From the NCBI RefSeq assembly GCF_012395815.1, contig NZ_JAAZQQ010000001.1:868001-932000 (forward strand): a stretch of DNA of 64,000 nt, given 5' to 3'. Shown here piece by piece: positions 1 through 64,000 of the stretch. Both the position numbers and the translations under genes were made by a program. The notes beneath the pieces were generated by a model. It did no database searches, was not told where the DNA came from, and saw only the letters and a list, made by a program, of their open reading frames with translations. Numbering within the stretch: position 1 is the first letter of the stretch; each line of letters begins with the position of its first letter. Source of the DNA: Roseicyclus persicicus. Lineage in GTDB: Bacteria; Pseudomonadota; Alphaproteobacteria; Rhodobacterales; Rhodobacteraceae.

Positions 1-13
1 CGGTGATGACCGA

Positions 14-223
14 TCAGGTGCCGTCCGACGCCAGGCCGATGATGACGCCGGCGAGGACGACGAAGCCGCCGACCACGATGGCCCCCGCGGGGATCGTCGT
101 CAGGATCGGCAGGGTTCCCGCCTGGGTCGATGCGGTGGTGTCGAGCGGGGCGATCTGCTGCGCGGTCGCAGCGGTGCCTGCCAGAAGGGTCGCAATCAGG
201 GTCGTTCCGATAATCTTCTTCAT
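14..223 (-). CDS. small secreted protein of the yjb locus
   Basis: Predicted 69-residue protein. The N-terminus (MKKIIGTTLIATLLAGTAATAQ) looks like a cleavable signal peptide. A second hydrophobic, Gly/Val/Ile-rich segment covers about residues 44-64, followed by a short polar tail. The ATG at 223 is preceded on the minus strand by GGAGG about ten bases upstream, which sets the start over longer in-frame extensions. It is the last gene of a leftward set after yjbH and yjbF. Size, composition and position recall YjbE, the small exported protein of the enterobacterial yjbEFGH exopolysaccharide operon, but I see no convincing sequence match, so the role is inferred from context only. Confidence 0.65.
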   Translation of the reverse strand: MKKIIGTTLIATLLAGTAATAQQIAPLDTTASTQAGTLPILTTIPAGAIVVGGFVVLAGVIIGLASDGT

Positions 224-396
224 CGTGAAGCCTCCAATAAGTAGCTTGGGAAAGGGATACCGCAGGGACCCGCGTCCGATCAATGCTCGATTGCCCGGCT
301 GGCGGAATTCCTCGCATCGCTGCCATGCAGCGTGTCCGAAATGCCGCGCCCATGTCGCGTTTGCCTGCGCGTTGTGCAGGTTGCGGACAGGCCGGA

Positions 397-1089
397 TCAC
401 TCCTTGAGCCGGGTGATGCGCAGGTGGCCGATCTCGGGGCCGACCCACTGGTCGGACTGGATCGTCCGCCCGGCGCTGTCGAGGCGGTAGATGTTCTCGT
501 AGCGGTCCGCGCCGGCCTGGCAGGTTTCGGTCATCCGCGTCAGGCTGCGGCTCGCGCCCGCGATCACCACCGGCTCGGGCCCGTCCAGCCGCAGGGTGCA
601 GCTGTGCACCTCGCGCAGCTCTTGCGCCTCGCCGTCGAGGCGGACCATGAGCCGGTCCACCGGCCCCGTGCGCCGGGCCGCAAGCGCGGCGGCGACGGGC
701 CGGACATCGGTCGCCATCAGGTCGAAGCCGAGGCCGCGGGTCGACCGCAGGAGGCCCCCGGCGCCCAGGGTGATGCCCCAGTCCTCGGGGCTGCGCCAGG
801 TGGCGTCCGGCCCGTTCTGGCCGACGCGGGTCATCAGGCTGGCGCTGCCGAGGCGGGTCGCCTCGACAAGGATCAGCGGGCCCTGCAGCTGGGCCACTAC
901 GGCGGGCGGCACCGTCGCCGCGGTCAGGGCCGGGCCCGTCGCCGCGACGGCCCCGCCGCCGAGGCCGGTGGCCCCGACGATGGTGCGGACGCCCTGCACG
1001 AGCGGATCGCTGCGGCCGTCGCCGCAGGCGGCCAGCGACACGGCCAGCGCGGCACAGCCGAGCAGGCGCAGGAAGGGGCTCAGCGCCAT
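397..1089 (-). CDS. yjbF: YjbF-type outer-membrane lipoprotein, exopolysaccharide locus
   Basis: Predicted 230-residue lipoprotein. The N-terminus ends in a lipobox (SLAAC, Cys about residue 20), so it should be lipidated and anchored in the outer membrane. The rest fits the YjbF/GfcB-type group 4 capsule lipoprotein family, including a region around 'GLGFDLMATDV' and a C-terminal beta-rich part. The start overlaps the end of yjbH by 10 bases, so the two are probably translationally coupled. In enterobacteria YjbF acts with YjbH and YjbG in exopolysaccharide production or export; the molecular role is not settled. Family assignment is from pattern and neighbour, not from a search. Confidence 0.75.
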   Translation of the reverse strand: MALSPFLRLLGCAALAVSLAACGDGRSDPLVQGVRTIVGATGLGGGAVAATGPALTAATVPPAVVAQLQGPLILVEATRLGSASLMTRVGQNGPDATWRSPEDWGITLGAGGLLRSTRGLGFDLMATDVRPVAAALAARRTGPVDRLMVRLDGEAQELREVHSCTLRLDGPEPVVIAGASRSLTRMTETCQAGADRYENIYRLDSAGRTIQSDQWVGPEIGHLRITRLKE

Positions 1090-3245
1090 ATCATGCCTCG
1101 CGTGTCTTCGAACCGGGGCCGGTGGTAGTCGGTCACCAGGCCGTTCAGCCGCCCCTCGATGTTGAGCGTCGCGCCCCCGTCGCGCAGGACGGGGCGGATC
1201 GTGGCGGCCACGTTCTCGCGCGTCGCGGTGCCCGCGGTCCAGCCCAGCGGGATGTCCAGGGTGATCCCCTTGTCGAAGCTGCCCTCGCCGAAATCGTCGA
1301 AGGAGACGTCGGTGAAGGTGGCGAAGGCCCCGACGCGCCAGCCGTTGTCGAACACGCGCTCCAGCCGCAGGGTCGCGCCGTAGTCGCCCGCCAGGTAGCG
1401 GCCGGCATCGACCTGCGCCTCGAAATCGCCGCCGAGGTCGAAATAGGCCGACACATGGCCCATGGTCACGTCGTAGTCGCGCAGGCCGAAGCCGCCGTCG
1501 AAGTCCCGCTGCCAGACGTGGTTGACCTCGATCCCGAGGCCGAGGCGGCTGTCGACCGGCCGCCACAGCAGTTCGCCCGAGACCCCGGCATACATGCGTT
1601 CCAGGTAGCCCACCGTCAGGCGGCTGTATATGTTGCGCGCCGGCCGGCCGTAGTGGCTGAAGGTCAGGCGCTCGACGCGCGCGTCGCTTTCGCGGTTGTA
1701 GAGATAGGCGTCGGTGCGCACCGGGTAGGGGGCGGTCGGGCTGGCGACCGGGCCGTCGACCTGGCGCTGCTCGTCGAGGTTGCCGGCGACACGGGCGCGG
1801 ACCTCGCCCTCGGCGACGAAGCCGTTGCCGAATTCGTAGCGCGCCTCGGCGCGCACGCCCACGTCGGCGCGGATCGGGGCCGAGGGGTCGAACAGCGCGG
1901 TCTCGAGGTAGGGCGACACGCCCCAGGTGAAGCGGCGGCCGGGTTCCAGGATCTCGATCAGCTCGGGGTCGCGGGCGCCCAGCGGGTCCTCGACCTCGGC
2001 GCGGGCGAGCAGCTGGGCGGCGCCGTCGGGGGCGTGCTCCAGCGCCTCGATGTCCGAGCGGGACATGCGGACGCGGCTGACGTCCATCCCCTCGACGACG
2101 AAGACGACCTCGAACACCTCGACCGAGTGCGGCATGGTGATCGACAGCACCCGCATCGCGCGGCCGAGCGCCATGCTCTCGAACTGGTAGCGGGTGTTGC
2201 GCACCCGGATGACGGCGCGGCCGGCGTCGAGCGACAGGCCCAGCAGGTCGAGCCCCTCTTCCTCCATCAGCCGGGCGACGTTGTCGCGCAGGATCGCCGG
2301 GCCGTCGGGCTGGGCGGTCCAGCCGGTGGCGTAGGGCTGGGTCCGGGGCGGGCGCGGCGCGACCGGGTTCGGCGCCGCCGTGACCAGCGAATTGGCCGCC
2401 GGGCGGCGCGGGTCGATCAGCAGGCTGTAGCTGAGGCCGAAGGTGTTGCCGTAAAGGTAGTGCGCCCCGATCGTGGCGTTGCGGCCGAGCCGGTAGGTCG
2501 CGCCGATGTTGATCGGGCTTTCGACGCTCAGGAGCCCGTCCGCCGCCTCGGCGAGGTAGAGGTCGGAGGAATATTCCACCTGCACCCGCAGCCGGTCGGT
2601 CGCCTGCCATTCGATGCCGCCGAACAGGGCCGCGTCGCCGCGGAAGAACTGGTCGAAGTCGACGTTGCCGCCGAGCCCGATGTCGATCGGCGGGCGCGGG
2701 CCGAAGGGCTGGCCCAACGGGCTGCGCTGGCCCAGCCGGCCCCAGCCGATGCCCGCCGTCACCGCCAGCTGGTCGTCGGCGCCGAAATGCCGGGTCGCCA
2801 CCACGTATTCGCCGCCGTAGATGCCGGTGCCCACCACGTCGCGGATGCCGACCGCGACGGCCGGCCACCAGCCGCCCTCGGGAATCGCGAGCCAGTGCAG
2901 GTCGAAGCTGCGGTCGAAGTAGAACTCCTGCGCCGGCGGCGAGGCATCAGGCGTGAAGAAGCCGCCGATGACCGAGTAGCGCAGGGTGGCCGTCACGCGC
3001 GGCAGCACCTGGAACGACAGGGTGCCCCGGGTCTGGTCGGCGAAGTGGACCACGGTGGTGGCGAGGTTCCCGTCGGGCATGGCCCCGGCGCTGGGCATGT
3101 CCATCAGGCCGGGCAGGCCGTAGAAGTTCAGCGTGGGCTGCGCCGACAGGCTGCGGTTCGGTTCGGTCTGGGCGCTCGCGGCCTGCGCGCCGCCGAGGGC
3201 GAGGGCCGCGAAGGCGAGCGTGCAGAGCCTGGAGGTCGTCCTCAT
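1080..3245 (-). CDS. yjbH: YjbH-type outer-membrane exopolysaccharide protein
   Basis: Predicted 721 residues with a signal peptide cut near 'AQAASAQ'. The mature start (PTLNFYGLPGLMDMPSA) is typical of YjbH/DUF940 proteins, large beta-rich outer-membrane proteins tied to exopolysaccharide secretion. The C-terminal half has many alternating aromatic/hydrophobic strands and ends near an aromatic residue (GMIWR), consistent with a barrel. I chose the ATG at 3245 because the signal peptide begins there; upstream in-frame codons encode non-signal sequence. It heads the leftward yjbH-yjbF-small protein set. About 195 bases separate it from the next transcribed unit, so its promoter should lie there, but I could not pin one. 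Confidence 0.82.
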   Translation of the reverse strand: MRTTSRLCTLAFAALALGGAQAASAQTEPNRSLSAQPTLNFYGLPGLMDMPSAGAMPDGNLATTVVHFADQTRGTLSFQVLPRVTATLRYSVIGGFFTPDASPPAQEFYFDRSFDLHWLAIPEGGWWPAVAVGIRDVVGTGIYGGEYVVATRHFGADDQLAVTAGIGWGRLGQRSPLGQPFGPRPPIDIGLGGNVDFDQFFRGDAALFGGIEWQATDRLRVQVEYSSDLYLAEAADGLLSVESPINIGATYRLGRNATIGAHYLYGNTFGLSYSLLIDPRRPAANSLVTAAPNPVAPRPPRTQPYATGWTAQPDGPAILRDNVARLMEEEGLDLLGLSLDAGRAVIRVRNTRYQFESMALGRAMRVLSITMPHSVEVFEVVFVVEGMDVSRVRMSRSDIEALEHAPDGAAQLLARAEVEDPLGARDPELIEILEPGRRFTWGVSPYLETALFDPSAPIRADVGVRAEARYEFGNGFVAEGEVRARVAGNLDEQRQVDGPVASPTAPYPVRTDAYLYNRESDARVERLTFSHYGRPARNIYSRLTVGYLERMYAGVSGELLWRPVDSRLGLGIEVNHVWQRDFDGGFGLRDYDVTMGHVSAYFDLGGDFEAQVDAGRYLAGDYGATLRLERVFDNGWRVGAFATFTDVSFDDFGEGSFDKGITLDIPLGWTAGTATRENVAATIRPVLRDGGATLNIEGRLNGLVTDYHRPRFEDTRGMIWR

Positions 3246-3441
3246 CCATCCGATCCCGTCGTCACCGCACCCGATCGTCCGGCCGGGGCCGGGCGGTGCA
3301 CTATCTTTGGTGTGGTGATACCGCCATTTTTCCGGTGGTGCCCGCAAGCTTGTGCCACCCGGGCCGCATTGGTGCCCGAGCGATGCAATCGGGTCACGCT
3401 GGGCGGCGGGCTGCACAGGATTTCGGCAGCGCGGGAAACGA

Positions 3442-3471
3442 AAAGGCCCGGGTCCGAGGACCCGGGCCTTT
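3442..3471 (-). terminator. Rho-independent terminator of tRNA-Gly
   Basis: Perfect 12-bp inverted repeat (3442-3453 with 3460-3471) around a six-base loop. Read leftward it ends in a T-rich run and starts only a few bases after the tRNA CCA end, so it most likely terminates the tRNA transcript. Confidence 0.8.
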
Positions 3472-3476
3472 GCGAC

Positions 3477-3551
3477 TGGAGCGGGTGATGAGATTCGAAC
3501 TCACGACCCTTACCTTGGCAAGGTAATGCTCTACCCCTGAGCTACACCCGC
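3477..3551 (-). tRNA. tRNA-Gly(GCC)
   Basis: Full cloverleaf on the minus strand: 7-bp acceptor stem GCGGGTG/CACCCGC, D stem GCTC/GAGC, anticodon stem TTACC/GGTAA with loop TTGCCAA giving anticodon GCC, and T stem GTGAG/CTCAT with loop TTCGAAT. Discriminator base is T and the CCA end is encoded (3477-3479). It reads GGC and GGT glycine codons; GGC is very frequent in this genome. It is a single tRNA followed at once by a strong terminator. Confidence 0.97.
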
Positions 3552-3688
3552 TCTGTGGACGCGGGTATTAAGCGGAAGCGCGGGGGGGTGCAAGGGGGAA
3601 ATTCGACCTTTTTCTTGACCCGGCGGGGGTCATGCCGGACGATTGACACGGGACATGATCGGGATCGTTTGGCAGGAAGGAAATCCCC

Positions 3689-4627
3689 ATGAAAACAACG
3701 ATCATCGCCACCCTCGCGGCGCTGGGCTCCGCGTTGCCCGCGGCCGCGCAGTCGCTGCTGACGCCGGTTTCGGTGTCGGTCCAGCGCTACGACGAGATCG
3801 TCAGCCCCAACGGCAACGCGGGCCTGTCCTGCTGCGCGCCCTTGGTGCTCGAAAGCGGGCCGGGCGCCGATTTCTACCATGTCCGCATGGTCTTCGACGC
3901 GGGCTTCTCGGAGACGGTCGACCGCATCTCGATCAGTTCCAACGACATCACCCTGTGGCTTCCGGGCGCCGCCGAGGGGCAGCGCACGGTGGGCCGTTAC
4001 GACTACGTGGGCGTGTTCGAGGACGGCTCGCCGTCGATCTTCGCGCGCCGCCCGCGCGACTGGCCGGCCGAGACCGAGCAGGGCTTTCTCGAGGCGGTCT
4101 GGCTGGTGCCCGACGGGGTGACGGCGGCGACGGTGCACATCGGCCCGGCCGACGCGCTGCTGCAGGTGCCGATCGACCTGAACGTGGCGCCGACCCAGCC
4201 CGTCACCCCCGGCCAGACGCTGCAGGTGGCGGTCACGGGCTTCGGCGCCGAACCGGCGCTCGCGCTGACCACCCGGATCAGCGGGCAGGACCTGGCCGGG
4301 CGCGTGGTGCCCACGGCCGGGCAGGCGCTGCGGCTGGAACTGACGGCGACGCCGCTGATGTCGACCGCGACCGACGCGCAGGCCGGCGAGAACCGCGCCT
4401 TCATGCAGGCCGAGAGCTTCGCGCTGGTCGGGCCGGACGGGCTGCCGCTGTCCTATCTCGGCTACGAGACCAGCGACGGGGTGCGCACGCGCTGGAGCAT
4501 CTCGTCGAGCTGGACCGACCAGCCTCGGCCGAGCGAGCTGACGCTCTACTACCTCGGCGCGCCCACGGCGGGCACCTGGACGGTCTACTACCTTCAGGAC
4601 CCGGTCGCGCAGTTCAACCTGCAATAG
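3689..4627 (+). CDS. secreted protein of unknown function
   Basis: Predicted 312 residues with a clear signal peptide (cut near ALPAAAQS), so probably periplasmic or secreted. I do not recognise the family. The mature part is beta-rich and acidic with no membrane segment, a Cys-Cys pair near residue 49 (LSCCAPL) and a C-terminal region with many Trp/Tyr (RWSISSSWTD, LTLYYLGAP, WTVYYLQDP). This looks like a beta-sandwich module of the kind found in surface or carbohydrate-binding proteins, but that is a guess. An AGGAAGGAA ribosome site precedes the ATG. It is a single rightward gene between leftward neighbours, so it is probably transcribed alone. Confidence 0.7.
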   Translation: MKTTIIATLAALGSALPAAAQSLLTPVSVSVQRYDEIVSPNGNAGLSCCAPLVLESGPGADFYHVRMVFDAGFSETVDRISISSNDITLWLPGAAEGQRTVGRYDYVGVFEDGSPSIFARRPRDWPAETEQGFLEAVWLVPDGVTAATVHIGPADALLQVPIDLNVAPTQPVTPGQTLQVAVTGFGAEPALALTTRISGQDLAGRVVPTAGQALRLELTATPLMSTATDAQAGENRAFMQAESFALVGPDGLPLSYLGYETSDGVRTRWSISSSWTDQPRPSELTLYYLGAPTAGTWTVYYLQDPVAQFNLQ

Positions 4628-4661
4628 GGGCCACGCGCGCCTGCCCCGGGGCGGGCGCGCG

Positions 4662-7600
4662 TCATTCCAGCTCGATCAGCAGGTCCTTGGCGTCGATCTG
4701 GCCGCCGGGCGAGACGTGGACGGCCTTGACCGTCGCGTCGCGCTCGGCGTGGAGGCCGGTCTCCATCTTCATCGCCTCGATGGTCAGAAGGAGGTCGCCG
4801 GTCTTGATCTTCGACCCCGCCGTCACCGCGACCGAGGCCACCACGCCCGGCATCGGCGCGCCGATGTGGTTGGGGTTGCCGGTCTCGGCCTTGGCGCGCT
4901 TCACCGCGGTGCCCGCGATCTTGCGGTTCGGCACGCGGATGGTGCGGGGCTGGCCGTTCAGCTCGAAGAACACCTTGACCTCGCCGTCGTCGGTGGTCTC
5001 GCCCACCGCCTGAAGCTGGACGACCAGCGTCTTGCCGGGGTCGATCTCGGCCTCGATCTGCTCGCCGGGCTCCATCCCGTAGAAGAAGGTGCGGGTGGGC
5101 AGGGTGCGGACGGGGCCATAGGTCTTGTGGCGGGTGGCGTAGTCGGAAAACACCTTGGGATACATGAGGTAGCCCATCAGGTCCTCGCCATCGAGCTCGA
5201 CCTCGAGCTTCTCCGACACCTCGGCGCGGGTCTTGTCGAGGTCGACGGGCGGCACATGCTTGCCAGGCCGGTCGAGGATCGGCTGCTCGTCCTTCAGCAC
5301 CTTCTTCAGGATGCCCGGGGGGAAGCCGCCCGGCGGCTGGCCGAGGTTGCCGCGGAGCATGTCGATGACCGACTCGGGGAAGGCGACCTCCTTCTCGGGG
5401 TTCTCCACGTCCGCCCGCGTCAGGCCCTGGCTCACCATCATCAGCGCCATGTCGCCCACCACCTTGGAGGACGGCGTGACCTTCACGATGTCGCCGAACA
5501 TGCGGTTCACGTCGGCGTACATCTGCGCGACCTCGTGCCAGCGGTCCTCCAGCCCCATGGATCGCGCCTGCGCCTTGAGGTTGGTGAACTGGCCGCCCGG
5601 CATCTCGTGCAAATAGACCTCGGACGCGGGCGCCTGCATCCCCGATTCAAAGGCCGCGTAATGGGCGCGGACGGCCTCCCAGTAGTCGGAGATCTCGCGG
5701 ATCGCCTTGATGTCGAGCCCGGTGTCGCGGTCGGTGAACTGGAGCGCCTCGACGATGGTGCCCAGCGTCGCCTGCGACGTGTTCCCCGACAGCGCGTCCA
5801 TCGCGCAGTCCACGGCATCGACGCCGGCGGCCGAGGCCGCAAGGATCGTGCCGCAGGCGATGCCGGCCGTGTCGTGGGTGTGGAAATGGATCGGCAGGTC
5901 CACCGCATCCTTCAGCGCCGGGATCAGCACCGCGGCGGACGCCGGTTTCAAGAGCCCCGCCATGTCCTTCAGCCCGAGCACATGCGCGCCCGCGGCCTCC
6001 AGCTCCTTGGCCATGCTGACATAGTATTTCAGGTCGTACTTCGCCCGGTCCGGGTCGAGGATGTTGCCGGTGTAGCAGATCGTGCCCTCGCAGATCTTGC
6101 CGGTCTCCAGCACCGCGTCCATGGCGACGCGCATGTTCTCGACCCAGTTCAGGCTGTCGAAGACCCGGAACACGTCGACGCCGGACTCGGCCGCCTGCCT
6201 GACGAAGGCCTGCACCACGTTGTCGGGGTAGATCGTGTAGCCGACGCCATTGGCCCCGCGCAGCAGCATCTGCGTCATGATGTTGGGCATCGCCGCGCGG
6301 ATGTCGCGCAGGCGCTGCCACGGGCATTCCTGCAGGAACCGGTAGGCCACGTCGAAGGTGGCCCCGCCCCAGCATTCCACGCTGAACAGCTGCGGCAGGT
6401 TCGCGGCGTAGGCGGGCGCGACCTTGATCATGTCGATCGACCGCATCCGGGTGGCCAAGAGCGACTGGTGCCCGTCGCGCATGGTCGTGTCGGTGACGAG
6501 GAGCTGGGTCTGCTCCTTCATCCACTTCGCCACCGCCTCGGGGCCGTGCTCGTCCAGAAGCTGCCGTGTGCCCATCGCCGGCCTCTCGGCCTTGAGCGCC
6601 GGGGGGCGCGGGTCCTTGACGTCGGCGCGGGGGCGGGGGCGCCCCTCGGTCTCGGGGTGCCCGTTCACCGTGATGTCGGCGATGTAGGTCAGGATGCGCG
6701 TCGCCCGGTCGCGCCGCGGCTTGAAGTCGAACAGCTCGGGCGTCGTGTCGATGAACTTGGTCGTGTACTGGTAGTTCAGGAAAGTCGGGTGCTTCAGGAG
6801 GTTGATGACGAAGTCGATGTTCGTGCTGACGCCCCGGATGCGGAACTCGCGCAGGGCCCGGTCCATCCGCGCGATGGCGGCCTCGGGCGTCGGCGCCCAG
6901 GCCGTGACCTTTTCCAGCAGCGAATCGTAGTAGCGCGTGATGACCGCGCCCGAATAGGCCGTGCCGCCATCGAGCCGGATGCCCATGCCGGTGGCACCCC
7001 GGTAGGCGGTGATGCGGCCGTAGTCGGGGATGAAGTTGTTGGCCGGGTCCTCGGTCGTCACCCGGCACTGGATCGCGTGGCCGTCCAGCGTGATGTCGTA
7101 TTGCGAGGCGACGCCGGTGGCCTCCACCAGCGACTTGCCCTCCGCGATCAGGATCTGGGCGCGCACGATGTCGATGCCCGTCACCTCCTCGGTCACGGTG
7201 TGCTCGACCTGCACGCGGGGGTTCACCTCGATGAAGTAGAATTTCCCCGTGTCCATATCCATCAGGAACTCGACCGTGCCCGCGCACTCGTAGTTCACGT
7301 GCTCGCAGATCTTCTTGCCGAGCAGGCAGATCTCCTCGCGCTGGGCGGCCGACAGGTAGGGGGCGGGGGCGCGTTCCACGACCTTCTGGTTGCGGCGCTG
7401 GACCGAACAGTCGCGTTCATAGAGGTGGTAGATGTTGCCGTGGCTGTCGCCGAGGATCTGCACCTCGACGTGGCGGGCGCGCAGGATCATCTTCTCCAGG
7501 TAGCCCTCGCCGTTGCCGAAGGCCGCCTCGGCCTCGCGCCGCCCCTCGCGGACCTTTTCCTCAAGCTCCTTTTCCGAGGTGATCGGCCGCATCCCGCGCC

Positions 7601-8102
7601 CGCCGCCGCCCCAGCTGGCCTTGAGCATCAGCGGATAGCCGATCTCGGCCGCCTGCGCCCGGATCGCGGCCATGTCGTCACCCAGCACCTCGGTCGCGGG
7701 GATGACGGGCACGCCCGCCTCGATCGCCACGCGCCGGGCGCTCGCCTTGTCGCCCAGCGCGCGCATGGTGTCGGCCTTGGGGCCGATGAAGGTGATCCCG
7801 GCCTTGACGCAGGCATCCACGAAGGCGGGGTTTTCCGACAGCAGGCCATAGCCCGGGTGGATCGCGTCGGCGCCCGACTGCTTGGCGACGCGGATGATCT
7901 CGTCGATCGACAGGTAGGCCGCGACGGGGCCGAGGCCCTCGCCGATCTTGTAGGCCTCGTCCGCCTTGAAGCGGTGCAGGCTCAGCTTGTCCTCGTCCGC
8001 GTAGACCGCGACCGTGCGCTTGCCCAGCTCGTTGGCGGCCCGCATGACGCGGATGGCGATCTCGCCGCGGTTTGCGATCAGGATCTTCTTGAAGTCGGGC
8101 AT
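4662..8102 (-). CDS. pyc: pyruvate carboxylase
   Basis: Predicted 1146 residues, full length for the single-chain enzyme that makes oxaloacetate from pyruvate, bicarbonate and ATP (anaplerosis). Order of domains: biotin carboxylase with ATP-grasp (about 1-455, starts KKILIANRGEIAIRV, glycine-rich SWGGGGRGM), carboxyltransferase barrel (about 530-810, TTMRDGHQSLLATRMR for metal and pyruvate binding), allosteric linker, and biotinyl domain at the end with EAMKM, the biotin-accepting lysine at about 1112. No frameshift or missing motif seen. It is transcribed leftward and followed in the upstream direction by a lactate dehydrogenase on the same strand. The pair fits lactate-pyruvate-oxaloacetate flow, though 161 bases separate them. 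Confidence 0.97.
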   Translation of the reverse strand: MPDFKKILIANRGEIAIRVMRAANELGKRTVAVYADEDKLSLHRFKADEAYKIGEGLGPVAAYLSIDEIIRVAKQSGADAIHPGYGLLSENPAFVDACVKAGITFIGPKADTMRALGDKASARRVAIEAGVPVIPATEVLGDDMAAIRAQAAEIGYPLMLKASWGGGGRGMRPITSEKELEEKVREGRREAEAAFGNGEGYLEKMILRARHVEVQILGDSHGNIYHLYERDCSVQRRNQKVVERAPAPYLSAAQREEICLLGKKICEHVNYECAGTVEFLMDMDTGKFYFIEVNPRVQVEHTVTEEVTGIDIVRAQILIAEGKSLVEATGVASQYDITLDGHAIQCRVTTEDPANNFIPDYGRITAYRGATGMGIRLDGGTAYSGAVITRYYDSLLEKVTAWAPTPEAAIARMDRALREFRIRGVSTNIDFVINLLKHPTFLNYQYTTKFIDTTPELFDFKPRRDRATRILTYIADITVNGHPETEGRPRPRADVKDPRPPALKAERPAMGTRQLLDEHGPEAVAKWMKEQTQLLVTDTTMRDGHQSLLATRMRSIDMIKVAPAYAANLPQLFSVECWGGATFDVAYRFLQECPWQRLRDIRAAMPNIMTQMLLRGANGVGYTIYPDNVVQAFVRQAAESGVDVFRVFDSLNWVENMRVAMDAVLETGKICEGTICYTGNILDPDRAKYDLKYYVSMAKELEAAGAHVLGLKDMAGLLKPASAAVLIPALKDAVDLPIHFHTHDTAGIACGTILAASAAGVDAVDCAMDALSGNTSQATLGTIVEALQFTDRDTGLDIKAIREISDYWEAVRAHYAAFESGMQAPASEVYLHEMPGGQFTNLKAQARSMGLEDRWHEVAQMYADVNRMFGDIVKVTPSSKVVGDMALMMVSQGLTRADVENPEKEVAFPESVIDMLRGNLGQPPGGFPPGILKKVLKDEQPILDRPGKHVPPVDLDKTRAEVSEKLEVELDGEDLMGYLMYPKVFSDYATRHKTYGPVRTLPTRTFFYGMEPGEQIEAEIDPGKTLVVQLQAVGETTDDGEVKVFFELNGQPRTIRVPNRKIAGTAVKRAKAETGNPNHIGAPMPGVVASVAVTAGSKIKTGDLLLTIEAMKMETGLHAERDATVKAVHVSPGGQIDAKDLLIELE

Positions 8103-8263
8103 CGGTCACGGGCCTTTCGTCTCGCGGTTGCAGCATGTGTAGGCCTGCGGACCGCGCCGGGCAACCGCCGTGTCGTCGCGGGATGCCTTGTTTTTCAAGC
8201 CGTTTCGCATGCAACGGTGCACCGGGGCGCCGGGCCGGCCCACACGCGGCGCGCGAGTGCCGG

Positions 8264-9409
8264 TCAGCCCGGCGTGGCCAGCCGCTCGGGCAGGTCCGAC
8301 AACCGCTGCGCGCCGATCTGGGCCATGTTCGACGCCATGTCCTTGACCAGGATGTCATGCCAGTGCGCCGGGCCCTCGCGCCCCAGCGCCCCCAGCGCGA
8401 AATGCCAGGGCCGGCCCATCATCACGAAGCTCGCCCCCAGCGCCAGCGCCCGCATCACGTCGAGCCCGCCCTCGATGCCGCTGTCGAACAGGATCGGCAG
8501 CCGCGTCGCGCCGCGCACGTGGCGCAGGCCGTCGAGGCTGGCCGGCGACCCGTCGAACTGGCGCCCGGCGTGGTTCGAGACCCAGATCGCGTCGACCCCC
8601 TCGGCGTCGGCGCGGGCGGCCACCTCGGCCTCCATCACGCCCTTCAGGATCAGCGGCCCGTCCCATTCCTCGCGCAGCGCCCTGACGTAGTCCCAGTCGG
8701 GCGCCGCGCGCAGCAGGTAGCCGACATGCGCGGTGGAGGGCAGGGGGCCGGTGGCCTTCTGGTCGGCGTAGCTGTCCATCAGGCGCATCCGCGGCATCCC
8801 CGTGGCCTGGATGCCCAGGGCCCAGGCCGGGCACAGCGCCACCTGCGCCATGAGCCGCGGCGTCAGGCGCGGCGGCTGCACGAGGCCCCCGCGCGTCTGC
8901 CGCTCGCGCCGCGAGGCGGCGGGCACGTCCACCGTCAGCACCAGCGTGTGGAACCCCGCCTCGCGCGCCCGGCGCAGCATGTCGGTGCGCATCCCCGGGT
9001 CGCGGGGCGGATACATCTGGAACCAGCCCTGGTCGCCGATGTCGCCCTTCAGGTCCTCGGGCGTGCGCGTCGCCACGGTGGACACCGTGTAGGGAATGCC
9101 GGCCCGGGCCGCGTGGCGGGCCAGGTGCCGCTCGGCCTCGGGCCAGATCAGCCCCGACATGCCCAGCGGCGCGATGCCGAAGGGCGCCGGGTAGCTCCGC
9201 CCCAGAAGCGTGGTGGACAGGTCCGCCTTCACCTCGCCCCGCAGCGCCGCGGGCCGGAACAGCACCTCGTCGAGCGCGGCGCGGTTGCGTGTCGTGACCG
9301 TCTCGGCGCCGGTGGCGCTGTCGAGGTATTCCCACACGAAATGCGGGATGCGCCGGCGCGCGCGGGCCTTGAGGTCGGAGAGGGCGGGGTAGCGGCTGTG
9401 CAGGTCCAT
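8264..9409 (-). CDS. lldD: FMN-dependent L-lactate dehydrogenase-type enzyme
   Basis: Predicted 381 residues of the FMN-dependent alpha-hydroxy-acid dehydrogenase family, normal length. Visible family features: N-terminal DLKARARRRIPHFVWEYLDSATG, the FMN-binding PFGIAPLGMSGLIW, the active-site WVSNHAGRQFDG with its catalytic His, and the phosphate-binding DSGIEGGLDVMRALALGA. It should oxidise L-lactate to pyruvate at the membrane and pass electrons to the respiratory chain. Related members use glycolate or mandelate, so the substrate is inferred. The ATG at 9409 matches the usual MDLHSRYPALSDL start; the in-frame extension to 9661 would run through the repeat and LexA-box region and is rejected. 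It is divergent from uvrD. Confidence 0.87.
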   Translation of the reverse strand: MDLHSRYPALSDLKARARRRIPHFVWEYLDSATGAETVTTRNRAALDEVLFRPAALRGEVKADLSTTLLGRSYPAPFGIAPLGMSGLIWPEAERHLARHAARAGIPYTVSTVATRTPEDLKGDIGDQGWFQMYPPRDPGMRTDMLRRAREAGFHTLVLTVDVPAASRRERQTRGGLVQPPRLTPRLMAQVALCPAWALGIQATGMPRMRLMDSYADQKATGPLPSTAHVGYLLRAAPDWDYVRALREEWDGPLILKGVMEAEVAARADAEGVDAIWVSNHAGRQFDGSPASLDGLRHVRGATRLPILFDSGIEGGLDVMRALALGASFVMMGRPWHFALGALGREGPAHWHDILVKDMASNMAQIGAQRLSDLPERLATPG

Positions 9410-9467
9410 GGCGCGCAGCAAGCCGTGGGACGCGCGCCTTGTCCAGACCCCGCCGACCGCATCCCCT

Positions 9468-9489
9468 TCATCTTTCCCACAAATACGCA
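9468..9489 (-). repeat. dispersed GTATTT...AAAGATGAA intergenic repeat, copy 1
   Basis: On the minus strand this reads GCGTATTT, three bases, GGAAAGATGAA. Near-copies lie at 25605-25625 (plus), 49598-49618 (minus) and, more diverged, about 44345-44365 (plus). Here it lies in the leader of lldD. Confidence 0.6.
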
Positions 9490-9516
9490 GACCCGGCCCG
9501 CCGCCGGGCGCGGACG

Positions 9517-9531
9517 GAACATTCTGCGAAC
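9517..9531 (+). promoter_or_regulatory. LexA (SOS) box upstream of uvrD
   Basis: Exact GAAC, seven bases, GAAC (9517-9520 and 9528-9531). This is the reverse complement of the alphaproteobacterial LexA operator GTTC-N7-GTTC. It lies 41 bases before the uvrD start in the 162-base divergent gap with lldD, a normal place for repressor control of a DNA-repair helicase. Confidence 0.7.
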
Positions 9532-9571
9532 AAACCTTTAAAGCCGCGGCGTTCCGCACTATCCTTGCCGC

Positions 9572-12028
9572 ATGAGCAGTTTCGACGACTCCGACGCCTT
9601 CGAGGCCGCGTCCTCCCAGTCCCTGTCCGCGCGGGCGATGGCCGCGCGGCCGATGCCGCATCTCGACGGGCTGAACCCCGCGCAGCGCGCCGCGGTCGAG
9701 GCGCTGGAGGGGCCGGTCCTAATGCTGGCCGGGGCCGGCACCGGCAAGACCCGCGCCCTGACCGCCCGCATCGCCCACCTGCTGCAGACCGGCACCGCGC
9801 GGCCGAACGAGATCCTCGCCGTGACCTTCACCAACAAGGCCGCGCGCGAGATGAAGCTGCGGGTCGCGGCCCTGATGCGCCAGCCGGTCGAGGGGATGCC
9901 CTGGCTCGGCACCTTCCACGCGATCTGCGTCAAGCTGTTGCGCCGTCATGCGGAGCTGGCGGGGCTCAAGTCGAACTTCACCATCCTCGACACCGACGAC
10001 CAGGTCCGGCTGATGAAGCAGCTGATCCTCGCCGAGGAGATCGACGAGAAACGCTGGCCCGCCCGGCAGCTGGCCGGGATCATCGACGGTTGGAAGAACC
10101 GCGCGCTGACCCCCGACAAGGTGCCGGCGGCCGATGCCGGCGCCTTCAACCGGCGGGGCATCGACCTCTACGCGCAATACCAGCAACGCCTGCGGGAGCT
10201 GAACGCCGTCGATTTCGGCGACCTCCTGCTGCACATGATCGCCATCTTCCAGGCCCACACCGACCTGCTGCAGCAGTACCAGCGCTGGTTCCGCTACATC
10301 CTGGTGGACGAATACCAGGACACCAACGTCGCCCAGTATCTCTGGCTGCGCCTGCTGGCCGCCGGGCATTCCAACATCTGCGTGGTGGGCGACGACGACC
10401 AGTCGATCTACGGCTGGCGCGGCGCCGAGGTGGGCAACATCCTGCGGTTCGAAAAGGATTTCCCGGGCGCGCAGGTGCTCCGGCTGGAGCAGAACTATCG
10501 CTCCACCGGCCATATCCTCGCCGCCGCCTCGGGCGTCATCGCGGGCAACAAGGGCCGGCTGGGCAAGACGCTCTGGACCGAGGGCGAGGACGGCAAGAAG
10601 GTCCACCTGATCGGCCACTGGGACGGCGAGGAGGAGGCGCGCTGGATCGGCGAGGAGATCGAGGCGATGACCCGCGGCACCCGCGGGATGGACCCGATCA
10701 GCCCCGATGGCATGGCGATCCTGGTCCGCGCGTCACACCAGATGCGCGCCTTCGAGGACCGCTTCCTGACCATCGGCCTGCCCTACCGGGTGATCGGCGG
10801 CCCCCGCTTCTACGAGCGGATGGAGATCCGGGACGCCATGGCCTATTTCCGCGTCGTGGTCAGCCCCGACGACGACCTCGCCTTCGAGCGGATCGTCAAC
10901 ACGCCCAAGCGCGGCCTCGGCGACAAGGCGCAGGCGACGATGCAGAAGCTGGCGCGGTCGAACGGCGTCAGCCTGCTGGAAGGCGCGCGGCTGGCCGCCG
11001 AGACCGGCGCGATCGGCGGCAAGGGCGGCAAGGAGCTCAAGGCGCTGCTCGACGGGCTTGCGCGCTGGCGCGACCTGATGCTGGGCGGCCTCAGGCCCGT
11101 CACGCCGGGCGCGGCCGACGACGACCTCTTGGTCGAGGAGGACCGCCCCGCCGCGGAGCGGCTGTCGCACATCGAGCTGGCCGAGCGGATCCTCGACGAG
11201 TCGGGCTACACCGCGATGTGGCAGGCCGACAAGACGCCCGAGGCCCCGGGGCGGCTGGAGAACCTCAAGGAACTGGTCAAGGCGCTGGAATCCTTCGAGA
11301 ACCTGCAAGGCTTCCTCGAACATGTCAGCCTGATCATGGACAACGAGCAGGAGGACGGCGAGCCCAAGGTCACGCTGATGACGCTGCACGCCGCCAAGGG
11401 GCTGGAGTTCCCCGCCGTGTTCCTGCCGGGCTGGGAGGACGGGCTGTTCCCGTCCCAGCGCGCCATGGACGAGGAAGGCATGAAGGGCCTCGAGGAGGAG
11501 CGCCGCCTCGCCTACGTCGGGATCACCCGGGCCGAGCGCGTCTGCACCATCTCCTTCGCCGGCAACCGCCGCGTCTACGGGCAATGGCAGAGCCAGATGC
11601 CCTCGCGTTTCATCGACGAATTGCCCGAGGATCATGTCGAGGTGCTGACGCCCCCGGGCCTCTACGGCCATGGTGGCGGCATGGGGGCCAGCGCCTCGCC
11701 GGTGGCCGACCTGATGCGCGGGTCCGACCTGCACGCCGCCGCGGCGCGGGCCGATGTCTACAACTCGCCCGGCTGGAAGCGGCTGCAGGCGAATCAGGCC
11801 CGCCCCGGCCTGCGCCAGCCCGCCGAGGCCCGCCACATGACCGTCGACGCCGAGGCGGTCAGCGCCTTCGCCCTCGACGACCGCGTTTTCCACCAGAAAT
11901 TCGGCTACGGCACCGTGGTTTCGGTCGAGGGGGACAAGCTCGGGGTTGATTTCGACAAGGCCGGGGCGAAACATGTCTTGGGGAGGTTTCTCGTCGCTGC
12001 TGGCGCGGCGGGGGACGTGCCGTTCTGA
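9572..12028 (+). CDS. uvrD: ATP-dependent DNA helicase UvrD/PcrA
   Basis: Predicted 818 residues, superfamily 1A 3'-5' helicase for nucleotide excision and mismatch repair and for clearing proteins from DNA. Visible: Walker A GAGTGKT (54-60), motif Ia TFTNKAAREM, Walker B DEYQDTN (from 246), motif III GDDDQSIYGWRGAE, motif IV QNYRST, motif V LMTLHAAKGLEF and motif VI YVGITRAE. The C-terminal 50 residues (FHQKFGYGTVVSVEGDKLGVDFD) form the Tudor-like domain that in PcrA/UvrD contacts RNA polymerase. A LexA box 41 bases upstream suggests SOS induction. A small receiver-like gene follows 65 bases downstream on the same strand. Confidence 0.95.
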   Translation: MSSFDDSDAFEAASSQSLSARAMAARPMPHLDGLNPAQRAAVEALEGPVLMLAGAGTGKTRALTARIAHLLQTGTARPNEILAVTFTNKAAREMKLRVAALMRQPVEGMPWLGTFHAICVKLLRRHAELAGLKSNFTILDTDDQVRLMKQLILAEEIDEKRWPARQLAGIIDGWKNRALTPDKVPAADAGAFNRRGIDLYAQYQQRLRELNAVDFGDLLLHMIAIFQAHTDLLQQYQRWFRYILVDEYQDTNVAQYLWLRLLAAGHSNICVVGDDDQSIYGWRGAEVGNILRFEKDFPGAQVLRLEQNYRSTGHILAAASGVIAGNKGRLGKTLWTEGEDGKKVHLIGHWDGEEEARWIGEEIEAMTRGTRGMDPISPDGMAILVRASHQMRAFEDRFLTIGLPYRVIGGPRFYERMEIRDAMAYFRVVVSPDDDLAFERIVNTPKRGLGDKAQATMQKLARSNGVSLLEGARLAAETGAIGGKGGKELKALLDGLARWRDLMLGGLRPVTPGAADDDLLVEEDRPAAERLSHIELAERILDESGYTAMWQADKTPEAPGRLENLKELVKALESFENLQGFLEHVSLIMDNEQEDGEPKVTLMTLHAAKGLEFPAVFLPGWEDGLFPSQRAMDEEGMKGLEEERRLAYVGITRAERVCTISFAGNRRVYGQWQSQMPSRFIDELPEDHVEVLTPPGLYGHGGGMGASASPVADLMRGSDLHAAAARADVYNSPGWKRLQANQARPGLRQPAEARHMTVDAEAVSAFALDDRVFHQKFGYGTVVSVEGDKLGVDFDKAGAKHVLGRFLVAAGAAGDVPF

Positions 12029-12093
12029 CCGGGACGGCAGCGGGGACGGCACAGCACGGACGACCTGGTGCAATCCGGCGGGGAGGACGCCTG

Positions 12094-12378
12094 ATGAAGA
12101 CCCTGGTTCTGGAACCCGACCCGATGCGCGCGCAAAGCTGGGTGGCCCTCTATGGTGGCGTCATGGGCGAGGTGCATGTCGCCCGCAGCCCGGCGCAGGC
12201 CCGCCTGATGCTGGCCGGCGGCAGCTACGACCGGCTGTGCCTCGCGGCGGAGGGCGCCAGCCTGGCGCTCCTGTCGGTGGTGCGCGCCGTCAACCCGGGC
12301 TGCGAGATCGTCGACCTGGGCACCCGCCGCGCGCGCCCGGCGAACGGCGCGGCCGATCCCTGGCCCCTCACCCCCTGA
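12094..12378 (+). CDS. small degenerate receiver-like protein
   Basis: Predicted 94 residues. The beginning (KTLVLEPDPMRAQSWVALYGG, then ARSPAQARLMLAGGSYDRLCL) follows the first half of a response-regulator receiver domain: a beta strand, an acidic pair, a helix, then a second strand. Where the phosphate-accepting Asp is expected there is Leu-Cys-Leu, and the protein stops before a full receiver fold would end. It could be a truncated or repurposed receiver; I do not recognise a named family. GGGGAGGA lies just ahead of the ATG. Its end overlaps the convergent LysE gene by 11 bases. It may be co-transcribed with uvrD. Confidence 0.6.
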   Translation: MKTLVLEPDPMRAQSWVALYGGVMGEVHVARSPAQARLMLAGGSYDRLCLAAEGASLALLSVVRAVNPGCEIVDLGTRRARPANGAADPWPLTP

Positions 12379-12961
12379 GCATCGGCCACAGCGACGCGAC
12401 CAGCAGCAGCGCCATCGTCACGTTGAAGGCCCGGAGCCGCCCCGGCCCGTCCAGCCAGCGCCGCAGCTGCGTGCCCGCCGCCGCCCAGACCGCGACCGAG
12501 GGCAGGTTCACCAGCGCGAACACCCCCGCCACGACCAGCGCGCCCCAGAGGCCGCCGTCGGGCGCGAAGTTGGTCTGGGCGTAGATCGACATGTACCACG
12601 CCTTGGGGTTCACCCACTGGAACCCCGCCGCCTGCAGGAAGCTGAAGGGCCGCCCGCCCGGCCTGGCCTCGCCCGGGGCGGCGGCGTTGGCGATCTTCCA
12701 CGCCAGCCACAGCAGGTAGGCCGCCGACACCGCCATCAGCGCCCCGCGCAGCCAGGGCAGGGCCTCGAACAGGCCGAGCAGCCCGAGCCCGACGAGCGCC
12801 GTCATCACTGCATGTCCGACCGAGATGCCCAGCATGTGCGGCACCGTGCGCCCGAGGCCGAAATTGGCGCCCGAGGCGAGCAGCATGATGTTGTTCGGCC
12901 CCGGGGTGATCGAGGACGCGAAGGCAAAGACCGCAAGGGCCAGGAGCAGATCGGGTGTCAT
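12368..12961 (-). CDS. LysE/RhtB-family amino-acid exporter
   Basis: Predicted 197 residues, inner-membrane protein with about six hydrophobic segments. Family signs: N-terminal SSITPGPNNIMLLASGANFGLGRTVPHMLGISVGHA and the central GFQWVNPKAWYM. LysE/RhtB proteins export amino acids such as lysine, arginine, threonine or homoserine lactone; the substrate here cannot be read off. The ATG at 12961 starts the conserved N-terminus; the longer in-frame extension would run into the divergent regulator. It is divergent from an Lrp/AsnC regulator 73 bases away, the usual arrangement for an exporter controlled by an amino-acid-sensing regulator. Confidence 0.87.
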   Translation of the reverse strand: MTPDLLLALAVFAFASSITPGPNNIMLLASGANFGLGRTVPHMLGISVGHAVMTALVGLGLLGLFEALPWLRGALMAVSAAYLLWLAWKIANAAAPGEARPGGRPFSFLQAAGFQWVNPKAWYMSIYAQTNFAPDGGLWGALVVAGVFALVNLPSVAVWAAAGTQLRRWLDGPGRLRAFNVTMALLLVASLWPMLRG

Positions 12962-12987
12962 GGCGGGCAGACTGCGCCGCCCGTGGC

Positions 12988-13000
12988 GCAATGAAATTGC
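12988..13000. promoter_or_regulatory. possible Lrp/AsnC-type operator
   Basis: GCAAT-GAA-ATTGC, a 13-base inverted repeat, the most AT-rich patch in the 73-base gap between the divergent exporter and Lrp-type regulator genes. Lrp-family proteins bind short AT-centred palindromes, so this could control both genes. No second half-site with fixed spacing was found. Confidence 0.4.
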
Positions 13001-13034
13001 AATCCGTGTGCAGGGCGGGCAATCTGCGCAAGGA

Positions 13035-13487
13035 ATGACGACGATTGACCAGAAAGACCGCCAGATATTGCGCGTGCTGTCCCGCGAGGGGCGGATCAGC
13101 AACCTCGACCTCGCCGAGCGGGTGGCGTTGAGCCCCTCGGCCTGTTCGCGCCGGGTGCAGGCGCTGGAGGCCGCGGGCGTGATCGCGGGCTACCGCGCGG
13201 TGCTGCCGCCCGACCGCCTGGGCCTGGGCTTCGTCGCCTACATCACCGTGGGCCTCAGCGAGCATACCAAGCGCGCGCAGGAGGCCTTCGAGCGCGCCAT
13301 GCAGGCCGCGCCCGAGGTCCGGGAGTGTCACAACATCACCGGGGCGGTGGAATACCTGCTGCGCGTCGAGGCGGCGGACCTGCCGTCCTACAAGCGGTTC
13401 CACACCGACGTGCTGGGGGCGCTGCCGCAGGTGGCGACGATCACGACCTATGTCGTGATGGGCTCGCCCAAGGACGAGCGCGCATAG
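13035..13487 (+). CDS. Lrp/AsnC-family transcriptional regulator
   Basis: Predicted 150 residues, the usual size. N-terminal helix-turn-helix at about residues 20-45 (ISNLDLAERVALSPSACSRRVQALEAAGVI) and C-terminal RAM ligand-binding/oligomerisation domain (GFVAYITVGL, ECHNITGAVEYLLRVEA, ITTYVVM). It should sense an amino acid and control the divergent LysE-type exporter, a pairing well known for this family; the effector is not predictable. AAGGA just before the ATG at 13035 serves as a ribosome site. The longer upstream reading frame overlaps the exporter and is not used. Confidence 0.88.
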   Translation: MTTIDQKDRQILRVLSREGRISNLDLAERVALSPSACSRRVQALEAAGVIAGYRAVLPPDRLGLGFVAYITVGLSEHTKRAQEAFERAMQAAPEVRECHNITGAVEYLLRVEAADLPSYKRFHTDVLGALPQVATITTYVVMGSPKDERA

Positions 13488-13500
13488 CGGGGACTGAAGG

Positions 13501-13545
13501 AAAAAAGGCGGCGGCATCCTAAGGGAGGAGGTGGATGCCGCCGCC
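13501..13545 (-). terminator. terminator closing the CcsR-type array
   Basis: Perfect 13-bp stem (13507-13519 with 13533-13545) followed leftward by six T. The 13-base loop holds the CCTCCTCCC motif, so the last sRNA hairpin also acts as intrinsic terminator. Confidence 0.85.
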
Positions 13546-13576
13546 AGCATACAGCGCCAAGGGAGGAGGAGGCGCC
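13501..13576 (-). ncRNA. CcsR-type sRNA, third in array
   Basis: Two CCTCCTCCC motifs (minus strand; 13561-13569 and 13523-13531), 38 bases apart. The second is presented in the loop of a perfect 13-bp hairpin that ends in a T6 tract; the first sits in a loop closed by a short GCGCC/GGCGC stem (13554-13558 with 13571-13575). Motif and placement downstream of a DUF1127 gene match the CcsR sRNAs of Rhodobacter sphaeroides, which are processed from a joint transcript and induced by stress. Ends are estimated from the hairpins. Confidence 0.75.
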
Positions 13577-13617
13577 GATCTGCGGGTCGCAAGGCGCAGG
13601 GCCTTGCGGGAATGGGG

Positions 13618-13698
13618 TGGCGGCAGGGCCAAGGGAGGAGGAGAGCCCCGCCGCCGGTCGTCACGGTTCCCCCAAAAGGGAGGAGGAGAGGGAACCGG
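13618..13698 (-). ncRNA. CcsR-type sRNA, second in array
   Basis: Two CCTCCTCCC motifs (13678-13686 and 13633-13641), 45 bases apart. The upstream hairpin has an 8-bp stem (13664-13671 with 13690-13697). The downstream one has an 11-bp stem with one mismatch (13619-13629 with 13645-13655). In both, the motif lies in the loop, free to pair with Shine-Dalgarno-like sequence. No T tract follows, so the end is probably made by RNase processing. Confidence 0.75.
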
Positions 13699-13728
13699 TC
13701 CGTGTGGCCCGTTGCCGGGCCGGGTAGA

Positions 13729-13801
13729 TGCGGACCCATCCTAGGGAGGAGGGAGATGGACCCGCGGGCCGGGCGATCCGAAGGGAGGAGGAGGATCGCC
13801 A
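13729..13801 (-). ncRNA. CcsR-type sRNA, first in array
   Basis: Two CCTCCTCCC motifs (13783-13791 and 13744-13752), 39 bases apart. The first hairpin is a perfect 8-bp stem (13772-13779 with 13793-13800). The second is a weaker 5+4-bp stem (13736-13740 with 13755-13759, and 13730-13733 with 13762-13765). It begins about 24 bases after the DUF1127 stop codon, so it is probably cut out of the DUF1127 transcript. Confidence 0.72.
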
Positions 13802-13824
13802 GGCTGTTCCGTGTGTCAGGCCGG

Positions 13825-14046
13825 TCAGACCTGCTTGCCGTAGGCCGCTTCCAGCGCGACCGAGCGCAGCGTCGTCGGGTTCAGCCCGAGATCCGCCAGC
13901 TCGCGCGGCGAGAGCGCTTGCAATTCGGCCAGCGTATGACGATAGACGCGGTAGGCGCGCCACGCATCGGACAGGTCCTTGCGGATCTCGGCGATACGGT
14001 CGCCAAAGCTCAGGGTCGCGCTGCGGTTGCTCGAAACATATGCCAT
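13825..14046 (-). CDS. DUF1127 small RNA-binding-type protein (CcaF1-like)
   Basis: Predicted 73-residue basic protein. The C-terminal half shows the DUF1127 core (YRVYRHTLAELQALSPRELADLGLNPTTLRSVALEAAYG). In Rhodobacter sphaeroides the DUF1127 protein CcaF1 is encoded directly upstream of the CcsR sRNAs, shares their stress-induced transcript and affects their maturation. The same layout here, with three sRNA units downstream, supports the same role. The ATG at 14046 has AGGAAAGAG upstream. I looked for a heat-shock-type promoter upstream and found nothing secure. Confidence 0.85.
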   Translation of the reverse strand: MAYVSSNRSATLSFGDRIAEIRKDLSDAWRAYRVYRHTLAELQALSPRELADLGLNPTTLRSVALEAAYGKQV

Positions 14047-14214
14047 GTTCAGTCTCTTTCCTCGGTCATCGGGGTTGCGCCGGATTGCGCTAACATCTTC
14101 CCCGTCAGGGCGTTGTGTCGTGTCCGCCCTTGTTGAAACCGAAGATAAGCGAATGCTGCGTCTGCACAATGGACGATGGTTCAATGCTGCTTTGCAGCAA
14201 ATGCATGGCTGGGG

Positions 14215-15441
14215 ATGACGTTGCGGAAGGGTGCCCTTGACATCTCGGGGCTGGCGGGCGGGGCGTTCCGCGACGGGCAGTTCCGGCTGTTCTTCGTCGG
14301 GATCTTCTTTGCCGTGCAGGCGATCTGGGTGCAGCGGGTCACGCTGGGCTGGCTCGCGTGGGAGCGCACGGGCTCGGCCGGCTTCGTGGGGCTGGTGGCG
14401 GGCCTGAGCCTTGCGCCGGCGCTGGTGCTGGGCCCGTTCTTCGGCGTGATGGCCGACCGGGTCGACATCCGCCGCGCCTCCTTCACCACCAACGGGTCGA
14501 TGGCCGCGGTGCTGGCGGCGCTGGCGCTGGCGTTGCCGTGGACGGGGCCGGGGGCGCTGGTGCTGGCGGCGCTGGCGATCGGGGTGATCTCGTCGGCGCA
14601 TCATCCGGTGCGCATGTCGCTGGGCCCGCGGCTGGTGCCGGCGGCGATGGTGCAGCACGTCGTCAGCATCACGGCGCTGAACTTCAACCTTGCCCGGCTG
14701 GTCGCGCCGGTGCTGGCGGGCTGGGTCATCGCCACCGCGGGGGCGGGGGTGGCGCTGTGGCTGTCGGTGCTGTGCTACGTGCCGATGCTCCTTGTGCTGC
14801 CGCGGCTCCGGCCGCGCGCCCTGCCGCCGCGTGCCCGCGCCTCGGTCCTGAGCGATCTCGTGGAGGGGCTGCGCTATGCCGTCACCGCGCCGCTGGTGCG
14901 GAGCGCGCTCCTGCTGACGCTGTCCTTCGCCACGGCGGTGCGCGGCGCGCTCGAGGTGCTGCCGGTGCTGGCCGACGGCGCCTTCGGGCGCGGGGCGGCG
15001 GGGCTGGGCGTGCTGACGGCGGCGGCGGGGGCGGGGGCGCTGGGCTCGGCGGTGCTCAAGGCCGCGGGCGCCGACGCGGTGGGCGCGCGGCTGTCGCCGG
15101 CGGTGCTCTGGGCGACGATGGTCGGGCAGGGGGCGGTGGTGGCGATGGGCGTGGCGCCCGCCTGGCCGCTGGCGGTGCTGGCCACCGCGCTGACGGGGTT
15201 CTGCGCCACCTGGGTCGGCGTGTCGATGCAGGCCTCGATCCAGTCGGACCTGCCCGACGCCTACCGCGGCCGGGTGATGAGCCTGTGGGTGGTGGTCGGC
15301 TTCGGCACCGTGGCTCTGGGCGCCTTCGCCATCGGTGCGCTGGCGGAATGGATCGGCATCGGCGCGGCGCTGGCGGTGGCGGGGCTGACCGGCGCGGCGG
15401 TGCAGGGCGCGCTGATTCTGGGGGTGCACCCGCGCCGCTGA
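14215..15441 (+). CDS. MFS transporter
   Basis: Predicted 408 residues with about 10-12 hydrophobic segments. It looks like the MFS_3 / EntS-like branch of drug and siderophore exporters: FRLFFVGIFFAVQAIWVQRVTLGWLAWERTGS, then GPFFGVMADRVDIRR between helices 2 and 3, and DAYRGRVMSLWVV near helix 10. Substrate unknown. Two starts are possible: ATG 14215 (used; protein begins MTLRKGALDISG) or ATG 14176, which would add 13 residues; neither has a strong ribosome site. A small inverted repeat (14185-14190 with 14194-14199) sits just upstream. It is divergent from the DUF1127 gene. Confidence 0.8.
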   Translation: MTLRKGALDISGLAGGAFRDGQFRLFFVGIFFAVQAIWVQRVTLGWLAWERTGSAGFVGLVAGLSLAPALVLGPFFGVMADRVDIRRASFTTNGSMAAVLAALALALPWTGPGALVLAALAIGVISSAHHPVRMSLGPRLVPAAMVQHVVSITALNFNLARLVAPVLAGWVIATAGAGVALWLSVLCYVPMLLVLPRLRPRALPPRARASVLSDLVEGLRYAVTAPLVRSALLLTLSFATAVRGALEVLPVLADGAFGRGAAGLGVLTAAAGAGALGSAVLKAAGADAVGARLSPAVLWATMVGQGAVVAMGVAPAWPLAVLATALTGFCATWVGVSMQASIQSDLPDAYRGRVMSLWVVVGFGTVALGAFAIGALAEWIGIGAALAVAGLTGAAVQGALILGVHPRR

Positions 15442-15483
15442 CGCCCTATGTCAGTCGCGACCGCAGCCAAGCCCGAGACGACC

Positions 15484-16572
15484 ATGACCCAGACCCGCGA
15501 GACCATCCTCGACGCCCTCCGCCGCCTGACGCTGCCCGATGGCGGCGACGTGGTCAGCCGCGACATGGTGCGCGCGCTGCGGGTGGACGGCGGCAAGGTC
15601 AGCTTCGTGCTCGAGGCCGAAAGCCCCGAGGCGGCTCGCGCGATGGGCCCGGTGCGGCTCGCCTGCGAACAGCTGGTGGGCAAGCTGCCCGGCGTGGACA
15701 GCGTGGCGGTCGCGCTGACGGCCCACGGCCCCGCGGCCAAGGCGCCGGCCGCCCCCGCCGCCGCGCCGCCGAGCCTGAAGATCGGCGGCCACCCCACGCC
15801 GCAGGCCGGGCCGATGAAGCCCGCCGGCGTGCAGCGGATCATCGCCGTCGGCTCGGGCAAGGGCGGCGTGGGCAAGTCGACGGTCGCCTCCAACCTCGCC
15901 GTGGCGCTGGCGCGGGCGGGCAAGCGGGTGGGCCTCCTCGACGCCGACATCTACGGGCCGAGCCAGCCGCGCATGATGGGCGTGAACAAGCGCCCGTCCT
16001 CGCCCGACGGCAAGACCATCATCCCGCTGCACGGCCATGGCGTGACGCTGATGTCGATCGGCTTCATGCTGCCCGAGGAAAAGGCGGTGGTGTGGCGCGG
16101 GCCCATGCTGATGGGGGCGCTGCAGCAGATGCTGACGCAGGTGGAGTGGGGCGAGCTGGACGTGCTGATCGTCGACCTGCCCCCCGGCACCGGCGACGTG
16201 GCGATGACGCTGTGCCAGAAATCCGAGGTGACGGGCGCCATCGTGGTGTCGACGCCGCAGGACGTGGCGCTTCTGGATGCGCGCAAGGCGCTGAACATGT
16301 TCGACCTGCTGAAGACGCCAGTCCTGGGCCTGATCGAGAACATGGGCGTCTACCACTGCCCGAACTGCGGCCACGAGGCGCATATCTTCGGCGAGGGCGG
16401 GGTGAAGGCCGAGGCCGCGCGGCTGGGCCTGCCCTTCCTCGGCTCGCTGCCGATCGACCTCGACACGCGGCTCGCGGGCGACGCGGGCACGCCCATCGCC
16501 ACGGGCGACAGCAGCATGGCCACGGCCTACGCGGCGCTGGCGCGGCGGCTGATCGACGGCGGGATCGTCTGA
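15484..16572 (+). CDS. mrp: Mrp/ApbC iron-sulfur cluster carrier ATPase
   Basis: Predicted 362 residues. An N-terminal MIP18/DUF59-like domain (about 1-85) is followed by an Ala/Pro linker and a P-loop ATPase of the Mrp/NBP35 family: deviant Walker A SGKGGVGKST, DADIYGPSQPRMMG, DLPPGTGDVAMTL and the cluster-binding CPNC in YHCPNCGHEAHIFGEGG. It should bind a [4Fe-4S] cluster in the cytoplasm and hand it to apo-enzymes. The start at 15484 (MTQTRETILDALRRL) fits the family; ATG 15448 would add 12 residues. It is the last gene before the 551-base leader of the division cluster. Confidence 0.9.
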   Translation: MTQTRETILDALRRLTLPDGGDVVSRDMVRALRVDGGKVSFVLEAESPEAARAMGPVRLACEQLVGKLPGVDSVAVALTAHGPAAKAPAAPAAAPPSLKIGGHPTPQAGPMKPAGVQRIIAVGSGKGGVGKSTVASNLAVALARAGKRVGLLDADIYGPSQPRMMGVNKRPSSPDGKTIIPLHGHGVTLMSIGFMLPEEKAVVWRGPMLMGALQQMLTQVEWGELDVLIVDLPPGTGDVAMTLCQKSEVTGAIVVSTPQDVALLDARKALNMFDLLKTPVLGLIENMGVYHCPNCGHEAHIFGEGGVKAEAARLGLPFLGSLPIDLDTRLAGDAGTPIATGDSSMATAYAALARRLIDGGIV

Positions 16573-16650
16573 CCGGCCCGATCACGACGGGGTGATTCGC
16601 GCCGGGCAGTGCCCCGGCGCGCGCCCCGGATCGGCATTTCGGCCCATGGG

Positions 16651-16685
16651 TGGAAAAATCTGGGCGGCGATCCCACGCCGTCCCA
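16651..16685. promoter_or_regulatory. possible MraZ-box array, distal
   Basis: Words on an exact ten-base grid: TGGAA 16651, TGGGC 16661, TCCCA 16671, TCCCA 16681. The last two read as TGGGA-N5-TGGGA on the minus strand, the MraZ operator format known from enterobacteria. Mixed orientation and distance from mraZ (about 440 bases) lower the confidence. Confidence 0.4.
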
Positions 16686-16792
16686 CCGACCGGCCGACCC
16701 CTACATCTAGGGATTGTTTCCACGCCACCTACTAAAGCTGCCGTCCGCCCGCCTGGCGCGGGCGCTAGATGCTGTTTTGCGGGTGCCTCGTT

Positions 16793-16837
16793 TCCCACAT
16801 CTTGGGATGTTTTCCCAAAAAAAGGGTTTGCATGGGA
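16793..16837. promoter_or_regulatory. possible MraZ-box array, proximal
   Basis: TCCCA 16793, TGGGA 16803, TCCCA 16813, AGGGT 16823, TGGGA 16833: five words at exact ten-base spacing, about 290-330 bases before mraZ. MraZ binds TGGGA repeats spaced by five bases upstream of its own operon. The alternating orientation is unusual. Confidence 0.5.
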
Positions 16838-17029
16838 GAAAACTCCATGGCATCAATTGGACATCGGCAGACGAGATCAACGACGGGCCGCAAAGGCCTG
16901 AACCAAAAACAAAATAGGCAGGTTCATACAGGCATCTCTAACGCCAGAAAGAAGAGATCCGGCGCGCAAGCGAGCAGACATCCCCCCAGGTGGCCTGCGT
17001 AGTCGGACACCCAGCAATGGGACGAGGGC

Positions 17030-17064
17030 GGCGGTTTGAGCAGTGGCAGCTTGCTCAAACCGCC
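17030..17064 (+). promoter_or_regulatory. leader hairpin before mraZ
   Basis: Perfect 13-bp inverted repeat (17030-17042 with 17052-17064) around a nine-base loop, ending 59 bases before the mraZ start. Only three T follow, so it is a weak terminator at best; it may be an attenuator or a stabilising 5' hairpin of the dcw mRNA. Confidence 0.6.
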
Positions 17065-17123
17065 GTTTCCGTTCCCGGCGGTCCGATTACGGCCGCTTTG
17101 AGGCAAAAAAAGGGCGAAGTCCC

Positions 17124-17645
17124 GTGGAACGCGAGTTCACCGGCGTCAGCCGGAACAAGGTGGACGGAAAGGGCCGGGTGTCGATCCCGGTCAAGTTCCG
17201 TCGCGTCTTGCAGAACTGCGACGCCGACTACACGCCCGACAGCCCGATCCGCCTGCACATCACCTTCGGCGACCCCTCCAAGCGCTTTCTCGAGTGCTGG
17301 TCGGCGGATGCCTACGCGCGCCTGCTCGCGCGCATCAGCGCGATGAAGTCGGGCTCCGCGCAGAAGCGGATCATGTCGTATTACTACAAGACCATGTCCG
17401 AGACGGTGACGCTGGACGACACCGGCCGGCTCGTTCTGTCCCAGGAATTGCGGGACAAGATCGCGCTGGACGAGGAAGCCGCCTTCGAGGGGCATGGTGA
17501 GAAATTCCACATCCTCAGCCCGGCCGAGGCGGACCAGCAAGCCGCCGCCTTCGCCGCGCTGCTGGCTGAACTTGGGCAGGGCGATGAGCATTTCGACGCG
17601 CTTTCTCTTCTTCCCGACGATCCCGCTCCTGCGGGCGCGGAATGA
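17124..17645 (+). CDS. mraZ: transcriptional regulator MraZ
   Basis: Predicted 173 residues starting at GTG 17124 ([28 protein letters not shown]), with two AbrB/SpoVT-like swapped-hairpin domains: residues about 5-60, and about 90-135 ([23 protein letters not shown]). MraZ forms ring-shaped oligomers that bind TGGGA repeats and control the dcw operon, usually as a repressor. It is the first gene of the cluster and its stop overlaps the rsmH start (ATGA, 17642-17645). The open frame extends upstream to 17043 without a start that fits the family; the GTG is preceded by AGGGCGAAG. It is longer than the roughly 150-residue enterobacterial protein because of an extended C-terminus. Confidence 0.88.
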
Positions 17646-18640
17646 CCGGGCGCGGGGCGGCAACGGGGCCCCGGGCACCCCACGTTCCCGTCCTGCTGCG
17701 CCCGCTCCTGGCGGCCGTGGCGCCGGTCCGGGGCGTGTGGCTCGATGGAACCTTCGGCGCTGGTGGCTACGCCCGTGGCTTGCTTGAGGCGGGGGCGGCG
17801 CGCGTGATCTGCATCGACCGCGACCCGCTGGCCTTAGAGATGGCCGCGCCCTGGGCGGCGGGCTACGGCGATCGGCTGGCGCTGGTGGCGGGCACCTTCT
17901 CCGATCTCGACCGGCTGGCGGGCGTGCCGCTCGACGGCGTGGCGCTCGACCTCGGCGTGTCGTCGATGCAGCTCGACCGCGCCGAGCGCGGCTTTTCCTT
18001 CATGGCCGACGGGCCGCTCGACATGCGGATGGGGCAGGCGGGCGTCTCGGCCGAGGACATCGTGAACGACGCACCCGAGGCGCTGATCGCCGACATCCTC
18101 TATCACTACGGCGAGGAACGCGCCGCGCGCCGCATCGCCAGGGCCATCGTCGCGGAGCGGGCGAAGGGGCGCATCACGTCCACGCTGCAACTCGTCGCCA
18201 TCGTCGAAAGCTGCCTGCCGCGCCGCAAGCCCGGCCAGAGCCACCCCGCGACCCGCAGCTTCCAGGCCATCCGCATCGCGGTGAACGACGAATTGCGCCA
18301 GCTGGTCGACGGGCTGGAGGCGGCCGAGCGCGCGCTGGTCCCCGGCGGCAAGCTGGCGGTCGTGACCTTCCATTCGCTCGAGGACCGGGTGGTGAAACGC
18401 TTCCTCGCCGAGCGCGCGGCCGAGGGCGGCGGCGGCTCGCGCCACGCGCCCGAGGCGGCGCGGCAGGATCCAGGTTTCGTCCTGACGCCGAAAAAGGCCA
18501 TCGCCCCCGACGACGCGGAGCTGGCCGACAACCCCCGCGCACGGTCCGCCCGGCTGCGCGTCGCCACCCGCACCGAGGCCCCCGCCGCGCCGGTCGACCG
18601 CACCAAGCTGGGTCTGCCCCTGCTGCCGGAGGTGTTGTGA
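17642..18640 (+). CDS. rsmH: 16S rRNA (cytosine-1402-N4)-methyltransferase RsmH
   Basis: Predicted 332 residues, usual length. It methylates N4 of C1402 in 16S rRNA with S-adenosylmethionine. Visible: [10 protein letters not shown] start, SAM motif [39 protein letters not shown] with [31 protein letters not shown], and the C-terminal [12 protein letters not shown]. Second gene of the dcw cluster, overlapping mraZ by four bases and ending one base into ftsL (TGATG), so translation is coupled through all three. Confidence 0.95.
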
Positions 18641-19011
18641 TGCGGGGCTTTGCCACGCTCATGGCCATGCTCGCGGTGATCGGGCTGGGCTACTGGGCCT
18701 ACCACCAGACGATCCTGACCCAGCAGGCCGAGCGCCGGGTGGAGCAGCTGCAGCGCGACATCGGCGCCGAGCGCGAACGCCTGGCGATCCTGCGCGCCGA
18801 ATGGGCCTACCTGAACCGCCCCGACCGCCTGCGCGAGCTGGCCGATTTCAACTTCGACCGGCTGGGCCTCCTGCCGCTCGCGCCCGAGCAGTTCGGCCGC
18901 GCCGCCCAGATCCCCTATCCGCTGCCCGAGCCCGAGCCCGACCCCGAGCTAGAGGCGGCCGACGAGGTGCTGCTCGACAACGCCTCAACCCCCGAGGAGC
19001 GCATCCCATGA
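18640..19011 (+). CDS. ftsL: cell division protein FtsL
   Basis: Predicted 123-residue bitopic inner-membrane protein: one membrane helix at about residues 4-22 (FATLMAMLAVIGLGYWAYH), then a periplasmic coiled coil (QQAERRVEQLQRDIGAERERLAILRAEWAYLNRPDRL) typical of FtsL, and an acidic, proline-rich tail. FtsL joins FtsB and FtsQ to activate FtsW/FtsI at the septum. The start at ATG 18640 overlaps the rsmH stop by one base; GTG 18637 is an in-frame alternative. Its end overlaps the ftsI start by four bases. Confidence 0.88.
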   Translation: MRGFATLMAMLAVIGLGYWAYHQTILTQQAERRVEQLQRDIGAERERLAILRAEWAYLNRPDRLRELADFNFDRLGLLPLAPEQFGRAAQIPYPLPEPEPDPELEAADEVLLDNASTPEERIP

Positions 19012-20789
19012 CCCTGCGGACGCCGCTCCGCCCGCTGGCCCGCATTCTCGACGCCCGCGCAAGGGGCGAGAACCCCGACGCCATCATGCGCGAGAACCTG
19101 CGCCTGCGCCACGAGGCCGAGCGCGACCGGATGCGCCAGCGCGCCGAGGGGCGGCTCCTGCTGATGGCGCTGGTGTTCCTGATGGCCTTCGGGTCGGTCG
19201 GCGTGCGGATGGCGGCCCTCGCCACCACCGAGGCCGAGGAGCCGAGCGTCGCCCAGTCGACACCGGCCATCCACACCACCCGCGCCGACATCGTCGACCG
19301 GCAGGGCCGGGTGCTGGCGACGAATTTCGCCACCAACGCGCTCTATGCCCACCCCCACGAGATCGTGGACGCCCGCGCCGCGGCTGACGGGCTGGCCGAG
19401 ATCTTTCCCGAGATGAACGCCGACACGCTCTACGAGCGCTTCGCCTCCGAACGCCGCTTCCTGTGGCTCAGGCGCTACCTCAGCCCGGAACAGGAGCAGC
19501 AGGTGCACGACCTGGGCGAGCCGGGGCTTCTGTTCGGCCCGCGCGAGATGCGGCTCTATCCCAACGGCTCCATCGCGTCGCACATCCTGGGCGGCGCGGG
19601 CTTTGGGCAGGAGGCGGTGAACGCCGCCGAGGTCATCGGGGTCGCCGGGATCGAGGCGATGTTCGACGAGGAACTGCGCGACCCCGGCCGCGACCAGCCC
19701 CTGACCCTGTCGCTGGACCTGACCGTGCAGGCCGCGCTGGAGGAGGTGCTGGCCGGCGGCATGGCCCTGATGAACGCGCGCGGCGCGGCCGCCGTGCTGA
19801 TGGACGTGCACACCGGCGAGATCGTGGCGCTGGCCAGTCTGCCCGATTTCGACCCCAACGCCCGGCCCGCGCCCTTGACCGAGGGCGACCCGGCCGACAG
19901 CCCGCTGTTCAACCGCGCGGTGCAGGGCGTCTACGAGCTGGGGTCCGTGTTCAAGGCCTTCACCATCGCGCAGGCCATCGACCTCGGCCTGTTCAACGTC
20001 GACGACATGATCGACACCCGCGGGCCGCTGCGCATGGCGGGCTTCGCGATCCGCGACTTCCGCAGCTACGGGCCCGAGCAGTCGGTGCACGACGTGTTCA
20101 TCCATTCCTCCAACATCGGCACGGCGCGCATGGCGCAGGTGATCGGGCCCGAGCGCCAGCGCGAGTTCCTCGCCCGGCTGGGCCTGCTGGAGCCCGCCCC
20201 GGTCGAGATCGTCGAGGCGCGCAACGCCCGCCCGCTGGTGCCCGGGCGCTGGGGCGAGCTGTCGACCATGACCATTTCCTACGGCCACGGCGTGTCGACC
20301 TCGCTGGTGCACCTGGCCGCGGCCTATGCGTCGCTGGTGAACGGCGGCACGCTGGTCCGGCCCACGCTGCTGCGGCAGGACGTGCCGCAACAGGGCGAGC
20401 GGATCGTGTCCGAGGCCACCAGCCGCGACATCCGCGACCTGATGCGCGCCACCGTCACCGACGGCACCGCCAGCTTTGCCGAGGTCGAGGGCTATTTCGT
20501 CGGCGGCAAGACCGGCACCGCCGACCTGCCGCGCCCCTCGGGCGGTTACTACGACGACCGCAACATCAACACCTTCGCCTCGGCCTTCCCGATGCACGAC
20601 CCGCGCTACGTGCTGATCGCGATGTTGCAGGAACCGGTCGAGACCTCGGGCCCCGAGCCGCGCCGCACCGCCGGCTGGACCGTGGTGCCGGTCGCCGCCG
20701 AGATCATCCGGCGGGCCGCGCCGCTCCTTGGCCTCAGACCCGAGATTGAACCCCTCCGCGAGGATGAGCTATCCAGCAGTTCACGGTGA
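19008..20789 (+). CDS. ftsI: septal peptidoglycan transpeptidase FtsI (PBP3)
   Basis: Predicted 593 residues. Short cytoplasmic N-terminus, one membrane helix (about 47-66), a PBP dimerisation domain from about 85 (TRADIVDRQGRVLATN) and a transpeptidase domain. Catalytic motifs are complete: SxxK as SVFK at 313-316, SSN near 367 and KTGT with Lys 501. It crosslinks septal peptidoglycan together with FtsW. A cytoplasmic stretch before the membrane helix (RENLRLRHEAERDRMRQRAEGR) is charged. It starts inside the ftsL stop (ATGA) and is followed by murE after 20 bases. Confidence 0.95.
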   Translation: MTLRTPLRPLARILDARARGENPDAIMRENLRLRHEAERDRMRQRAEGRLLLMALVFLMAFGSVGVRMAALATTEAEEPSVAQSTPAIHTTRADIVDRQGRVLATNFATNALYAHPHEIVDARAAADGLAEIFPEMNADTLYERFASERRFLWLRRYLSPEQEQQVHDLGEPGLLFGPREMRLYPNGSIASHILGGAGFGQEAVNAAEVIGVAGIEAMFDEELRDPGRDQPLTLSLDLTVQAALEEVLAGGMALMNARGAAAVLMDVHTGEIVALASLPDFDPNARPAPLTEGDPADSPLFNRAVQGVYELGSVFKAFTIAQAIDLGLFNVDDMIDTRGPLRMAGFAIRDFRSYGPEQSVHDVFIHSSNIGTARMAQVIGPERQREFLARLGLLEPAPVEIVEARNARPLVPGRWGELSTMTISYGHGVSTSLVHLAAAYASLVNGGTLVRPTLLRQDVPQQGERIVSEATSRDIRDLMRATVTDGTASFAEVEGYFVGGKTGTADLPRPSGGYYDDRNINTFASAFPMHDPRYVLIAMLQEPVETSGPEPRRTAGWTVVPVAAEIIRRAAPLLGLRPEIEPLREDELSSSSR

Positions 20790-20809
20790 CTGCGCGCGGG
20801 GGGTGAGGC

Positions 20810-22294
20810 ATGGCGCCTCGGACAAGGCATCTGTCGGACCTGGGGCTGACCCCCCGGACGGGCGGCGACGTTCCGGTCACGGGCCTTGCGCTCGACAGCC
20901 GCAAGGTCGGGCCGGGCACGCTCTTCGCCGCGCTGCCCGGCACGCGGGTGCATGGCGCGGCCTTCGCCGGCACGGCGCTACGCCTCGGCGCGGGCGCGAT
21001 CCTGACCGACCGGGCCGGGGCCGAGCTTGCCGCGGCTGACCTCGCCGGGGCGCAGGCGGCGCTGGTGGTGGTCGAGGACGCCCGCGCGGCGCTCGCCCAT
21101 GCTGCGGCGCTGTGGTTCGGCGCGCAGCCCGATACGGTCGTCGCCGTCACCGGCACCAACGGCAAGACATCCGTCGCCAGCTTCACCCGCCAGATCTGGG
21201 CCGCGCTGGGCCACGAGGCGGTGAACGTCGGCACCACCGGGGTCGAGGGTGCCTTTGCCGCGCCGGGCATCCACACCACGCCCGAACCCCTGACGCTGCA
21301 CCGGGTGCTGGCCGAGATGGCGGGCGCGGGCGTCACCCATGTGGCGATGGAGGCGTCCTCCCACGGGCTCGACCAGCGGCGGATGGAGGCGGTGCGGCTG
21401 GCCGCGGCGGGCTTCACCAACCTGACGCAGGACCACCTCGACTACCACGGCGACATGGAAAGCTATTTCCAGGCCAAGCTGCGGCTGTTCACCGAGCTTC
21501 TGCCCGAGGAAGGCGTGGCGGTGGTGAACCTCGACGACAGCTACGGCCCCCGCGTGGCCGAGGCCTGCGCCCGGCGCGACATCGAGGTGATCGGCGTCGC
21601 GCAGTATGCCGAGGGCGCGGCGCTCAAGATCACCGGTCGGCGGCTGGACGAGACCGGGCAGGACGTGCTGTTCCGCTGGCAGGGCCAGCCGGTGCAGGCC
21701 CGCCTGCCGCTGATTGGCGGGTTCCAGGCGATGAACGTGCTGACGGCGGCGGGCCTGTGCATCGGCGCGGGCGAGGAGGCGGCGGCGGTGTTCTCCGTCC
21801 TGCCGCGGCTGGCGGGGGTGCGCGGGCGGATGCAGCTGGCGGGCCGCCGCGCCAACGGCGCGCCGGTCTTCGTGGATTACGCGCATACGCCCGACGCGCT
21901 GGAAACCGCGCTGAAGGCGCTGCGCCCGCATGTGCTGGGCCGGCTGGTGGTCGTGTTCGGCGCCGGCGGCGACCGCGACCGGAGCAAGAGGCCGCTGATG
22001 GGCAAGGCCGCGGCCGAGCATGCGGATGTGGTATTTGTGACAGACGATAACCCGAGATCCGAGGTTCCGGCCGCGATCCGGGCAGAAATTCTGCAAGGCT
22101 GTCCCGAGGCGACCGAGGTCGGCGACCGCGCCGAGGCGATCCTGCGGGGCGTCGACGCGCTGGAACCGGGCGACGCGCTCCTGATCGCGGGCAAGGGGCA
22201 CGAGACCGGGCAGACCATCGGCGACGTGGTCTACCCCTTCGACGACGTGGAACAGGCAAGCGTGGCGGTGGCCGCGCTGGAGGGTCGCGCATGA
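20810..22294 (+). CDS. murE: UDP-MurNAc-tripeptide synthetase MurE
   Basis: Predicted 494 residues. It adds meso-diaminopimelate to UDP-MurNAc-L-Ala-D-Glu with ATP in the cytoplasm. The ATP loop GTNGKTS lies at about 115-121; the C-terminal DNPRSE motif is the meso-DAP specificity signature rather than the lysine type, so the wall is of the Gram-negative DAP kind. N-terminal UDP-binding region (GLALDSRKVGPGTLFAALPGTRVHG) and the HTTPEPLTLHRVLAEM segment are also present. The gene lies between ftsI and murF in standard dcw order, with a 22-base gap to murF. Confidence 0.95.
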   Translation: MAPRTRHLSDLGLTPRTGGDVPVTGLALDSRKVGPGTLFAALPGTRVHGAAFAGTALRLGAGAILTDRAGAELAAADLAGAQAALVVVEDARAALAHAAALWFGAQPDTVVAVTGTNGKTSVASFTRQIWAALGHEAVNVGTTGVEGAFAAPGIHTTPEPLTLHRVLAEMAGAGVTHVAMEASSHGLDQRRMEAVRLAAAGFTNLTQDHLDYHGDMESYFQAKLRLFTELLPEEGVAVVNLDDSYGPRVAEACARRDIEVIGVAQYAEGAALKITGRRLDETGQDVLFRWQGQPVQARLPLIGGFQAMNVLTAAGLCIGAGEEAAAVFSVLPRLAGVRGRMQLAGRRANGAPVFVDYAHTPDALETALKALRPHVLGRLVVVFGAGGDRDRSKRPLMGKAAAEHADVVFVTDDNPRSEVPAAIRAEILQGCPEATEVGDRAEAILRGVDALEPGDALLIAGKGHETGQTIGDVVYPFDDVEQASVAVAALEGRA

Positions 22295-22316
22295 GCGCGC
22301 ATCTGGAGGGGAATGC

Positions 22317-23735
22317 ATGACCGCCCTGTGGACGGCCGCGGAGGCCGCCGCCGCGACGGGCGGCACGGTGGCCGGCGACTGGGCCGTCACCGGCATCGCC
22401 ATCGACAGCCGCACCATCGCGCCGGGCGACCTGTTCGTGGCGCTGTCGGCGGCGCGCGACGGGCACGACTTCGTCGCCGACGCGCTGGCCCGCGGGGCCG
22501 CGGCGGCGTTGGTGTCGCGCATCCCCGAGGGGGTGGACCCCGCGCGGCTCCTGCTGGTCGATGACGTGATGGACGGCCTCCGCGCGCTCGGCGCCGCGGG
22601 CCGGGCGCGGACGCAGGCCCGCGTCATCGCGGTGACGGGGTCGGTCGGCAAGACCACCGTCAAGGAGATGCTGCGCACCGCGCTGGCGCCGCAGGGCCGG
22701 ACCCATGCCGCCGAGGCCAGCTTCAACAACCACTGGGGCGTGCCGGTGACGCTGGCCCGGATGCCTGCCGACACCGAGTATGCGGTGATCGAGATCGGCA
22801 TGAACCACCCCGGCGAGATCGCGCCGCTGGCGCGCCTCGCCCGGCCCCATGTGGCCGTCGTGACCACCGTCGCGCCCGCGCATCTGGAGGCGTTCGGCGT
22901 GATCGAGGGGATCGCCCACGAGAAGGCGTCGATCTACGAGGGGCTGTCGGAGGGCGGCATCGCGCTGGCCCATGCCGATGTGGACACGGCGGGTATTCTG
23001 TTCGACACCGCAAGGGCTTGCGGGGCGCAGCTCATCCGCTTCGGCAGCAAGGACGAGACCGAGGCGCGGCTGGTCTCGGCCGAGGTCGCGGGCGAGCGCA
23101 CGGCGATCCGGGCGGTGATCCACGGGCGGGACCGGGCGTTTTCCATCGCCGCGCCGGGGCGGCATTACGCGATGAACGCGCTCATCGCGCTGACGGCGGC
23201 CGAGGCCGCGGGCGCCGACCCCGAGGCGGCGATGCAGGCCCTGTCGGGCTGGTCCCCCTACCGGGGCCGCGGCACCCGCGAGCGGGTCACGCTGGGCGAC
23301 GGGCCGACCATCCAGCTGATCGACGACGCGTTCAACGCCAACCCCGCCTCCATCGCCGCCGCGCTGGAGATGCTGGCCGCGGCCGAGCCCGAGGGGCAGG
23401 GCCGCCGCATCGCGGTGCTGGGCGACATGCTGGAACTGGGCCCCACCGGCCCGGCGCTGCACGCCGCCATCGCCGACCACCCCGCGCTGGCGCGGATCGC
23501 CGCCGTGCACAGCGTCGGGCCGCTGATGGCGCATCTGCACGCGGCGCTGCCGGGGGCGCTGAAGGGTCTGCACACCCCCGCCGCCGACGCCATGGCCGAG
23601 GCGCTGCCCGCCCGTCTGCGCGAGGGCGACGTGGTGCTGGTGAAGGGCTCGAAGGGCATCAAGGTGTCCCGCGTGGTTGACGCCCTGCGGAAACTCGGGC
23701 AAGCGGCTGGCGATCAGAGGCGAGGATCCCCCTAG
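22317..23735 (+). CDS. murF: UDP-MurNAc-pentapeptide synthetase MurF
   Basis: Predicted 472 residues. It attaches D-Ala-D-Ala to UDP-MurNAc-tripeptide with ATP, finishing the cytoplasmic precursor. Features: IDSRTIAPGDLFVAL N-terminal domain, ATP loop GSVGKTT at about 107-113, FNNHWGVPVTLARMP, EIGMNHPGEI, and C-terminal DDAFNANPASIAAALEML and LVKGSKGIKVSRVV. GGGGAATGC precedes the ATG. The stop abuts the mraY start with no spacer. Confidence 0.95.
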   Translation: MTALWTAAEAAAATGGTVAGDWAVTGIAIDSRTIAPGDLFVALSAARDGHDFVADALARGAAAALVSRIPEGVDPARLLLVDDVMDGLRALGAAGRARTQARVIAVTGSVGKTTVKEMLRTALAPQGRTHAAEASFNNHWGVPVTLARMPADTEYAVIEIGMNHPGEIAPLARLARPHVAVVTTVAPAHLEAFGVIEGIAHEKASIYEGLSEGGIALAHADVDTAGILFDTARACGAQLIRFGSKDETEARLVSAEVAGERTAIRAVIHGRDRAFSIAAPGRHYAMNALIALTAAEAAGADPEAAMQALSGWSPYRGRGTRERVTLGDGPTIQLIDDAFNANPASIAAALEMLAAAEPEGQGRRIAVLGDMLELGPTGPALHAAIADHPALARIAAVHSVGPLMAHLHAALPGALKGLHTPAADAMAEALPARLREGDVVLVKGSKGIKVSRVVDALRKLGQAAGDQRRGSP

Positions 23736-24818
23736 ATGTTGTACTGGCTGAGTGCGCTGTCCGATGGCGGGGACGTCTTCAACCTGTTCCGCTACATCAC
23801 CTTCCGCGCCGGCGGGGCGTTCTTCACCGCGCTGGTGTTCGGCTTCGTCTTCGGCCGCCCGCTGATCAACGCGCTGCGCCGGAAATACGCCGCGGGCCAG
23901 CCGATCCGCGAGGACGGGCCGGCGCACCACATGTCCAAGGCGGGCACGCCCACCATGGGCGGCCTCCTGATCCTTGCCGCGCTGACGCTGTCGACGCTGC
24001 TCTGGGCGCGGCTCGACAACCCCTATGTCTGGATCGTGCTGGGCACGACGGTCGCCTTCGGGCTCGTCGGCTTCGTCGACGACTGGGCCAAGGTCAGCCG
24101 CCGGTCGAGCAAGGGGGTGCCCGGGCGGGTTCGGCTCCTGATCGGCTTCGCCATCGCGGGCGTCGCCGCCTATGTCGCCACGCTGGTGCATCCGGCCAGC
24201 CTGTCCGGCCAGCTGGCCGTGCCGGTGTTCAAGGACGTGCTGTTCAACCTCGGCTGGATCTTCATCCCCTTCGCCATGTTCGTGATCGTGGGCTCGGCCA
24301 ATGCCGTGAACCTGACCGACGGTCTGGACGGGCTGGCGATCATGCCGGTGATGATCGCGGCCGGCACGCTGGGGGTGATCGCCTACGCCGTGGGGCGGGT
24401 CGACTTCACCGAGTATCTCGAGGTGCATTACGTGCCGGGGACCGGCGAGCTCCTGATCTTCACCGCCGGGCTGATCGGCGGGGGGCTGGGCTTCCTGTGG
24501 TACAACGCGCCGCCGGCCGCCGTGTTCATGGGCGACACCGGCAGCCTCGCGCTGGGTGGCGCGCTGGGCGCCATCGCGGTGTCGACCAAGCACGAGATCG
24601 TGCTGGCCATCGTCGGCGGCCTGTTCGTGGCCGAGGCGGTCAGCGTGATCGTGCAGGTCGCCTACTTCAAGGCGACCGGCAAGCGGGTCTTCCTGATGGC
24701 GCCGATCCACCACCATTTCGAGAAGAAGGGCTGGGCCGAGCCGCAGGTGGTGATCCGGTTCTGGATCATCTCGCTGATCCTCGCGCTGATCGGCCTCGCC
24801 ACGCTGAAGCTGCGCTGA
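23736..24818 (+). CDS. mraY: phospho-MurNAc-pentapeptide transferase MraY
   Basis: Predicted 360 residues, exactly the usual length, with ten membrane segments. It makes lipid I from UDP-MurNAc-pentapeptide and undecaprenyl phosphate at the inner membrane. Visible: [18 protein letters not shown], the catalytic Asp pair in [21 protein letters not shown], and [15 protein letters not shown]. Translation should couple to murF upstream (start abuts the stop) and to the following SDR gene (TGATG overlap at 24816-24820). Confidence 0.97.
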
Positions 24819-25489
24819 TGGGCCGGCCCGCTCGCCCCACCGCGCTGGTCACCGGCGGCAACCGCGGCCTCGGGCGCGCCATCGCCGCGGGGCTGGTGGC
24901 GCGCGGGATGCGCGTGGTCATCGGGGTGCGCGACCTGGAGGCCGGGCGCGGCGTCGCCGACGCGATCGGCGCGCAGGCGGTGCGGATGGACGTGGCCCGG
25001 CTCGACAGCCTGCACGCGGCGGTCGACAAGATCGGCGGCGTCGACGTGCTGGTGAACAACGCGGGCGTGCTGATCGACGCCAACCTGCTAGAGGATCCGG
25101 GCCCGTTCCACATGTCGATCGACGTGATGTTCCGCGGGCCCTACGAGCTGATCCGGGCCTGCGTGCCGCACATGGGTGCGCAGGGCTGGGGCCGGATCGT
25201 CAACGTCTCGTCGGACTGGGGCAGCTTCGCCTCGGGGCTGGAGGGGCCGGGGGCCTATGGCGTCGCCAAGGCGGCGCTGAACGCGTTGACCAAAGCGCTG
25301 CCGCGCGATCTGCCCGAGGGGGTCAAGGTCAACGCCATGTGCCCGGGCTGGGTGCAGACGCGAATGGGCGGGGAGGGCGCGACGCGCACGCCCGAGGAGG
25401 GGGCCGAGACCGCGATCTGGCTGGCCGACCTGCCCGAGGACGGGCCCACCGGGCGCTTCTTCCGCGACGGGCTGTCGCTGCGCTGGTAG
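24818..25489 (+). CDS. short-chain dehydrogenase/reductase inside the dcw cluster
   Basis: Predicted 223-residue classical SDR with complete motifs: cofactor loop TGGNRGLG at about 11-18, NNAG at about 82-85, catalytic Ser in NVSSDWGS, and YGVAK with the catalytic Tyr and Lys, followed by PGWVQTRMGG. No Arg/Asp pattern that settles NADPH against NADH. Its ATG overlaps the mraY stop by one base, so it is translationally coupled to a peptidoglycan gene, yet no SDR step is known in that pathway. Substrate unknown. It is the last gene before the 253-base gap and the convergent DUF418 gene. Confidence 0.85.
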   Translation: MGRPARPTALVTGGNRGLGRAIAAGLVARGMRVVIGVRDLEAGRGVADAIGAQAVRMDVARLDSLHAAVDKIGGVDVLVNNAGVLIDANLLEDPGPFHMSIDVMFRGPYELIRACVPHMGAQGWGRIVNVSSDWGSFASGLEGPGAYGVAKAALNALTKALPRDLPEGVKVNAMCPGWVQTRMGGEGATRTPEEGAETAIWLADLPEDGPTGRFFRDGLSLRW

Positions 25490-25604
25490 GGATTGCGCCG
25501 GCTGCGCCGTCGCCGGGGTGCGGTTTCTCCTGCGAAAAATCGCGGGCGCGGGCGGGTCCGCTGCGCGCCTGCCGGGCGGGGCGTCCGGGGCCGGCGTCGC
25601 GTCT

Positions 25605-25625
25605 GCGTATTTTCGGAAAGATGAA
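25605..25625 (+). repeat. dispersed GTATTT...AAAGATGAA intergenic repeat, copy 2
   Basis: Plus-strand copy: GCGTATTT, two bases, GGAAAGATGAA. It lies in the 253-base gap between the SDR and DUF418 genes, which otherwise holds only GC-rich sequence and no gene. Confidence 0.6.
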
Positions 25626-25742
25626 GCGGGGCCGGGCCGCATCGGTCGGCTGGTCGTGGTGCCGGGCTGGCCGGGCGGGGCAAGTCCGGGCCGCCGGCGG
25701 GGCGCGGGCGGGTCATGCCGTCGCGCCGCTGCCCCGCCCGCC

Positions 25743-26867
25743 TCAGGCGGGGCGCCCCGCCGCGCCGTAGGTGAGGCGGCGCAGCAGCGCCTCGAGCGGC
25801 CCGGTGCGCGCGAGGCGCAGCCACAGCCGCAGCAGGAGGTCGGTGGCCAGTGCCACGCCAAGCGCCACCGCGACCAGCCCCGCGAGGCCGATCTGCCCGT
25901 GCAGGCCCAGCCCGTAGCCGTTGAACAGGAGCCCCGCGATCACGCCTTGCAGGACGTAGGCGCTGAGCGAGACGCGGCCGGCGCCGGGATGGCGGGAGGG
26001 CCCGAGCCGCCGCGCGAGCCGCACCGTGGCCCAGAACCAGACCGCCGCGAGCGTCGGGCTGCCGAGCGCGAGGCAGGCCCAGCCCGCCGCCGCGAGGCCG
26101 GGGGACAGGCCCGGCACCGTCGCCGCGGCGGCATAGGCCGCGTTGGCCGGGATGGCGACGGCGAGGAGCCAGGGCAGGGCGCGCTCCAGCCGGGCGAAGC
26201 CCGCGCTGCCGGGCAGGAGCAGGCCGCGCCGGTGGCCGAGGTAGCCGAGCGCGAAGGCCCCGATCGCCAGCGGCCCGTTGAAGGCCAGCACCGAGGGAAA
26301 GGCGGTGGTCCAGTCCGCCACCCGCTGCGCCACCGCCGCGCCGAAGCCGCCGAGGTAGCCCGGCCCCGTCTGCGCCGCCAGCGTGTCGGGGGCCAGCGCC
26401 AGCGCCGCGCCGATGCCGGCATAGACCAGCGCGGCCAGCGCCACCGACCCCGCCGCGATGCGCATCAGTGTGCGGTCGGAGGCGTCGCGCAGCGCCCAGA
26501 GTCCCAGCCCGAGGATCGCGTAGAGGATCAGGATGTCGCCGAAGAACACCAGCGCCGCATGGGCCGCCCCGATCATCGCGAGCCCGCCGAGGCGGCGCAG
26601 GAAGGGCCCCCGCGCGTCGGTGCCGCGGCGCGCGGCGCTGGCCAGCTGCACGCCGAAGCCCCAGCCGAACAGGAACGAGAACAGGACGAAGAACTTGCCG
26701 TGCACCAGCGCCGCCGCGGCGACGGCGGCGAGCCGGTCGACGCCGCCTCCGGGCGGGACCACCAGCGCCTCGAAGGGCAGGGCGAGATAGGGGATGTTGG
26801 CGAGGCAGATGCCGTAAAGGGCAACGCTGCGCAGCAGGTCGACCTCTTGCACGCGGGGGGCGGTCAT
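25743..26867 (-). CDS. DUF418 multi-pass membrane protein
   Basis: Predicted 374 residues with about 8-10 hydrophobic segments. It matches the DUF418/YeiB-like family: start RVQEVDLLRSVALYGICLANIPYL, middle FVLFSFLFGWGFGVQL, and C-terminal RVSLSAYVLQGVIAGLLFNGYGLGL. Molecular function of the family is not known; related proteins resemble acyltransferase-3 membrane proteins. It is on the opposite strand to the dcw genes on both sides, and divergent from a TetR regulator 87 bases away, with two identical palindromic operators in the gap. The pair looks like a self-regulated cassette inserted between mraY/SDR and murD. Confidence 0.82.
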   Translation of the reverse strand: MTAPRVQEVDLLRSVALYGICLANIPYLALPFEALVVPPGGGVDRLAAVAAAALVHGKFFVLFSFLFGWGFGVQLASAARRGTDARGPFLRRLGGLAMIGAAHAALVFFGDILILYAILGLGLWALRDASDRTLMRIAAGSVALAALVYAGIGAALALAPDTLAAQTGPGYLGGFGAAVAQRVADWTTAFPSVLAFNGPLAIGAFALGYLGHRRGLLLPGSAGFARLERALPWLLAVAIPANAAYAAAATVPGLSPGLAAAGWACLALGSPTLAAVWFWATVRLARRLGPSRHPGAGRVSLSAYVLQGVIAGLLFNGYGLGLHGQIGLAGLVAVALGVALATDLLLRLWLRLARTGPLEALLRRLTYGAAGRPA

Positions 26868-26884
26868 GTCACAACACTCCGGGT

Positions 26885-26900
26885 TTGAGCACGTGCTCAA
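26885..26900. promoter_or_regulatory. TetR operator, site 1
   Basis: Perfect 16-bp palindrome TTGAGCACGTGCTCAA, 17 bases upstream of the DUF418 start. Identical to site 2 at 26917-26932. Confidence 0.85.
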
Positions 26901-26916
26901 TGATGATGGGCAGGTA

Positions 26917-26932
26917 TTGAGCACGTGCTCAA
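26917..26932. promoter_or_regulatory. TetR operator, site 2
   Basis: Second perfect copy of TTGAGCACGTGCTCAA, 32 bases centre to centre from site 1 (three helical turns), ending 22 bases before the TetR start. Binding here would block both divergent promoters. Confidence 0.85.
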
Positions 26933-26954
26933 CGCTTGTCAAGGAGGATCTTCG

Positions 26955-27548
26955 ATGACCGGAGACAGCCCGCGGACCGAGACCCCGCCGGACCGCCGCG
27001 AGACGCTGATCGAGGCGGCGGCCGCGCTGATCGCCGAGCGCGGGATCGCCGCAGTGCGGACCCGCGACGTGACCGCGCGGGCGGGCGTGGGGGTGGGGCT
27101 TCTGAACCACTATTTCACCTGGTCCGAGCTGCGGGCGGCGGCGCTGGAGCGGGTGCTGGAGGCGGCCGAGGGGGCGGTGCTGGGGCAGGCGGCGGGCGAC
27201 CCGCCGGCCCGGCGCGACGCGGTGCTGCGCGCGGCCTTCGACCCGGGCCACGAGGCGCTGCTGCAGGTCTGGATCGAGGCCGAGGACCTGGCCCGCGGCG
27301 ACCCGGCGCTGGCCGACGTGCTGGCCCGCGCGATGGCAGAACTGCGGGCGGGGCTGGCGGCGCTGATCGCCGAGGGGGTGGCGCGTGGCGACTGGGCCTG
27401 CCCCGACCCCGAGGGCGCAGCGCTGCGGCTGATCGCGCTGCATGACGGGCTGGTGGGCTTCCTGCTGACCGGGGTGCCGCCGCTTGACCGGGGCGCGGCG
27501 ACGGCGCATCTGGCGCGCGCCTTCGCGCTGGAGTGCCCGGGCGGCTGA
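26955..27548 (+). CDS. TetR-family regulator of the DUF418 gene
   Basis: Predicted 197 residues. N-terminal TetR helix-turn-helix at about 15-60 ([41 protein letters not shown]) and a helical ligand domain behind it. AAGGAGG lies seven bases before the ATG at 26955, which fixes the start. Divergent from the DUF418 gene, with two copies of a 16-bp palindrome between them. By analogy with TetR systems it should repress itself and DUF418 until a ligand binds. The ligand is unknown. murD follows 68 bases downstream on the same strand and could receive read-through. Confidence 0.87.
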
Positions 27549-27616
27549 CTTGCGACTGGCGAGGGCCGCGCGGCCGGGCTAAGGCTGGCGGTGGACCACG
27601 GAAATTGGGGGGCGCG

Positions 27617-29014
27617 ATGATCCCGGTACAGGGGTTCGACGGACGGAAGGTGATGGTGCTGGGCCTCGGGCGGTCGGGGCTTGCCACGGCGCGGGCGCTG
27701 CGGGCCGGCGGGGCCGAGGCGCTGTGCTGGGACGACGGCGCGGCCGGGCGTGCGGCGGCCGAGGCCGAGGGCTTCGCGCTGCACGACCCGATGGCGCCCG
27801 GCGCCTTCGACGCGGTGGCGGCGCTGATCACCTCGCCCGGCATCCCGCATCTCTACCCGGCGCCGCACCGCGCCATCGCGGCGGCCTGGGCCGCCGGCGT
27901 GCCGGTGGACAACGATGTCGGGCTGTTCTTCCGCTCGCTCGGGCTGGCGGGCTGGGACGGGCTGGACGAGCCGCCCCGGGTGGTCGCCGTCACCGGCTCG
28001 AACGGCAAGTCGACCACTTCGGCGCTGATCGCGCATATCCTGCGCACGGCGGGCCGGTCGGTGCAGCTGGCCGGCAACATCGGGCGCGGCGTGCTCGACA
28101 TCGACCCGCCCGAGAGCGGCGGGGTGGTGGTGCTGGAGCTGAGTTCCTACCAGATCGAGCTGGCGCGCGCCCTGACGCCCGACATCGCGGTGTTCACCAA
28201 CCTCTCGCCCGATCATCTCGACCGGCACGGCGGCATGGGCGGCTATTTCGCGGCAAAGCGGCGCCTGTTTTCCGAAGGCGGGCCGGACCGCGCGGTGGTC
28301 GGAGTCGACGAGATCGAGGGCCAATACATGGCCAACCAGCTGGCCGAGGGGCCGGGCGACGCCCGCGTGATCCGGGTGTCGGCGCGCAAGCTGGAGGGGC
28401 CGGGTTGGGACCTGGTCACGCGCAAGGGCTGGCTGGCCGAGATGCGCAAGGCCAAGCAGGTCGCCGCGATCGACCTGCGCGCGGTGCGCGGCCTGCCGGG
28501 CGCCCACAACCACCAGAACGCCGCCTGCGCCTATGGCGCGTGCCGGGCGCTGGGGCTGGCACCGAAGGAGATCGAGGCCGCCTTCCACAGCTTCGAGGGG
28601 CTGCCGCACCGCAGCCAGCGCGTGGCCGAGATCGGCGGCGTGTCCTACGTCAACGACAGCAAGGCCACCAACGTCGATGCCGCGGTCAAGGCGCTGGGGG
28701 CCTTCACCCGCATCCGCTGGATCTGCGGCGGGCTGGAGAAGGAGGGCGGGCTGGCCGCGCTGGCGCCCGCGGCGGGCGAGGTGGTGAAGGCCTATGTCAT
28801 CGGGCGCGAGGCCGCGGCCTTCGCGCTGAAGCTGGGCGCGATCCCGCACGAGATCTGCGGCGACATGGCGACCGCGGTGGCCCGCGCGGCGGCCGAGGCG
28901 CAGCCGGGCGACACCGTTCTGCTGGCGCCCGCCGCGGCCAGCTTCGACCAGTACGACAGCTTCGAGCACCGCGGCCGCGACTTCATGGAACAGGTGGGCA
29001 AGCTTCGCGGCTGA
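27617..29014 (+). CDS. murD: UDP-MurNAc-L-alanine:D-glutamate ligase MurD
   Basis: Predicted 465 residues. It adds D-glutamate to UDP-MurNAc-L-Ala with ATP. Features: N-terminal [20 protein letters not shown] loop GSNGKST at about 126-132, [41 protein letters not shown] and [27 protein letters not shown] lies just before the ATG at 27617. It resumes the dcw order after the DUF418/TetR insertion, so it must rely on read-through from tetR or on its own promoter. A glyoxalase-like gene follows after 49 bases. Confidence 0.95.
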
Positions 29015-29063
29015 TCCCGTGCTATGCTGCGGGTATCCGCAGCGGAAGAAGGCAGCACTGGCC

Positions 29064-29444
29064 ATGGCCAGGGTTCTGGGACTGGGCGGGGTGTTCTTCA
29101 CCTGCGCCGACAGCGCGGCGACGACGGCGTGGTATGCCCGCGTGCTGGGCATGGCGCCCGACGCCGACGGCGGCCTCGCCTTCCTGCACGGCGACAGCGC
29201 GGCGGCCTTTCCGCAGGGCGCGCGGACGGTCTTTGCGCCCTTTCCCGACGCGGGCTACTTCGCGCCCTCGACCGCGCCTTTCATGCTGAACCTCATCGTC
29301 GACGACCTCGACGCCGTGCTCGCCCGCGCCCGGGCCGAGGGCGTCGAGGAGGTGCAGCCGCGCGAGGATCACCCCTACGGCCGCTTCGGCTGGATCATGG
29401 ATCCCGACGGCCGCAAGCTGGAGCTGTGGCAGCCGGCGGGGTGA
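29064..29444 (+). CDS. VOC/glyoxalase-like protein
   Basis: Predicted 126 residues of the vicinal-oxygen-chelate fold, usual size: FFTCADSAATTAWYARVLGM at the start and YGRFGWIMDPDGRKLELWQP at the end, the latter holding a typical metal-ligand Glu. Members range from glyoxalase I to antibiotic-binding proteins; the substrate cannot be told. It sits between murD and ftsW, an unusual place. The start at 29064 begins at the conserved strand; the ORF could extend to 29019 but that adds only non-conserved sequence. Confidence 0.8.
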   Translation: MARVLGLGGVFFTCADSAATTAWYARVLGMAPDADGGLAFLHGDSAAAFPQGARTVFAPFPDAGYFAPSTAPFMLNLIVDDLDAVLARARAEGVEEVQPREDHPYGRFGWIMDPDGRKLELWQPAG

Positions 29445-29566
29445 CGCAAATAGGTCACGGTCAAGCAAAGGCTGGCCCCGCGCCCCGTTTCGCGGTAGGC
29501 TGACTCGCGAGACCCGGAAAACGGGCGCATCGAGGCAGAGCAAGGCAAGACGGGCGGGCATTCCCC

Positions 29567-30733
29567 ATGACGGAAATCGCGCATGGCACGGTCATCGTGC
29601 AATCCGGCGAAGCCGTTCTTCCACGCTGGTGGCGGACGGTGGACCGGGTCACGATCTTCTGCGTGCTGACCCTGTTCGCGATCGGCATCCTGCTGGGCTT
29701 TGCGGCCTCGCCGCCGCTGGCCGAGCGGAACGGGCACGACCCGTTCTACTATGTCATCCGGCAGGCGGCCTTCGGCGGCATGGCGCTGTCGGTGATGCTG
29801 TTCGTGTCGATGATCGGCCCCGTCACGATCCGCCGCCTGGGCGTGATCGGCTTCTTCTGCGCGATGACGGCGCTGGCGCTGCTGCCGGCCTTCGGCACCG
29901 ATTTCGGGCAGGGCGCGACGCGGTGGTATTCGCTCGGCTTCGCGTCGCTGCAGCCGTCCGAGTTCCTCAAGCCGATGTTCGTCGTCTTCACCGCCTGGAT
30001 GATCGCCGCCAGCCAGGAGATCGGCGGCCCGCCCGGCAAGACCGTGTCGCTGGTGGTGATGATGACCATCGTGGGCTTCCTGGTGATGCAGCCCGATTTC
30101 GGGCAGGCGGCGCTGGTGATCTTCGCCTGGTCGGTGATCTATTTCGTGGCCGGCGCGCCGATGCTGATCCTGTTCGCCGTGATGGGGGCCGTCGCGCTGG
30201 GCGGTGTCGTCGCCTACAGCAACTCCGAGCACGTGGCGCGCCGCATCGACGGCTTCCTGTCGAACGAGATCGACCCGCACACCCAGATCGGCTACGCCAC
30301 CGACGCGATCCGCAACGGCGGGCTGTTCGGCGCCGGGCTGGGCGAGGGCACCGTGCGCTGGACGCTGCCCGACGCGCACACCGACTTCATCATCGCGGTC
30401 GCGGCCGAGGAATACGGCGTGGTGCTGGTGTTCCTGATCATCGCGCTCTTCGCCACCATCACGCTGCGCGCCTTCTTCCGCCTGATGCGCGAGCGCGACC
30501 CGTTCATCCGGCTGGCGGGCACGGGCATCGCCTGCCTGCTGGCGCTGCAGGCCTTCATCAACCTCGGCGTCGCGGTGCGGCTCCTGCCGGCCAAGGGCAT
30601 GACGCTGCCCTTCGTCAGCTACGGCGGCTCGTCGCTGATCGCCACGGGCATCGCGGTGGGGATGCTGCTCGCCTTCACCCGGTCGCGTCCGCAGGGCGAG
30701 ATCGGCGACATCCTCCTCAGCCGGCATCGCTAG
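29567..30733 (+). CDS. ftsW: septal peptidoglycan polymerase FtsW
   Basis: Predicted 388 residues, SEDS family, about ten membrane helices. It polymerises septal glycan strands from lipid II together with FtsI. Visible: [46 protein letters not shown] (SEDS signature), LLQPDFGQA-like '[12 protein letters not shown]' with the catalytic Asp, [16 protein letters not shown], and the C-terminal [22 protein letters not shown]. The N-terminal cytoplasmic tail is about 25 residues. A 122-base gap precedes it. murG follows after four bases. Confidence 0.95.
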
Positions 30734-30737
30734 CGCC

Positions 30738-31841
30738 ATGACCCCCGCCAACCCTCATCTCATCATCGCGGCCGGCGGCACCGGGGGGCACATGTTCCCC
30801 GCCCAGGCACTGTCCGAGGTGATGCTGCGCCGGGGCTGGCAGGTGACGCTGTCGACCGACGCCCGCGGCGCGCGCTATACCGAGGGCTTCAGCCACGCGG
30901 TCGAGGTGCGGCAGGTGCCCTCGGCCACCTTCGCCCGCGGGGGCGTGCTGGCCAAGCTGCTGGCGCCGTTCCGCATCGCCGGCGGCATCCTGCGCGCGAC
31001 GCTCAGGATGTGGCGGGAAAAGCCCGACGTGGTGGTGGGCTTCGGCGGCTACCCGGCGATCCCCGCCATGGCGGCGGCCTGGCTGACGCGGACGCCCGCG
31101 ATGATCCATGAACAGAACGGCGTGCTCGGCCGGGTGAACCGGGTCTTTTCCCGGCGCGTCGACGTGGTCGCCTGCGGCAGCTGGCCCACCGCGCTGCCCG
31201 CGGGCGTCGAGGCCGTGCACACCGGCAACCCGGTGCGCGGCGCGGTGCTGGAGCGCGCGGGCGCGCCCTACATGCCGCCCGGCGACTGGCCGATGAGCCT
31301 GCTGGTGTTCGGCGGCAGCCAGGGCGCGCGCATCCTGTCCGACACCGTGCCCGAGGCCATCGCCCGCCTGCCCGAGGCGCTGCGCGGCAACCTGCGCGTC
31401 GCCCAGCAGGCCCGCCCCGAGGACCTGCAGCGCGTGACCGACGCCTACGCGCAGATCGGCGTCCGCGCCGAGGTCGAGCCCTTCTTCCGCGACATCCCCC
31501 GCCGCCTGTCCGAGGCGCAGCTGGTCATCAGCCGCGCCGGCGCCTCGTCGGTCGCCGACATCGCCGTGATCGGGCGGCCCGCCATCCTGATCCCCTACGC
31601 CGTGGCCGCCGGCGACCACCAGACCGCCAATGCCCGCGGCCTGTCCGAGGCCGGCGCCGCCCTTGTCCTCCCCGAATCCCGCCTCTCGCCCGAGACGCTG
31701 GCCGGGGCCATCCAGTCCATTCTCACCGACCCCGCCACCGCCGACCGCATGGCGCAGGCAGCCCTGTCCGCCGGCGTCCCAGACGCCGCCGACCGGCTGG
31801 CCGCGCTGGTCGAGGAGCTGGCCCGGAAAGGAGCCGCATGA
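30738..31841 (+). CDS. murG: lipid II synthase MurG (GlcNAc transferase)
   Basis: Predicted 367 residues. It transfers GlcNAc from UDP-GlcNAc to lipid I on the inner face of the membrane. Family signs: [19 protein letters not shown] at the start, [43 protein letters not shown], and [35 protein letters not shown]. Its stop overlaps the murC start by four bases (ATGA at 31838). Confidence 0.96.
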
Positions 31842-33262
31842 ACGCCGCCGTCACCAAACTCCCGACCCAGCTCGGCCCGATCCATTTCGTCGGCATCGGC
31901 GGGATCGGCATGTCGGGCATCGCCGAGGTGCTCCTGAACCACGGCTACGAGGTGCAGGGCTCGGACCTGAAGCCGTCCAAGATCACCGAGCGGCTGGCCG
32001 GCCTCGGCGCGCGCATCTTCATCGGGCAGAAGGCCGATAACCTGGACGGCGCCGCGGTCGTGGTGATCTCCAGCGCGATCAAGCCCGGCAATCCCGAGCT
32101 CGACACCGCCCGCGCCCGGGGCCTTCCGGTCGTGCGCCGCGCCGAGATGCTGGCCGAACTGATGCGGCTGCGCTCGAACATCGCCATCGCGGGCACCCAC
32201 GGCAAGACGACCACGACCACGCTGGTCGCCACGCTGCTGGATGCGGGCGGGGTGGACCCGACCGTCATCAACGGCGGCGTGATCCACGCCTACGGATCCA
32301 ACGCGCGGGTGGGGCAGGGCGACTGGATGGTGGTCGAGGCCGACGAGAGCGACGGGACCTTCAACCGCCTGCCGGCGACCATCGCCATCGTCACCAACAT
32401 CGACCCCGAGCACATGGAGCACTGGGGCACGATCGAGAACCTGCGCAAGGGCTTCCTCGATTTCGTGTCGAACATCCCGTTCTACGGCCTCGCGGTCTGC
32501 TGCACCGACCACCCCGAGGTGCAGGCGCTGGTGGGCAAGATCACCGATCGCCGCGTCGTGACCTTCGGCTTCAACGCGCAGGCCGACGTGCGGGCGGTGA
32601 ACCTGACCTACAAGGGCGGCGTCGCGCATTTCGACATCGCCCTGCAGGCCGAGGGGCAGGTGATCGAGGGCTGCACCCTGCCGATGCCGGGCGACCACAA
32701 CGTGTCGAACGCGCTGGCCGCGGTCGCCGTCGCCCGCCACCTCGGCATGAAGGCGGCCGAGATCCGCGGGGCGCTGGCCGGCTTCAAGGGCGTCAACCGC
32801 CGCTTCACCAAGGTGGGCGAGGTCGGCGGCATCACCGTCATCGACGACTACGGCCACCACCCGGTGGAAATCGCCGCCGTGCTCAAGGCCGCCCGGCAGG
32901 CCAGCGAGGGCCGCGTGATCGCCGTGCACCAGCCGCACCGCTACACGCGTCTGTCGAGCCTCTTCGAGGATTTCTGCACCTGCTTCAACAATGCCGACGT
33001 GGTCGGCATCGCCGAGGTCTATTCCGCCGGCGAGGACCCGATCCCGGGCGCCAGCCGCGACGACCTGGTCGCCGGGCTGGTCCGCCACGGCCACCGCCAC
33101 GCCCGCGCGGTGATGTCCGAGGATGACCTCGAACGCCTGGTCCGCGAACAGGCGCGGCCGGGCGACATGGTGGTCTGCCTCGGGGCCGGCACGATTTCCA
33201 CCTGGGCGCACGGGCTGCCCGAACGGCTGAAGGATCTGGACAGGCGCGCCGCCTCGGGGTGA
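31838..33262 (+). CDS. murC: UDP-MurNAc:L-alanine ligase MurC
   Basis: Predicted 474 residues. It adds L-alanine to UDP-MurNAc with ATP, the first peptide step. Features: [19 protein letters not shown]-terminal Rossmann part, ATP loop GTHGKTT at about 119-125, [22 protein letters not shown]-like segment, [10 protein letters not shown] and [16 protein letters not shown]. It overlaps murG by four bases. Three short membrane-protein genes follow before murB. Confidence 0.96.
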
Positions 33263-33292
33263 GATCGCGCGCAGGGGAGAAGGGAAGGGCAC

Positions 33293-33544
33293 ATGCCGCT
33301 GTCGCTGACGCTCGCGTCGCTCTGGGTGGTCGCCGCCGCCGCCGTGGCGATGCTGCCGATGCGCTGGCAGTGGGGGCCGGGCCTGTTGCTCCTGATCCTT
33401 GCCGGGCCGCTCCTCGTGCTGATCGGGCGCGAGGTCGGCTGGCCCTGGGTCGCGGCCGTGCTCCTCGCGATCCTGTCGATGTTCCGCCGGCCGCTTTTCG
33501 GCCTTGCCCGCCACCTTCACCGCCGCCTCACGGGGAGTGCCTGA
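33293..33544 (+). CDS. DUF2484 small membrane protein, copy 1
   Basis: Predicted 83 residues with two or three hydrophobic helices and a basic tail (FRRPLFGLARHLHRRLTG). The start LSLTLASLWVVAAAAVAMLPMRWQWGPGLLLLI matches DUF2484, a family I know only from Rhodobacterales, always near murB/murC. No known function. GGGAAGGGCAC precedes the ATG. The next gene, two bases after its stop, is a paralog of it. Confidence 0.78.
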   Translation: MPLSLTLASLWVVAAAAVAMLPMRWQWGPGLLLLILAGPLLVLIGREVGWPWVAAVLLAILSMFRRPLFGLARHLHRRLTGSA

Positions 33545-33545
33545 C

Positions 33546-33818
33546 ATGCCTGTCGCCCTCACGCTGGTCTGCCTCTGGATCGTCTGCGCCGGTGTCGCGG
33601 GGTTGTCGCCCAGCCGCTACCACTGGCCGGCCGCCTGGGTGCTGATCGCCACCGGCATCCCGCTCTTGGGTCTGCTGACCTTCACCATGGGGCCGGTCTG
33701 GGGGCTGATCGGGCTGGCGGCGGGGGTGTCGATCCTGCGCTGGCCGATCCTCAAGGCGGGCCAGCGGCTGGCCGGCCTCCTCGCCCCGCCGCAGGAGCGC
33801 GAACACCCCGGCGAGTGA
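33546..33818 (+). CDS. DUF2484 small membrane protein, copy 2
   Basis: Predicted 90 residues, paralog of the gene just upstream: both begin with a VxLTLxxLWxV-type helix, have P-x-R-x-x-W before the second helix and end in a basic/polar tail. Here the helices are about 4-20, 29-46 and 50-66. The ATG at 33546 comes two bases after the previous stop, and GGGGAGTGC in the end of that gene supplies the ribosome site. Function unknown; position between murC and murB suggests an envelope role. Confidence 0.78.
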
Positions 33819-33875
33819 CCGCCCCCCTGTTCGGGGTGTTGTCCCGCCTGTCGCCGCCGTGCCAGCCTGCCCGTC

Positions 33876-34277
33876 ATGGAAGGTCTCGTCGCCCTCGTCC
33901 TCCTCTATGCCGTCCTGACCGGCGTGCACCGGCTGTTCCGGGTCTGGGCTGGCCGCACCGGCCCCGAGGCGCCGGGGGCGGTGGCGATCCTGCTGACCAT
34001 CGCCCTCATCTTCCTGCCCCTCGTGCTCTTTGCGCCGCAGCCGGTCCGCGTGGCCCCGGACAGCGGCGTCGCGGGGGTGGTCGGGTCGGCCATCGGCGGC
34101 GGCATCGGGCGCGCCTTCTCCGGGTTCGTCATGCTGGTCGGCCTCTGCCTCGCGGTGCTGTTCGGCGGGGCGATGGCCTGGGGCATCCGGTCGGGCACCC
34201 GGCCGACGCAGGCGCCGCCCGCCCTGCCGCAGGCGCGCCGCCCGCCGCCGCTGGACAGCGATCCGCCCGCGCGCTAG
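33876..34277 (+). CDS. small membrane protein of unknown function
   Basis: Predicted 133 residues with three hydrophobic segments (about 3-20, 35-54, 82-104) and a proline-rich, probably cytoplasmic tail ([21 protein letters not shown]). No family recognised. It lies between the DUF2484 pair and murB; its end is 11 bases before the murB start. Open frame, codon use and spacing support a real gene, but there is no motif to name it. Confidence 0.6.
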
Positions 34278-34288
34278 CACCGGGCGCC

Positions 34289-35221
34289 ATGAGCCTGCCC
34301 CCCGACATCCCCCTGCGCGGCCGCCTGACCGCCGACCGGCCGCTGGCCGACCTGACCTGGCTGCGCGTGGGCGGCCCGGCCGACTGGCTGGTGCAGCCCG
34401 CCGATGCGGAGGACCTCGCCGGTTTCCTCGCCGCGCTCGACCCGGATGTGCCGGTGTTCCCGATGGGCGTGGGGTCGAACCTGATCGTGCGCGATGGCGG
34501 CATCGCGGGCGTCGTCATCCGCCTCGGGCGCGGGTTCAACGCCATCACGGTCGCGGGCGACCACGTCACCGCCGGCGCCGCCGCGCTCGACGCCCATGTG
34601 GCGATCAGGGCCGCCGAGGCGGGGCGCGACCTGACCTTCCTGCGCACCATCCCCGGCTCCATCGGCGGAGCCCTGCGCATGAACGCGGGCTGCTACGGGT
34701 CCTATGTTGCCGACCATTTCGTCTCGGCCCGCGCCGTATTGCGCGACGGGCGGCAGGTGACGCTCGGGGCCGGCGACATCGCCTTTGCGTACCGCCAGAC
34801 CGACCTGCCCGAGGGCGCGGTGGTGACCGAGGTGACGCTGCGCGCGGAACCCGGCGACCCCGACGCGCTCGCCGCCCGCCTGGCCGAGCAGCTGGCGAAA
34901 CGCGACGCGACCCAGCCTACCAAGGACCGCAGCGCCGGATCGACCTTCCGCAACCCCGCCGGGTTTTCGTCCACGGGCCGGGCCGACGACACCCACGAGC
35001 TGAAGGCGTGGAAGGTGATCGACGACGCCGGGATGCGCGGCGCGCGGCGGGGCGGGGCGCAGATGTCGCAGATGCACTCGAACTTCCTCATCAACGCGGG
35101 CGGGGCCACCGCCGCCGATCTGGAGGGCCTCGGCGAGGAGGTCCGAAAAAGGGTTTTCGAGACGCAGGGAATAGAGCTACAATGGGAAATCATGCGCGTC
35201 GGGCGACCGGCGCGCGACTGA
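34289..35221 (+). CDS. murB: UDP-N-acetylenolpyruvoylglucosamine reductase MurB
   Basis: Predicted 310 residues, type II-like length. It reduces UDP-GlcNAc-enolpyruvate to UDP-MurNAc with NADPH and FAD. Visible: [16 protein letters not shown]-binding [44 protein letters not shown] with the proton-donor Ser, and [29 protein letters not shown]. The ATG at 34289 begins the conserved protein; the much longer open frame from 33815 overlaps upstream genes and is not real. Followed by ddl after 84 bases. Confidence 0.94.
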
Positions 35222-35305
35222 CCCGGATCAACCGGGCGGGCAACACCGGGGACAACGCTCCCCGGCAGCTGACCGGGCAAAAGAACCCGGCGGATTGAGG
35301 CACAG

Positions 35306-36241
35306 GTGGCGGGATCGAGCGGAACATCCCCCCGTGTCGCGGTATTGATGGGCGGCCCCTCGGCGGAGCGCGAGGTGTCGCTGTCGTCGGGCCGTGGCTG
35401 CGCTGAGGCGCTCCGGGGCGAAGGCTACGAGGTGGTCGAGGTCGATTGCGGCCCCGACCTGCCCGCGCGGCTGGCCGACCTGCACCCCGATGTCTGCTTC
35501 AACGCGCTGCACGGCCGCTGGGGCGAGGACGGCTGCGTGCAGGGCCTGCTCGAATGGCTGCGCATCCCCTACACCCATTCCGGCGTGCTGGCCTCGGCGC
35601 TCGCCATGGACAAGACCCGCACCAAGGACACCTACCGCGCCCACGGTCTGCCCGTGGCCGAAAGCGTCATCGTGACCAGGGCCGAGGCGATGGCGGCCCA
35701 TGTCATGGCGCCGCCCTACGTGGTGAAGCCCAACGCCGAGGGCTCGTCCGTCGGGGTCTACCTGGTGGCCGAGGGCGCCAACGCGCCGCCGCGCCTGTCC
35801 GACGCGATGCCGGCGACCGTGATGGTCGAACGCTACGTCGCGGGCCGCGAACTGACCTGTTCGGTGATGGGCGCGGGGCCGCAGGACCGCGGCGCGCTGA
35901 CCGTGACCGACATCCTGACCGACGGCTGGTACGACTACGACGCGAAATACAAGCCCGGCGGATCCCGCCACGTGGTGCCGGCCGAGCTGCCGAAGCAGAT
36001 CTTCGACGCCTGCATGGACATGGCCGCGACCGCGCACCGCGCGCTTGGCTGCCGGGGCGTCAGCCGCACCGATTTCCGCTGGGACGAGGGGCGCGGCCTC
36101 GACGGGCTGATCCTGCTGGAGACCAACACCCAGCCCGGCATGACGCCCACCTCGCTGACGCCCGAACAGGCCGCGGTCTGCGGCATCCCGTTCGGCGCGC
36201 TCTGCCGCTGGCTGGTGGAGGACGCGTCATGCGACCGCTGA
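35306..36241 (+). CDS. ddl: D-alanine:D-alanine ligase
   Basis: Predicted 311 residues with a GTG start at 35306, ATP-grasp enzyme joining two D-Ala for MurF. Features: [47 protein letters not shown], the ATP-binding [13 protein letters not shown], and the catalytic/metal region [20 protein letters not shown]. Typical DdlB length. The final 13 bases overlap the ftsQ start, so the two are coupled. Confidence 0.94.
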
Positions 36242-37197
36242 TCGCCCGCCGCGACACGCCGCCCCTGACCGCGCGCCGCGGGCCCGTGGCGCCGCCGCCC
36301 GCGCCGCCCCCGGTGGCCGAGCCCGTGCACCGCGACCCCGCGCCCTCGATCTGGTCCTACCGCGTGCAGCGGCTGTGGCTGACGCCGCTGTTCCGCCGGG
36401 TGCTGCGGGTCGGCGTGCCCAGCTTCGCGCTGGTCTTCGGCACCGGGCTCTACTTCTCGGACGAGGGCCACCGCACCGCCATCCTCGACGGGCTGCAGGA
36501 GATCCGCCGCGAGATCGAGGCCCGCCCCGAGTTCCGCGTCAACGTGCTGGGCATCGACGGCGCCAGCGACCGCCTGACCGCCGAGATCCGCGGCGCGCTG
36601 GCGCTCGACCTGCCGGTGTCGTCCTTCGACCTCGACCTCGAGGCGCTGCGCCAGCGGGTCGAGGCGCTGCCCGCCGTCGCCCGCGCCGACCTGCGCATCC
36701 AGTCGGGCGGCTACCTCGCCGTGCGCGTGACCGAGCGGGTGCCGGCGCTGATCTGGCAGACCCGCGAGGGCATCGTGCTGATCGACCGCGAGGGGCATTT
36801 CGTCGACGCGCTGGGCGACCGCCAGCTCGAGGCGCCGCTGCCCATGGTGGCGGGCGAGGGCGCCGACCGCGTGGTCGACGAGGCGCTGGCGCTGCACGCC
36901 GCCGCCGCGCCGCTGGGCGACCGGCTGCGCGGTTTCGTGCGCATGGGCGAGCGGCGCTGGGATGTCGTGCTGACCGACGACCGCCGCATCCTGCTGCCCG
37001 AGCGCGGCGCGGTGCAGGCGCTGGACCGGGCGCTGGCGCTGCAGGATGCGACCGACATTCTCGGCCGGGACGTGCTCAGACTCGACCTGCGCAACCCCGA
37101 CCGTCTGACCGTGCAACTCACCCCCGCCGCGATCGAGGAGCTGCGCCGGCTCCGCGCGCTGGAACGGGACACCCTGACCGGAGGCACCAGCGGATGA
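36229..37197 (+). CDS. ftsQ: cell division protein FtsQ
   Basis: Predicted 322 residues. A proline-rich cytoplasmic N-terminus ([14 protein letters not shown]), one membrane helix at about 65-82, then a periplasmic POTRA domain ([23 protein letters not shown]) and the FtsQ beta domain ([44 protein letters not shown]). FtsQ links early and late divisome proteins through FtsB/FtsL. The ATG at 36229 lies inside ddl in another frame. The stop overlaps the ftsA start by four bases. Confidence 0.9.
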
Positions 37198-38528
37198 ACA
37201 TCCTGTACCAGTCCCAGCGCGCCATGCGGGCCAAGCGGCAGGACGCGCTGCGCCGGGGCGTGATCGCCGTGCTGGACATCGGCACGCACAAGATCTCCTG
37301 CCTCGTGCTCAAGTTCGACCAGACCGACGCCGCCGCGCCCGCCGAGGGCATCGGCGCGATGGCGGGGCAGGCGAATTTCCGCGTCGTGGGCGCGGCGACC
37401 ACCCGGTCGCGCGGGGTGCGCTTCGGCGAGATCGACAGCTGCCAGGAAACCGAGCGCGCGATCCGCACCGCGGTGCAGGCGGCGCAGAAGATGGCGCAGG
37501 TCCGCGTCGACCACGTTATCGTCGCGCTGGCGGGCGCGCGGCCGCGCAGCTACGGGCTCGACGGCGAGGTGACGCTGACCACCGGCACCGTCACCGACCA
37601 CGATGTCGGCCGGGTGCTGGCGGCCTGCGACCTGCCCGATCTGGGGCAGGGGCGCGAGGTGCTGCACGCCCAGCCGGTGAACTTCTCGCTCGACCACCGC
37701 ACCGGCCTCAGCGACCCGCGCGGCCATGTCGGCAACCGGCTGATGGTCGACATGCACCTGCTGTCGATCGAGGCCCACGCCATCGAGACGCTGCTGCACT
37801 GCGTGAAACGCTGCGACCTGGAACTGGCGGGGCTGGCATCCGCGCCTTACGTCGCCGGCACCTCCAGCCTCGTCGAGGACGAGCAGGAGCTGGGCGCGGC
37901 CTGCATCGACATGGGCGGCGGCACCACCAGCCTGTCGATCTTCATCAAGAAGCACATGATCTTCGCCGACACGGTGCGGATGGGCGGCGACCACGTCACC
38001 GCCGACATAAGCCAGGGCCTGCAGATCCCCATGGGCCATGCCGAGCGCATCAAGTGCCGCTTCGGCGGCGTCATGGCCACCGGCATGGACGACCGCGAGA
38101 TCATCGAGCTGACCGGCGAGACCGGCGACTGGCACCACGACCGCCGCACCGCGACGCGGGCCGAGCTGATCGGCGTCATGCGCCCGCGGGTCGAGGAGAT
38201 CCTCGAGGAGGTCCGCGCCCGCCTGGACGCCGCCGGCTTCGAGCACCTGCCCTCGCAGCGCATCGTCCTGACCGGCGGCGCCAGCCAGATCCCCGGCCTC
38301 GACGGGCTGGCCAGCCGCATCCTCGGCAACCAGGTCCGGTTGGGCCGGCCGCTGCGCGTGCAGGGCCTGCCGCAATCGACCTGCGGGCCGGCCTTTTCGG
38401 CCTGCGTGGGCCTGGCGCTCTTTGCCGCCTACCCGCAGGACGAGTGGTGGGACTTCGAGACGCCGGCCGACCGGCTGCCCCAGCGCAGCCTGAAGCGGGC
38501 CGTCAAATGGTTCCGCGACAACTGGTGA
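37194..38528 (+). CDS. ftsA: cell division protein FtsA
   Basis: Predicted 444 residues, actin-like ATPase that ties FtsZ filaments to the membrane. Features: IAVLDIGTHKISCLVLKF (phosphate 1), SHS2 domain region around TRSRGVRFGEIDSCQETERAI, DMGGGTTSLSIF (phosphate 2), IVLTGGASQIPGLDGLA, and a C-terminal amphipathic helix rich in Arg/Lys/Trp (SLKRAVKWFRDNW) for membrane binding. It overlaps ftsQ by four bases; a 198-base gap separates it from ftsZ. Confidence 0.95.
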   Translation: MNILYQSQRAMRAKRQDALRRGVIAVLDIGTHKISCLVLKFDQTDAAAPAEGIGAMAGQANFRVVGAATTRSRGVRFGEIDSCQETERAIRTAVQAAQKMAQVRVDHVIVALAGARPRSYGLDGEVTLTTGTVTDHDVGRVLAACDLPDLGQGREVLHAQPVNFSLDHRTGLSDPRGHVGNRLMVDMHLLSIEAHAIETLLHCVKRCDLELAGLASAPYVAGTSSLVEDEQELGAACIDMGGGTTSLSIFIKKHMIFADTVRMGGDHVTADISQGLQIPMGHAERIKCRFGGVMATGMDDREIIELTGETGDWHHDRRTATRAELIGVMRPRVEEILEEVRARLDAAGFEHLPSQRIVLTGGASQIPGLDGLASRILGNQVRLGRPLRVQGLPQSTCGPAFSACVGLALFAAYPQDEWWDFETPADRLPQRSLKRAVKWFRDNW

Positions 38529-38726
38529 CCCCTCGATCTGGTGGCTGACCCCCAGAGCCCGCGGCTTCGGCGGAATCTTGCCCCATATTTCGCGGTTTTC
38601 TGGGAATTTCCGCGTGACGATGCGCGTGGAAACGGGTAGCATCATGCAATCTGAGGCAGACATGGCCAGCCGACGGCAAGATCGGGGCCGATCCAGACGA
38701 CGATCGAAGAACAGGCGGACAGACCC

Positions 38727-40376
38727 ATGACACTGAACCTGATGATGCCGGACAACCAGCCGGACATGAAGCCGCGGATCATCGTCTTCGGCGTCGGCGG
38801 CGCCGGGGGCAACGCGGTCAACAACATGATCGACCAGAACCTCGACGGCTGCGAGTTCGTGGTCGCCAACACCGACGCCCAGGCGCTGGCCCAGTCGCGG
38901 GCGACCAGCAAGATCCAGATGGGCGCGCGGGTGACCGAGGGGCTCGGCGCGGGCGCACGGCCCGCCGTGGGCGCCTCCGCCGCGGAGGAGTCGATCGAGG
39001 ACATCGTCGATCATCTCGCCGGGTCGCACATGGCCTTCATCACCGCCGGCATGGGCGGCGGCACCGGCACCGGCGCCGCGCCGATCATCGCGCAGGCCGC
39101 GCGGGAACTCGGCGTGCTGACCGTGGGCGTCGTGACCAAGCCCTTCCAGTTCGAGGGCGCCAAGCGGATGCGCCAGGCCGACGAGGGCATCGAGCAGCTG
39201 CAGAAGGTGGTCGACACCCTCATCATCATCCCGAACCAGAACCTGTTCCGGCTCGCCAACGAGAAGACGACCTTCACCGAGGCCTTCGCGATGGCCGACG
39301 ACGTGCTCTACCAGGGCGTCAAGGGCGTGACCGACCTGATGGTCCGGCCCGGCCTCATCAACCTCGACTTCGCCGACGTCCGCGCCGTGATGAACGAGAT
39401 GGGCAAGGCCATGATGGGCACCGGCGAGGCCGACGGCGACAGCCGCGCCCTGCAGGCCGCCGAGAAGGCCATCGCCAACCCGCTGCTGGACGAGATCAGC
39501 CTCAAGGGCGCCCGCGGCGTGCTGATCAACATCACCGGCGGCTACGACCTGACGCTGTTCGAGCTGGACGAGGCCGCCAACCGCATCCGCGAGGAAGTGG
39601 ACCCCGAGGCCAACATCATCGTCGGCTCGACGCTCGACACCGCGATGGAAGGCCGGATGCGCGTGAGCGTCGTGGCCACCGGCATCGACGTGGCCGAGGC
39701 CCGCGCCGAGGCGCCCTCGCGCAGCTACGCCGCCGCCGCCGTCATGCCCAAGCCCGCCGCCGCGCCGCAGCCGGCCCCGGTCGCCGCGGCGCCGGCACCC
39801 GTGGCAGCCGCCGCCACCACCGCCTACGATGACGAGGACGACGACGCCGATTTCGGCGCCGGGGCCCAGCCCGCGCCGTCCCTGTTCTCGGGTCTCGGCA
39901 TCGACGCTGAGGAGGACGGGCTGGCCGAGGACGACGTGCCGCCGCCGGCCTACCGCCCGGCGCCGCGCGCGCCCGAGCCCCGGCTCGACCCCCGCATGCT
40001 GGCCGCCTCCGAGCCCGACGTGGGCTACGTCGCGCCCAAGCCCGCCCCCGCCGGCAAGCCGACGCCCGAGGCGCTGGCCCGCCTGCGCGCCGCGATCCAG
40101 AAGGACGCGCCCCGCGGCGCCGCCCCGGTCCGCCCCGAGCCGCAGCCCGAGGCCCACGCCAAGTCGCGCTTTGGCATCAACTCGCTGATCAACCGCATGA
40201 CCGGCCACGCCGAGGAAGCCCCGGGCGAGCGCCGCCAGCCGCAGATGTCCGGCGCCCTGCACCGCACGGCCCCGGCCCAGGCCCCGGCGCCCCACGCGCA
40301 CGAGGAGGACGGCATCGTCGACCCCGAGCAGGAGCGCATCGAGATCCCCGCCTTCCTGCGCCGCCAGGCGAATTGA
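38727..40376 (+). CDS. ftsZ: cell division GTPase FtsZ
   Basis: Predicted 549 residues. The tubulin-like core is about residues 10-320: [14 protein letters not shown], GTPase signature [13 protein letters not shown]7 catalytic loop NLDFADVR. It is followed by a disordered Ala/Pro/acidic linker of about 200 residues, much longer than the roughly 50 of E. coli but common in alphaproteobacteria, and the conserved C-terminal peptide ([18 protein letters not shown]) that binds FtsA and other partners. It has its own 198-base upstream gap, likely holding a separate promoter, and a strong terminator behind it. Confidence 0.97.
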
Positions 40377-40398
40377 CGGGTTCACAAATCGGATCGGA

Positions 40399-40429
40399 GG
40401 GCCGGCCTTGCGCCGGCCCTTTTCTTTTT
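40399..40429 (+). terminator. Rho-independent terminator after ftsZ
   Basis: 8-bp stem GGGCCGGC/GCCGGCCC (40399-40406 with 40412-40419), five-base loop, then TTTTCTTTTT. It begins 22 bases after the ftsZ stop and closes the dcw transcript. Confidence 0.93.
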
Positions 40430-40653
40430 GAAAGCAAGGGGTTGGCCTGTCGAATCGACCAGATAGGCAAAACATTGCCGATCCGTCCCCGCTTTGTTGC
40501 AATGAGTCATAAAGGTTGAATTGTGGCCTCGACCGCGCCCCGGTATCCCCTCAGTCAGCGGATAAGCGGCCCGATCCAGATGGCCTCCACCGCGACGCGC
40601 GCAGCAAGATACGTCCCGCGCGCAGAGGGTCGAAGGGACGTTCGGAGAGCTTC

Positions 40654-41571
40654 ATGCAGGCAACGCTCAGGCATTCTGTCGGCTTCTCGGGTGTGGGGCT
40701 CCACTCCGGGCGGCTGGTGCGGATGGTCGTCCATCCGCAGGCCGCGAACATGGGGCTGTGGTTCGCCCGCAGCGACAGGCCCGACGCCGCCCTGATCCCC
40801 GCCCGCTACGACGCCGTGCCGATGAGCCGCCTCTGCACCAAGCTGGTGGGCGACGACGGCGCCGAGATCTCGACGGTCGAGCACCTGATGGCCGCCTTCG
40901 CGGGCTGCGGCATCCACAACGCGCTGGTCGAGGTGGACGGCCCCGAGCTGCCGATCCTCGACGGCTCCGCCGCGCCCTTCGTGCGCGCCTTCCTCGCCGC
41001 CGGCATCCAGCGCCAGTCCGCGCCGATCCACGCCATCGAGGTGCTGCGCGAGGTCACCGTGACCGAGGGCGACGCGCGCGCCACCCTGTCGCCGGCCGAC
41101 GGGCTGGTGATGGATTTCACGATCGAGTTCGAGGACGCCGCGATCGGCCGCCAGCAGCGCGTGGCGAACCTCGCCAACGGGCGCTTCGTGCGCGAGTTCT
41201 GCGACAGCCGCACCTTCTGCCGCAAGGCGGACGTCGACGCGATGCACGCCGCCGGCCTCGCGCTGGGCGGCACCTACGAGAACGCGGTGGTGGTCGACGG
41301 CGACCGGGTGCTCAGCCCCGGCGGCCTGCGCCACGCCGACGAGGCGGTGCGCCACAAGATGCTGGACGCGCTGGGCGATCTGGCTCTGGCGGGGGCGCCG
41401 ATCCTCGGGCGTTACACCGGCGTCCGCGCGGGTCACATGCTGACCAACCAGCTTCTGCGCCGGCTCTTTGCGACGCCTGGCGCGTGGCGGGTGGTCGAGT
41501 GCAGCGCGGGCCAGGCCGCGCGCCTGCCGGGCATGGGCGTGACCGGCGCCGATCTGGCCCACGTGGCGTGA
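40654..41571 (+). CDS. lpxC: UDP-3-O-acyl-GlcNAc deacetylase LpxC
   Basis: Predicted 305 residues, zinc deacetylase for the committed step of lipid A synthesis. Zinc ligands visible: the first His in STVEHLMAAFAGCGIHNA, and the His and Asp of RHKMLDALGDL; the general-base Glu lies in the same STVEH motif. Also GVGLHSG at the start and EVDGPELPILDGSAAPFV. The ATG at 40654 has GGAGAG upstream; the open frame to 40516 has no family sequence. It follows the ftsZ terminator by about 225 bases, so it must have its own promoter there. Confidence 0.95.
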   Translation: MQATLRHSVGFSGVGLHSGRLVRMVVHPQAANMGLWFARSDRPDAALIPARYDAVPMSRLCTKLVGDDGAEISTVEHLMAAFAGCGIHNALVEVDGPELPILDGSAAPFVRAFLAAGIQRQSAPIHAIEVLREVTVTEGDARATLSPADGLVMDFTIEFEDAAIGRQQRVANLANGRFVREFCDSRTFCRKADVDAMHAAGLALGGTYENAVVVDGDRVLSPGGLRHADEAVRHKMLDALGDLALAGAPILGRYTGVRAGHMLTNQLLRRLFATPGAWRVVECSAGQAARLPGMGVTGADLAHVA

Positions 41572-41705
41572 TCCGTGGGCGGCGCGCCGCAGCCGCCGGC
41601 AAAGACCCATTTCAGGCGTTTTGCCCCCAGAAAGAATATGCTAGGACCGCAACCAGACGGTTCGGTTCAGCCGCAACCGCGCGGGTAACGACAGGGTTTT
41701 CGAGA

Positions 41706-42599
41706 ATGCAGCGGAGCGGGGACGGCAGGATCCGGAAACTGGGCCTCGGCACGGGGCTCTGTCTGGTGATGGCGCTCTCGGCCTGCGGCGGGGGCGGGGG
41801 CCTGTTCGGCGGCGGCGGCGGCGGTCTGTTCGCAAGCCGGTCGAGCGCGGTGCCGCTCGAAGAGCTTGACGCCGCGACGATCTTCCAGCAGGCCGAGGCC
41901 GAGCTCGAGGCCGGCAATCCCGACGACGCCGCGGCGCTGTTCGTCGAGGTCGAGCGCCTGCATCCCTATTCGGAATGGGCCAGCCGGGCGCTGATCATGG
42001 CCGCCTTCGCCTACCACGACGACGAGGATTACGAGAACGCCCGCATCGCGGCGCAGCGCTACCTCGACTTCTACCCGGCCGAGGAGGACGCCGCCTACGC
42101 GCAGTACCTGCTGGCACTCAGCTACTACGACCAGATCGACCAGGTCGGCCGCGACCAGGGCATCACCTTCCAGGCGCTGCAGGCGCTGCGCGAGGTGATC
42201 GAGCGCTACCCCGACAGCGAATACGCCCAGGACGCGATCCTGCGTTTCGACCTCGCCTTCGACCATCTCGCCGGCAAGGAGATGGAGATCGGCCGCTACT
42301 ACCTGCGCCGCGAGCACTACACCGCCGCCATCAACCGCTTCCGCGTGGTGGTCGAGCAGTTCCAGACCACGAGCCACACGCCCGAGGCGCTGCTGCGGCT
42401 GGTCGAGGCCTATCTCGCGCTGGGGCTGACCGACGAGGCGCAGACCGCAGGCGCCATCCTCGGCTACAACTTCCAGTCCTCGCCGTTCTACGACGACGCC
42501 TTCCGGCAGCTGACCGGCCAGAACCTCGCGCCCGAGGCGCAGGGCGAGGGCTGGCTGCGCGACGTCTGGCGCCAGACCGTGCGGGGCGAGTGGCTCTGA
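41706..42599 (+). CDS. bamD: outer-membrane assembly lipoprotein BamD
   Basis: Predicted 297-residue lipoprotein of the BAM complex, which inserts beta-barrels into the outer membrane. Signal peptide with lipobox LSAC (Cys about 27), then an unusual glycine run (GGGGGLFGGGGGGLF) and TPR repeats: DAATIFQQAEAELEAGNPDDAAALFVEVERLHPYSEWASRALI, ENARIAAQRYLDFYP, RRYLREHYTAAINRF-like 'YYLRREHYTAAINRF'. The ATG at 41706 starts the signal peptide. recN follows after 51 bases, the standard order in this group. Confidence 0.92.
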   Translation: MQRSGDGRIRKLGLGTGLCLVMALSACGGGGGLFGGGGGGLFASRSSAVPLEELDAATIFQQAEAELEAGNPDDAAALFVEVERLHPYSEWASRALIMAAFAYHDDEDYENARIAAQRYLDFYPAEEDAAYAQYLLALSYYDQIDQVGRDQGITFQALQALREVIERYPDSEYAQDAILRFDLAFDHLAGKEMEIGRYYLRREHYTAAINRFRVVVEQFQTTSHTPEALLRLVEAYLALGLTDEAQTAGAILGYNFQSSPFYDDAFRQLTGQNLAPEAQGEGWLRDVWRQTVRGEWL

Positions 42600-42650
42600 T
42601 CCATGGCGCGCCCTTGACGGGGCGCGGGGGGTAGGGGACACCGGGCGGCG

Positions 42651-44306
42651 ATGCTGCGTCACCTCGACATCCGCGACATGCTGATCATCGACCGGCTGGA
42701 GCTTGCCTTCCAGCCGGGCCTCAACGTGCTGACCGGCGAGACCGGGGCCGGCAAGTCGATCCTGCTCGACGCGCTGGGCTTCGTGCTGGGCTGGCGCGGG
42801 CGGGCGGACCTGGTGCGCAGTGGCGCCGAGCAGGGCGAGGTGGTGGCCGAGTTCCAGCTGGCGCCGGGGCATCCGGCGCTGGGCGTGCTCGAGGAGGCCG
42901 GCCTGCCGGCCGAGGAGACGCTGATCCTGCGCCGGGTGAACACGCCCGAGGGGCGCAAGACCGCCTGGGTCAACGACCGCCGCGCCAGCGGCGAGGTGCT
43001 GCGCGCCCTGTCCGACGTGCTGGTGGAGCTGCACGGCCAGCAGGACGACCGGGGGCTCCTCGATCCCCGCCAGCACCGGGCGATGCTGGATGGCCATGGC
43101 GCGCTCGGGGATCTCGTCGCCGCGACCCGCGGCGCCTGGGCCGAGCAGCGCCGGGCCGACAAGGCGCTGCAGGCCGCCGAGGCGCGGCTGGCCGAGATGC
43201 GCGCCGAGGAGGAGTTCCTGCGCCACGCGGTCGCCGAGCTCGACGCGCTCGACCCGCAGCCCGGCGAGGAGGAGACACTGGACGCCCGCCGCCGCCTGAT
43301 GCAGGCCGCCGAGCGGATGCGCGCCGATGTCGCCCGGGCGCTGGCGGCCCTGGGGCTCGAGGGCGCCGAGGGGGCCATGGGCGACGCCCGGCGCTGGCTC
43401 GAGGGCGTGTCGGACCGCGCCGAGGGCGGGCTCGACGCGGCCCTTTCGGCGCTGGAGCGCGCGCTGGTGGAGCTGACCGAGGCGCAGGCAGGCGTCGAGC
43501 GCTTCGCCGAGGCGCTGGAGTTCAACCCCGCCGAGCTGGAGGAGACCGAGGACCGGCTCTTCACGCTGCGGGCGCTGGCACGCAAGCATGGGGTGGCGCC
43601 CGACGATCTGGCGGGGCTCGCCGACGGGCTGCGGGAGAAGCTGGCCGCGCTCGACGGCGGGGCAGGAGAGATCGCGGGGCTCGCCGCCGCCGCGGACCGC
43701 GCGGCCCGCGCCTATGCCGAGGCCGCCGCCCGCCTGACCGCCGCGCGGGCCGAGGCCGCGGTGCGGCTCGACGCGGCGATGGCGGCCGAGCTGGGGCCGC
43801 TGCGAATGGAGCGCGCCGTCTTCACCACCGAGATCGCGCCCGCGCCGCCCGGCCCCGACGGGGTGGATGCGGTGACCTTCACCGTCGCCACCAACCCCGG
43901 CGCGCCGGCGGGGCCGCTGAACCGCATCGCCTCGGGCGGCGAGCTGTCGCGCTTCCTGCTGGCGCTCAAGGTCTGCCTGACGGCCGACGACAGCGGCCTG
44001 ACGATGATCTTCGACGAGATCGACCGCGGCGTGGGCGGCGCGACCGCCGACGCGGTGGGCCGGCGGCTCAAGGCGCTGGCCGACGGCGGGCAGGTGCTGG
44101 TCGTCACGCATTCGCCGCAGGTGGCCGCCCTCGGCGCGCATCACTGGCGCGTCGCCAAGGAGGTGGCGGGCGAGGTGACCCGCAGCCGCGTGGTGCCGCT
44201 GGACCCAACTGCCCGCGTCGACGAGGTCGCGCGGATGCTGGCCGGCGACACCGTGACCGAGGCGGCACGGGAGGCGGCGCGCGCGCTGCTCGGCACCGCG
44301 CGCTGA
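42651..44306 (+). CDS. recN: DNA repair protein RecN
   Basis: Predicted 551 residues, SMC-like ATPase for double-strand break repair. Walker A GETGAGKS at about 29-36, an ATPase head split by a long alpha-helical coiled coil (about 150-350), the ABC signature ASGGELSRFLLALK, Walker B IFDEIDRGVGG, and a His-containing switch (VVTHSPQVAALG). RecN is a classic SOS gene in many bacteria, but I found no GTTC-N7-GTTC in the 51 bases before it or ahead of bamD. A GC-rich hairpin lies just after the stop. Confidence 0.95.
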   Translation: MLRHLDIRDMLIIDRLELAFQPGLNVLTGETGAGKSILLDALGFVLGWRGRADLVRSGAEQGEVVAEFQLAPGHPALGVLEEAGLPAEETLILRRVNTPEGRKTAWVNDRRASGEVLRALSDVLVELHGQQDDRGLLDPRQHRAMLDGHGALGDLVAATRGAWAEQRRADKALQAAEARLAEMRAEEEFLRHAVAELDALDPQPGEEETLDARRRLMQAAERMRADVARALAALGLEGAEGAMGDARRWLEGVSDRAEGGLDAALSALERALVELTEAQAGVERFAEALEFNPAELEETEDRLFTLRALARKHGVAPDDLAGLADGLREKLAALDGGAGEIAGLAAAADRAARAYAEAAARLTAARAEAAVRLDAAMAAELGPLRMERAVFTTEIAPAPPGPDGVDAVTFTVATNPGAPAGPLNRIASGGELSRFLLALKVCLTADDSGLTMIFDEIDRGVGGATADAVGRRLKALADGGQVLVVTHSPQVAALGAHHWRVAKEVAGEVTRSRVVPLDPTARVDEVARMLAGDTVTEAAREAARALLGTAR

Positions 44307-44316
44307 GGGGCAGGCG

Positions 44317-44335
44317 CTGGGGGCTCCGCCCCCAG
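44317..44335 (+). terminator. hairpin after recN, part of a dispersed repeat
   Basis: 8-bp stem CTGGGGGC/GCCCCCAG with a three-base loop, 11 bases after the recN stop. No T run. It is followed at 44345-44365 by a diverged copy of the GTATTT...AAAGATG repeat. It may act as a 3' stabiliser or a Rho-assisted end. Confidence 0.45.
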
Positions 44336-44553
44336 ACCCCCGGAGTATTTCGGAAGCAAAGATGGGGCAGGGGCCTTCGGTCCGGGTCCGGGGCAGCCCG
44401 GCGAGGTGTCACGAAACCCTTCACCGCCTGACGCAATGCCGGAAGGATCGTGAAGCCATCCGGGCTTTTCACTGGTCGGCCCGTGCCTTACACCTGACCC
44501 ACCCCGGGGCGGGCCCACATGCCCGGCGGGGCGCTCGGTGAAAGGACAGGCAG

Positions 44554-46242
44554 GTGGCCGCGACGGGGCGTGCTGTGGTGAGGGACCGGCTGGCCGCCGG
44601 CGCGCAGGTGGTTCGCCGCGGCTGGATGGTGCTGCGTCAGAAGGGGCCGACCCAGGTCCAGTTCTGGCTGATCGCGCTCCTGATCGGCATCGCCGCGGGC
44701 TTTGCCGCGCTCCTGTTCCGAAAGGGCATCAGCTGGCTGCAGGAGACGCTCTACGGGGTCGAGGACGTGCGGCTGATGCACAGCTTCGCCGAAAGCCTGC
44801 CCTGGTACCTGATACTGCTGATCCCGGTGGCGGGCGGCCTGGTGGTCGGCCTGCTGCTGCACTGGTTCACGCCGGATGGCCGGGTGCGCTCGGTCGCCGA
44901 CGTGATCGAGGGCGCGGCGCTGGCCGACGGGCGGGTCGAGCAGAAGGCGGGCCTCGCCTCGGCGCTGGCGTCGATGATCACGCTGGGCTCGGGCGGGTCG
45001 TCGGGCCGGGAGGGGCCGGTGGTGCACCTGGCCGCCGTGATCTCCAGCCGCGTGTCGGACTGGATCAAGGCCGACGGCATCACCGCGCGCGACCTGCTGG
45101 GCTGCGCGGTCGCCGCCGCCGTCTCGGCCAGCTTCAACGCGCCGATCGCGGGCGCCCTTTTCGCGCTCGAGGTGGTGCTGCGCCACTTCGCCGTCCACGC
45201 CTTCGCGCCCATCGTCATCGCCAGCGCCGCGGGCACGGTCATCAACCGGCTCGAGTTCGGCGGCGTGACCGAGTTCACCCTCGGCGGGGACGGCGCGCTG
45301 CAGTTCTACGTCGAGCTGCCGGCCTTCCTGATCCTCGGGCTTCTGTGCGGCCTCGTCGCGGTCGCCTTCATGCGCGCGACCTTCTGGGCCGAGGACGTCG
45401 CCACCGCCGCGCAGCGGGCGACCGGGCTGCCGCGCTGGCTCCGGCCGGCGGTGGCCGGGCTGATCCTCGGGGCCATCGCGATCCCCTTTCCGCACATCAT
45501 CGGCGTCGGCTACGAGACCACCTCGGCGGCGCTGACGGGCGAGCTGTTGCTGCACGAGGCGATCATCTTCACCGTCCTCAAGGTCGCCGCCGCGGCCATC
45601 ACCATCGGCGGGCGGATGGGCGGGGGCGTGTTCTCGCCGTCGCTGATGATCGGGGCGCTGACCGGCCTCGCCTTCGGGATCGTGGCGACCTCGATCTTCC
45701 CCGACCAGTCGGGCGAGGGCACGCTCTACGCGCTGGCCGGCATGGGCGCGGTGGCCGCCGCCGTGCTGGGCGCGCCGATCTCGACCACGCTGATCGTGTT
45801 CGAGCTGACCGGCGACTGGCAGACGGGGCTGGCGGTGATGGTGGCGGTGTCGATGTCGACGGCGCTGTCGACGCGGCTGGTGCACCGGTCCTTCTTCCTG
45901 ACCCAGCTGGAGCGGCGCAACATCCACCTCGCCGCCGGGCCGCAGGCCTACCTGCTCGCCATGTTCCGCGTCGGCAAGGTGATGCGCCCGATGGACCAGG
46001 AGAACGCCGCCCCGCAGGAGCAGCTCCTGACGCTGATCGAGCAGGGCATCTTCACCGACACCAACGCCACGCTGGAGCGCGCCCTGCCGATTTTCGAGCG
46101 CACCGGGCTAGACTTCATCCCGGTGGTGCAGCTGGCCCCGGGCGACGGGCCGCCGGCGCTGGAGGGGGCGCTGTTCCACGTCGACGCGCTCAAGGCGTAC
46201 AACCGGGCGCTCGCCGCCACCGCCGCCGAGGAACACAGCTGA
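44554..46242 (+). CDS. CLC-family chloride channel/transporter with CBS region
   Basis: Predicted 562 residues, GTG start at 44554 with AAAGGACAGG upstream. Transmembrane CLC domain (about 35-440) followed by a CBS-type regulatory tail (about 445-560). Present: GREGP with the gating Glu (E153) and GGVFSPSLMIG (helix N). Altered: the position of the E. coli antiporter's inner proton glutamate is valine (ALEVV, V207), as in true CLC channels, and the usual GSGIP loop reads RVRSV. By those residues it is more likely a passive chloride channel than a 2Cl-/H+ exchanger; this is inference. It is rightward after a 247-base gap. Confidence 0.88.
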   Translation: MAATGRAVVRDRLAAGAQVVRRGWMVLRQKGPTQVQFWLIALLIGIAAGFAALLFRKGISWLQETLYGVEDVRLMHSFAESLPWYLILLIPVAGGLVVGLLLHWFTPDGRVRSVADVIEGAALADGRVEQKAGLASALASMITLGSGGSSGREGPVVHLAAVISSRVSDWIKADGITARDLLGCAVAAAVSASFNAPIAGALFALEVVLRHFAVHAFAPIVIASAAGTVINRLEFGGVTEFTLGGDGALQFYVELPAFLILGLLCGLVAVAFMRATFWAEDVATAAQRATGLPRWLRPAVAGLILGAIAIPFPHIIGVGYETTSAALTGELLLHEAIIFTVLKVAAAAITIGGRMGGGVFSPSLMIGALTGLAFGIVATSIFPDQSGEGTLYALAGMGAVAAAVLGAPISTTLIVFELTGDWQTGLAVMVAVSMSTALSTRLVHRSFFLTQLERRNIHLAAGPQAYLLAMFRVGKVMRPMDQENAAPQEQLLTLIEQGIFTDTNATLERALPIFERTGLDFIPVVQLAPGDGPPALEGALFHVDALKAYNRALAATAAEEHS

Positions 46243-46282
46243 CGCGCTTGACCGGGGCCGGGCGCGGGCGCAGCCTCGGGCC

Positions 46283-47359
46283 ATGCCGGTCCGTCGCCTC
46301 CTGAGTCTGTGCCTGTCCCTCGCGCTCGCGGCCGGCCCGGCCGCGGGCGACACCGCGGTTGCGACCCTGCGGGCGGCGCTGGCCGCGATGCCGCGGGGCG
46401 CCGTCGCGGCCCCGCCCGGCACACCGCTGCAGGTCGAGTTCGGCGAGCCTGCGCGGATGGGCCCGGTCCTCGACGTGCATCTCGCCCACGGCGGCACGCT
46501 CGACCTGCCGCAGGTGGGGGTCGCCCTCGGCCGGGCGCTGCCGGCTGAGATGCGCAACTACGTCGAGGTGCTGACCGGCGACGGCCTCGCCGCCGCGACC
46601 GGCCTGACGCCCGGCGACATCGGGTCGATCCTGTCCGTCAGCGCCCCGCCCGAGCGGCTGGTGATGGCCTGGATCGCGCCGGGCGCGGCCGGCCGCATGG
46701 TCGCCGCCCTGGAGGCGACGGGCCACGCGGTGGACCCGCGCGGGCCGGTCACCGTGCTCAGCCGTGGCGCCGATTTCGCGGTCGACTTCGCCCTGCGCGA
46801 CCCGGCCAACCCTTTCGGCGGCAGCCTCGGCCAGTCCTCGCGCTTTGCCGTGGCCGAGGGCGTCATGGCCTGGGCCCCGGCCACGCCGCTGCTCGCGCCG
46901 GTGCTGGCGGGGCAGGGGCCGAGCCTCGCCGACCACCCCGGGCTGCAGGCGCTGCTGGCGGGCGTCGACGCCGCGGCGGTGGGGGCGGGGGGCCTTGTCT
47001 ACGCCTTGGCGCTGGTCGATGGCCCGTCGCCCGACCTGCTGGTCGCCGACCTCGTGACCGGGGACACGGAGACCGGCCTCCTTGCCCTCGCGGCCCCCGA
47101 CACGGCGGCGGCCGAGGCGATGGCCACGCTGATCCGGCGGAACTGGGCGGGCCGCGCCAGCCCCGCCGCCGGCCGCCCTTTTGCCGATCTGATGCCGGGC
47201 GAGATCACGGTCACCGCCCACCCCGGCACGCCCGCCGCCGTCACGCTGCGCCGGACCCTGCCGCGCGGCGCTGACGACCCGCTATGGCGCAACGCGGCCG
47301 CCGACGGGGTCCTGCGGCTGGTGATGACACGGGACCTCGACGCGCTGCTGGCGCCCTGA
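46283..47359 (+). CDS. secreted protein of unknown function
   Basis: Predicted 358 residues with a signal peptide (LLSLCLSLALAAGPAAGD). Alanine/glycine-rich with two similar alpha/beta halves; no cysteines in the mature part and no membrane segment. Phrases such as PGDIGSILSVSAPPERLVMAWIAPG and LADLMPGEITVTAHPGTP do not recall any named family to me. It begins 40 bases after the CLC gene on the same strand and is convergent with the DUF427 gene four bases beyond its stop. Probably periplasmic; possibly co-transcribed with the chloride channel. Confidence 0.65.
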   Translation: MPVRRLLSLCLSLALAAGPAAGDTAVATLRAALAAMPRGAVAAPPGTPLQVEFGEPARMGPVLDVHLAHGGTLDLPQVGVALGRALPAEMRNYVEVLTGDGLAAATGLTPGDIGSILSVSAPPERLVMAWIAPGAAGRMVAALEATGHAVDPRGPVTVLSRGADFAVDFALRDPANPFGGSLGQSSRFAVAEGVMAWAPATPLLAPVLAGQGPSLADHPGLQALLAGVDAAAVGAGGLVYALALVDGPSPDLLVADLVTGDTETGLLALAAPDTAAAEAMATLIRRNWAGRASPAAGRPFADLMPGEITVTAHPGTPAAVTLRRTLPRGADDPLWRNAAADGVLRLVMTRDLDALLAP

Positions 47360-47363
47360 GGCG

Positions 47364-47705
47364 TCAGAGCTGCTCGACCGTCACCCGGTCGGTGTAGAAC
47401 GCGATGTGGCCTTTGATCGCGGCCACGCCCTCCTTGGGGTCCTCGTAGGACCAGGCGGCGTCGGGTATGTCGCCCGCAGCGCTCGACACCGTGTAGTAGC
47501 TCGCCGTGCCCTTCCACGGGCATTTGGTGGAGCTGGCGGTCTTTTCCAGGAACGCCATGCCGATGTCGGCGCGGGGGAAGTAGATCACCGGCGGGTAGTC
47601 GCCCTCGGTCAGCTCCAGCGCGTTGGCGCTTTCGGCCAGCACGGCGCCGCCGGCGCGCACCACCCATTTGCCGGGCGCCTTGCGGATCCTGATGTGGTCG
47701 GCCAT
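47364..47705 (-). CDS. DUF427 domain protein
   Basis: Predicted 113 residues, single DUF427 domain: VRAGGAVLAESANALELTEGDYPPVIYFPRADI, then the hallmark TKCPWKGTASYYTV and AAWSYEDPKEGVAAIKGHIAFY. It is a small cytoplasmic beta-barrel family of unknown activity. The ATG at 47705 (MADHIRIRKAPGKWVV) fits the family; ten more in-frame residues upstream do not. It is monocistronic and leftward, between convergent and same-strand neighbours. Confidence 0.9.
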   Translation of the reverse strand: MADHIRIRKAPGKWVVRAGGAVLAESANALELTEGDYPPVIYFPRADIGMAFLEKTASSTKCPWKGTASYYTVSSAAGDIPDAAWSYEDPKEGVAAIKGHIAFYTDRVTVEQL

Positions 47706-47784
47706 GGCGGGTCCCTCCGTTCTCCGTCGTGCCACTTCTACGTCCCCGCCATCCCCGATGCCAAGGGCATGTGACAGGGGGATG

Positions 47785-49587
47785 TCAGATCGCCGCGCAG
47801 GCCGCCTGCAGCCAGGTCCGGGTGTCGGCGTCGACCAGCGGCCCGATCTTGCCCAGCACCTCGGCGTGGTAGGCGTTCAGCCAGTCCCGCTCCCAGGGCG
47901 CCAGCATCGCGGGCACCACCAGCCGCCGGTCGATCGGCGCCCAGGTCAGCGTCTCGAAGCCCAGCATCGCCCGGTGCGCGTCGCCGCCCGCCACCGGGGG
48001 CGCCTCGACCACGACGACCAGGTTCTCGATGCGGATCCCGAAGTCCCCCTCGCGGTAGTAGCCGGGCTCGTTCGACAGGATCATCCCCGGCTCCAGCGGC
48101 AGGGTCGAGATCCGCGCGATCCGCTGCGGCCCCTCGTGCACGCCGAGGTAGACGCCGACGCCATGCCCCGTCCCGTGGTCGTAGTCCCGCCCCGCGGCCC
48201 AGAGCGGCGCGCGCGCCAGCGCGTCCAGGTGCCCCCCCGCGACGCCCTTCGGGAACCGCGCCCGGTGGATCGCGATCATGCCCTGCAGGACCTGCGTGAA
48301 GGCCTCGCGCGCCACCTGCGCCACGCCGTCCCCCACCGGCAGGGTGCGGGTGATGTCGGTGGTCCCGTCCTCGTACTGCGCGCCCGAGTCGATCAGGAAC
48401 AGCTGCCCGGGCCGGACGGGGGCGTTGGTCTCCCGCGTCACCCGGTAATGCACGATGGCGCCGTTCGCGCCGGCGCCCGCGATGGTGTCGAAGCTGATCT
48501 CCTTCAGCACGCCGGTCTCCCGGCGGAAGCCTTCCAGCGCCTCCACCACGTCGATCTCGGTCAGCTGCCCCTTCGGCGCCTCCCGGTCGAACCAGGCCAG
48601 GAAGCGCGCCACCGCCGCCCCGTCGCGCAGATGCGCCGCGGTCGTCGCGGCGATCTCGGCCGGGTGCTTGCGCGCCTTGGGCATCAGGCAGGGGTCGGTG
48701 CCCTCGACCACCTCCGCCGCCCCTTCCTCCAGCAGCGCCTTCGCCGCCGCCGGCGCGGAACTCCCGTCGACCCGCACCCGGCCCGTCTCGGCGGCCAGCA
48801 CGGTCGCCAGCGTCGCGGGGTCGCGCAGGGTCACGCCGTCGGGCAGGTCCACGCCCGCCAGCTTCTCCGCCGCAACGAACAGGTCCAGCGCGCCAGACCG
48901 CCTGAGGATCCCCATCGCCTGCATCAGCGGCGTGTGCGCCACGTCGGCGCCGCGCAGGTTCAACAGCCAGCACAGGCTGTCGGGCTGGGTGATCAGCGCC
49001 GCATCCTCTCCCGCCTCGGCCAGCGTGCCGGCGACCAGCGCCAGCTTCTCCGCCGCGCTCCGCCCCGCATGCGCCACCGGCCAGGCCCGGGCCGGCGCCA
49101 TCGGCGGCCCCGGGCGATCCGCCCAGACCGCGTCGACCAGGTTGGCCATGGGCCGCAGCGCGATCTGCCGGCGGCCCAGCGCCGCCTCCAGCCGCGCCAC
49201 CTCGGCCGCCGTGTGCAGCCAGGGGTCGTAGCCCACCACGCCGCCCTTCGGCAGCTGCTCGATCAGCCAGTCCTCCAGCTTGGTCTCCGGCCAAGCCACC
49301 GGCGTGTAGACCGACAGGTCCGCCTGCGCCTTCACCTGCACCCGGTAGCGCCCGTCGATGAAGACCCCCGCGATGTCCGACAGAACCGCCGCGAAGCCCG
49401 CCGAGCCGGTGAAGCCCGTCAGCCAGGCCAGCCGCTCGTCGCAGGGCGCGACGTATTCCCCCTGGAACCGGTCCGCCCGCGGCACGAGGAACCCGTCGAC
49501 CCCGGCCTTCGCCATCTCCGCCCGGAGTGCTGCCAGCCGCGGCGCCCCGTCCCCGGGCCGCGTCTTCGCCTCGAAACTCTGGAACAC
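47785..49587 (-). CDS. M24B Xaa-Pro aminopeptidase-type metallopeptidase
   Basis: Predicted 600 residues of the long aminopeptidase P family: two N-terminal creatinase-like domains (start FQSFEAKTRPG, then DGFLVPRADRFQGEYVAPCDERLAWLTGFTGSAG) and a pita-bread catalytic domain with two-metal ligands (DSGAQYEDGTTDITRT, GTGHGVG, NEPGYY, IENLV). It removes N-terminal residues next to proline from peptides. I chose GTG 49587 because AAGGAGG sits at ideal distance; ATG 49602, inside the dispersed repeat, would add five residues (MKEGP) with a poorer ribosome site. Monocistronic and leftward. Confidence 0.9.
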   Translation of the reverse strand: MFQSFEAKTRPGDGAPRLAALRAEMAKAGVDGFLVPRADRFQGEYVAPCDERLAWLTGFTGSAGFAAVLSDIAGVFIDGRYRVQVKAQADLSVYTPVAWPETKLEDWLIEQLPKGGVVGYDPWLHTAAEVARLEAALGRRQIALRPMANLVDAVWADRPGPPMAPARAWPVAHAGRSAAEKLALVAGTLAEAGEDAALITQPDSLCWLLNLRGADVAHTPLMQAMGILRRSGALDLFVAAEKLAGVDLPDGVTLRDPATLATVLAAETGRVRVDGSSAPAAAKALLEEGAAEVVEGTDPCLMPKARKHPAEIAATTAAHLRDGAAVARFLAWFDREAPKGQLTEIDVVEALEGFRRETGVLKEISFDTIAGAGANGAIVHYRVTRETNAPVRPGQLFLIDSGAQYEDGTTDITRTLPVGDGVAQVAREAFTQVLQGMIAIHRARFPKGVAGGHLDALARAPLWAAGRDYDHGTGHGVGVYLGVHEGPQRIARISTLPLEPGMILSNEPGYYREGDFGIRIENLVVVVEAPPVAGGDAHRAMLGFETLTWAPIDRRLVVPAMLAPWERDWLNAYHAEVLGKIGPLVDADTRTWLQAACAAI

Positions 49588-49597
49588 CGGCCCCTCC

Positions 49598-49618
49598 TTC
49601 ATCTTTCCCCAAATACGC
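49598..49618 (-). repeat. dispersed GTATTT...AAAGATGAA intergenic repeat, copy 3
   Basis: Minus-strand copy: GCGTATTT, two bases, GGAAAGATGAA, running directly into GGAGG. Here the repeat supplies the ribosome site of the aminopeptidase gene. Confidence 0.6.
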
Positions 49619-49664
49619 CCTTCGGGAGCGACGCAGTTGCAGGGCGCGTCGTCCATCAGGCGCC

Positions 49665-49689
49665 GCGGAAAACGCCCCGCGTTTTCCGC
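49665..49689. repeat. inverted repeat between cobT and the aminopeptidase gene
   Basis: Perfect 10-bp stem GCGGAAAACG/CGTTTTCCGC (49665-49674 with 49680-49689), five-base loop, 55 bases after the cobT stop. No T run in the leftward direction, so it may be a weak terminator or a processing hairpin. Confidence 0.6.
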
Positions 49690-49743
49690 CCCGGTCGCCG
49701 CGCCAGCGGCGAAACCCCTCCGGTCGCGTCTGCGGCGACCCGT

Positions 49744-51618
49744 TCAGCCCGCCCGCTTCATCCCCATGACGCGCGCCCGCGCCCGCGGGTCGCTGTCGAA
49801 CAGGCTCGCCAGCTGCTCGGTGATCGCGCCCGCCAGCTGCTCGGCATCGGTGATCGTCACCGCGCGCTGGTAGTAGCGCGTCACGTCATGGCCGATCCCG
49901 ATGGCCAGCAGCTCCACCGCGCGGCGCCGCTCCACCATGGCGATTACGTCGCGCAGGTGCTTTTCCAGGTAATTCGCCGGGTTCACGCTCAGCGTGCTGT
50001 CATCCACCGGCGCCCCGTCCGAGATCACCATCAGGATCTTGCGCGCCTCGGGCCGCACCAGCATCCGGCGATGCGCCCATTCCAGCGCCTCGCCGTCGAT
50101 GTTCTCCTTCAGGAGCCCTTCCTTCATCATCAGGCCCAGGTTGTCCCGCACCCGCCGCCACGGCGCATCGGCGCTCTTGTAGACGATGTGGCGCAGGTCG
50201 TTCAGCCGCCCGGGCTGCTGCGGCCGGCCCTGGGCCAGCCACTCCTCGCGCGCCTTGCCGCCCTTCCAGGCCCGGGTGGTGAAACCCAGGATCTCCACCT
50301 TCACCGCGCAGCGCTCCAGCGTGCGCGCCAGCACATCGGCGCAGATCGCCGCGATCGAAATGGGCCGCCCGCGCATCGATCCCGAGTTGTCCAGCAGCAG
50401 CGTCACCACCGTGTCGCGGAACTCGGTGTCCTTCTCCACCTTGAAGGACAGCGGCGTCGTCGGGTTCGCCACCACCCGCGCCAGCCGCCCGGCGTCGAGG
50501 ATGCCTTCCTCCCGGTCAAACTCCCAGCTGCGGTTCTGCTGCGCCTGCAAGCGCCGCTGCAGCTTGTTGGCCAGCCGCGACACGGCGCCCTTCAGGGGCT
50601 CCAGCTGCTGGTCGAGATAGGCGCGCAGGCGCTCCAGCTCCTGCGCCTCGGCCAGCTCCTCGGCGGCGATCTCCTCGTCATGGGCGGTGGTGAACACCTT
50701 GTAGCCCGGGTCGGCCTCGGAATGGGGCGCGGGCGGCGGCGGCTCCAGCGGGGCCTCGCCGTCGGGCAGCTCCTGCTCCTCGGCCTCCTCCATGTCGCCC
50801 TGGTCGTCCATCTGGACCTGCGCCTGGGACTGGTCCTGCTGCTGGTCCTGGCTGCGCTCGGGGTTGGCCTCGGCGTCCTCTTCCTGGCTGTCGTCCTGGC
50901 CGGTGGAATCGGGCTGGTCCTCCTGCTCCTCGCTGGCCTCGTCCTCGCCCTCGTCGTCCATCTCGTCGGGGTCGTCGCCCAGCTGGTCGCCGTAGCCCAG
51001 GTCGTCGATCATCCGCCGGGCAAAGCGGGCAAAGGCCGCCTGGTCGGCCAGCACGCCGCCCAGATCCTCCAGCGTGCCGCCCGCGCGGTCCTCGATGAAG
51101 CCGCGCCACAGTTCCATCACGTTCGCCGCCTCGGGCGGCAGCGGCCGGCCCGTGGCGAGGTGCCGGATCAGGTAGCCCGCCGCGACCGACAGGGGCGCGT
51201 CGGCGGCGTTGCGGATCTCGCCATAGCCCTTGCGGCGGGCCTCGTGGCCGATCTTGGCGTCGATGTTGCCGGCGGTGCCGGGCATGGCGCGGGCGCCCAC
51301 CGCCTCGCAGCGGGCGGTCTCCATCGCCTCCATCAGGTCGCGCGCCATGGCGCCGGGCGGCGCGTAGCGGGCGGCGGTGCCGGTGTCGTGGTAGCGGTGG
51401 CGCAGCGCCAGCGCGTCGGCGGTGCCGCGCGCGAGCAGCACCTCGTCCCGCGTCATCCGGCGGCTGACCTGCGGCAGGCGCAGGGTCTCGCCCGACAGGC
51501 CGGGCGGGTCGACGGTGTAGGTCACCGCGAGCTCGGGGTCGTCGGCGAGGACGCGGGTCGCCTCGGCCAGTGCCTTCTTGAAGGGATCGGCCGGGTTGTC
51601 GGTGGGGTGCTTTGCCAT
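49744..51618 (-). CDS. cobT: aerobic cobaltochelatase subunit CobT
   Basis: Predicted 624 residues. CobT joins CobS in an AAA+/VWA complex that works with CobN to insert cobalt into hydrogenobyrinic acid a,c-diamide in aerobic cobalamin synthesis. N-terminal helical domain (about 1-205), a long acidic Gln/Asp/Glu-rich linker (about 210-300) and a C-terminal VWA domain with the metal site [15 protein letters not shown]. No cobN in the window. It is leftward; the ATG at 51618 starts [17 protein letters not shown], the family N-terminus. A triple palindrome lies just upstream. Its partner cobS is 3 kb away on the same strand. Confidence 0.94.
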
Positions 51619-51671
51619 GGGGCGGAATGTGGCGCGAACCCCGGGGGAGGGCAAGGGGCCACGGGCGGGGT

Positions 51672-51738
51672 CCACGCCCTTGCAAGGGCGTGGGGAGAGC
51701 CTTGCAAGGCTCTGGCCAGTTTCTTGCAAGAAACTGGC
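51672..51738. repeat. triple palindrome with 22-bp spacing
   Basis: Three perfect palindromes of 22, 18 and 24 bp (51672-51693, 51696-51713, 51715-51738), each centred on TTGCAA, with centres exactly 22 bp apart. Arms differ between the three, so this is a conserved layout and not a simple tandem repeat. It lies between the stop of the secreted-protein gene (51746) and the start of cobT (51618), both leftward, and would form three hairpins in the mRNA. Confidence 0.92.
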
Positions 51739-51745
51739 GCCGCCC

Positions 51746-52393
51746 TCAGTCCGTCGCCGCGAACAGGGCCTCCGCCGCCGCCGTGCAGGGGGCGGGGACC
51801 AGCGCGTCGTGGGTCCAGTCGGCGGCGGCGATGCGCAGCGGCTCCATCCGCCCCTCGGCGGCGTGGACGGCCTGCGCCGCGCCGGTCGCGTCGGGCACGC
51901 TGGCCTCGGCCACGAAGGCGCCGGACAGCAGGTTCACGTCGCAGCGGGCGCTGCCGCCACGGGCGCGGTCGTAGCTGTCCCAGGTGAAGCCCGCCACCAC
52001 GAAGCGCCCCTCGCGCCAGGCCAGCGTCAGCGTCTGCATCCACGGGAACCGCCCGATGCCCGTCTGTTCCGAGCGCAGCAGGAGCGACCCGTTCTCGGCC
52101 TGCGCCAGCGACGGCGCCATGCCCCACATCGCCCCGTTGAAGGCGATGCCGCGCGCCACCAGCAGGGGCGCGGCCGCGGGGTCGCTGCGCCGGTCGGTCA
52201 GCACGATCAGGTCGGCCAGGTCCGGCTCGGTCCCGGAGGCGAGCAGGATCGCCTGTTCGCAGCCGGTGTGGTCGGCCGCCAGATCGAGGCAGGCGCTCTC
52301 GATCAGCCGGGGCAGGGTCGCGGCCTCGGGCGTGGCCAGGTCCTGCGCCGCGGCGGGCAGGGCCAGCAGCAGCGGCGCGAGGGCCCGGATCAC
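51746..52393 (-). CDS. secreted protein of unknown function
   Basis: Predicted 215 residues starting at GTG 52393, whose last bases overlap the stop of the dehydratase gene (GTGA). Signal peptide ([16 protein letters not shown]) with an Ala-x-Ala-type cut. Mature part has four cysteines that could form two disulfides ([28 protein letters not shown]) and a beta-rich middle ([27 protein letters not shown]). No family recognised. Coupled to the dehydratase gene and followed by the triple palindrome. Confidence 0.7.
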
Positions 52394-53328
52394 GCGACGA
52401 ACCAGTCGGGCTCGGCGTTGCCGCCGCACAGGAGCACGCAGACCCGCTCGCCCGGTTCGGGCACATAGGCGCCCGAGGTCAGCGCCGCGACCGCCACCGC
52501 GCTGCCGGGCTCGCCCACCAGCCGCGTGCCTTCCCAAAGCCGCCGGGCCGCCTCGAAGACCGCCGCGTCGGGCAGGACGATGGCCGCGTCGACATGTTCG
52601 CGGATCACCTCGTAGGACATCACCCCGAGTCGCGGGCCACCCAGCGAGCTGGCGGCGATCCCCGTCGCCTGAACGCTGATGTCGGGCCCCTCGCGCAGGC
52701 TGCGCTCCAGCGTGTTCGTCCCCTCGGTCTCGACCGACACCACCTTGACCCGGTCGCGGAACCACGCCGCGACCCCGCCGATCAGCCCGCCGCCGCCCGT
52801 GGAGACAAGGATCGTGTCAAGCCCGCCCATCTGCGCCTCGATCTCGCGGGCCACGGTCCCTTGCCCCGCCAGCGTCGGAAAGGTGTCATACGGGTGCACC
52901 GACAGGGCGCCGGTGCGCGCGGCGTGGGCGGCATAGGCCGCCATGCAGTCCTCCACCGCGCCCTCGGTCAGGATCACCTCGCCGCCGAACATCCGCATCC
53001 GGCGGAGCTTCTCCTCCTTGGCGATGGCCTTGGGCACGAAGATCACAGACCGGTGCCCCAGCTCGGTGGCCGCATAGGCGACCGCCGCGCCGTGGTTGCC
53101 GCCCGAGGCGGCGACGACGCCCGCTTCGGGCACGCCCTTGGACAGCATCGTGTTGAAGGCGCCGCGCACCTTGAAGGAGCCGGTCACCTGCGTGTGCTCC
53201 AGCTTCAGCGTGACGGGGTGGGGCAGGCCGAGTGCTTTGCCCTCCACCTGCAGGATGGGCGTGTGCCGGACGCGGCCCGCGATCAGGGCGGCGGCGGCGG
53301 CGATGTCGTCGGGGGTGGGGTATGTCAT
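52390..53328 (-). CDS. PLP-dependent threonine/serine dehydratase-type enzyme
   Basis: Predicted 312 residues, fold type II. PLP lysine in GSFKVRGA (about residue 51), cofactor-binding ASGGNHGAAVAYAA, glycine loop STGGGGLIGG, and C-terminal CVLLCGGNAEP. Length and motifs fit catabolic threonine dehydratase or the related serine/threo-hydroxyaspartate dehydratases and racemases; it lacks the C-terminal regulatory ACT domain of biosynthetic IlvA. The ATG at 53328 (MTYPTPDDIAAAAALIAGRVRHTP) fits the family. It is the first gene of a leftward pair with the secreted protein downstream. Confidence 0.88.
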   Translation of the reverse strand: MTYPTPDDIAAAAALIAGRVRHTPILQVEGKALGLPHPVTLKLEHTQVTGSFKVRGAFNTMLSKGVPEAGVVAASGGNHGAAVAYAATELGHRSVIFVPKAIAKEEKLRRMRMFGGEVILTEGAVEDCMAAYAAHAARTGALSVHPYDTFPTLAGQGTVAREIEAQMGGLDTILVSTGGGGLIGGVAAWFRDRVKVVSVETEGTNTLERSLREGPDISVQATGIAASSLGGPRLGVMSYEVIREHVDAAIVLPDAAVFEAARRLWEGTRLVGEPGSAVAVAALTSGAYVPEPGERVCVLLCGGNAEPDWFVA

Positions 53329-53372
53329 GGCGCGGACGATGGACCGGTCGCGCGGCGCGGTCAATCGGCGGC

Positions 53373-53777
53373 TCAGCTGCGCTGGGGCGCCGGCGCGGGG
53401 TCGGGCAGCACCACCAGCGCCGCGCAGCCGAGGATGTAGCGCCGCGCCGTGTCCGCGGCCCAGCCCGCGCCGCCGAAGCTGCCCGCCGACAGGAGCTGCC
53501 GGTGCGCCGCCCGCGCCGAGACGCGCCGGGCGCGGGTCTCGGCCGTGCCGCCGGGCTCCATCAGGTCCAGCACCGCGGTGACGGCGTCGAGCATCGCCTC
53601 GGTCTCGGCGGCGGCGGGGTCCGAGAGGAGCCATTCATGCTCCATCTGCGCCACCAGCCGCCCGGCACACTCGGCGAAGAGGGGGAGGGGCTGACCGCCC
53701 GCATCGGCCCGCGCCGGGGCCGGGGTCAGAAGGAGACAGCCGAGAAGGGCCGTCAAACCTGTTTTCAAACCGCCCAT
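53373..53777 (-). CDS. small secreted protein of unknown function
   Basis: Predicted 134 residues with a signal peptide (LKTGLTALLGCLLLTPAPARAD). The mature part is helical (FAECAGRLVAQMEHEWLLSDPAAAETEAMLDAVTAVLDLM) with two Cys, and ends in a proline-rich tail. No family recognised. It resembles other short Rhodobacterales periplasmic proteins with a CAGRL-type helix, but I cannot name it. It is leftward, with an AT-richer stretch upstream (53790-53835) that could hold a promoter. Confidence 0.68.
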   Translation of the reverse strand: MGGLKTGLTALLGCLLLTPAPARADAGGQPLPLFAECAGRLVAQMEHEWLLSDPAAAETEAMLDAVTAVLDLMEPGGTAETRARRVSARAAHRQLLSAGSFGGAGWAADTARRYILGCAALVVLPDPAPAPQRS

Positions 53778-53858
53778 GAAACAAGCGAACAGGCAAAATT
53801 ATCGCCTGTCAATTGTGCAGTATGAAAACTTTGCGAAGGCCGCCGAGCTGTGGCCCTG

Positions 53859-54311
53859 TCACCCCAGCGCCGCGCACCAGTTGACGCGCGGCCCGCCCGT
53901 GTAGGGCACGGCCAGCCCCTCGGCGATCAGCGTCGCGCCCACGTCGCGCCCGTCGAGGCGGAGGCCCACCAGCCGGCGCCCGTAGCGGTCGAGGTCGCCC
54001 AGGCGCGCCTCGACCGTCGCGGCCTGCCGCACCAGCGCGCGCAACCGGTCCGTCGCGGCGCGGGCGGCGGCGGCCTCGGCGGCGCAGCGGGGCTCGTGGG
54101 ATTCGGGCGTGTCGAAGCCGGTCAGCCGGGCGCGGAACCGGCCCGCGCCGGGGCAGGTCATGTCGACCGTGTCGCCATCGACCACGTGCACCACGCGGCA
54201 GGCGGGCGCAGCCGAGGCAACGGGCCCCGGGGCGGCGTCGCGGCAGGCGGTTACAAGGACGGCCGCGGCGCAGATCAGCGCGGCGCGGAACAGGGCAGGG
54301 GCAAGCGGCAT
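53859..54311 (-). CDS. thermonuclease-like (SNase) lipoprotein
   Basis: Predicted 150 residues. N-terminal lipobox (VLVTAC, Cys about 23) suggests a membrane-anchored periplasmic protein. SNase fold signs: RVVHVVDGDTVDM, RARLTGFDTPESHEPRCAAE with the catalytic Arg and Glu, and the YGRRLVGLRLDGRDVGATLIAEGLAVPY segment with a further Arg. It could cleave DNA/RNA outside the cytoplasm. The ATG at 54311 is preferred over a TTG at 54329. A perfect CtrA-type site lies 45 bases upstream. Confidence 0.85.
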   Translation of the reverse strand: MPLAPALFRAALICAAAVLVTACRDAAPGPVASAAPACRVVHVVDGDTVDMTCPGAGRFRARLTGFDTPESHEPRCAAEAAAARAATDRLRALVRQAATVEARLGDLDRYGRRLVGLRLDGRDVGATLIAEGLAVPYTGGPRVNWCAALG

Positions 54312-54355
54312 GGGCCGGAGATGGCGCAAGGGCCGCCCGGCGTCGAGGGGGAAAA

Positions 54356-54370
54356 TTAACCTTTGGTTAA
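54356..54370. promoter_or_regulatory. CtrA-type binding site
   Basis: TTAACCTTTGGTTAA: exact TTAA-N7-TTAA, also a palindrome. It stands out in GC-rich sequence. It lies 45 bases upstream of the SNase-like lipoprotein and 23 bases after the stop of the preceding leftward gene. Confidence 0.65.
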
Positions 54371-54392
54371 CCTGTCCGGGCGGGTGGCCCGG

Positions 54393-54803
54393 TCAGCCGC
54401 TGACGATCGAGATGCAGTCGGCGCTGTCGGCGGCGTAGAGCGGGTCGGCGTCGAGGTTGGGCGTGGCGCGCATGTGCGCCTCGTAGAAGCCCGTCCACTG
54501 CACCAGCCCGTCGGTCACCTGCGCCTCGGCAGTGGGCCGGTCGAGCCCGCCCTCCTCCAGCGTCGCGACCGTGGTGACGACAAGGAGCGCGACGAAGTTC
54601 GAGGTCCGGGTGCGCAGATCCTCGGGCAGATCATCGCCAAAGGCCGCCAGCCCGCCCGCAAAGAACCCCGCGCAGCGCATCCCGATGTAGGCGGGCGGCT
54701 CGCCCGCCGCGACGGCGTCGCGCAAGGTGGGGGTGTCCTGTGCCGCGGCGGCGGCGGGGATCAGCGCGAGGAGGGCGGCACCCGCAAGCCTGCGGGCGCT
54801 CAT
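54393..54803 (-). CDS. secreted protein coupled to cobS
   Basis: Predicted 136 residues with a signal peptide ([21 protein letters not shown]). The mature part has two conserved-looking Cys ([11 protein letters not shown] and ADCISIV), helical middle ([23 protein letters not shown]) and no membrane helix. Family not recognised. The ATG at 54803 overlaps the cobS stop (ATGA), so it is translationally coupled to cobS. A link to cobalamin synthesis is possible only by position. Confidence 0.72.
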
Positions 54804-55786
54804 CCGAGGCTCATCGAGGCGGCGCTTTCCGGCAGCTCCTCGTCGAAGCAGCGCTGGTAGAACTCGGCCACCGTCTGCCGCTCCAGCTCGTCGCACTTGT
54901 TGAGGAAGGACAGCCGGAAGGCATAGCCCACGTTGCGGAAGATCTCGGCGTTCTGTGCCCAGGTGATGACCGTCCGGGGCGACATCACGGTCGACAGCTC
55001 GCCGTTCATGAAGGCCGTCCGGGTCAGGTCGGCGACCGTCACCATCTGGCTGACGGTGCGGCGCCCCTTGTCGGTGTTGTAGTGCGGCGCCTTGGCCAGC
55101 ACGATCGCGGTCTCCGCATCGTGCGACAGGTAGTTCAGCGTGGCGACCAGCGACCAGCGGTCCATCTGCGCCTGGTTGATCTGCTGGACCCCGTGGTAGA
55201 GGCCCGTGGTGTCGCCCAGGCCCACCGTGTTGGCGGTGGCGAAGAGGCGGAAATACTTGTGCGGCGTGATGATCTCGTTCTGGTCGAGCAGCGTCAGCTT
55301 GCCGTCATGCTCCAGCACGCGCTGGATCACGAACATCACGTCGGCGCGGCCGGCGTCGTATTCGTCGAACACGATGGCGACCGGGTTGCGCAGCGCCCAG
55401 GGCAGGATGCCCTCGTGGAACTCGGTCACCTGCTTGCCGTCGCGCAGCTTGATCGCGTCCTTGCCGATCAGGTCGATCCGGCTGATGTGGCTGTCGAGGT
55501 TGACGCGCACGGCGGGCCAGTTCAGGCGGGCGGCGACCTGTTCGATGTGGGTCGACTTGCCGGTGCCGTGGTAGCCCTGGATCATGACCCGGCGGTTGTA
55601 GCCGAAGCCCGCCAGGATCGCGAGCGTGGTGTCGGGGTCGAACTTGTAGGTGCTGTCCAGCTCCGGCACGCGGTCGGAACGGTCGGCGAAGGCCTTGACC
55701 TTCATGTCGCTGTCGATGCCGAACACCTCGCGGACCGAGATCTCCTCGGTCGGTTTCGCGTCCAAGCTCAAGCTGCCGTCTGCCAT
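54800..55786 (-). CDS. cobS: aerobic cobaltochelatase subunit CobS
   Basis: Predicted 328 residues, MoxR-type AAA+ ATPase that powers cobalt insertion with CobT and CobN. Visible: family start with [31 protein letters not shown], Walker [10 protein letters not shown], Walker [16 protein letters not shown], sensor region [20 protein letters not shown]. Normal length. The ATG at 55786 starts [15 protein letters not shown]. First gene of a leftward pair; divergent from the ECF sigma gene across a 155-base gap. Confidence 0.95.
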
Positions 55787-55941
55787 CGGGTCCTCGGGGT
55801 GTTCTGTACGTGCGTCGGATTGCGTGCCGGGATGCAACATATCGCGGGGGGCCGCAAGGGGAAGGCCGAAAAAGCCGGGCTGGCCAAGCCCGCGCCGGCA
55901 GGGCAGGATGGCCCGCGCGACAGGGCAGAAGATACGGGCGG

Positions 55942-56484
55942 ATGACGGACAGGAGCGACCTGGAACAGCTGATCGCGCGCATCGCGATGCGCGACCGCGC
56001 GGCGTTCTCGGCGCTCTATGCCGCGACCTCGGCGAAACTATTCGGCATCTGCCTGCGTGTCTTGCGGGACAGGGCGAAGGCCGAGGACGCGCTGCAGGAG
56101 GTCTACGTGAAGATCTGGCACCGCGCCGACCGCTACCGCGTGACGGGACACAGCCCGATGACCTGGCTGATCACGGTCGCACGCAACCACGCCATCGACC
56201 GGCTGCGCGCCGAGGGGCCGCCGACGGCCGACCTGGACCAGCTGGCGCCGCTGGCCGCACCCGGGCCCTCGCCCGAGGCCAGCGCCATCGCCGCCTCCGA
56301 GGCGCGGCGCATCGGCGCCTGCCTGGGCGAACTGCCCGCCGACCGCGCCGACGCGGTGCGGGGCGCCTACCTGGAGGGGCGCAGCTATGCCGAGCTGGCC
56401 GAGCGCTACGGCGTGCCGCTCAACACGATGAAGACCTGGCTGCGCCGCAGCCTGCTGAGCCTGAAGGAGTGCCTGTCGCGATGA
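55942..56484 (+). CDS. ECF-type RNA polymerase sigma factor
   Basis: Predicted 180 residues: sigma region 2 at about 15-85 ([48 protein letters not shown]) with the helix that melts the -10, and sigma region 4 at about 125-175 ([48 protein letters not shown]). The next gene, overlapping its stop by four bases, encodes an RskA-type anti-sigma factor, as is standard for this ECF group. Its target regulon probably includes its own operon and the fasciclin gene downstream. Confidence 0.9.
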
Positions 56485-57239
56485 CCGACCGGCCCGAGGA
56501 CCAGATGCCCGACGAGATCGAGGCGCTCGCCGCGGAATACGCGCTGGGCCTGCTGGACGCGTCCGAGCGCGCCGCGGTCGAGGCCCGGCTGCGCGCCGAG
56601 CCGGCGCTGGCCCGCGCGGTCGCCGACTGGCAGGCGCGCTTTGCCGCGATGGCCGAGGCCGAGGTCGCGCCCGTGACCCCGCCCGCGCGGCTGCAGGCGG
56701 CGGTCGAGGCGCGGCTGTTCGGGCCCGCGCCCGCGCGGCTCTGGGACAGGGTGGCGGTCTGGCGCGGCCTGTCGGCGCTGTCGACGGCGGTCGCCGCGGT
56801 GGCGGTCGGCGTGGCGATCCTGCCCGACAGCCGGCCCCCGGCGCTGGTGCCGACCCCGGGGCAGGTGCCCGACCTCGACAGCGGCGCGAACCCGCCCGGC
56901 ACGATCCTGCTCACGCATCTTGTGCCGATCGAGGGGTCGGGCCTGGGCCTTGCGGCCACCCGCGACCCCGACGGACGGCTGCAGCTGCGCCGCGTCGCGG
57001 GCGGGCCGACGCCGGGCCGGGCGCAGCAGGCGTGGCTGATCCCCGGCGCGGGCGCCGCGCCGATCCCGCTGGGCCTTCTGGGCGACGAGCCCCTCACGGT
57101 GTTCGAGCCGGCGCCCGAGGTTTCCGCGCTGTTCGGCGCGGGCGCGCTCGTCGCCATCTCCGACGAGCCGCCGGGCGGCTCGCCCACCGGCCAGCCCACC
57201 GGCGCGATCCTGGCGCTCGGGACCCTCGTCGCGCTCTGA
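56481..57239 (+). CDS. RskA-type anti-sigma factor
   Basis: Predicted 252 residues. An N-terminal cytoplasmic anti-sigma/zinc-finger-like helical region (EIEALAAEYALGLLDASERAAVEARLRAEPALARAVADWQARF, the usual start of RskA partners), one membrane helix at about 93-112 (GLSALSTAVAAVAVGVAIL), and a periplasmic RskA domain ([44 protein letters not shown]). It should hold the preceding sigma factor until an envelope signal arrives. No His-x3-Cys-x2-Cys zinc motif seen. The start overlaps the sigma stop. Confidence 0.87.
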   Translation: MTDRPEDQMPDEIEALAAEYALGLLDASERAAVEARLRAEPALARAVADWQARFAAMAEAEVAPVTPPARLQAAVEARLFGPAPARLWDRVAVWRGLSALSTAVAAVAVGVAILPDSRPPALVPTPGQVPDLDSGANPPGTILLTHLVPIEGSGLGLAATRDPDGRLQLRRVAGGPTPGRAQQAWLIPGAGAAPIPLGLLGDEPLTVFEPAPEVSALFGAGALVAISDEPPGGSPTGQPTGAILALGTLVAL

Positions 57240-57286
57240 GCCGGGCCGCGTCCGCGCGCCGCTCACGCAGCCGTGATCGCACCCTC

Positions 57287-57314
57287 TGAAACCTCCGCGC
57301 GGCCGCCTCCGTGG
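57287..57314 (+). promoter_or_regulatory. possible ECF sigma promoter of the fasciclin gene
   Basis: TGAAAC at 57287-57292, 17 bases, then CGTGG at 57310. This has the layout of ECF promoters (AAC-type -35, CGT-type -10) and lies 60 bases before the fasciclin start. I found no clear copy before the sigma gene itself. Confidence 0.35.
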
Positions 57315-57373
57315 CTTCGGCATCGTCCCCCGAGACACGGGGGCGCAAGCCAGACCGACAGATGGAGGACCCC

Positions 57374-57928
57374 ATGTCGAAACTGACCCTGACCACCGCC
57401 GCCACCGCCGTCCTGATCGCCGGCGCCGCGCTGGCGCAATCCGTGCCCATGGTGGGCGGCGCCCCGATGTTCCCGCAGCGCAACATCGTCGAGAACGCCG
57501 TGAACTCGGCCGACCACACCACGCTGGTCGCCGCCGTGCAGGCCGCGGGCCTGGTCGAGACGCTGATGGGCGAGGGCCCCTTCACCGTGTTCGCCCCCGT
57601 GAACGACGCCTTTGCCGCCCTGCCGCAGGACCAGGTCGCCCGGGTGCTGGAGCCCCGCAACCGCGACCGCCTGACCGAGATCCTGACCTGCCACGTGATC
57701 GCGGGCGAGGCGTTCTCGTCCGACCTCGCCGGCATGATCCGCGGCGCCGGCGGCAGCTACAGCTTCGAGACCGTGGGCGGCTGCACCTTCACCGCCACCA
57801 TGCGCGGCAGCCGCATCATGATCGAGGACGAGCAGGGCCGCATGGCCACCGTGACCCAGGCCGACGTCGACCAGTCGAACGGCGTCATCCACGTGATCGA
57901 CGCGGTGCTCCTGCCCGACGCGATGTGA
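57374..57928 (+). CDS. secreted fasciclin-domain protein
   Basis: Predicted 184 residues: signal peptide (LTLTTAATAVLIAGAALAQS), then one FAS1 domain (NIVENAVNSADHTTLVAAVQAAGLVETLMGEGPFTVFAPVNDAFAALP ... LTCHVIAG ... VTQADVDQSNGVIHVIDAVLLP). FAS1 proteins mediate adhesion or envelope interactions; those next to ECF sigma/anti-sigma genes are often controlled by them. GGAGGAC lies just before the ATG. Two Cys in the mature part (LTCHV, GGCTF) could form a disulfide. Confidence 0.92.
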   Translation: MSKLTLTTAATAVLIAGAALAQSVPMVGGAPMFPQRNIVENAVNSADHTTLVAAVQAAGLVETLMGEGPFTVFAPVNDAFAALPQDQVARVLEPRNRDRLTEILTCHVIAGEAFSSDLAGMIRGAGGSYSFETVGGCTFTATMRGSRIMIEDEQGRMATVTQADVDQSNGVIHVIDAVLLPDAM

Positions 57929-58013
57929 TCCCCTTTGCCGGGCGGCCCGCGGGTCGCCCGGCGACGATCCGGCCCACCCCCGTCCCCCTTTGGCTCGGGC
58001 GGGGGAGGGCCGC

Positions 58014-58151
58014 GGCCGGCGGAAGCGCCCCTCATCCAGAGGGGGGCGTGCGGGGCGTTCACTCCGCCCCCGGCGTGACAGCCGCCCAAATGCCCCCGGG
58101 CAAGCCCCGCCCCACGGGGTGCTGTCACGCCGACCGCCGGCCCTTTTTTTT
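58014..58151 (+). other. folded region with T8 tract between fasciclin and msrB genes
   Basis: Outer 9-bp stem (58014-58022 with 58134-58142) directly followed by eight T, enclosing a perfect 11-bp mixed-composition stem (58072-58082 with 58121-58131) and two smaller GC hairpins. It may be a large terminator for the fasciclin gene or a structured leader of msrB, whose start is 29 bases after the T run. Confidence 0.5.
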
Positions 58152-58179
58152 CCCTGTCCCACAGCCCCCGGAGGTTCCG

Positions 58180-58656
58180 ATGCTCCCGACCCGACGCCAT
58201 GTCCTGACCGCGGGGCTGGCTGCCCTGATCCTGCCCCGCGTCGCCGCGGCGGCCATCGCCGAAGGGCCCTTTGCGGTCACCCGCAGCGCGGCCGAGTGGC
58301 GCGCGATGCTGACGCCCACCGAATACGCCGTGATGCGCGAGGGTGAGACCGAGCGCGCGGGCTCCAGCCCGTTGAACGCCGAGACGCGGCCGGGCGTCTA
58401 CCACTGCCGGGGCTGCGACCAGGCGCTCTACGATGCGGCGGCGAAATACGACAGCGGCACCGGCTGGCCCAGCTTCTTCGACGTGCGGCCGGGCGCGATC
58501 GGGACGATGCAGGACCGCAGCTTCTTCATCACCCGCACCGAATGCCATTGCAGCCGCTGCGGCAGCCACCTCGGCCACATCTTCGACGACGGGCCGCAGC
58601 CCACCGGGCTCCGGCACTGCCTGAACGGCGTCGCGCTGGTGTTCCGCCCGGCGTGA
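58180..58656 (+). CDS. msrB: peptide-methionine (R)-S-oxide reductase MsrB, exported
   Basis: Predicted 158 residues. A Tat-like signal (PTRRHVLTAGLAALILPRVAAA) precedes the MsrB domain: zinc-binding CRGC and CSRC pairs, GTGWPSFF, and the catalytic RHCLNG Cys near the C-terminus. It reduces methionine-R-sulfoxide in proteins. The Tat-like signal points to folding with zinc in the cytoplasm before export, so it should repair oxidised periplasmic proteins. GGAGG lies just before the ATG. It is downstream of the ECF/fasciclin locus on the same strand, separated by a folded region. Confidence 0.93.
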   Translation: MLPTRRHVLTAGLAALILPRVAAAAIAEGPFAVTRSAAEWRAMLTPTEYAVMREGETERAGSSPLNAETRPGVYHCRGCDQALYDAAAKYDSGTGWPSFFDVRPGAIGTMQDRSFFITRTECHCSRCGSHLGHIFDDGPQPTGLRHCLNGVALVFRPA

Positions 58657-58671
58657 CCCGGGCGGCGCGGG

Positions 58672-60459
58672 TCAGTTCCAGCAGCTGACCGTCACCGTCA
58701 TGTCGGCGCCGAGGCGGGCCAGAAGCTCGCGGTTGAGCGAGGTGGTCCGGGCCGAGACGGTGGGCGTGACGCCCGCCGCCGACAGCACTGCGGCCAGCCG
58801 GTCGGCCCGGAGCGCCAGCGTCACCTCCTCGGGCAGCACGCGGCCCTCGGCGGTGCCGGGCAGCACCATGCCGATCACCGTGCCGCTGGCGTCGAAGACG
58901 GGTCCGCCCGCCTCGCTGTCGGCGGTGGCGAGGTCGAGCCGCTGCACCGTGTCCTCGCCGTTGATCCCGCTCAGATCGGCCAGCGTGCCGAAGGCCATCG
59001 AGGCCGTGCCGAGCGCCCCGTCGAAGGGGAAACCCGCCACCGCGACCTCGGCCCGGAGCCGGCCCGGCTCGGACGCGATCTCGGCGAAGGCCATCGGCGC
59101 CAGCGCCTGCCGCGGCCGCAGCACCGCCAGCCCCAGCGCGTCGTCGCGGTAGGCGATGTCGGCGGCATAGGCGTCGTCGATCAGGACCTGCGCGCACTGG
59201 CCGTCCACCGCCTCGGTGGTGGTCAGAACCGCGCCGCGCGCGTCGATGAAGAAGCCGGTGCGCACCCGCGTCGGCTGCCGCACGTCGAGGCCCGACACCA
59301 TGTCGATGCTCTGGTCCATCCCCTCGGGCACCGCGCCGGGGTCGAGCACGCCGCCGAGCGCGGTGAAGCTGTCCTGCATCATCGGCAGGACGCGCGCCAT
59401 CTGCGCGTCGCGCTCGGGCGGCCAGACGAGGGTGAAGCCCTTGACCGCGCCGTTGACCAGCCGCGCCTCGGTGTGGCTGCGCAGCGTGTCGGACTGGCCG
59501 GTCAGCAGGAACCGGTCGCCCTGCCGCTCGCGCTCGCCTTCCAGCGGCACGATCTCCAGCGTCTGCATGATCTCGTAGAGGCCGAACAGCGTGTTGCGGT
59601 CGCCCGGCTGGCTGATCAGCAGGACCTGCACGCCGCTGTCGTTGATCGGCTCGAACTGCGAGAAGGGGAAGTTGTGGCCCGCGAAGCGGACCATCGCCAT
59701 CGGCAGGCCGATCTCGATGCCGGCGCGCTCGTCGCGGACGGTCTCCATCCCCAGCGCGGCCAGCTCGCCCTGGTACTCGGACAGGAGCTGCGCGCGCTGG
59801 CGCGAGGTCAGGATGCCGGTGGGCTCGACGCCGCGGGCCTCCTGCCAGGCGGTCATCGCGGCCCGGGTGCCGGGGCCGAAGGCGCCGTCGATGCCCGAGG
59901 TGTAGAAGCCGAACCACTGCAGCGCGATCTGCAGCGCCTCGCGGCCCGTGCGGTCCAGCGCGGCCTCGGACTGGCGCGCCTCCTGCGGGGTTTCCTCGGG
60001 GATGCCGGGGGCCACCAGCGCGACGGGCGCGGTGGCGGCGGGTTCCGCCGCGGCGGGGGCGTCCTGCGCCGTGCCGGTCACCGGTTGCGCGGGCTGGGCC
60101 AGCGCCGTCGCCCCGACCGGGAACACCTGCGCCACGTAGGGCAGCGCGTCCTGCAGGAAGCTGTCGGCCGGCACCACGCCGCGGGCCAGGAGGTCGCGCA
60201 GCAGCACCTGCGCGTCGGCCGGCGCGTAGGGCCCCAGCGCGATGGCGTAGAGCCCGGTGCGGGCCTGGAACCCGTTCACGTTGTCGAGCAGCTGCGCATA
60301 GGCGCGGGCGCGGCTTTCGGTCTCGCCCAGGGTGGCGTGGCTCTCGATCTGGATGAACACCGCCTCCTGCGCGCGGGCGGTGCCCGGCCACAGCAGGGCC
60401 AGCCCCAGGGCCGCCGTCAGCACCAGGGCGAAAAGCCCGCGAAATCCGTCAAGTCGCAT
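58672..60459 (-). CDS. trypsin-like pseudoprotease with SPOR-like and peptidoglycan-binding domains
   Basis: Predicted 595 residues. Signal peptide (about 1-30), a SPOR-like part (about 32-105: FIQIESHATLGETESRARAYAQLL ... LYAIALGPYAPADAQVLL), a peptidoglycan-binding-1 domain (about 170-230: LQIALQWFGFYTSGIDGAFGPGTRAAMTAWQ), a middle domain, and a C-terminal trypsin-like fold (about 390-560). In that fold the catalytic His position is Glu 416 (TTTEAVDG where active relatives have TNAHVV) and the nucleophile Ser is Ala 517 (SEAGGPVF for GDSGGP); an Asp (DDALGLAVL) remains. So it is probably not a working protease but a cell-wall-bound scaffold or sensor. Leftward, convergent with msrB. Confidence 0.85.
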   Translation of the reverse strand: MRLDGFRGLFALVLTAALGLALLWPGTARAQEAVFIQIESHATLGETESRARAYAQLLDNVNGFQARTGLYAIALGPYAPADAQVLLRDLLARGVVPADSFLQDALPYVAQVFPVGATALAQPAQPVTGTAQDAPAAAEPAATAPVALVAPGIPEETPQEARQSEAALDRTGREALQIALQWFGFYTSGIDGAFGPGTRAAMTAWQEARGVEPTGILTSRQRAQLLSEYQGELAALGMETVRDERAGIEIGLPMAMVRFAGHNFPFSQFEPINDSGVQVLLISQPGDRNTLFGLYEIMQTLEIVPLEGERERQGDRFLLTGQSDTLRSHTEARLVNGAVKGFTLVWPPERDAQMARVLPMMQDSFTALGGVLDPGAVPEGMDQSIDMVSGLDVRQPTRVRTGFFIDARGAVLTTTEAVDGQCAQVLIDDAYAADIAYRDDALGLAVLRPRQALAPMAFAEIASEPGRLRAEVAVAGFPFDGALGTASMAFGTLADLSGINGEDTVQRLDLATADSEAGGPVFDASGTVIGMVLPGTAEGRVLPEEVTLALRADRLAAVLSAAGVTPTVSARTTSLNRELLARLGADMTVTVSCWN

Positions 60460-60662
60460 CGTCTCAAACTTCCTCAGTCACCCGGCCCCTGGCGCCAGCC
60501 CCGGGCCGGCGCCGTCCGTCGGGCGGGACGTTAACAAAACCCGGTCCGAATGCACCAGAATTCCGCGTGAAGGCAAGGAGAACGGGGCAGGGGCCGCGTT
60601 GACCGCACCGGCCTGTGACACTAGAGAGACCGCGCCGACCCCCAAGACGAGCGATGCGCGCC

Positions 60663-61594
<932 letters not shown>

Positions 61595-61598
<4 letters not shown>

Positions 61599-62056
61599 CC
61601 TCGGGCCGCTGGGTCGTGCTGGCCATCCTCGTCGTCACCGCGGTGTTCGCGGGGGCGCAGTGGTGGTTCCAGACGCGCGCCTATTACGAGCCCATCGACA
61701 CGGCGGACCTGGCCGTGACCCTGCCCGACGGGGCTACGGAACCGCTTGATTTCGCGGCCTTCTCCGGGATCGACGCCGACACCTCGCCGCTGCGGTTCCG
61801 GGCCTGCTTCACGGTGGCCGACCCCGCCGCCCTGCTGGCCCGCGCGGCCCCCTACCCGGAGGCCGAGCCGCTGATCGCGCCGGACTGGTTCGACTGCTTC
61901 GACGCGGTCGCCATCGGCACGGCGCTCGAGGACGGCGCGGCGCAGGCGATCCTGTCGCAGACCGAGATCCGCCCCGGCGCCGACCGGGTCATCGCCCTGT
62001 TCCCCGACGGCCGGGCCTATGCCTGGCACCAGTGGAACGGCAGCCTGGAGGACTGA
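61595..62056 (+). CDS. single-pass membrane protein between glyQ and glyS (DUF6446-like)
   Basis: Predicted 153 residues: one membrane helix near the start ([19 protein letters not shown]), then a small periplasmic domain ([63 protein letters not shown]) with two Cys that may pair. From memory this matches DUF6446, found in Rhodobacterales next to glyQ; function unknown. It overlaps glyQ by four bases and is followed by an FkbM-type gene after four bases, so it is co-translated with tRNA synthetase genes. Confidence 0.8.
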
Positions 62057-62060
62057 GCCG

Positions 62061-62747
62061 ATGGACGACCTCGCCGCCGCCCACGCGGCCCTCAAGGCCG
62101 AGCACGACAAGCTCAAGCGCCGCCAGGCGCGGAACGAGCGCGCCCAGTTCGCACGCGGGCTGATGCAGGGCATCCTGTCGATGCTGAAACCGGGCGACGT
62201 GGTCATCGACTGCGGCGCGAACCTCGGCGACGTCACCGCGCCGCTCGCGGCCACCGGCGCCACCGTCCACGCCTACGAGCCCGACCCCTACGCCTTTTCC
62301 CGCCTGTCCGAGCGGGTCGGCGCGTTGCCGAACGTCGTCCTGCACAATGCCGCCGTGGGCGTCACCGACGGCACCGTGCGCCTGATGCGGGCGGCGAACT
62401 TCGACGACAACCCCAAGGCCGGCTCGGTGAAGTCCACCGTGATCGCCGGCGGCCGCAACATCGACGAGGGCGAGGCCATCGACGTCGCCATGGTCGCGCT
62501 GCCCGGGGTGATCCGCAGCCTCGCCGCCGAGGCGGGCGAGATCGCCTTTCTCAAGATGGATATCGAGGGGGCCGAGCTCGACCTTCTCGAACACATGCAG
62601 GCCGAGGGGCTCTTCGACCTCGTCCGCCTGACGGTCGCCGAGACCCACGAAAAGAAATTCGCCGACCTCCGCCCCCGGTTCGCCGCCCTGCGCGAGGCCG
62701 TGGCCGCCGCGCACCCCGTCACCCGCGTCAACCTCGACTGGATCTGA
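62061..62747 (+). CDS. FkbM-family methyltransferase
   Basis: Predicted 228 residues. After a charged helical start ([32 protein letters not shown]) comes a SAM-dependent fold: [29 protein letters not shown] (motif I and the acidic end of strand 2), a middle with [12 protein letters not shown], and the FkbM hallmark [17 protein letters not shown]. Such enzymes methylate sugars or small molecules; the substrate is unknown. GAGGACTGAGCCG before the ATG offers a ribosome site. Sits between the glycyl-tRNA synthetase genes, four bases before glyS. Confidence 0.88.
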
Positions 62748-62751
62748 GCCG

Positions 62752-64000
62752 ATGCCCGACCTCCTCCTGGAACTCTTCTCCGAGGAAATCCCCGCCCGGA
62801 TGCAGGCCCGCGCGGCCGACGACCTGAAGCGGCTGGTGACCGACGGTCTCGTCGAGGCCGGCCTCACCTACGCCTCGGCCGGCGCCTTCGCCACGCCGCG
62901 GCGGCTGGTGCTGACGGTCGAGGGGCTGGCGGCCCACAGCCCCACCACCCGCGAGGAACGCCGCGGGCCCCGCACCGACGCGCCCGAGGCCGCGATCGAG
63001 GGCTTCCTGCGCGGCGCCGGCGTCACCCGCGACCAGCTCGAGGCGCGGGCCGACAAGAAGGGCGAGGTGTTCTTCGCCGTGATCGAACGCGCCGGCCGCC
63101 CCGCCGCCGAGATCGTGGCCGAGGTGGTCCCCGCCGTGATCCGTGACTTCCCCTGGCCCAAATCCATGCGCTGGGGCTCGGGGAGCCTTCGCTGGGTGCG
63201 GCCGCTGCAGTCGATCCTGTGCCTGCTGACCAGCGAGGCGGGGGCCGAGGTGGTGCCCTTCGCCGTCGACGGGATCGCCGCGGGCGACACCACCGAGGGC
63301 CACCGCTTCATGGCGCCGGGCCGGTTTTCCGTAAGCTCCTTCGCGGATTACGAGGCGAAGCTCAAACGCGCCCGGGTGATGCTGTCGGCCGCCGAGCGCG
63401 CCGACCACATCCGCCACGACGCCGAGCAGATGGCCTTTGCCGCGGGGCTGGAGATCGTGCCCGACGACGGGCTGCTGGCCGAGGTCGCGGGGCTGGTGGA
63501 ATGGCCCGTGGTGCTGATGGGCCGGATCGAGGACCGCTTCCTCGACCTGCCGCCCGAGGTGCTGCAGACCTCGATGCGCGAGCACCAGAAGTTCTTTTCC
63601 GTGCGCAACCCCGCCACGGGCCGGATCGAACGCTTCGTCACCGTCGCCAACCGCGAGACGGCGGACCACGGCGCGACGATCCTCGCCGGCAACCAGAAGG
63701 TGCTGTCGGCGCGGCTGTCGGACGCCAAGTTCTTCTGGGAGAACGACCTGCGCGTCGCAAAGGCGGGCATGGGCGAGTGGCTGGACGGGCTGAAATCCGT
63801 GACCTTCCACGCGAAACTGGGCTCGCAGGCCGAGCGGATCGACCGCATCGCGGCGCTGGCGCGCGAGATCGCGCCCTTCGTCGGCGCCGATGAGGCGCAG
63901 GCCGAGGAGGCCGCCCGCATCGCCAAGGCCGACCTGCGCTCGGGCATGGTGGGCGAATTCCCGGAACTGCAGGGCGTGATGGGCCGTTACTACGCGCTCG
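62752..64000 (+). CDS. glyS: glycyl-tRNA synthetase beta subunit, cut by window end
   Basis: At least 416 residues, open to the window edge; the whole subunit is about 690 residues. Start [28 protein letters not shown] is typical, with [57 protein letters not shown] and [18 protein letters not shown]. It binds tRNA-Gly and completes the enzyme with GlyQ. The ATG at 62752 comes five bases after the stop of the FkbM-type gene. Confidence 0.96.

Follow-up and report, generated by a model that had tools for sequence, protein, structure and literature searches.

The minus strand of the window, i.e. the whole 64,000-base stretch of DNA that was analyzed, harbors between positions 14046 and 13501 a DUF1127 gene followed by three tandem pairs of hairpins. 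This arrangement very probably represents a CcsR locus, in which one transcript would give rise to three processed anti-Shine-Dalgarno (aSD) sRNAs from an RpoH-compatible promoter with an LsrB/VtlR-type switch. The assignment of the array to the CcsR type (cuckoo RNA, CIN1), with its tandem hairpin pairs, CCUCCUCCC loops and same-strand DUF1127 gene directly upstream, is largely right. Loci of this kind have already been published as 'CIN1 locus' and CcsR1-4, and as a CcsR locus the array is ordinary. The cuckoo RNA family and CIN1 locus (Reinkensmeier and Giegerich 2015; PMC10253847) are reported to comprise the same short DUF1127 gene and CcsR-like sRNAs, no difference in kind was found in what is reported of them, and CcsR-type loci are described as 'often found in alphaproteobacteria'. 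The hairpins in the linkers between the pairs and the conserved promoter (about 14143-14199) are additions to the original prediction.

The presence of the array, its fold and its conservation are direct observations. A pattern search located six exact copies of CCTCCTCCC in the window, all on the minus strand (13523, 13561, 13633, 13678, 13744 and 13783), compared to a mean of 1.55 and a maximum of 4 in dinucleotide shuffles of the window (six or more in 0 of 100). Successive copies are 38, 72, 45, 66 and 39 bases apart, in agreement with the pairwise arrangement that had been described for six motifs behind the DUF1127 gene (38-45 bases within and 66-72 between pairs). The pattern by itself is not enriched in the 3.71-Mb genome, which contains 43 copies as against 80 of a reversed control pattern; the six copies of the window form the only tight cluster among the matches listed. 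In the minimum-energy fold all six motifs are positioned within hairpin loops of 12-14 bases, as had been proposed, and the 328-nt array reaches -163.8 kcal/mol, whereas shuffles average -122.6 (z -9.06; none of 100 as low). Read along the minus strand, unit 1 consists of aSD hairpins 1 (13768-13804) and 2 (13730-13765), unit 2 of hairpins 3 (13659-13702) and 4 (13619-13655), and unit 3 of hairpins 5 (13547-13583) and 6 (13507-13545). Besides the fold, conserved pairs support hairpins 1 to 3 and paired changes hairpin 4. Two extra hairpins lie between the pairs, linker hairpin 1 (13706-13721) and linker hairpin 2 (13588-13608), both without the CCTCCTCCC motif. Hairpin 6 is directly followed by a T6 run (13501-13506, minus strand) and forms the stem of the terminator that the original prediction had placed there.

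The Rfam model of CcsR1 (RF02791) matched exactly the three pairs on the minus strand, unit 1 at 13725-13807 (19.7 bits), unit 2 at 13615-13706 (20.4 bits) and unit 3 at 13503-13587 (34.3 bits). The covariance-model check that had been suggested for the array thus located each pair, but even the best score did not reach the curated cut-off of 65.3 bits. On its own, RF02791 is unconvincing for the two weaker pairs: genome-wide, the 20.4-bit pair scores no better than other sites (20.2 and 20.1 bits) and the 19.7-bit pair is missing from the list. At E<=10 the model is noisy, giving 15 matches in the genome itself and hits in 12 of the 14 control genomes. Of 295 genomes drawn from the family, 219 have a match at E<=1e-5, as against none of the 14 controls, and the curated cut-off is reached in 10 of the 295. 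This indicates that the cut-off marks a narrow subgroup. A second covariance model, R1, was built from one unit each of 20 CcsR loci and treats only the second of the two stems as paired. R1 recognized the three units of the window with 46.8, 37.7 and 27.9 bits (E 9.8e-11, 2.2e-8 and 7.5e-6), and its next-best match in the 64 kb had an E-value of 0.84. The reading of the array as three CcsR-type units is supported by RF02791 on exactly the three pairs together with R1 at E <=7.5e-6.

Matches were also obtained with the 6C RNA model (34.6 bits, below its cut-off) and, over a linker hairpin plus a pair, with the alpha-r14 model (RF02344; 32.2 bits, E 1.8e-4, cut-off 58.8). These scores would fit a 6C-type or alpha-r14-type RNA, with units composed of a plain hairpin and two aSD hairpins. 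6C RNA is an unrelated family from other bacteria, and its match shows that a fold of this type with C-rich loops does not suffice for a diagnosis. Alpha-r14 RNAs are reported to carry the aSD motif in each of their three hairpins, whereas the linker hairpins of the window lack it. In addition, the best E-value belongs to CcsR1 and the DUF1127 neighbour suits CcsR, which makes an affiliation to 6C or alpha-r14 unlikely.

The DUF1127 gene of the presumed CcsR locus (13825-14046, minus strand) encodes a ccaF1-like protein of 73 amino acids that matches PF06568 with 43.6 bits (cut-off 23.3). It was compared in 79 DUF1127 loci, comprising the window and 78 relatives whose proteins share at most 81% identity with that of the window; one contig that was deposited twice (L048 and L049) is counted twice among them. 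Judged by the closest of these proteins, the organism stands near Roseicyclus. Downstream CCTCCTCC loops are present in at least two copies in 66 of the 79 loci, in one copy in 10 and in none in 3; none of the 79 carries the motif on the opposite strand within 1 kb. Across these loci the number of downstream loops spans 0 to 14, so that three units fall within the ordinary range and the different copy number that had been pointed out is nothing special. With one loop mismatch allowed, six loci of the Roseicyclus group including the window show loops spaced as three to six pairs (8 loops in L009, 6 in L011, 12 in L012, 11 in L013, 6 in L014 and 6 in the window); the additional units of L012 resemble repeated copies of its last unit. 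The genome contains a second DUF1127 gene (G000:C3:189080-189190); TTCTGCCATGCAGAAATTGCATG precedes the probable start of this gene by about 140 bases.

When units 1 and 2 from 11 loci were aligned, 48 predicted pairs were kept. Both partners have changed in 7 of these pairs (counts that leave out one alignment, A4, of the first unit alone, which was too ragged), and pairing is broken at 7 of the 48 column pairs or a few more, chiefly in hairpin 1. The hairpins are thus conserved in close relatives, and the proposed combination of constant loops with diverged stems stands, the stems being kept by paired changes. These data also bear on two other explanations. Every hairpin lies between the stop codon and the terminator, as would be expected if the hairpins were a structured 3' untranslated region with a terminator that guards the DUF1127 message and does not yield separate sRNAs. 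Loops that stay constant while stems vary in pairs argue against this, as does the report that the equivalent arrangement of Rhodobacter sphaeroides is cut into CcsR1-4, which affect C1 metabolism; we consider a purely protective role quite improbable. A protein-coding function of the stretch might be proposed on account of the open frames that cross the array, such as 12225-13739 and 13661-13963 (minus strand) and 13531-14136 (plus strand). However, chance frames are plentiful in a high-GC genome, the hairpins show compensatory changes, and alignment gaps in relatives do not come in threes, which leaves almost no room for a coding role.

The linkers between the sRNA units tend to bear a plain third hairpin. 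Among 165 linkers extracted over 99 loci, 136 (82%) fold at <= -8 kcal/mol compared to 28% of shuffles; at <= -4 kcal/mol linkers and shuffles differ much less (164 of 165 versus 71%). In linker hairpin 1, six pairs are kept in 11 of 11 aligned loci, with a T-A / C-G exchange at one pair, and its loop, GCAA in the window, reads GCAA, GAAA or GTGA and thus conforms to GNRA in all 11. Such caps are not general, as only 26 GNRA loops occur over the 165 linkers. It is conceivable that a linker hairpin marks the transcript for cleavage between units.

A block that is conserved between genera precedes the DUF1127 gene and consists, in this order, of TTGCTGCAtaGCaGcATTG, TTGTGCAnnYGCAGCA and a -10-like element. 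The promoter set comprised the same 99 loci, 79 DUF1127 and 20 CcsR loci, and TTGTGC was found in 84 of them (65 and 19, respectively). In the window, the -35-like TTGTGC is located at 14164-14169 and the -10-like CTTATCT at 14143-14149, both on the minus strand. The spacer between them contains GCAGCA (14154-14159, minus strand), a second copy of the right half of the upstream box TTGCTGCAtaGCaGcATTG. Promoter spacers are usually free to vary; this GCAGCA is almost invariant (79 of 84 promoters), and the base directly before it is a pyrimidine in 83 of 84. Positions were numbered with TTG at -36 to -34, after the published RpoHI/RpoHII logos (PMC3441632), with which the -10-like element was compared. 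CcsR loci with TTG at these positions have an A at -12, a T at -9 and CCCATGTT-like -10 elements. TTG and a TAT-type -10 element are both present in the window, with the spacing to CTTATCT one base shorter than in the ten CcsR loci that exceed the Rfam cut-off (L114-L123). The ccaF1-CcsR operon of R. sphaeroides has been reported to depend on RpoHI/RpoHII. From its sequence, an RpoH-type promoter at the DUF1127 gene of the window is plausible.

The upstream box reads TGCAAAGCAGCATTG in the window (14182-14196, minus strand; family form TGCAtaGCaGcATTG) and resembles binding sites of LsrB/VtlR. Of the 84 TTGTGC promoters, 83 carry it either 26 (41 cases) or 27 (42 cases) bases ahead of TTGTGC; in other parts of the loci, matches occur at a background rate of 0.045 per 330 b. 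The ten CcsR loci L114-L123 carry the same box at the same distance. Among the DUF1127 loci, the box occurs in 64 of 66 with at least two loops, whereas it is present in 7 of the 13 that have fewer than two (Fisher p 1.5e-4, for relatives that are not independent). For Brucella VtlR, which regulates AbcR2 and DUF1127 genes, CAATGCAGCCATGCA is the reported binding sequence, and the 83 boxes were scored against its reverse complement, TGCATGGCTGCATTG. Agreement over the 15 bases amounts to 14 in 11 boxes, 13 in 27, 12 in 23, 11 in 19 and 10 in 3, with 12 in the box of the window. The published LsrB/VtlR consensus, GCAT-N3-TG-N3-T, is complete in 4 of the 83 boxes, and 67 deviate from it at most in the first T of TG, most boxes having an A in place of this T; the window retains 5 of the 7 fixed bases. 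With TTG at -36 the box is predicted at about -62 to -50, which corresponds to a published LsrB position, the site in Sinorhizobium abcR1 being reported at -61 to -49. In Sinorhizobium, LsrB is also reported to activate NfeR1, a CCUCCUCCC RNA, from a TGCA-N6-GCAT site at -72 to -60 (PMC10746234). The box of the window does not spell this site and differs in spacing. In the window, the A of the -10 element lies 49 bases after the start of the GCAA of the box. A box-like sequence was likewise seen downstream of the LysR gene in two trxB-LysR loci (L139 and L148, picked from 8 loose matches in 30 trxB loci), where a -10-like A follows GCAT by 50 bases.

In its commonest form the box includes CTGC-N3-GCAG and resembles the TGC-rich sites that have been reported for PhaR of Paracoccus and R. 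sphaeroides. Were the box a PhaR site, the operon would respond to polyhydroxybutyrate storage and not to an LsrB-type regulator. The phaP promoter of the genome, within the phaC-phaP-phaR cluster at G000:C1:547000-549500, has two CTGC-N3-GCAG sites 27 bases apart, and the spacer element TGC-ANNY-GCAGCA might represent a PhaR-like site in which the gap measures 4 bases. PhaR was found in 49 of 50 genomes searched (drawn from the 79 loci), so that its absence is no argument against this regulator and its presence does not discriminate between regulators. Genome-wide, CTGC-N3-GCAG is not enriched (72 versus 78 for the reversed pattern). The third base of N3 separates the two types of site. In 42 CTGC-N3-GCAG sites taken from the 2.2 kb that precede phaR in 20 relatives, some of these sites in coding sequence, it is always a pyrimidine (14 triplets, all RNY), whereas it is a purine in 82 of the 83 boxes (ATA 54, ATG 16, AAA 11, AAG 1, AAT 1). 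Moreover, many boxes lose the palindrome yet retain GCATAGC. PhaR was rejected as the owner of the upstream box on the basis of this contrast between RNY and ANR, and control of the operon by PhaR through this box appears improbable. The box itself suggests an LsrB-type regulator as its ligand.

A candidate for such a regulator is encoded in the genome. The lsrB gene is said to sit with trxB in Rhizobiales, and in 15 of 30 alphaproteobacterial trxB loci a LysR gene, recognized by a hand-made pattern, adjoins trxB. A profile of these 15 LysR proteins, called LsrB by synteny only, retrieved one outstanding protein from the genome (C7:88768-89634, 382.5 bits), the next LysR-type protein scoring 171.9. 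The C7 protein is 45-52% identical to the profile proteins, with a nearly identical DNA-binding region. In a 27-protein tree, several branches of which are long, it grouped with the trxB-adjacent LysR proteins at 94/98. No LysR gene beside trxB was found in the genome: trxB (G000:C3:300248-301153) adjoins an Lrp/AsnC-type gene, and the LysR gene lies on C7. Among the best 25 NCBIfam families for each of three LysR proteins there was no LsrB model. Provided that synteny names the reference proteins rightly, the genome would possess an LsrB-type regulator, which speaks against the statement in a 2025 paper that LsrB is unique to Rhizobiales (PMC11975290).

The DUF1127-CcsR operon of Rhodobacterales may belong to an LsrB/VtlR-type regulon, in which the LysR protein would bind the box and couple the redox or carbon state to the aSD RNAs on top of RpoH control; the chances that this broader proposal is right or wrong seem to us evenly balanced. 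A literature search that did not include the core CcsR/cuckoo papers found no work joining VtlR with CcsR and no report of a conserved box tied to an LsrB-type regulator in Rhodobacterales, and priority is not claimed. If the proposal is true, the link between LsrB, DUF1127 genes and CCUCCUCCC RNAs predates the split of Rhizobiales and Rhodobacterales. If an LsrB-type protein does bind the box, aSD RNAs as well as DUF1127 genes would be controlled by one regulator family in two alphaproteobacterial orders, and in roseobacters and Rhodobacter a second input beside RpoH would act on the stress RNAs.

That the locus is transcribed as a whole and then processed, and that its products mask their targets, is proposed by analogy with R. 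sphaeroides and Sinorhizobium. A single leftward transcript would start near 14133, carry the message of the ccaF1-like DUF1127 gene and end at the T6 terminator. Its 3' part would be cut between the units, probably by RNase E aided by the DUF1127 protein as in R. sphaeroides, to release three sRNAs of about 80-90 nt with two stems each. Their CCUCCUCCC loops would pair with purine-rich ribosome-binding sites of the GGAGG type and lower translation. As judged from the promoter elements, the transcript would be induced by stress through the RpoH-compatible promoter, which an LsrB/VtlR-type LysR regulator may switch through the box at about -62 to -50.

Among known systems, the CcsR1-4 locus of R. 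sphaeroides with ccaF1 (RSP_6037; RF02791) shares with the window the DUF1127 gene, the tandem two-hairpin CCUCCUCCC units, the terminator and the TTG of the -35 element; the loci above the Rfam cut-off also have the upstream box at the distance seen in the window. In contrast to CcsR1-4, the window has three units and not four, of 83-92 nt, stems so diverged that the Rfam cut-off is not reached, and CTTATCT in place of a CCCATGTT-like -10 element. The locus adds one more copy-number variant of CcsR. NfeR1 (alpha-r14) of Sinorhizobium meliloti likewise presents CCUCCUCCC loops on variable stems, and its transcription is reportedly switched on by LsrB via an upstream box (PMC10746234). It differs in being a single RNA with three aSD hairpins, its own sigma-70 promoter and extra control by NtrC, and a DUF1127 gene is not mentioned in the portion of this description consulted. 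In the VtlR/LsrB regulon of Brucella, Agrobacterium and Sinorhizobium, a LysR regulator acts on DUF1127 genes and aSD sRNAs. Its box and that of the window are alike in letters and position, the latter being a predicted site with an incomplete match to the consensus, and the regulator gene of the genome lies apart from trxB.

Further small RNAs were observed beside LysR genes. Just downstream of the C7 LysR gene a SorY-like sRNA was detected (L169:2538-2617; RF02651, 54.4 bits, cut-off 111), which was also matched by the SorX model (RF02784, 38.3 bits, cut-off 46.6). GCATAACGGCTTTG occurs upstream of this sRNA, with a promoter-like TTG...CTAAT stretch in between. In another alphaproteobacterium, a SorX-like RNA (L148:3643-3714; 42.6 bits, cut-off 46.6) is located downstream of the trxB-adjacent LysR gene.
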